This document shows positions 1 through 21,947 of a stretch of DNA of 21,947 nucleotides, piece after piece (the stretch's first letter is position 1; every line of letters starts with the position of its first letter). The stretch is taken from positions 1 to 21,947 of the IMG/VR virus record IMGVR_UViG_3300015262_000036; one strand, given 5' to 3'. Under the pieces are notes generated by a model. It ran no database searches, was not told the origin of the DNA, and saw only the letters and a list, made by a program, of their open reading frames with translations. Position numbers and translations under genes: made by a program. Origin of the DNA: a virus.

Positions 1-101
1 ATCTTTCAGTCGCTGCCGGTGGAGCCATTGGCTTCCTCGGTGTGACAGCCATCCGCGAGATCGTGATCCGCTTCATTGGTCGCAAGGCGGACACGCTATG
101 A
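1..101 (+). CDS. Putative phage holin, C-terminal end only
   Basis: An open frame enters from the left edge (first full codon at 3) and stops with TGA at 99-101, giving 32 residues. What is visible is a small glycine/alanine-rich hydrophobic segment, then GFLGVTAIREIVIRFIGRKA, ending in a basic, charged tail. This matches the C-terminus of the holin families common in Pseudomonas phages, where a membrane helix is followed by a short cytoplasmic basic tail. The stop codon overlaps the Rz start (ATGA at 98-101), as expected inside a lysis cassette. The holin would permeabilise the inner membrane at the end of infection. With most of the protein outside the window, membrane topology and class cannot be judged, and another small lysis-cassette membrane protein is possible. 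Confidence 0.5.
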   Translation, partial: LSVAAGGAIGFLGVTAIREIVIRFIGRKADTL

Positions 102-475
102 AGGCCTTCGCCGCTGCCGCCATCATCGCCCTGGTTGCCTGCCTACTGATCGGCATCCAGCACTACCAGGTCATCGCGCTTGAAGCTCAGGTAACGATCG
201 AGGCCAAGAGCAAAGACGACGCCATCGCGGCCAACGCCGAGAGCATGGCAACGATCACCACCCTACAGGCCGAAGCCAAACGCAATGCGGCCTACAGCGC
301 CGACCTGGCCAAACGAATCAAGGCCAGCGAAGACAAAGCCAAGAAGGCGAGGAAAGACTTTGAGACTCTCAAACGAAACAGCAAGCCTGTTCGCGATTGG
401 GCTGCTCAGCCTTTGCCTGACGGGTTGCGCGGCAAGCCAGCCGGTAGTGACAAAGACGTCCGCCCTAAGAATTGA
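98..475 (+). CDS. Rz: Rz-like inner-membrane spanin subunit
   Basis: 125 aa. Residues 3-20 form one hydrophobic signal-anchor helix. A long, strongly charged, Ala/Lys/Glu-rich stretch (about 27-95) follows and is probably a periplasmic coiled coil, then a short Pro/Gly-rich tail. This is the architecture of the i-spanin Rz, which links inner to outer membrane with its partner Rz1 and completes lysis by fusing the membranes. The start overlaps the stop of the upstream holin-like gene (ATGA). The out-of-frame lipoprotein nested in the 3' part of this gene (Rz1) is the strongest support, because nested Rz/Rz1 pairs are characteristic. No endolysin gene lies between the holin-like frame and this gene. 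Identification is by architecture and context rather than sequence similarity, since spanins diverge strongly. Confidence 0.85.
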   Translation: MKAFAAAAIIALVACLLIGIQHYQVIALEAQVTIEAKSKDDAIAANAESMATITTLQAEAKRNAAYSADLAKRIKASEDKAKKARKDFETLKRNSKPVRDWAAQPLPDGLRGKPAGSDKDVRPKN

Positions 476-629
476 AGCCCCTGAGCTGATTCCGTGTGAG
501 CGGGTAGAGGACGACTCTGACCTGCTCGACAACGGCTCGCTGTGGGATCTGAAGGACCAAGCCATCAAGCTGCTAGACACCTGCGCTGACCAAGTGGATG
601 CGCAGATCGTTCGCAGCAAGAGCAAATGA
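360..629 (+). CDS. Rz1: Rz1-like outer-membrane lipoprotein spanin (TTG start, overlaps Rz)
   Basis: Read in a different frame from Rz and starting inside it. The frame is open from an ATG at 285, but that start would place 25 mostly basic and proline-rich residues before the signal sequence. The TTG at 360 is preferred: GAGGA lies at 349-353, six bases upstream, and the product then begins MRLSNETASLFAIGLLSLC, a standard signal peptide ending in the lipobox L-T-G-C. The protein is 89 aa, with lipidated Cys at residue 23. The mature part carries further cysteines and an acidic region, and extends about 150 bases beyond the end of Rz. As o-spanin it would sit in the outer membrane and bind Rz through the periplasm. 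The start codon is an inference from the ribosome-binding site and signal-peptide fit. Confidence 0.8.
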   Translation: MRLSNETASLFAIGLLSLCLTGCAASQPVVTKTSALRIEAPELIPCERVEDDSDLLDNGSLWDLKDQAIKLLDTCADQVDAQIVRSKSK

Positions 630-630
630 C

Positions 631-750
631 ATGCCGGCCGACATCCTGACTCATTTGTGGCTGGGGTTCCTGGTCGTTCTGGCGTGTGGCGTCCTGTACG
701 GGATTCGCAAGCTGGATCGACGGCAGCGGATGGCGAAGGGCGAGATCTGA
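631..750 (+). CDS. Small single-pass membrane protein, function unknown
   Basis: 39 aa: MPADILTHLWLGFL, then VVLACGVLYG and a basic tail (IRKLDRRQRMAKGEI). One hydrophobic helix spans about residues 8-25 with a positively charged C-terminus, so an N-out/C-in single-pass topology is likely. The ATG lies one base after the Rz1 stop (TGA 627-629), which suggests translational coupling. No strong Shine-Dalgarno motif is seen, only purine-rich sequence in the Rz1 tail (agcaagagcaaa). The position next to the lysis genes and before the terminase suggests a lysis-related or late-gene accessory role, but nothing in the sequence proves one. I do not recognise a named family. Its reality rests on compact spacing and the clean membrane pattern. 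Confidence 0.55.
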   Translation: MPADILTHLWLGFLVVLACGVLYGIRKLDRRQRMAKGEI

Positions 751-813
751 TTGTCTCGCGCTACGAATTCATAAAGCGCAAAACGTGGCGCGGATAAGTG
801 GGAGTGGCGAAGA

Positions 814-948
814 GTGACCAAACGCAACTGGTCGGTATCGGTAGCAGGCCACAAGCCATTCCCGATGCTGACCCTTGATCGAGCGCTGAGCCATGACGAC
901 GCATTGGCGTTCGCCCGGTCGATCTGGCCGGCCTGCACGGTTGCATGA
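814..948 (+). CDS. Small hypothetical protein (44 aa, GTG start)
   Basis: The frame begins GTG at 814, with GGAG at 801-804 (nine-base spacing), and ends TGA at 946-948. The product starts with M(V)TKRNWSVSVAGHKPFPML, continues with an acidic/histidine turn (LSHDDALAFARSIWP) and ends in ACTVA. The pattern W-S-V-x-V-x-G-x-K-P-F, then an A-L-A-x-A-R-x-I-W-P helix, resembles very short hypothetical proteins that I recall from Pseudomonas phage and prophage genomes just upstream of terminase genes. I cannot verify that here. The predicted fold is a short beta hairpin plus one helix. It is soluble, with no signal or membrane segment. It is isolated between two non-coding stretches, so it may have its own expression. 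Function unknown; a chance frame cannot be excluded. Confidence 0.5.
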   Translation: MTKRNWSVSVAGHKPFPMLTLDRALSHDDALAFARSIWPACTVA

Positions 949-1043
949 CCGTATCCCCTGAGCGCATTCGCTGAGTGCGCTGACGAGATACCAACACCAT
1001 CAACCGATAACCTGACAGGGCATCAACGTCTCAAGGAATCCCT
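949..1043 (+). other. Intergenic gap upstream of the terminase genes
   Basis: No open frame of useful length is visible here. A six-base perfect inverted repeat (AGCGCA at 961-966 and TGCGCT at 976-981, nine-base loop) has no following T-run, so it is not an intrinsic terminator. AAGGA at 1033-1037 is the ribosome-binding site of the small terminase. In many tailed phages the packaging start site lies near or inside the small terminase gene, so the gap is a candidate for part of it. No recognisable cos or pac signature is seen. Confidence 0.35.
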
Positions 1044-1700
1044 ATGGCGCTGACAGCAAAACAGCAGCGCTTCGTCGACGAGTACCTGACAGATCTGAAT
1101 GCCACGCAAGCCGCTATCCGTGCGGGGTACAGCGAGAAGACCGCTAGATCCATCAGCAACGAGAACATGACAAAACCTGACATTCAGGCGGCTATCGCAA
1201 AAGGCATGCAGGCGCGATCAGGGCGGGTTGAGATAACCCAGGACATGGTGCTGCGCGAACTGGCCAAGATCGGTTTCAGTGACATCCGTAAGGTGGTTCG
1301 CTGGGGTGAGACGCAAGTCCGCATGATCGACGGCGAGGAAGGCGAGACTGAGGACATGGTTCCTTATCACGGCCTGGCACTGATCGACTCGACCGAGATT
1401 GACGACAACACCGCGGGCGCCATTGCCGAGGTATCCCAAGGCAAGGATGGCCTCAAGGTCAAGCTGCACGACAAGAAGGGCGCCCTGGTCGATATCGGGC
1501 GGCACCTTGGCATGTTCTCCGCTCCATCGCATGTCGAGCTTGATGCTGAGTTGAAGCGCATCGAGGTCGAGAACAAGCGCTTATTGAATGAGAAGCTGCG
1601 CCGAGAGCTGAATCCGCCGAAGGACGACACTCCCGACCACGCTGTCGCCGAGTACACACTGAGCCCAGACGAAGATGTCCCAACTTCCCCGCACCTATGA
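1044..1700 (+). CDS. terS: Terminase small subunit (Terminase_2 family)
   Basis: 218 aa. The N-terminus MALTAKQQRFVDEYLTDLNA followed by TQAAIRAGYSEKTAR is the signature of the Terminase_2 family: a helix-turn-helix DNA-binding region at about residues 18-50. The middle (about 60-150) contains the family's conserved D-I-R-x-V and KLHDKKGALVDIGRHLGMF segments. The C-terminal part (about 165-200) is a charged predicted helix suited to oligomerisation. The protein recognises the packaging site on concatemeric phage DNA and delivers it to the large subunit. AAGGA lies six bases before the ATG. The 3' end overlaps terL by 26 bases, which indicates coupled translation. The length is ordinary for the family. 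Confidence 0.93.
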   Translation: MALTAKQQRFVDEYLTDLNATQAAIRAGYSEKTARSISNENMTKPDIQAAIAKGMQARSGRVEITQDMVLRELAKIGFSDIRKVVRWGETQVRMIDGEEGETEDMVPYHGLALIDSTEIDDNTAGAIAEVSQGKDGLKVKLHDKKGALVDIGRHLGMFSAPSHVELDAELKRIEVENKRLLNEKLRRELNPPKDDTPDHAVAEYTLSPDEDVPTSPHL

Positions 1701-2991
1701 CGCGCCGGTACAGCTGACGCCGAAACAGGCGAACATTTATGTTTGGGGGTTCCAGCCTAATGCTCGTTTCCGCGATGCGGTATGCGGGCGCCGGTTTGGC
1801 AAGACCTTCTTGGGTAAGGCTGAGATGCGCAGAGCTGCGCGCCTGGCTGCTGAGTGGGGCGTAAGCGTCGAAGATGAGATCTGGTACGCCGCTCCGACGC
1901 AGAAGCAGGCCCGCCGGGTTTTCTGGCGTCGACTGAAGCAGGCTATCCCGAAGTCATGGCTTGATTGCAAGCCGAACGAAACAGACATGCTGATCACCCT
2001 TCGCAGCGGGCACTTACTGCGCTGCGTGGGGCTTGAGAACTACGACGACCTGCGCGGCTCCGGCCTGTTCTTTGTGCTGGTGGACGAATGGGCCGACTGT
2101 AAGTACCAAGCCTGGGAAGAAGTCCTTCGGCCGATGCTCTCGACATGCACCTATACGGTGGCAGGCGAGCGTCGGAAGGGCGGCCATGCACTGCGCATTG
2201 GCACGCCGAAGGGGTTCAACCATTGCTACGACACCTTTCTCGACGGCAAACCGGGCCATGAGCCCGACCACAAGAGCTGGCTCTACACCTCGCTTGATGG
2301 CGGCAACGTACCAGCCGAAGAACTGGATGCAGCCCGTCGCAAGATGGATCCGCGCACCTTCCGGCAAGAGTACGAAGCCAGCTTCGAGAACTATGCCGGG
2401 GTCGTTTATTACACCTTCCATCGCGAAGAGTGTCGGACGACCGAGCGAATCAAGCCAGGCGAGGCGCTGCACATCGGCATGGACTTCAACGTCATGAAGA
2501 TGAGCGCAGTGGTCTATGTCGTACGCGACGGCCTGCCACTGGCCTTGGATGAATTCAAGGAGGGCCGCGACACGCCGGACATGATCGAGAAGATCCAGAA
2601 ACGATTCCCTGATCACTCGATAGCGGTCTACCCGGATGCCAGCGGCCAGAACACCAGCAGCAAGAGCGCAAGCGAGTCTGATCTATCCCTGCTGAAAAAG
2701 GCAGGCTTCACGGTCGTCGTGGATTCGTCCAACCCGGCCGTAAAGGATCGGGTCAACTCGATGAATGCCGTCCTGCTGAACAGCTATGGCGAGCGCCGCC
2801 TGAAAGTGAACACCGATCAATGCCCGACGCTGACCCAGTGCCTGGAGCGCCAGATCTACAACGACAAGGGCGAGCCTGACAAGAAGGGCGGCTATGACCA
2901 CATGGTCGATGCTGCCGGCTACTTCATTGCCAAGCGATACCCAATCAAAGCACGCACAGGCGGAACGCGCCGTATTGGAGGATTGGCCTGA
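1675..2991 (+). CDS. terL: Terminase large subunit (ATPase and nuclease)
   Basis: 438 aa. The N-terminal ATPase domain has Walker A GRRFGKT at residues 38-44 and a Walker B hydrophobic strand ending V-D-E (D137, E138). The C-terminal RNase H-like nuclease domain has its acidic residues at D270 (GMDFNV), D321 (YPDASG) and D408/D412 (YDHMVDAAGY). This is the two-domain motor that pumps DNA through the portal and cuts the concatemer. The start lies inside terS, and no good Shine-Dalgarno motif precedes it, so it probably depends on ribosomes finishing terS. The stop overlaps the portal ATG by one base (TGATG at 2989-2993). All catalytic motifs are intact. Whether packaging is cos or headful type cannot be told from this sequence alone. 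Confidence 0.96.
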   Translation: MSQLPRTYDAPVQLTPKQANIYVWGFQPNARFRDAVCGRRFGKTFLGKAEMRRAARLAAEWGVSVEDEIWYAAPTQKQARRVFWRRLKQAIPKSWLDCKPNETDMLITLRSGHLLRCVGLENYDDLRGSGLFFVLVDEWADCKYQAWEEVLRPMLSTCTYTVAGERRKGGHALRIGTPKGFNHCYDTFLDGKPGHEPDHKSWLYTSLDGGNVPAEELDAARRKMDPRTFRQEYEASFENYAGVVYYTFHREECRTTERIKPGEALHIGMDFNVMKMSAVVYVVRDGLPLALDEFKEGRDTPDMIEKIQKRFPDHSIAVYPDASGQNTSSKSASESDLSLLKKAGFTVVVDSSNPAVKDRVNSMNAVLLNSYGERRLKVNTDQCPTLTQCLERQIYNDKGEPDKKGGYDHMVDAAGYFIAKRYPIKARTGGTRRIGGLA

Positions 2992-4373
2992 TGCCAGTGC
3001 AATCAACAAACCCGGACTTCGACGCACACATTGCCGAATGGCGAATGATGGATGACGCGCTCGAAGGCGAAGGCGCCATCAAGCGTAATGACCGGAACCT
3101 GCCAAAGCCGAGCGGCATGGTCGAAGCCGAAAAGCTCGACGCCACCGGCAACAAGTACCTGTACCAGAACTACACCGACCGGGCGCAGTACGAGCACTGG
3201 GTGCGTGACTCGCTGCGGTCGATGATGGGCTTGGTGTCGCGGCTGGTTCCAGAGATTGAACTGCCTTCCGGGCTGAAAGGCCTGGAAGGCAATGCGACCT
3301 CTGACGGCTTCGGCCTGAAGCAGCTGTTCTTTCGCATGGTCCGCCAGGCTATTTCCCATGGCCGTGTGCCGCTGGTAGTGAACATTGACGAGACTGGCGA
3401 GCCGTATTTCTCCACCTACGCCACGCGAAACGCAATCAACTGGAAGGTTGGAGCTATGGGCGGGCGACAGGATCTGGTCCTGGCTGTGTTCATCGAGTTC
3501 AGAGACAACAAGGAAGACGAGTTCGACCACGACTGCAAAATGGTCTATCGCGTCTTCAAGATGCTCGACGGTGTCTGCCATAGCGAAGTGCTGAGTGAAG
3601 ACGGCTCGGTGCTGGAGGGATTGAAGCCCCTGGGCACTACCGGCGCGAATAACCGATTGGTCAAGGGCCTGGCATACCTGCCGGTCATTTACTGCGGCTC
3701 GACAGACAACTCTCCAGAAGTGGACGAAGTTCCGCTGCTGACGATGGCCCGCGCTGCGCTCAAGTCCTACCAGCTCAGCGCCGACTACTTCACTTCGCTG
3801 CACCAGACCAGTCACCCGCAACCATGGGTGTCGGGCATGGATGAGTCTATCGAGCTGAGTGTCACCGGGCCGTCCGCTGCCTGGGATCTTGGCCCGCTCG
3901 GAAAATGCGGCTACCTGGAGTTCAAGGGTGCCGGCGTCGAAGCCGTTCGCACCGCAATGGAAGATCAGAAGGGCGCCGCTCTTGAGGCTGGTGCCAAAGT
4001 GATGGACGTAGGCGGCACTGAGTCGGGGGAAGCCCGCAAAACCCGCCAGAACGACCAGCACGCGACCCTGCACAGCATTGTCGTGACAGTTGCCGAGGCC
4101 ATGGAGCAGGGCATTCGATATGCAGCCGAGTGGAAGGGTTACGACCCCAAGCAGGTGAAGTTTGCGGTCAAGCCTGAATTCATCATCCCGGCAGTCGACG
4201 GGCAGGTTCTTACAGAGCTTCAGAAGGCCGTCATGGCTGGAACAGTGAGCGCAGATACCTACTGGATGTACCTGACCACCGGGAAGCTGCCGGAGCGGGC
4301 CTACGCCGACGAGATCAAGGTTATGACTATCGAAGGACAGTCCGGGCAGCGAGGCGTAGGGCTAGAGGAATAA
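2991..4373 (+). CDS. Phage portal protein (DUF4055 type)
   Basis: 460 aa, directly coupled to terL by a one-base overlap. The acidic N-terminus is followed by the portal-like segment LYQNYTDRAQYEHWVRDSLR and, at about residue 120, the basic HGRVPLVVNIDE region. The C-terminal half contains an Ala/Glu-rich helix pair (EAMEQGIRYAAEW) like the portal stem and crown, and ends in a loosely structured acidic tail. The features and length fit the DUF4055 family, which occupies the portal position between terL and the MuF-type head protein in many Pseudomonas siphophages. The protein forms the dodecameric ring through which DNA enters and leaves and to which terminase and the head-tail adaptor dock. 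The position between terminase and minor head protein is diagnostic. Confidence 0.9.
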   Translation: MPVQSTNPDFDAHIAEWRMMDDALEGEGAIKRNDRNLPKPSGMVEAEKLDATGNKYLYQNYTDRAQYEHWVRDSLRSMMGLVSRLVPEIELPSGLKGLEGNATSDGFGLKQLFFRMVRQAISHGRVPLVVNIDETGEPYFSTYATRNAINWKVGAMGGRQDLVLAVFIEFRDNKEDEFDHDCKMVYRVFKMLDGVCHSEVLSEDGSVLEGLKPLGTTGANNRLVKGLAYLPVIYCGSTDNSPEVDEVPLLTMARAALKSYQLSADYFTSLHQTSHPQPWVSGMDESIELSVTGPSAAWDLGPLGKCGYLEFKGAGVEAVRTAMEDQKGAALEAGAKVMDVGGTESGEARKTRQNDQHATLHSIVVTVAEAMEQGIRYAAEWKGYDPKQVKFAVKPEFIIPAVDGQVLTELQKAVMAGTVSADTYWMYLTTGKLPERAYADEIKVMTIEGQSGQRGVGLEE

Positions 4374-4376
4374 ACC

Positions 4377-5438
4377 ATGGGCAGCGACCAGATCAGCGAC
4401 ACGATCCGCAACGCAGTCCTACTGGAAAGCCTCAAGTCCAGCGAGGTCGAGAAGTTCGAGCCGTTTCTGCGGCAGATTGATCGGTCACTGCGCGAGCAGC
4501 TTGGCAAGTCGGAACTGACTGAGTTCAAGCGGGCCAGGCTGGAGGCGATGCTTGCCCAGGTGGACGAAGCGCTTGGGGCGATCCTCGGCGAGTTCACCGA
4601 CCAACTACAACTTGACCTTATGGATGTTGCGGCATGGCAGGCAGGCGCTGAGGCTTCCGTGGTCGCAGCCGTCGTGCCTAGCTATACCGCGACCATCCCT
4701 GCGCTATCAACGCTCAAGACGGCCGCATTCAGGTCGCCGCTAGGGGTAAAGGGTGCAGATGGCGGAAAGCTGCTGACTCCCTTCATTGAAGACTGGAGCA
4801 AGTCGGAGCGATCCCGCGTCACTGGGGCGATCCGGCAAGGCTGGTTCGAGGGCAAGACGAACTCCGAGATCATGCGCACCCTGCGCGGCACCAAGGATAT
4901 GAAGTACACGGACGGCTTGCTGGCCATCACCAGCCGCAACGCCGAGGCCGTGACACGCACCGCGATTCAGCACGTCGCGGGCCAGGCGCGCAATCAGTTC
5001 GCCAGGCAGAACGGCGACATTGTGCGGGGCGTCAAGATCATTGCGACCCTGGACGGACGGACGACGGCTTATTGCAGATCCGCAGATGGCACCGAGTACG
5101 CGATAGACGAAGGGCCTCGGCCCCCGTTTCACATTCGCTGCCGGACCTCTTTCATTCTGCTGCTAAAGGACGCCCTGTCTCTTGGAGCGCTGGCTGATCG
5201 GGCGAGCATGAACGGCCAGGTCAAGGCTGACACTACTTATTACGAGTGGATCAAGACACAGCCGGCGGCCTTTCAGGACGCGGTCATCGGCAAGGCCAGG
5301 GCGAAGCTGTTCCGCGATGGCGGCATGACGCCAGAACAGTTCTCTGACCTGCAGATCGGCAACAACTTCAAGCCGCGCACGCTCGACCAGCTCCGGCAGA
5401 TGGTGCCCGAGGCGTTCGAGCGGGCAGGGCTCAACTAA
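4377..5438 (+). CDS. Minor head protein, SPP1 gp7 / MuF family
   Basis: 353 aa. The start ATG is three bases after the portal stop with AGAGGA upstream. The N-terminal half is helical and charged. The C-terminal half carries the MuF/SPP1-gp7 signature: IATLDGRTTAYCRSADGTEY, with C233, then PPFHIRCRT with H252 and C255. The Cys/His set is the conserved metal-site-like motif of the family. These proteins enter the prohead at the portal vertex in few copies and are thought to influence DNA ejection. No extra toxin-like domain is fused at the C-terminus, which happens in some relatives; after the motif only about 98 ordinary residues follow. A terminator hairpin lies downstream, so this gene ends the packaging sub-block. 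Confidence 0.92.
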   Translation: MGSDQISDTIRNAVLLESLKSSEVEKFEPFLRQIDRSLREQLGKSELTEFKRARLEAMLAQVDEALGAILGEFTDQLQLDLMDVAAWQAGAEASVVAAVVPSYTATIPALSTLKTAAFRSPLGVKGADGGKLLTPFIEDWSKSERSRVTGAIRQGWFEGKTNSEIMRTLRGTKDMKYTDGLLAITSRNAEAVTRTAIQHVAGQARNQFARQNGDIVRGVKIIATLDGRTTAYCRSADGTEYAIDEGPRPPFHIRCRTSFILLLKDALSLGALADRASMNGQVKADTTYYEWIKTQPAAFQDAVIGKARAKLFRDGGMTPEQFSDLQIGNNFKPRTLDQLRQMVPEAFERAGLN

Positions 5439-5487
5439 TGCGCGCCACGATTTGCCAATAGTCATTTCGTAGCGCGAAGAATTCTAG

Positions 5488-5511
5488 CCTCGCCAATGGC
5501 GGGGTTTTTTT
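5488..5511 (+). terminator. Intrinsic terminator before the scaffold/capsid genes
   Basis: CCTCGCC (5488-5494) pairs with GGCGGGG (5498-5504) in seven base pairs with one G-U wobble and a three-base loop, followed by seven T. Just behind it GCTCGC (5514-5519) and GCGAGC (5523-5528) form a second small hairpin. The CTCGC in that second arm could also pair with GCGGG of the terminator stem. It lies within the late unit, so it must be read through or bypassed, or scaffold and capsid have a further promoter that I cannot identify. Confidence 0.85.
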
Positions 5512-5553
5512 ATGCTCGCAAGGCGAGCCGGCCAACCCTAAGGAGTGTGCCAA

Positions 5554-6291
5554 GTGGCAGAAGAAAACCAGATTGATCTTGAAGACCCGGCAGTAAAAAC
5601 CGCCATCGCCGCCGCAGTTGACGCAGCGACTACAGGTCTAAAGAACAAGAACACCGAGCTGCTTGGCTCGCTGCGGACCACCAAAACCGAGCTTGAAGGC
5701 TTCAAGACTCAGTTCGAAGGTCTGGACATCGAGGCGGTGAAGGGCCTGCTGAACAAGGTTGGCCAGGACGAAGAAACCAAGCTGATCGCCGAGGGCAAGC
5801 TGGATGAGGTGATCACTCGCCGCACTGAGCGCCTGCGCGGCGACTACGACACCAAGCTGGCCGCTGAGAAATCCCGAGCCGACAAGGCTGAAGCCTTCGC
5901 TGCCAAGTACAGCGACAAGGTGCTTGCCGACTCCATCCGCGCTGCTGCCATCAAGGCCGGCGCACTCCCTGAAGCTGCTGAGGACATCATTCTCCGTGCA
6001 CGGGGCACTTTCAAGCTCAGCGAAGACGGCGAGGCGATTGCCACTGACCGAGACGGCGAAGTCGTTTACGGCAAGGACGGCAAGACCCCGCTGTCACCGT
6101 TCGAATGGGCGGAATCGCTGCGTGAAACAGCTACACACCTCTGGCCAAGGGCTCAGGGTGCCGGACAGACCGGCGACAACGGTGGCAAGGCCACGAAGAA
6201 ATGGGGCGAGTACACGGAAACCGAGCGCGCCGCGCTTGCCCGTGACAACCCGGATGCATTCAAACGACTTCTGACCACCAAAGGAACTTAA
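5554..6291 (+). CDS. Capsid scaffolding protein
   Basis: 245 aa from GTG at 5554. AAGGAG at 5540-5545 sits eight bases upstream, so this start is preferred to the GTG at 5545, which overlaps the ribosome-binding site itself. The product is highly acidic and basic, almost free of aromatic residues in its first half, and predicted to be helical or coiled-coil from about residue 10 to 130. A short ordered region (KLSEDGEAIATDRDGEVVYG) and a C-terminal helix-turn-helix-like tail (KKWGEYTETERAALARDN) follow. This composition and the position immediately before the major capsid gene are typical of phage scaffolding proteins, which guide capsid assembly and leave or are degraded before packaging. 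No protease domain is visible. Confidence 0.87.
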   Translation: MAEENQIDLEDPAVKTAIAAAVDAATTGLKNKNTELLGSLRTTKTELEGFKTQFEGLDIEAVKGLLNKVGQDEETKLIAEGKLDEVITRRTERLRGDYDTKLAAEKSRADKAEAFAAKYSDKVLADSIRAAAIKAGALPEAAEDIILRARGTFKLSEDGEAIATDRDGEVVYGKDGKTPLSPFEWAESLRETATHLWPRAQGAGQTGDNGGKATKKWGEYTETERAALARDNPDAFKRLLTTKGT

Positions 6292-6294
6292 TCC

Positions 6295-7272
6295 ATGGCA
6301 ACTACGCAACTGACCGACATCTTCGTCGGCGACTACTACGCCTCCCTGGCGCCGGTTAACAGCCCGGAAAAAACAGCTGTCTACGAGTCGGGCATTGTCA
6401 TGCGCTCGCCCGTGCTGGACGCCATCGCCTCCGGCAGCCAAGGCACTGCCGAAATCAGCTACTGGCAGGATCTGGACGCCGACGAGGCGCCCAACGTCAG
6501 CAACGACGACCCGAACGACCAGGGCGAAGTCGGCAAAGTCACCCAGGACAGCATGCGTGCGCGCGTTCTGTACCTCAACAAAGGCTACGGCGTAACCGAC
6601 CTGACTGCCGAGCTGGCCAACACCGAGCCTCAGCAGCAGATCCGCAACCGCTTCGGCACCTACTGGACTCGCCAGTGGCAGCGTTACCTGCTGGGCGCGT
6701 CTCGCGGCATCATCGCCTCGAACATCGCGAACAACGCGGGCGATATGGTTGTTGATGCTGGCGCGACCATCAGCGCTACTGCATTCCAGGATGCGGCCTT
6801 CACTGCCGGCGATGCCGCTGACCAGTTCGGCGCCATCGGTGTGCACTCGGTCGTGATGAACCAGATGGTCAAGCAGGATCTGATCGAGTACCTGCGCGAT
6901 GCCGACGGCAAGATCATCCTGGCTACCTACCTGGGCAAGCCTGTGTTCATGGATGACGGCCTGACCTATGGCCCGGGCCAGTACCTGTCCGTGTTCTTCG
7001 GTCAGGGCGCGTTCGGCTACGGCGAAGGCAATCCGAAAATGCCGGTCGAGCTGGAGCGTAAGCCAGGCGGCGGCAACGGCGGCGGTGCTGAAGTGTTGTG
7101 GGAGCGTAAAACCTACATCCTGCAGCCGGCTGGCTTCAGCTGGAAAGGCTCCGAGGCGCAAAACCTCAGCCCGACTGCGGTGCAATACGCGGCCGCAGCC
7201 AGCTGGGAACGCGTGTTCGACCGCAAGCAGGTTCCTTTCGCTGCTGTGATCAGCGGCACCGTAACCCCGTAA
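6295..7272 (+). CDS. Major capsid protein (Gp13-like, HK97 fold)
   Basis: 325 aa. AAGGA (6281-6285) precedes the ATG by nine bases, and the gene starts three bases after the scaffold stop. The N-terminal pattern TQLTDIFVGDYYASLAPVNS, then EKTAVYESGIVMRSPVLDA, then ISYWQDLDADEAPNVSND is characteristic of the Gp13-like major capsid family, in which a short strand-rich arm precedes the HK97-type core. A central helix (RQWQRYLLGASRGIIASNIA) and a Gly-rich loop (about 255-265) fit the A- and P-domain layout. It is the main shell subunit, expected to be the most abundant product of the block. The intact length and the preceding scaffold support the call. A GC-rich hairpin without T-run follows the gene. 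Confidence 0.93.
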   Translation: MATTQLTDIFVGDYYASLAPVNSPEKTAVYESGIVMRSPVLDAIASGSQGTAEISYWQDLDADEAPNVSNDDPNDQGEVGKVTQDSMRARVLYLNKGYGVTDLTAELANTEPQQQIRNRFGTYWTRQWQRYLLGASRGIIASNIANNAGDMVVDAGATISATAFQDAAFTAGDAADQFGAIGVHSVVMNQMVKQDLIEYLRDADGKIILATYLGKPVFMDDGLTYGPGQYLSVFFGQGAFGYGEGNPKMPVELERKPGGGNGGGAEVLWERKTYILQPAGFSWKGSEAQNLSPTAVQYAAAASWERVFDRKQVPFAAVISGTVTP

Positions 7273-7284
7273 TCCACCACCGGT

Positions 7285-7304
7285 GGGGCGCCTGAGTGCG
7301 CCCC
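7285..7304 (+). other. GC-rich hairpin after the major capsid gene
   Basis: GGGGCGC (7285-7291) and GCGCCCC (7298-7304) form a perfect seven-base-pair stem with loop CTGAGT. The palindrome CCACCGGTGG (7277-7286) abuts it and would compete for two bases. No T-run follows, so this is not a standard intrinsic terminator. It may shield the capsid mRNA 3' end or slow read-through; that role is inferred. Confidence 0.6.
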
Positions 7305-7322
7305 GCCAGCACGGAGAAAAGC

Positions 7323-7631
7323 ATGAAGGTTATCTATTCAGACACTCCGGGCAAAGAGCCTGGGGCTTGCTATCGCCGGCTGGACGAGTTCTTCGGAGTG
7401 ATCAGCGCCGCGAAGGAAGTGGTGGTGGATGGCGACAAGCCGAACATCATCGAAGCCTATAAGCGGGCCGGCATTGCTGTGTCCGGCAGCGCTGACAAGC
7501 GAGCAGATGTCGAAACTGACCCTTTGAAAATGAAGGTCGACGGGCTGAAAGCTTGGTTGACCGGAAAGGGTATCGACTTCCAGGCCGACGCCAAGAAAGA
7601 CGAGCTACTGGCCCTGGTGCCGAAGGAATAA
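7323..7631 (+). CDS. Small head-associated protein with HeH/LEM-like C-terminus
   Basis: 102 aa from ATG 7323, with GGAG at 7313-7316 (six-base spacing). A longer in-frame GTG at 7296 would lie in the hairpin after the capsid gene and is unlikely. Residues 1-60 form a small mixed domain (MKVIYSDTPGKEPG at the start, then VVVDGDKPNIIEAYKRAG). The last 35 residues (MKVDGLKAWLTGKGIDFQ, then KKDELLALV) are a clear helix-extended-loop-helix motif of the HeH/LEM/SAP-like type, a small DNA- or protein-binding fold often found at the end of short phage head-region proteins. Its position between capsid and head-tail adaptor fits a head completion or packaging accessory role, but the exact job is unknown. 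Confidence 0.75.
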   Translation: MKVIYSDTPGKEPGACYRRLDEFFGVISAAKEVVVDGDKPNIIEAYKRAGIAVSGSADKRADVETDPLKMKVDGLKAWLTGKGIDFQADAKKDELLALVPKE

Positions 7632-7641
7632 GGACAAGCAC

Positions 7642-8019
7642 ATGACCGACTACATCACCGTTGCCGACGTTGACACCCTGCTTGGTCCTGGCTGGGCCGG
7701 AACAGGTGATCCGGTCCTTGCTGTGACGATGGCTAACGCCTGGCTCACGGCCAAGATTAATCGCCCCGTTGCCGACCCTACACCTGACGCCGTGAAGCTT
7801 GCGGGCGCGCAGGTGGCGAAAGAGGCGGCGGCGGGTAATTTGTACAAGTCCACGCAGAAGGAAGTGCTGAGCAAGACGGTGTCCGCAACGTCCGGCACGT
7901 CTGTCAGCAAAACCTATGCATCGGGCTCGACCGACTTGTCTGCCGGCGAGAACTTCGCGCTGGCACTGCTTGCCCCATGGACCAAGCGCTCCGGCGTGAT
8001 GATGCTGAAAAGGATCTGA
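7642..8019 (+). CDS. Head-tail adaptor-like protein (DnaT-like ssDNA-binding family name)
   Basis: 125 aa. The start MTDYITVADVDTLLGPGWAG, then a helical segment with AVTMANAWLTAK, a second helix (DAVKLAGAQVAKEAAAGNLY) and a low-complexity Ser/Thr hairpin, ending in LLAPWTKRSG, fits the helical-bundle adaptor proteins that dock to the portal. Databases often label this family 'DnaT-like ssDNA-binding protein', which reflects a domain name rather than evidence of replication activity. Context supports a structural role: it is the first of four small genes (adaptor, stopper, neck, terminator) in the canonical connector order. The ribosome-binding site AAGGA overlaps the previous gene's stop. 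Confidence 0.78.
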   Translation: MTDYITVADVDTLLGPGWAGTGDPVLAVTMANAWLTAKINRPVADPTPDAVKLAGAQVAKEAAAGNLYKSTQKEVLSKTVSATSGTSVSKTYASGSTDLSAGENFALALLAPWTKRSGVMMLKRI

Positions 8020-8021
8020 CC

Positions 8022-8405
8022 ATGGGCATGCGCGATGAGATTCAGGCCGAACTGGCCGAAGCCTTCGACGACGATCTGGCTGATGCTGTATCAGCCTTCG
8101 CTGGCACTTACCAGGGTCCGGGTGTCTATGACCCGGTCACCGAAGAGACAACGGCCGTTCCCGTGACCTACACCGGTCGCGGTGTGCTGGCCAAGTACGA
8201 AACCAAGCGCATCGACAATATCAACATCCTGTCGGGCGACTTGCAGCTGATCGCACTGACCAACGAAGTGACCGACCGGCCTGCCGAGGGCCACACGATA
8301 ACGGCGCCTGACCTGGCCGATCGAGCCAAGAGCATCAGCTACCTGGTCAAAAGCGTGCAGGTTGATCCAGCATCCGCCACCTACCAGATACAGCTGAGGA
8401 AGTGA
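8022..8405 (+). CDS. Head-tail connector (stopper-like) protein
   Basis: 127 aa from ATG 8022, three bases past the adaptor stop, with AAAGGA at 8009-8014 upstream. An in-frame ATG two codons later is an alternative start, and a longer start inside the adaptor gene is unlikely. An N-terminal helix (MRDEIQAELAEAFDDDLADA) is followed by a beta-rich domain (GRGVLAKYETKRIDN, GDLQLIAL, KSVQVDPASATYQIQL). This layout and size fit the phage stopper proteins, small beta-barrels that seal the connector after packaging. Relatives in Pseudomonas phages have, as I recall, sometimes been mislabelled with unrelated enzyme names; nothing here suggests an enzyme. The position between adaptor and neck protein is the main evidence. 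Confidence 0.75.
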   Translation: MGMRDEIQAELAEAFDDDLADAVSAFAGTYQGPGVYDPVTEETTAVPVTYTGRGVLAKYETKRIDNINILSGDLQLIALTNEVTDRPAEGHTITAPDLADRAKSISYLVKSVQVDPASATYQIQLRK

Positions 8406-8408
8406 CCC

Positions 8409-8789
8409 ATGGCCCGAGGATGGAGAGTGCCGCCGAGCCTGTTTATAGGGGTTGTCGAGCAAGACCTTTCGAAGAAGATCAGGACGATCGCTATCCAGCT
8501 TCTCAACGAGATAACCATGCGAATGCCGGTTGATACCGGGCGCGCACGGGCAAACACCATCGTGAGTATCGGCGCTCCGGTCTACCAGGTTCTGGAAAGC
8601 TATGACAAGTCGGGCGGCAACACGATCATGAATGGCGCCTCCCGCCTGAGCGGCCTGGAGCCATACACGGTCGTTTACCTGCAGAACAACCTGCCCTACA
8701 TCGAGAAGCTGGAAGACGGCTACTCGAAACAGGCGCCGGTTGGCATGTTCGGCACAGCATTCAACAGCGTGGCGAGGGCCAACCAATGA
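8409..8789 (+). CDS. Neck / tail completion protein (HK97 gp10-like)
   Basis: 126 aa. The N-terminal helix leads into the motif MPVDTGRARANT (about residues 38-49), the hallmark of the HK97 gp10-like family. A loop region (SYDKSGGNTIMNGASRLSG) and the C-terminal YLQNNLPYIEKLEDGYSKQA segment, with the typical Y-I-x-x-L-E-x-G pattern, follow. These proteins sit at the head-tail junction and help attach or finish the tail. The start is three bases after the stopper gene with GAGGAAG upstream, and the stop overlaps the next gene (ATGA). The length is normal and all family landmarks are present. Confidence 0.87.
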   Translation: MARGWRVPPSLFIGVVEQDLSKKIRTIAIQLLNEITMRMPVDTGRARANTIVSIGAPVYQVLESYDKSGGNTIMNGASRLSGLEPYTVVYLQNNLPYIEKLEDGYSKQAPVGMFGTAFNSVARANQ

Positions 8790-9184
8790 CATTCGAGCAG
8801 ATCCGAAGCATCGTCACCACGCGCATGACGCAGTGGACCGGTATCCCGGCGGCGAGCGTTGATTACCCAAACCCGCCAAAGCCGTTCGATCCTGCAGGTA
8901 AGGCGATATGGGCCAGGCTGGCTGACGTGCCGGGCCTGTCCAACGCGCCCGAGATAGGCCTGACGCCATGCGTGCGCAGAACCGGCGTCATCATCATTCA
9001 GCTGTTCGTCAAGACCTACACCGGCACGCTCGCCATCACCAAAGCGGCTGACACGCTGGTCCAGCACTTCCAGTTCTTCAGCCAGGACGGTTTCGACTGT
9101 TTCGCCGTGTCGACCAACACCGTCGGCGATGATGGTCTTGGCTGGTATCAGGTAAACATCCAGGTTCCCTACCGGGCGCATTGA
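8786..9184 (+). CDS. Tail terminator protein (DUF4128-like)
   Basis: 132 aa, with start overlapping the neck gene stop and GAGGG at 8774-8778. The N-terminal helix (MTFEQIRSIVTTRMTQW) is followed by a beta sheet that includes YPNPPKPFDPAG, then IGLTPCVRRTGVIIIQLFVK and the amphipathic helix AITKAADTLVQHFQFF. The protein ends with a strand (GWYQVNIQVPYRAH). The helix-sheet arrangement and the R-x-G-x-I-x-I-Q-x-F core fit the phage tail terminator family (DUF4128, lambda gpU-like fold). It would cap the tail tube and stop its growth at tape-measure length. It is the last gene of the connector series; a terminator-like hairpin follows. Confidence 0.85.
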   Translation: MTFEQIRSIVTTRMTQWTGIPAASVDYPNPPKPFDPAGKAIWARLADVPGLSNAPEIGLTPCVRRTGVIIIQLFVKTYTGTLAITKAADTLVQHFQFFSQDGFDCFAVSTNTVGDDGLGWYQVNIQVPYRAH

Positions 9185-9206
9185 GCGCAAGTATCAATCA
9201 CACAAG

Positions 9207-9229
9207 AAATCCGACATTGAGCGGATTTT
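9207..9229 (+). terminator. Terminator-like hairpin after the tail terminator gene
   Basis: AAATCCG (9207-9213) pairs with CGGATTT (9222-9228) around an eight-base loop, and the T-run is short (9226-9229, then CTCG). It is weaker than the other three hairpins of this block and would give partial termination at best. It separates the connector genes from the accessory gene at 9249. Confidence 0.5.
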
Positions 9230-9248
9230 CTCGTTCTGGAGCACAGCA

Positions 9249-9734
9249 ATGCAGAGCCACAACTACGTTCCGGGTGTCTCAGGATGGAAGATAGATCAAT
9301 CTGGTCGCCTTGAGTTGAACGACGGTAACCGACGCGTGATTGCTTCCATGATCATGGTCACTACCGCCGGACCAGGGCTGACGAATGATCAGGCCGCCGA
9401 ATCCATCACCGCCGCCGTCACTGAAGAGATTCAGGCGCGAGCACAAGCTGACGCGGTGAGTGCATCACTTATCGGTACGCTGGAAAGCACTATCAATCCA
9501 AAGCCCTTCATTGTTGTCGATGGCGTGACCTACATGAATGAGGCGTTCATCAAGGAATCCTCGATCGGTGTCAAGATCGCTAAGGACTGGTCGGTGAAGG
9601 CGGAGCTGCACAACGGCGATTACGTTGTGGCCGGCATCGGTCTGGGTATTGATTCGCAGTGTCTATTCAGCGCTGAAAAATTCCGGGTCAATTGCATGTG
9701 CGGCGGCGGACCTGCCGGGCTCGCCTCGAAATAA
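9249..9734 (+). CDS. Tail-tip-like accessory protein (permuted miniature of the J-like C-terminus)
   Basis: 161 aa, with GGAG at 9238-9241 seven bases upstream. Residues 2-24 (QSHNYVPGVSGW, then SGRLELN) match residues 957-979 of the J-like tip protein of this phage (QSNNYVAGTTGW, then GTFEIN). Residues 86-101 (PFIVVDGVTYMNEAFI) match J 927-942 (PFAVVGGQVFMNSAYI). Residues 114-148 (WSVKAEL, AGIGLGID, LFSAEKFRVN) match J 874-915 (WSVKMQIS, AGVGLGIE, LVSADRFAIVN). The order is changed: the segment that ends J comes first here. The middle (about 40-85) is an Ala/Glu helical linker of its own. With terminator hairpins on both sides and a place between tail terminator and tail tube genes, it looks like an inserted accessory gene (moron). 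Function is not known; a tail decoration or an adsorption-related role is inference. Confidence 0.75.
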   Translation: MQSHNYVPGVSGWKIDQSGRLELNDGNRRVIASMIMVTTAGPGLTNDQAAESITAAVTEEIQARAQADAVSASLIGTLESTINPKPFIVVDGVTYMNEAFIKESSIGVKIAKDWSVKAELHNGDYVVAGIGLGIDSQCLFSAEKFRVNCMCGGGPAGLASK

Positions 9735-9756
9735 CCGATACATCGATTCAGTAAAC

Positions 9757-9778
9757 CCCGCCATGAGCGGGTTTTTTT
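9757..9778 (+). terminator. Intrinsic terminator before the tail tube gene
   Basis: CCCGC (9757-9761) and GCGGG (9767-9771) enclose the loop CATGA, and seven T follow. CCCGC recurs at 9782-9786 directly after the T-run, so GCGGG could pair there instead. AAAGGAG of the tail tube gene follows at 9789-9795. Confidence 0.8.
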
Positions 9779-9803
9779 ATGCCCGCAGAAAGGAGACATA
9801 CCC

Positions 9804-10733
9804 ATGTCGTCAGGAGCAAAGGTCGCCACGGCCTATGTCGAAGAAGTAACCCAGGGCGTCACGCCCGCAACTGGCTGGAAAGAGCTGATCCGCACCTCAT
9901 TCGGTATCGGCCCAACCCAGAACACCGCAGAAAACAACGAAATCGGCTCTACTCGAATGAGCCAGGGCACTACACCGACTACGGTTGATGTTGCCGGTCC
10001 GATCGGCATGAAGTGGCGCTACGGCGGCGCGGTCGACGACTTCCTGGAGTCGTGCTTCGGTGCGCGCTGGACGGCTGACTCCCTGACCATGGGTAATCAG
10101 CGCATCAGCTACTCGATCGCCTCCTACGCCAGTGACGTGACTGTTGCGTCTGTGGCCCGCGGCGCACAAGTGGCCTCGATGGCCTTCACCTTCGGCACTG
10201 ACAATGATGTGACCATCGACACCACCTTCTCGGCGACCGACTGGGCAGACAAGGCTGACGGTACGAACTTCTTCGTCACGCCAACTCCAGAGCCGGACGG
10301 TCCTCGCTTCAACTTCAAGAACTTCACCGCCCTGACGCTGGATGGCGTGGCTGCTTCGGCAGCTAACGGCACCTGCATCAGTGCAATGTCGCTGACCTTC
10401 GATAACGCGGTCCAGACTCAGCGCTGCCTGGGCTCGGGTGACGCCTTCGCCGGCAGCATCATCCCGACAACCTTCAGTGCCTCCGGCAGCGTCACCGTGG
10501 CCTGGTCTGCCGCTTCCTACGCCTTGTACCGCAAGCAGCGCACCGGTGAGTCGGTAGCCATGAGCTTCACGCTCGAGAACGTAGACGGCGCCTATACGGT
10601 GCTGCTGCCAGAAATGGAAGCGGTCGGCAGCTGGCCGGATGGCGGCGCGACCGACATCATCGAGGTGGAGCTGGCTGTTTCGGCTCGCCGTATCCCGCCA
10701 ACGATCACTCGCGTACCGGCTGTTACGCCTTAA
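9804..10733 (+). CDS. Major tail (tube) protein
   Basis: 309 aa. AAAGGAG at 9789-9795 with eight-base spacing is one of the best ribosome-binding sites in the window, as expected for an abundant product. The start MSSGAKVATAYVEEVTQGVT is followed by GWKELIRTSFGIGPTQNTAE, a beta-rich body with many Ser/Thr/Ala, and the repeated theme A-S-M-A-F-T-F / A-M-S-L-T-F-D-N / A-M-S-F-T-L-E-N, which indicates duplicated beta-sandwich halves. This matches the phage tail tube family of the Phage_tube_2 type. It polymerises around the tape measure to form the tail shaft. The order tail tube, then G/GT chaperones, then tape measure confirms the role. Confidence 0.9.
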   Translation: MSSGAKVATAYVEEVTQGVTPATGWKELIRTSFGIGPTQNTAENNEIGSTRMSQGTTPTTVDVAGPIGMKWRYGGAVDDFLESCFGARWTADSLTMGNQRISYSIASYASDVTVASVARGAQVASMAFTFGTDNDVTIDTTFSATDWADKADGTNFFVTPTPEPDGPRFNFKNFTALTLDGVAASAANGTCISAMSLTFDNAVQTQRCLGSGDAFAGSIIPTTFSASGSVTVAWSAASYALYRKQRTGESVAMSFTLENVDGAYTVLLPEMEAVGSWPDGGATDIIEVELAVSARRIPPTITRVPAVTP

Positions 10734-10747
10734 CCATCAATCACGCA

Positions 10748-10765
10748 GGGGCCTGAAAGGGCCTC
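10748..10765 (+). other. GC-rich hairpin after the tail tube gene
   Basis: GGGGCC (10748-10753) and GGCCTC (10760-10765) form six base pairs with one G-U wobble and loop TGAAAG. No T-run follows. It mirrors the hairpin behind the capsid gene and may protect the 3' end of the tail tube message. Confidence 0.45.
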
Positions 10766-10781
10766 GTTGCTGGGGTACAGA

Positions 10782-11297
10782 ATGACCTTTATTTTGAAAA
10801 AGAAAGATCCGCTAGATATCGTGTCAACGCGATGGATCGAGCCGGCTCCAGGCCTTCGCTTGCAGATCGGATCGTCCGCCCGACCAGGCTACACCAGCGA
10901 CTTCCGACAGATTCAGCGACACCTTGAGTTCGCCTCGCGCCAGATGGGCGTGGGCACTGAAGAGTTCGACATCCTCAAAAAGTCCACGGTCGAAATTCCA
11001 GACCCTGACATTTTGTTCGTCGAGCTGGCGTGCAAGCACCTGATCCTAGACTGGGAAGGTGTTGCAGAGGCAGAAGATCCAGAAACCCCGGCGCCTTATA
11101 CCCCCGCGCGCGGCGTTGTTCTGATCGAGCAGATGCCAGAGGTTTACTTCCTCGCCCTGAATGCCGCCAACGACATTGCCCTGCGTCACAAGGAGCAGGT
11201 GGCCGACACAGTGGAAAAGCCCTTGCCGCCTACCGCTGGGCAGCCGAGTGGGCGGGCCCGGAAAACGAGCGCAAAAGAGAAGTCCGCGAAAAGCTGA
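10782..11297 (+). CDS. Tail assembly chaperone, G-like (0-frame product)
   Basis: 171 aa from ATG 10782 (MTFILKKKDPLDI). An in-frame TTG five codons upstream is possible but has no better ribosome-binding site; GGGG at 10771-10774 serves the ATG. The body (KHLILDWEGVAEAEDPETPA, then YFLALNAANDIALRHKEQVA) is an acidic helical domain like gpG-type chaperones. The last 25 residues (PLPPTAGQPSGRARKTSAKE and KSAKS) are a low-complexity Pro/Lys/Ser tail with the look of a frame that is read only when frameshifting does not occur. In lambda, G and its frameshifted form G-T bind the tape measure and recruit tail tube protein without entering the virion. Its place between tail tube and tape measure is canonical. 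Confidence 0.88.
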   Translation: MTFILKKKDPLDIVSTRWIEPAPGLRLQIGSSARPGYTSDFRQIQRHLEFASRQMGVGTEEFDILKKSTVEIPDPDILFVELACKHLILDWEGVAEAEDPETPAPYTPARGVVLIEQMPEVYFLALNAANDIALRHKEQVADTVEKPLPPTAGQPSGRARKTSAKEKSAKS

Positions 11298-11554
11298 GGG
11301 TTTACATTCCTGAGCCGCCCGAGCTTGATGGTGCAACCACCGATATGCTGGGCGCCTACTACGTCATCAGTCGAGCGCGGCAGTATGTCGGCATGAATGG
11401 GGTTCCGGCCCCTTTGTCGGTCGGAGCGCTCAACGATTACCTGGCAGCCTATGGCGAGCAATATGCGCGCGACGAGTTTGATGCGGTGATATTCGCCCTC
11501 GATGGCGACTTCCTTGAGCGATGGGCTGAAAAGAACAAGCCGTCAGATAAGTAA
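10782..11554 (+). CDS. Tail assembly chaperone G-T fusion by -1 frameshift
   Basis: The T part has no start codon of its own with a ribosome-binding site. Its frame is open from before 11030 to 11554 and overlaps G. A -1 slip at 11213-11219 joins residue 146 of G (ending T-V-E-K) to ALAAYRWAAEWAGPENERK and onward, giving a fusion of about 257 aa. The T section (111 aa) includes REVREKLRVYIPEP and an alpha-helical C-terminus (DEFDAVIFALDGDFLERWAE), plausible for the T domain that contacts tail tube subunits. Frame arithmetic is direct from the sequence; the slip itself is inferred from the slippery motif, the downstream stem and the lambda G/G-T precedent. The ATG at 11345 in the T frame has no ribosome-binding site. 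Confidence 0.8.
11213..11255 (+). promoter_or_regulatory. Candidate -1 programmed frameshift site with stimulatory stem-loop
   Basis: Heptamer G GAA AAG (11213-11219, spaced in the G frame) has the A_AAG tetramer known to favour -1 slipping in bacteria; the A-site Lys codon re-pairs perfectly, the P-site Glu codon with one mismatch. Six bases further, CCGCCTAC (11226-11233) pairs with GTGGGCGG (11248-11255) in eight base pairs with one wobble. The spacing is optimal for a stimulatory structure. Confidence 0.65.
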
Positions 11555-11609
11555 TGCACCCTACATGCTATCGTATGGCCATTGCTTTCTGACTTGCCGG
11601 GGTGGCTCG

Positions 11610-12020
11610 ATGCACATTCTCATAGGGTTGATTGTTGTTGTCGCGGCGCTGATATTCGCGCCTTGGCTGGTGGCTATCGCTGTCGGCGTGATGGCGAGCT
11701 ACTGGGCTTTCGGTCTGATCATCTTCGTCCTGGTGGCCTGCTGGGTGCTTGCTCCACAGGTTGTTCGCATGATTCGCCGACAATCCTTTGCGGCTGGCGG
11801 GTACTGCGGAAGCCCGGACTACAAGCCTGGCGAGATCCTTGGTCGAGTTAGTCCGGTGGCTCCCTTCTCTGCTCCAGTAGCGCCCGCCAAGCCAGTCGCG
11901 AAATCTGAGGCGCCGTCGCCAGTCACTCGCCTTTCGCCCTGCGGCGCATGCGGCGAGCCAATCAAGAAGCACAGCATGTACTGTCCAAGCTGCGGGGGAG
12001 ATCCCCGAGCCAAAAAATAA
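11610..12020 (+). CDS. Two-helix membrane protein with C-terminal zinc ribbon (accessory gene)
   Basis: 136 aa from ATG 11610, with GGGG at 11599-11602. The open frame extends further upstream, but that part overlaps the G-T gene and has no good start. Residues 3-27 and 31-52 are two strongly hydrophobic helices with almost no gap. A basic stretch (RMIRRQ) and a Pro/Ala/Ser-rich linker (about 78-108) follow. The C-terminal zinc ribbon has C111, C114, C125 and C128 (CGACGEPIKKHSMYCPSCGG). With the basic stretch inside, the ribbon would face the cytoplasm. This is not a usual tail gene. It sits alone between the chaperone and the tape measure and is followed by a terminator, so it looks like an accessory gene carried for the host or for superinfection control. 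That role is inference. Confidence 0.75.
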   Translation: MHILIGLIVVVAALIFAPWLVAIAVGVMASYWAFGLIIFVLVACWVLAPQVVRMIRRQSFAAGGYCGSPDYKPGEILGRVSPVAPFSAPVAPAKPVAKSEAPSPVTRLSPCGACGEPIKKHSMYCPSCGGDPRAKK

Positions 12021-12025
12021 ACAAG

Positions 12026-12047
12026 ACCCGCTCCGGCGGGTTTTTTT
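12026..12047 (+). terminator. Intrinsic terminator before the tape measure gene
   Basis: ACCCGC (12026-12031) and GCGGGT (12036-12041) close on a TCCG loop, so the loop is C(UNCG)G-like and very stable. The T-run occupies 12041-12047. CGCC at 12049-12052 after the T-run can pair with GGCG at 12035-12038. It lies six bases after the stop of the zinc-ribbon gene. Confidence 0.85.
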
Positions 12048-12064
12048 ACGCCCAGGAAAAAGCC

Positions 12065-15000
12065 ATGACTCAGCAATCCAGTCGCTTAGATATCATCATC
12101 GATTCGCGGCAGGCCCAGCGGAATGGCGAGCAACTTCGGATCACCCTCAACAATCTGGTCGTAGTTGGTGACCAGACGGCGCGCTCGATGGATGGCGCCG
12201 GAACTGCGGCAAAGGCAGCCGGCGCAGCATTCGCAGCACTTGGAGTTGGCCGGGTTGTCGGCGAGATCATCCGCCTGACTGACGCCTTCAAGTCCATGCA
12301 GGGCTCTCTGGCGCTTGTCAGCTCATCGAACTCTGTCGCTACTGATTCGTTTCAGAAGCTGCTGACGATGGCGAACAATACAGGCAGCTCGCTGGAGTCG
12401 ACTGTTTCGCTGTATACCCGGCTGGCCAACGCCACCCGAGGCGCCGGTTACACCACCGAGCAATTGCTTGGCGTGACCGACGCCATCAACAAAGCGTTTG
12501 TAATCTCTGGCGCCACCATGCAGGAGGCATCCAACGCTGCGATTCAGCTGTCCCAGGGCTTGGCCTCTGGCACACTTCGCGGCGAGGAACTGAACTCTGT
12601 CATGGAGCAGGGGCCTCGCATCACCCGGGCGCTGTCTGAATACCTGGGCGTCACCAACGGCCAGATTCGCCAGATGGCGGCTGACGGAAAGATCACCGCC
12701 GAGGTGGTCACCAACGCACTGCTCAAATCGTTGTCGTCGCTGAACTCCGAGCTGGATCGCATGCCGCGGCGGTTCGAGCAGGCATCGACGGCGCTGAAAA
12801 ACAACTTCTTGGCCGCTGTCGGTCAGATCGACATTAACCCCCTGATCAGCTCCGTAGATGAGCTGGCAAACTCGCTGGCAAAGCCCGAGGTTATCCATGG
12901 CATCCAGACCATCGCCACCGGCCTTGGCAATGTCGTGGCAGTCGGCGGCGACGGCCTAAAAGCGGTTGTCACCAATGCCGATGCGCTTATGGCGATCACT
13001 GGCGCCTACGCTACAAAGGTCGGGGTCGGCCTCGTCACCTCTCTAGCGTTGGCGGCCAAGGCTCGACTCGCCGATACCGTCGCAGCCAATCAGCAGATCA
13101 TTGCTTCCCGCCAGGCAGAAGTGGCCGCCACGGCCGAGGCTGTCGCCATACAAAGCGTGGTCGTGGCTTCGACCGAGGCCAGCCTGGCTCGGGCCATCTA
13201 CGCCCGCAGTGAAGCCATGGCGACGGCTCAGACAGAACTGGCTAGCCTCAGGCAGCTGAAGGCTGTTTCTGCTCAGCTTGTTGCCGACCGTCAGCTCGAA
13301 GTCCAGCGGATGCAGGCGCAGATCAACAACACCGGACTAGCAGCTTCGCATACCCGTCTCGCCGAGATCCGCACCGCAGAGGCTGCAATTACCTCGCAGC
13401 TCACGGCCGCCGAGGCCCGCCTTGCTGTTGCGCGACAAGCTGAGTTGGCGACCGGTGCAGTCGTCGGCCAGCAAACCGTTGCGCTCAATGCTGCGCGCAC
13501 TGAAGGCGCGGCAATCCTTGGCGCACAAGCTGCCGCACAGAACGCACTCAATGCCGCCGAATCTCGGGGCGCAGCAGTTCGCGGCGCCTCCATGGCAGCT
13601 ATTGGCGGCCCGCTTGGCCTGGTAACGCTGGGACTTTCCGCCGCTGCCGCTGCTTACATCTATTTCAGCAGCTCTGCCGACACCGGCACGCAGTCGCTGA
13701 TTGATCAAAACCTGACGATTGACGATACGGTCAAGAAGTTCGATAGCCTGACGGCGGCGCAACAGCGCAATCAGGCGTCGAAGTGGGCCGAGGCACAACA
13801 GGCGGCGCTTGATCAGGCGTCGGCCTCTGCCAGTAATTACGGAAACATCGCCGAGAATGCGATCACTTCCGTCGGCGCGGCACGGGTATCCGACTTGGCG
13901 ACTCTGTCGAGCATGATTGCTCAAGTGAAGTCCGGACAGAAAACCCTGGACGATGTCACTGTCTGGCTGCAGTCGACGCAAGGCCTATCAGGTGGATTCA
14001 AGTCCTCTCTGGAGGGGATCGCCGCCGGCTACGACACCAGCATTCAATCGGCGGCTGGCTATGCCGAGCGTCTTCAGTCTGTCAGCAAGCTCGCGCAGGA
14101 AGCATCAGCCAATAACGGCAAGCTGGCAGCCTCGCAGGATGCTACCAGCAAGGCCAATGGCGCCAGTGCTCAGGCGTGGGACAAGTACATTGCACAGCTG
14201 ACAAAGACGCGCGACCTAGTTGGCGCAAACGCAGCAGCTGAGGCCGCATACACCGCAATCAAGATGGGCGCTAATGCGGCGCAGCAAGAGCAAGCCAAGG
14301 CCATCGCAGCTCAGACCGACCTGCTCAACAAGTACCAGGACGCCGTCAAGGAGAACAACAAGGCCGAGCAGGAACGCCTGAAGGTTCTTCTGGTTGCGAG
14401 CTATGCCGCCATGCAGGCCGCTGAGGATACGGCTGCCGCGCAGAAGAAAGCCCTGGGCGATACCGCAAAAGCAGCTGAAGAGAGTTCGGCCCGGCAAGTC
14501 AGTGCAATGCAGCGGATCATCGACAAGTCGGTCAACCTGGCAGCAGGTCGAAATCTGTTGCTGGTCGATCAGCCAAAGCAAAGCCTTAGCGGCTATGGGC
14601 TGCTGACCAATGGCGGTACCGCGCCAGCTGCACCGGCCACCTCGCGCAAAACACCTCAGCAGCTAGCTGAAGAGCAGATGGCGCAAATTGTTGCCGGCAC
14701 CACGCCGAACAAGCCGACTAAAACCCCGAAAGGACCAAGTGAAAAAGGCGAGCTTAACGCTGCGCTGAGCGCCTTCGATGCTCTCTACAAAAAGGCAGAT
14801 CCGGCAGCAGAGGCTGTTCGAGATCTGACTGAGGCGCAGGAAAAGCTTCAGTTTGCGCTTTCGAAGGGAAAGATCACCCAGGAACAATACGGCGTTGCAT
14901 TAGGCCAGGCATCAAAGGATTACGCCGCGGTCATCGCAAAAACTGGAGAATTGAGCCAGGCAGAGCAGTACCGGCTACAGATCCAGAAACAGCTTCAGAA

Positions 15001-16000
15001 CCAGCAGGAAGCTGCAAACCAGGCTGCCGCTGCTATTGGTCAGGGATCGGAGGAGGCACAAAGAGCCTCCGAGCGACTGAAGCTGGAGAGCGATCACAAC
15101 GACCGCGTTCTAGATCTGCGCACAAAGCTTGCCAGGGCATCAACCGACCAGCAACGCAAGGATCTGCAGGACCAGATCAATATCACCGAGGAGCTATTCC
15201 CGCAGCAGGTCGCAATCATGGTGGATGGCTGGGCCAAAGTGGATAAGGCCCAGGCTGACTGGTCGAACGGCGCAAGGTCGGCATTTCAGACCTACGCCGA
15301 GCAGGCCGCTGATGTAGCAGGCCAAAGCAAATCGCTATTCACCAACGCCTTCAGCAACATGGAAGACAGCATCATCCAATTCGTGAAAACCGGGAAGCTG
15401 TCGTTCAGGGATTTGGCCGACGGTATCATTGCCGACCTGATCCGCATCCAAATTCGTCAGGCGGCGGTTGGCATTTTTGGAACTCTGTTCAGCGGCTTTG
15501 CTGGTGCTGGCGCATCTGCTGCGGGCAATGGATTGGCGGCTGGCTCTGCTGGGGCTACGTCATCGAGTCTCGGCGCTTCGGCTGCTGGCTATGGGGCGAA
15601 GTACGGATTCTCTGATGGCGGTTATACCGGCGACGGCGGAAGGTACGAGCCGAAAGGCGTTGTTCACGGTGGCGAGTTTGTGGTCCGCAAGGACGTGGTG
15701 TCGCAGCCTGGCACGCGCGAATTCCTTGAGCGCATGAACGCATCAAGCAAAGGATACGCTGACGGCGGATTTGTTGGGTCAGCATCAAGCGGCAAGGATT
15801 CCGGCGTAGCGCAGGGCTCTACCGCATCAGGCTCCGGCGTTGTCATTGAGCAACACTTTAGCTTCCAAGGTACGCCCGACGACGCAACCATCAACATGGT
15901 CAAGGAAGCGGCTATGCAGGGAGCAAAGGGCGGCTATGAGCTGGTCGTCCGTGACCTAAAACAGAACGGAACCATCCGCCAGCTGATCGCTCGGCGCTAA
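12065..16000 (+). CDS. Tape measure protein (lambda gpH-like)
   Basis: 1311 aa from ATG 12065 (MTQQSSRLDIIIDSRQAQRN) with AGGA at 12054-12057; a longer in-frame start would run across the terminator and is rejected. Residues about 60-260 form the tape-measure N-terminal domain (LTDAFKSMQGSLALVSSSN, GVTDAINKAFVISGATMQEA, GTLRGEELNSVMEQGPRI). Ala-rich coiled-coil-like helices follow to about 510, with a hydrophobic segment near 515-540 (LGLVTLGLSAAAAAYIYF) that may enter the host membrane at DNA injection. The lambda-type C-terminal domain is at about 1090-1135 (MEDSIIQFVKTGKLSFRDLA). A Gly-rich tail with YEPKGVVHGGEFVVRKD closes the protein. It sets tail length; at the usual ratio of about 0.15 nm per residue, the tail would be close to 200 nm. 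No frameshift or truncation is seen. Confidence 0.95.
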   Translation: MTQQSSRLDIIIDSRQAQRNGEQLRITLNNLVVVGDQTARSMDGAGTAAKAAGAAFAALGVGRVVGEIIRLTDAFKSMQGSLALVSSSNSVATDSFQKLLTMANNTGSSLESTVSLYTRLANATRGAGYTTEQLLGVTDAINKAFVISGATMQEASNAAIQLSQGLASGTLRGEELNSVMEQGPRITRALSEYLGVTNGQIRQMAADGKITAEVVTNALLKSLSSLNSELDRMPRRFEQASTALKNNFLAAVGQIDINPLISSVDELANSLAKPEVIHGIQTIATGLGNVVAVGGDGLKAVVTNADALMAITGAYATKVGVGLVTSLALAAKARLADTVAANQQIIASRQAEVAATAEAVAIQSVVVASTEASLARAIYARSEAMATAQTELASLRQLKAVSAQLVADRQLEVQRMQAQINNTGLAASHTRLAEIRTAEAAITSQLTAAEARLAVARQAELATGAVVGQQTVALNAARTEGAAILGAQAAAQNALNAAESRGAAVRGASMAAIGGPLGLVTLGLSAAAAAYIYFSSSADTGTQSLIDQNLTIDDTVKKFDSLTAAQQRNQASKWAEAQQAALDQASASASNYGNIAENAITSVGAARVSDLATLSSMIAQVKSGQKTLDDVTVWLQSTQGLSGGFKSSLEGIAAGYDTSIQSAAGYAERLQSVSKLAQEASANNGKLAASQDATSKANGASAQAWDKYIAQLTKTRDLVGANAAAEAAYTAIKMGANAAQQEQAKAIAAQTDLLNKYQDAVKENNKAEQERLKVLLVASYAAMQAAEDTAAAQKKALGDTAKAAEESSARQVSAMQRIIDKSVNLAAGRNLLLVDQPKQSLSGYGLLTNGGTAPAAPATSRKTPQQLAEEQMAQIVAGTTPNKPTKTPKGPSEKGELNAALSAFDALYKKADPAAEAVRDLTEAQEKLQFALSKGKITQEQYGVALGQASKDYAAVIAKTGELSQAEQYRLQIQKQLQNQQEAANQAAAAIGQGSEEAQRASERLKLESDHNDRVLDLRTKLARASTDQQRKDLQDQINITEELFPQQVAIMVDGWAKVDKAQADWSNGARSAFQTYAEQAADVAGQSKSLFTNAFSNMEDSIIQFVKTGKLSFRDLADGIIADLIRIQIRQAAVGIFGTLFSGFAGAGASAAGNGLAAGSAGATSSSLGASAAGYGAKYGFSDGGYTGDGGRYEPKGVVHGGEFVVRKDVVSQPGTREFLERMNASSKGYADGGFVGSASSGKDSGVAQGSTASGSGVVIEQHFSFQGTPDDATINMVKEAAMQGAKGGYELVVRDLKQNGTIRQLIARR

Positions 16001-16018
16001 GCCTTTAAGGAGTATTAC

Positions 16019-16603
16019 ATGGCTCTAACGTGGCCGGCTTCGCTGCGCCCGTCTGAAATGACGTGGGGCATCGTCAACAATAGCCGAGCGTTCACTTCGA
16101 CCCTATCGAATGCCCAGCAGATCGTTGGCTATCCGGGCGCCTATTGGCAATGCACGCTGACCTATGGCGTGCTGACCAGAGATCAAGAGCGCGAGCTGTC
16201 GGCGTTTCTTGGTCGCTTGGATGGGATGTTCGGAACATGCAACCTGCCAGCCTTCACTCGGCAACGGACGAACAGCGTCGGCGCACTGACGGTCGTTACT
16301 GGCAATGCCCAGGCGAGGAGCATGCTGATTGCCGGCGCAACACCAAGCGCTGCAGTCTTCAGCGCCGGCGACTACATCACCATCGCAGGCGAGATGTTCG
16401 AGGTTACCAATCCGGCCTCGGCAAATGCTCAGGGGCAGGTGACCGTGCTGCTCAACAAGCGAATCCGCAAAACGCTTACGGCCGGGGCGGCGGTCGAGTA
16501 CCTAAACCCGTACTCGGAAGTTCGCATGACCTCAGACACCTGGGCAATCTCTGTAAAGCCGGTTGTTTCAAGTGGCTCCTACCAATTCAGGGAGGCCTTC
16601 TGA
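16019..16603 (+). CDS. Distal tail / minor tail protein
   Basis: 194 aa. AAGGAG (16007-16012) precedes the ATG by six bases. The start MALTWPASLRPSEMTWGIVN is followed by a beta-rich body with YWQCTLTYGVLTRDQERELS, where the tail tip proteins of this group place a helix that packs on the ring. A Val/Thr-rich domain (about 85-165) and a final strand YQFREAF follow. The location right after the tape measure is that of lambda gpM or Dit-type distal tail proteins, which form the ring connecting tube and tip. I recognise the family as a minor tail protein of Pseudomonas siphophages but not at the level of a named Pfam entry. The stop overlaps the next gene's ATG (TGATG at 16601-16605). Confidence 0.78.
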   Translation: MALTWPASLRPSEMTWGIVNNSRAFTSTLSNAQQIVGYPGAYWQCTLTYGVLTRDQERELSAFLGRLDGMFGTCNLPAFTRQRTNSVGALTVVTGNAQARSMLIAGATPSAAVFSAGDYITIAGEMFEVTNPASANAQGQVTVLLNKRIRKTLTAGAAVEYLNPYSEVRMTSDTWAISVKPVVSSGSYQFREAF

Positions 16604-17205
16604 TGCCCTCAGCATTCCCGTTCAGCCAAAACGTAGTGAACATCATCGCCACCGGCAAGTTCATGCCTGTGTACGCCGTGCAGCTGGATTTCGTCGATGG
16701 CATGGTCTTCGCGCATACCGGCACCGGTGACTTGGTGGTCGACGGCATCACCTATCAAGGCGTTGGCAATTTCGGCCAGGTCAGCCAGTCACAGGAAAGC
16801 GACAACTCCGGGTCGCCAATGTCGGTCGAGCTGACCCTCAGTGGTCTGGATACCTACATCTTGTCTGAGACCAATGTGCGCGGATGCCGCGGGCGGATGG
16901 CCAAAGTCATGTTCGTGGTGTTCGATGAGGCCGGCAACTACGCGGCGGACATTCTGTTCTCGGGGCGGATGGATGCTGCCAAGTTCTCGTTCTCTGGCAG
17001 CGGCGAGGATGGCAACAGCATCACCGTCCCAGTCGTTGACCGGATGGCTGAGTGGAGCCGCACCGGCACCGAGCGCTTCACCGATGAAAACCACCGCGCA
17101 CGCCACGAAGGCGACCGGTTCTTCTTCGCCATTGCCCAGATGTCCGAGTGGCCCATCTATTGGGGCTCGAAGAAGGACGCACCGACATTCACCTATGGAA
17201 GCTAG
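16603..17205 (+). CDS. Tail hub protein (lambda gpL / DUF2163-like position)
   Basis: 200 aa from ATG 16603, with GGGAGG at 16590-16595 seven bases upstream. The start VVNIIATGKFMPVYAVQLDF is followed by the theme FAHTGTGDLVVDGITYQGVG and then ESDNSGSPMSVELTLSGLD, a pattern found in DUF2163-like and related hub proteins that build the tail hub ring. A second sheet domain (FSGRMDAAKFSFSGSGEDG) and a C-terminal helical hairpin (RHEGDRFFFAIAQMSEWPIY) close it. The C-terminal domain lacks the cysteine cluster that binds Fe-S in lambda gpL, so the name 'L-like' refers to position and hub fold only. The hub binds the distal tail ring and the J-like tip. Confidence 0.75.
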   Translation: MPSAFPFSQNVVNIIATGKFMPVYAVQLDFVDGMVFAHTGTGDLVVDGITYQGVGNFGQVSQSQESDNSGSPMSVELTLSGLDTYILSETNVRGCRGRMAKVMFVVFDEAGNYAADILFSGRMDAAKFSFSGSGEDGNSITVPVVDRMAEWSRTGTERFTDENHRARHEGDRFFFAIAQMSEWPIYWGSKKDAPTFTYGS

Positions 17206-17207
17206 CC

Positions 17208-17606
17208 ATGCGCTACCGAGACTGGACAACCCGACTGAACGACGTGATCAAGGCCGCCCAAGAGCGGCCTTTTTCATGGGGCGAATTTGACTGCTGCCTG
17301 TTCGCGGCTGATTGCGCGGCGGCTGTTTGCGGTATCGATCCAGCCGAGCAGTACCGCGGCAAGTACACGACAGAGACTGGCGCCAAGCGACAGCTGAAGA
17401 AGCAGCACGGCAGCCTGGAAGCAGCGTGGGACGCCTGCTTTTCGCGGGTTCCGCTGACCTTCATCCAGCGCGGCGACGTAGTGATGTACGACGCGCCCGG
17501 CGGCCGAAGCATGGCCATCTTCTGGGCTGGAGATTTTTGGGCAACGACCGATGACGGCGCGGCCAGAGTTGAATGCGAGCCACTGGCCGCTTGGAGGGTT
17601 GAATGA
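17208..17606 (+). CDS. K-like tail assembly protein (DUF6950, NlpC/P60-related)
   Basis: 132 aa from ATG 17208. The central motif FSWGEFDCCLFAADCAAAVC corresponds to the active-site region of NlpC/P60 peptidases (G-x-x-D-C), followed by YRGKYTTETGAKRQLKKQHG, typical of DUF6950 proteins in tail operons. The later part reads RGDVVMYDAPGGRSMAIFWA. The place where true NlpC/P60 enzymes have the catalytic His (G-H-V-G-I) is R-S-M-A-I here, so the catalytic His seems absent. It occupies the position of lambda gpK between L-like hub and tip and probably acts in tip assembly rather than as a cell-wall hydrolase. The stop overlaps the J-like start (ATGA at 17603-17606). Confidence 0.8.
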   Translation: MRYRDWTTRLNDVIKAAQERPFSWGEFDCCLFAADCAAAVCGIDPAEQYRGKYTTETGAKRQLKKQHGSLEAAWDACFSRVPLTFIQRGDVVMYDAPGGRSMAIFWAGDFWATTDDGAARVECEPLAAWRVE

Positions 17607-20600
17607 GCGGCGGCGTCAGAAAACTTGCCTCAGTTGTGGTTGGTGCGGTTGTTGGTTTTGCTCAGGGCGGCCCGTGGGGCGCTGTCGCTGGTGCGGCGCT
17701 GGCCTTCTATGCAGCCGAGCAACAGGAAAAGCTCAACACCAAGTCACCATTGCGTGACAACGAGCCATCCGCGCAGACCGTGCGATCGTCGAAGGCTCCG
17801 GTTCGCTTCATCCTCGGCCGCGTTTCCACCGGCGGCGTTCTCGTCTGGGCTCAGGAACAATCGGGCGCGCAAGGTGAGGGCGAGTGGCTTCACCTGGTGT
17901 ACGTGCTGTCCGAAGGCCCGATCGATGCGCTTGAAAACATCTACCTTGGCGAAGAAGAGATCAGTGCGTTTGGTCCGCTGGCCAGCTATGAGCTGATCGT
18001 CAATCCTACGCAGGTGAACGCTTTCCTGAAGGCCAACTGCCCAGACTGGAAGGACAGCCAGATCGGTCGCGGCCTATCCTTCGTTCGTGTTTCGCTGCAG
18101 TACAGTGCCGAGAAATTCCCCTCGGGCATCCCGGATACTCGGTTTGTAGTACGCGGCCGGAACGACATTTACGACCCGCGCACCGGCACCGCCGTTTACA
18201 GCGCCAATACCGCGCTGCACTTGCTCTGGTTCCTGCGTGCGCGTTGTGGTGTGCCTGACGACGAGATCGTATTCGAAACCTTCGCCAGTGCCGCCAACGT
18301 GTGCGACGAAGCGCTGACCAACGCTGACGGCTCGACCAGCCAGCGCTATAGGAGCGGCTGCGTGATCGGTGCGGACGAACAGCGCACAGGTGTTCTGCAG
18401 AAGCTTGAAGCGGCCTCTGGCGGTCACCTGATACGTGTCGGCGGCCGCTGGATGTTTCAGGCGGGCGCTTATTACGGCCCGTATGACTTCGAAATCACCG
18501 AAGACATGGTGATCGGCACTGTCACAGGCAGCACCGAGCCCACCAATGATTCGGCAATCAACACCGTTCGAGGCACGTTCATCGATCCGGATCAGTCCTG
18601 GACCGAGACCGACTACCCCGAAGTCAGTGTTGCAGAATGGATCGTTGAGGACGGTGGTGAAGCAGCGGAAACGCTGACCTACTCCTACGTCACTGATCCG
18701 TACCAGGCCCAGCGCTTGGCGAACATGGAGTTGCGCCGTCGCCGTGCGGGCGGGGCGATCAGTATTCCGATGAACTTCTCCGGCTACAACTGTCGGCCGG
18801 GCCGCGTGGTGCGGGTCAACCTGCCGTCTCTGAATATCCTTGGCGAGTTCATTGTTTCCGACTGGTCTATGGGCGATAGCGAAGGCTGCACGGTCCAGGT
18901 CAAGCAGTACGAGGCGGCCATCTTCGACGATGCAGTAGGTCAGCCGTACAACCCGCTGGGCTTCATTAATCTACCTACCGGCGGACTCGGTTCGCCTACC
19001 GGCCTTGCGTGGGTGGCGGGTGATGATGCGGAGGTTATTCAGGGGGTTCTCTCCTGGGCGCCGCCAAGCGGGATCGTCTCGGAATACGTGGTCATCGTTC
19101 GGCAGGGCGCTACAGCGATTCGGTCGTACAACGTCCCGGCGATATCGACCGAATGCCCAGTCAATGGCTTGCCGTCCGGCAACTACACGATGAGCGTGGC
19201 GGCTCTCGGGCCTATGGCTCGGTCTGGCGAGGCGACGATCACGGTCAGCATCAACGGGCCGCCGATCCCGGAGTCGTGCGTAGTGCAGTCGTCGATCGAC
19301 CACATCGTGCTGATCCCGCAGAACCCGAATTACGGGCTCAACGGCGGCACCTACGAGTACTTTTTCAGTACTTCGCCGACCGCCACCGCGGACGACGCCG
19401 ACTTCCTCGGGAGAGGGCTGTCGTTCACCCATACAGGATTGGCGTTCTACACGAACTATTACTACTTCGTGCGCTCGTCGAACGCCTATGGGAAAAGCGC
19501 ATTCCTGTACGTTCCGACCTCGACCTCGAATGACGTGTCGGCCTACCTGGCTGCACTGGCAGGGAAGATCACCCGATCGGAGCTCGGTCAGATCCTTCTG
19601 GATGAGATCGACAAAATCCCAGGACTTCAGGATCAGATCGATGCGCTCGATGGCTTGACCGGCTACAAGCCTGATCGGATATACGCGAAAGACCTTATGG
19701 TCGTTGAGGGCGACCGGATCTTTCAGGCTAAAAGCGAAGTGCCAATCAACACGCCGCCTCCGAATGCCACTTATTGGCTGGATGTGGGTCAGTCGATCGA
19801 GACGGCCAACGGCCTGGCGCAGCAGGTCGCGTTCAATACTGCCGACATCACTGAGCTCGACGGCGTGGTCACTGCACAGGCGACCGCGTTTCAAGCGTTG
19901 CGGGCATCCTCCCGCGACGACAATGGCGAGGGGGCTCTGGCGGATGCGCTGAAGGGCTGGACAAGTACCGCCGCGATAGCTTCGGAATCAAAGGTTCGCA
20001 CCTCTGAAAACGAAGCGATGGCGCAGCGGATCACTACCTTCGATGTCGCTATCGGCGAGAACGCCGCGAACATCACCGAGCTGGAACAGGTGGTCGCTAC
20101 CAACGAGTCAGCAACAGCCACGAAGATCGATCAGGTGAATGTGTCGGTGGGGCAAAACACCGCCGCGATTCAGCAGACGTCGACAGCCTATGCCGACACC
20201 AGCGGCAAGCTCTCGACCATGTGGTCGGTGAAGATGCAGATCTCCGCTGGCGGGCAGTACATCGCAGCCGGCGTCGGCCTGGGCATCGAGAACACTGGCG
20301 CCGGCCTGCAAAGCCAGTTCCTGGTGAGCGCGGATCGATTCGCCATCGTCAACACCATCGCAGGCGGCACCGTCTCGGTTCCGTTTGCGGTGGTTGGCGG
20401 CCAGGTGTTCATGAACTCGGCGTACATCCAAGATGGCACGATCACCAATGCCAAGATCGGCAACTACATCCAATCGAACAATTACGTCGCGGGCACCACT
20501 GGGTGGAAGTTGTTTTTCGACGGTACGTTCGAGATCAACTCGGCGTTCGGCGGGGGCGGACGTCAGCTGATTAACAATGCCGGCGGCAAAGTGTTCGATC

Positions 20601-20644
20601 AAAACGGCGTGAAGCGCTACCAGTGGGGAGACCTTAGCGTATGA
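17603..20644 (+). CDS. Central tail tip protein (lambda gpJ-like)
   Basis: 1013 aa. Residues 8-36 are an unusual Gly/Ala hydrophobic stretch (SVVVGAVVGFAQGGPWGAVA), reminiscent of a gpI segment; no separate gpI gene is present. Residues about 60-450 are the tip core, including a Phage-tail_3-type domain near 273-450 (GGHLIRVGGRWMFQAGAYY, QAQRLANMELRRRRAGG). Two fibronectin-III-like beta domains follow (about 461-550 and 552-650), then a short chitin-binding-like segment (about 691-735, PPPNATYWLDVGQ), a helical coiled-coil region (about 740-870) and the DUF1983-like fibre tail (873-979). The protein forms the trimeric tip that contacts the receptor. The C-terminus ends with VFDQNGVKRYQWGDLSV, related to motifs in the next two genes. 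Confidence 0.93.
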   Translation: MSGGVRKLASVVVGAVVGFAQGGPWGAVAGAALAFYAAEQQEKLNTKSPLRDNEPSAQTVRSSKAPVRFILGRVSTGGVLVWAQEQSGAQGEGEWLHLVYVLSEGPIDALENIYLGEEEISAFGPLASYELIVNPTQVNAFLKANCPDWKDSQIGRGLSFVRVSLQYSAEKFPSGIPDTRFVVRGRNDIYDPRTGTAVYSANTALHLLWFLRARCGVPDDEIVFETFASAANVCDEALTNADGSTSQRYRSGCVIGADEQRTGVLQKLEAASGGHLIRVGGRWMFQAGAYYGPYDFEITEDMVIGTVTGSTEPTNDSAINTVRGTFIDPDQSWTETDYPEVSVAEWIVEDGGEAAETLTYSYVTDPYQAQRLANMELRRRRAGGAISIPMNFSGYNCRPGRVVRVNLPSLNILGEFIVSDWSMGDSEGCTVQVKQYEAAIFDDAVGQPYNPLGFINLPTGGLGSPTGLAWVAGDDAEVIQGVLSWAPPSGIVSEYVVIVRQGATAIRSYNVPAISTECPVNGLPSGNYTMSVAALGPMARSGEATITVSINGPPIPESCVVQSSIDHIVLIPQNPNYGLNGGTYEYFFSTSPTATADDADFLGRGLSFTHTGLAFYTNYYYFVRSSNAYGKSAFLYVPTSTSNDVSAYLAALAGKITRSELGQILLDEIDKIPGLQDQIDALDGLTGYKPDRIYAKDLMVVEGDRIFQAKSEVPINTPPPNATYWLDVGQSIETANGLAQQVAFNTADITELDGVVTAQATAFQALRASSRDDNGEGALADALKGWTSTAAIASESKVRTSENEAMAQRITTFDVAIGENAANITELEQVVATNESATATKIDQVNVSVGQNTAAIQQTSTAYADTSGKLSTMWSVKMQISAGGQYIAAGVGLGIENTGAGLQSQFLVSADRFAIVNTIAGGTVSVPFAVVGGQVFMNSAYIQDGTITNAKIGNYIQSNNYVAGTTGWKLFFDGTFEINSAFGGGGRQLINNAGGKVFDQNGVKRYQWGDLSV

Positions 20645-20994
20645 GTTACGGCGCCAGAGTGTGGGACGAAAACGGCAATTTGACCATGGATACCACGACG
20701 TTCACCTATCAGGTGATCTGGCAGGGCGTGATCGACTTCAGTGGAGTCGCGCCCGACTACACGCTGAGCATTCCTGGCTTCAATCCGGCCAACTGCGTGT
20801 TCATGATCATTCCGACAAGGGCGCAGGATGTGCAGTCATCAGAAACTGACGGGAGCGGCAACCAAAAGTCCTATCCGTACGTCTCGACCTCGGCTAACCA
20901 GGTGATTGTCAGGAGAAAAAACCCATCCGCGAGCGCCGGCACGATCGGCTCAACGGTTGCTGCCAAGGCCTACGCGATAAGGTATGCGACATGA
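20641..20994 (+). CDS. Tail tip accessory protein 1
   Basis: 117 aa, with start overlapping the J-like stop (ATGA at 20641-20644) and GGGGAG at 20625-20630. Almost all beta-strand. It begins MSYGARVWDENGNLTMD, a motif (Y-G-x4-D-x-N-x5-D) repeated in the next gene, then a sandwich ending in ANQVIVRRKNPSAS and VAAKAYAIRYAT. I do not recognise a named domain; short proteins beginning M-x-Y-G-x-x-V-x-D-x-x-G occur next to tip proteins in Pseudomonas siphophages. It probably decorates the tip or fibre base. No signal peptide or membrane segment is present. The tight overlap on both sides indicates fixed stoichiometry with J. Confidence 0.7.
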   Translation: MSYGARVWDENGNLTMDTTTFTYQVIWQGVIDFSGVAPDYTLSIPGFNPANCVFMIIPTRAQDVQSSETDGSGNQKSYPYVSTSANQVIVRRKNPSASAGTIGSTVAAKAYAIRYAT

Positions 20995-21650
20995 CCTATG
21001 GATTTCAGAGCATCAATGACAATTCATTTGTCCAGATCGATTCCGAGGCGCCACGGCTTTGCATGCTGACCAAAGGGTCGTATTCGGGGACTACCAATGC
21101 CTCTGGGGTATTTGCCAGAGCAATCACAAGCTCAGATCCGCCGCTGGTGTTCATTCGCCCGGACCAGGGGACGATACAGGTGCCGATCTCCGTGTGGTTC
21201 ACCGGTGGTCCGGGCAACTGGACCGGGTTCACCATGAAGGCATCCAACGTCAATGCAGCGTTAAGCGGCCTGTACTTCGTGGCCGCCTGGGCGTCCATGG
21301 GTACGGCAGCTTATGGGATACGGATGTGGGATCAGAACGCGGCGCTTGTTTACGACAGCGGTGCCCCGGCGGTGGTCGTTACTTTCGCGGCAGGCAACTG
21401 GACTTACCTCGGAGAAGAGCAGCTGACCGTTGGTCACCGGTATTTCTGGGGGATCAACAAGGTGCTTGGTGCTGGAGAGTACGTCTCCCTGAACCCTTTC
21501 GCCATGAACTGCCACAACAATGCATCGGGTGGTGGTTGCGCACTCGGCGTCGATTACGCCAACGGCCGCATCATGATGTACAGCCTCGCAACAACTGCCT
21601 GGACTGACCAAGGGCACCGTCCATTCCTCTGCGCCAAATTGCTGGCCTGA
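20991..21650 (+). CDS. Tail tip accessory protein 2
   Basis: 219 aa, with start overlapping the previous stop (ATGA at 20991-20994). It begins MTYGFQSINDNSFVQIDSEA and has a second copy of the same element at residues 108-122 (YGIRMWDQNAALVYD), so it looks like an enlarged relative of the 117-aa protein upstream. The body is aromatic- and glycine-rich beta structure (GGPGNWTGFTMKAS, FAAGNWTYLGEEQL), with a Cys/His/Asn-rich loop near 174-183 (CHNNASGGGC) and a compact end (TDQGHRPFLCAKLLA). No named family is recognised. The genomic place suggests a receptor-binding accessory or fibre attachment part. The fibre gene follows after 38 bases. Confidence 0.7.
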   Translation: MTYGFQSINDNSFVQIDSEAPRLCMLTKGSYSGTTNASGVFARAITSSDPPLVFIRPDQGTIQVPISVWFTGGPGNWTGFTMKASNVNAALSGLYFVAAWASMGTAAYGIRMWDQNAALVYDSGAPAVVVTFAAGNWTYLGEEQLTVGHRYFWGINKVLGAGEYVSLNPFAMNCHNNASGGGCALGVDYANGRIMMYSLATTAWTDQGHRPFLCAKLLA

Positions 21651-21688
21651 CTTCTTCCGCTTCGCACGTATTCTTTTGGAGATACTCA

Positions 21689-21947
21689 ATGCCCTGGTAC
21701 AAATCAGGTACGGTCTCGGTCGTCCTAAATTCGAACGCCGTGATCGGCACAGGCACCGCTTTCATTGCTAACAGCCGGGTAGGCGATGCCTTTCGCGGGC
21801 CTGACGGCGCATGGTATGAAGTCACCAACATTGCTAGCGACACGGCCTTGTCGATCTCGCCGAACTATCAGGGCGCGACCAATGCCGCCGGCATCTACGC
21901 GCTGGCGCCGATGCAGGGCTACGTGAAGGATTCGGCCGACACTCTGC
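21689..21947 (+). CDS. Tail fibre protein, N-terminal part (cut by window edge)
   Basis: The frame opens at ATG 21689 with GGAG at 21678-21681 (seven-base spacing) and runs without a stop to the edge (86 codons). The start MPWYKSGTVSVVLNSNAV, then GTGTAFIANSRVGDAFRG and the TNIASDTALSISPNYQG segment is the conserved N-terminal virion-attachment module of Pseudomonas phage tail fibres. The variable receptor-binding part lies outside the window. The N-terminus attaches to the tip complex and the missing C-terminus would determine host range. An endolysin-like domain or a fibre chaperone might follow, but this cannot be seen here. Confidence 0.85.
   Translation, partial: MPWYKSGTVSVVLNSNAVIGTGTAFIANSRVGDAFRGPDGAWYEVTNIASDTALSISPNYQGATNAAGIYALAPMQGYVKDSADTL

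Follow-up and report, generated by a model that had tools for sequence, protein, structure and literature searches.

A standalone phage gene of reversed tail-tip modules, and a possible role as a counter-defence decoy

Why should a siphophage carry, among its structural genes, a short separate gene that resembles the end of its own tail-tip protein? The stretch of DNA analysed here (the window) comprises 21,947 bases of a siphophage record, in which the genes for terminase, portal, capsid, neck, tail terminator, tail tube, chaperones, tape-measure protein (TMP) and tip protein J (17603-20644) follow one another in the usual order. An earlier note had placed an ORF of 161 codons between the tail terminator and tail tube genes, and had described it as an accessory gene built of the phage's own tail-tip parts; the ORF and its site are borne out by the PF13554 and PF18906 matches of its neighbours, and the description is supported by the comparisons that follow. 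The features concerned are these:

8786-9184, + strand: tail terminator gene, bordering the insertion site on its left (PF13554, 1.3e-8; PHROG_179)
9207-9228, + strand: weak upstream hairpin, AAATCCG...CGGATTT, which folds no better than shuffles (z -0.20)
9249-9734, + strand: accessory gene of 161 aa, a PHROG_18217 member (5.5e-31) with PF09327 modules reversed (8.4e-16, three stretches); ORF with ribosome-binding site
9252-9320, + strand: block C (QSHNYVPGVSGWKIDQSGRLELN), residues 2-24, pairing with J 957-979 (block HMM 4e-11; BLASTP 1-31 against J 956-990)
9381-9497, + strand: helical segment, residues 45-83 (AlphaFold2 helix 46-80, block pLDDT 71-90; weak match, E 0.1, to the coil preceding J block A)
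9504-9581, + strand: block B (PFIVVDGVTYMNEAFIKESSIGVKIA), residues 86-111, pairing with J 927-953 (block HMM 3e-4)
9588-9686, + strand: block A (WSVKAEL...GIGLGI...SAEKFR), residues 114-146, pairing with J 874-914 (block HMM 2e-9; BLASTP)
9690-9710, + strand: Cys motif NCMCGGG close to the C-terminus (C-terminus pLDDT below 50 in the model)
9757-9782, + strand: downstream terminator-like hairpin and T-run, a copy of GCGGGTTTTTTTATGC (hairpin 9757-9778 fits the terminator consensus)
9804-10733, + strand: tail tube gene, bordering the insertion site on its right (PF18906, 2.4e-30)
11948-16000, + strand: TMP gene (TIGR01541, TIGR02675)
20222-20344, + strand: J block A, residues 874-914 (PF09327 at J 855-992)
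20381-20461, + strand: J block B, residues 927-953 (block coordinates)
20471-20539, + strand: J block C, residues 957-979 (block coordinates)

After the tail tube gene, two overlapping ORFs in different frames (10767-11554) look like frameshifted G/GT tail chaperones.

Reversed J modules in the accessory protein

The accessory ORF has a good ribosome-binding site, GGAG. Its product scored 58.4 bits against PF09327, for which the curated cut-off is 22, and the match is not collinear, being made up of three stretches in reversed order. Positions 3-138 of the 216-position PHROG_18217 profile, a family labelled as of unknown function, align with residues 1-144 of the window protein; relatives match nearly the whole profile, whereas the window copy lacks its C-terminal third. 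The PF13550 hub and PF24489 Ig domains of the window's J are absent from the 161-aa protein. NCBIfam profiles gave nothing useful for the accessory protein, and no PADLOC profile matched either the window protein or three of four relatives, the fourth, from phage PMBT14, giving a weak match (E 0.053).

To compare the modules one by one, the C-termini of 20 J proteins were divided into A (WSVK...GLGI...SADRF), B (PFxVxxGxxxxNxAxI) and C (QSxNYVxGxxGW...EIN), each with a profile of its own. All three profiles recognized the accessory protein, and BLASTP against J returned three non-collinear alignments (E 2e-6 to 2e-5), so that the block HMMs, PF09327 and BLASTP agree in placing the J-like blocks at the residues first reported. 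At the level of sequence, the likeness to J is well beyond chance.

The order of the blocks is C-B-A in the accessory protein and A-B-C in the window's J. The A-B-C order was found in all 20 of the J proteins compared; among 53 order-tested sequences, which include a few long fibre proteins besides standalone copies, 29 read C-B-A, 10 C-A, 7 C-B and none A-B-C. Block reversal thus appears, on these sequence comparisons, as a family-wide trait. The gene had previously been called a circularly permuted version of the J C-terminus, and that wording is not borne out: rotations of A-B-C give only B-C-A or C-A-B, and the C-B-A order is instead a reversal of blocks, which rules out circular permutation. 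Tandem block repeats in J, as another origin of the changed order, were sought in the J proteins and none were found; each aligned J holds one A-B-C set, the J of Klebsiella phage HJK1 is plain A-B-C, and the claim of an altered order stood. A divergent copy in PMBT14 (L087:11533-12489), read by eye, lacks block C and has A preceding B.

Single-chain AlphaFold2 models of the accessory protein (pLDDT 69.8, pTM 0.37) and of the J C-terminus (pLDDT 74, pTM 0.44) were both weak; block by block, the residues modelled as a beta-hairpin are the same in the two, an agreement that is local only. Because the hairpins coincide in the two models, the modules look like independent hairpins open to reordering. 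Foldseek searches with the weak model of the accessory protein gave nothing better than E 2.0 (PDB) and 0.14 (viral), and no solved structure was found to match over the full length of the protein. For the J C-terminus, matches were to lambda J, the F2-pyocin fibre and further J-like PDB chains; chains of this kind also gave weak matches to the family profile, by a single module each time. Close to the C-terminus, the motif CMCxGG occurs in 12 ORFs, all of the accessory family, and nowhere else among about 6600 ORFs compared; its cysteines could possibly bind metal or form a disulfide.

The gene had also been described as flanked by terminator-like hairpins, which are weak evidence on both sides; the upstream one folds no better than shuffles. 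The window contains 17 terminator-like sites, compared with 16.9 in shuffles. The downstream hairpin fits the consensus, but it belongs to an element, GCGGGTTTTTTTATGC (hairpin arm, T-run and ATGC), that occurs three times (5500-5515, 9767-9782 and 12036-12051), a number reached in none of 100 shuffles. Each copy directly precedes a gene, respectively the one at 5545, the tail tube gene at 9804 and what is probably the TMP start, near 12065, and the sequence pattern marks GCGGGTTTTTTTATGC as a recurrent gene-boundary element. No consensus promoter was found directly before the accessory gene.

Relatives, their tape-measure-like ends and their exchange

Dozens of IMG/VR contigs encode relatives of the accessory protein, as do the isolates Cruim01, Aurca01, Medea1 and PMBT14; the Medea1 copy is annotated 'host specificity protein J'. 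By our own count, about 4% of the Pseudomonas species genomes sampled (some 12 of 299) contain short standalone copies. This genus-wide search outperformed scans of a genome collection, in which an alignment query found no relatives and a single-member query found one, and the plasmids searched held no member of the family. A literature search, in which the PHROG number was not among the queries, found no paper on the family.

The search for similar standalone genes between terminator and tube genes, suggested in the earlier note, found relatives there, and a second recurrent site lies upstream of terminase or holin genes. One contig bears two different members, one at each site (L042:577-954 and L042:10001-10684). 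The J C-terminus profile has a match in all 38 of the family-bearing records; for a few that are truncated, the listed match is to the family protein itself. The site is empty, with terminator and tube genes adjacent, in phiPSA1, Klebsiella ST16-OXA48phi5.1, Erwinia Gungnir39 and Salmonella SPF_0923.

Members vary in length and integrity. Six long ones (L011, L013, L042, L045, L046 and L066) have a middle insert of about 100 aa (ITVTAGxW..DLPAxAxERYAFIGAEL...) that finishes in a J-terminus-like DGVxRxxxGNL. Two copies are damaged, one by an early stop in a Pseudomonas costantinii prophage (L151:9788-10516) and the other by an internal TAG in another Pseudomonas (L156).

The main new observation, made by sequence comparison, is that many relatives have ends resembling that of the TMP, in two unrelated styles; the window copy is an exception. 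Two features of the window's TMP are echoed in relatives, namely its end (residues 1315-1338, INMVKEAAMQGAKGGYELVVRDLK) and the motif GGYTGDG (1224-1230). Many relatives finish in ...VREVIRxELxPGGLLHR, the GG type, and a profile of these ends has one significant match outside the family (E 4e-8), to a TMP C-terminal fragment; PHROGs calls that fragment TMP, and the family to which it belongs also draws a match from L045, one of the relatives (E 3.8e-4). Four other members finish in IKEAVMQGVxxGYQAxLKDL or a close variant. A profile of window-type TMP ends puts five family ORFs on top among 6556 non-TMP ORFs, and GGYTG, a TMP motif lying some 127 residues before the TMP end, occurs in 18 ORFs for TMP, in 11 of the family and in one further ORF. 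In PMBT14 the accessory copy ends in IRKEQRPGGLLHRD and the TMP in IREEQSPGGLLWNQTEARNG. The window copy ends in NCMCGGGPAGLASK and has no TMP-like end (p 0.945 in the comparison with its own TMP against shuffles), and about half of the family members, this copy included, are of that kind.

Across 42 pairs, family ends are closer to the TMP of their own phage than to those of other phages, a result reached in 0 of 20,000 shuffles, and the likeness persists for the GG-type ends alone (p 0.008). When one pair was kept per TMP-end cluster, the median p was 0.048 (range 0 to 0.32); clustering weakens the signal, and relatedness thus explains part of it, perhaps not all. The J blocks were compared with the phage's own J in the same way (blocks B and A together, p 0.09; whole, p 0.15; block C, p 0.03), and overall this test of a decoy role was negative.

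How the gene changes is illustrated by phages Cruim01 and Aurca01, which share a host strain. The parts of J compared are 100% identical, the terminator and tube genes are 99% identical and the last 200 residues of the TMP 94% identical, whereas the accessory proteins share 37% identity, and the DNA identity breaks a few bases inside the accessory gene start. The second half of the Aurca01 gene is 93% shared with another contig; pieces therefore swap within the gene. The J of Aurca01 is annotated as two overlapping ORFs (L017:16592-19928), probably owing to a frameshift or an error in sequencing. Throughout the family the N-terminus is near-constant and the remainder variable. Between related copies dN/dS is mostly 0.1-0.6, which indicates mild purifying selection at the sequence level. 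Taken together, the empty sites, the cassette exchange and the dN/dS values indicate a gene that is functional yet dispensable, and the sequences describe a widespread cassette in rapid exchange, variable even where J is identical.

Candidate roles in and around tail assembly

Tail-assembly blocking is a recently recognized defence of prophages and satellites, exemplified by Tab, Tai and Rta. Tai blocks tail assembly and is escaped by mutations in the J C-terminal region (PMC11364771), and Tab of the Pseudomonas aeruginosa phage JBD26 targets the TMP C-terminus, with an anti-Tab counter-defence encoded within the late operon (PMC10884400). Substitutions in the TMP of ICP1 give escape from Rta (PMC12987554). 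The TMP C-terminus is located in the baseplate core, the starting point of tail building (PMC11445458).

Our leading explanation, held tentatively, is that the accessory protein is a counter-defence decoy that titrates tail-assembly blockers; the idea arises because Tai and Tab attack the very regions of J and TMP that the family's modules resemble. The decoy would be made alongside the tail proteins and would offer J-type surfaces, and in many members TMP-type surfaces too, to Tab- or Tai-like blockers of the host or a prophage. The blocker would be titrated while the real tails assemble, and the gene would be swapped as the local set of blockers changes. Block order would be free, because decoy modules need not form a working tip. 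The window copy would be a decoy of J surfaces only, because it lacks the TMP-like end. Extended to the whole family, the proposal becomes one of widespread target-mimicking counter-defence, in which a swappable set of J- and TMP-like epitopes would capture the blockers that prophages and satellites encode; this, too, we regard as a possibility to be entertained with caution.

The sequence evidence that would favour a decoy consists of the J modules, the TMP-like ends that in relatives resemble the phage's own TMP, a cassette that varies at constant J and flanks, the empty sites, and the second site near terminase or holin. Several findings weigh the other way: the J blocks fail to follow the J of the same phage, some half of the family has no TMP-like end, the own-TMP signal falls to its median p of 0.048 under clustering, and the modules would also fit a small structural fibre. 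For these reasons the decoy stays tentative, and a minor tail fibre is nearly as likely.

The accessory protein may decorate the virion: it would be a minor component at the tip or along the shaft of the tail, a trimeric fibre or plug of small size, swapped to alter surface contacts. Its near-constant N-terminus might conceivably serve as the anchor, its variable middle as the contact and its TMP-like end as a dock in the tip core. Every recognized module is of tail-fibre type, the gene is placed among structural genes, the pattern of a constant N-terminus and a variable remainder fits, and the baseplate core is known to house the end of the TMP (PMC11445458). Points that sit less well with a virion fibre are the second site beside holin or terminase, the dispensability of the gene, its variation where J and flanks are identical, and the competition with TMP that docking at TMP's own dock would entail. 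In the texts searched for Medea1 and PMBT14, no virion mass spectrometry report was found. The earlier note had proposed several roles, of which a decoy or competitor for tip assembly is now one of the two best readings; what the protein has in common with J are general PF09327 beta-hairpins, which makes a decoy for the receptor, or a spare module for receptor binding, less likely.

Fragments of J and TMP could also act as dominant-negative poisons that keep rival phages in a shared cell from assembling their tails. That they derive from proteins that start assembly, that the J blocks are unmatched to the phage's own J and that the gene is an exchange cassette all suit such an attack. It is nevertheless unlikely, since the TMP-like ends resemble the phage's own TMP and would poison the producer, and since a position in the structural cluster without a consensus promoter does not indicate expression in a lysogen. 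Rather improbable, too, is a helper that holds the J and TMP ends together or shields both during tip nucleation and is later released: it would account for the joining of features of two proteins that meet in the tip (PMC11445458), yet many relatives with related tubes do without the gene, and the family shows no co-variation with J. Non-functional debris of tail-gene recombination, to which the few damaged copies (the early end in P. costantinii and the internal TAG in L156) might point, is very improbable and is largely refuted by the selection signal in the sequences (dN/dS mostly 0.1-0.6); a start and module order conserved in dozens of phages and the good ribosome-binding site also speak against it.

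Comparison with known systems

Reported escape from tail-assembly blockers, in the accessible parts of the sources, is by mutation of the target or by dedicated binding proteins. A family of recombined J- and TMP-like pieces that changes without a change of the tail makes target-mimicking counter-defence directly testable; should the product turn out to belong to the virion, the family would still be a hypervariable tail accessory that lacks annotation.

In its PF09327 region, the J protein of lambda and its relatives has three modules in common with the accessory protein, which differs from J in being standalone and short, in having no hub or Ig domains and in its reversed block order. Many family members have a final helix that matches the TMP C-terminus, its ending being of the GG-L-R or the RDLK type, and the likeness is limited to the last 25 to 40 residues and the GGYTG motif. 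Like moron genes, the accessory gene is single, is inserted between conserved genes and has empty sites in relatives; unlike them, it has no detected promoter of its own, and its terminator is the recurrent boundary element rather than one specific to the gene. Anti-Tab and AtiEcA bind the partner defence of the same prophage, and a make-up of target pieces is unreported for them in the accessible parts of the sources. Both are described as late-phase phage proteins that neutralize a tail-assembly blocker, and as a decoy the accessory protein would act alike.
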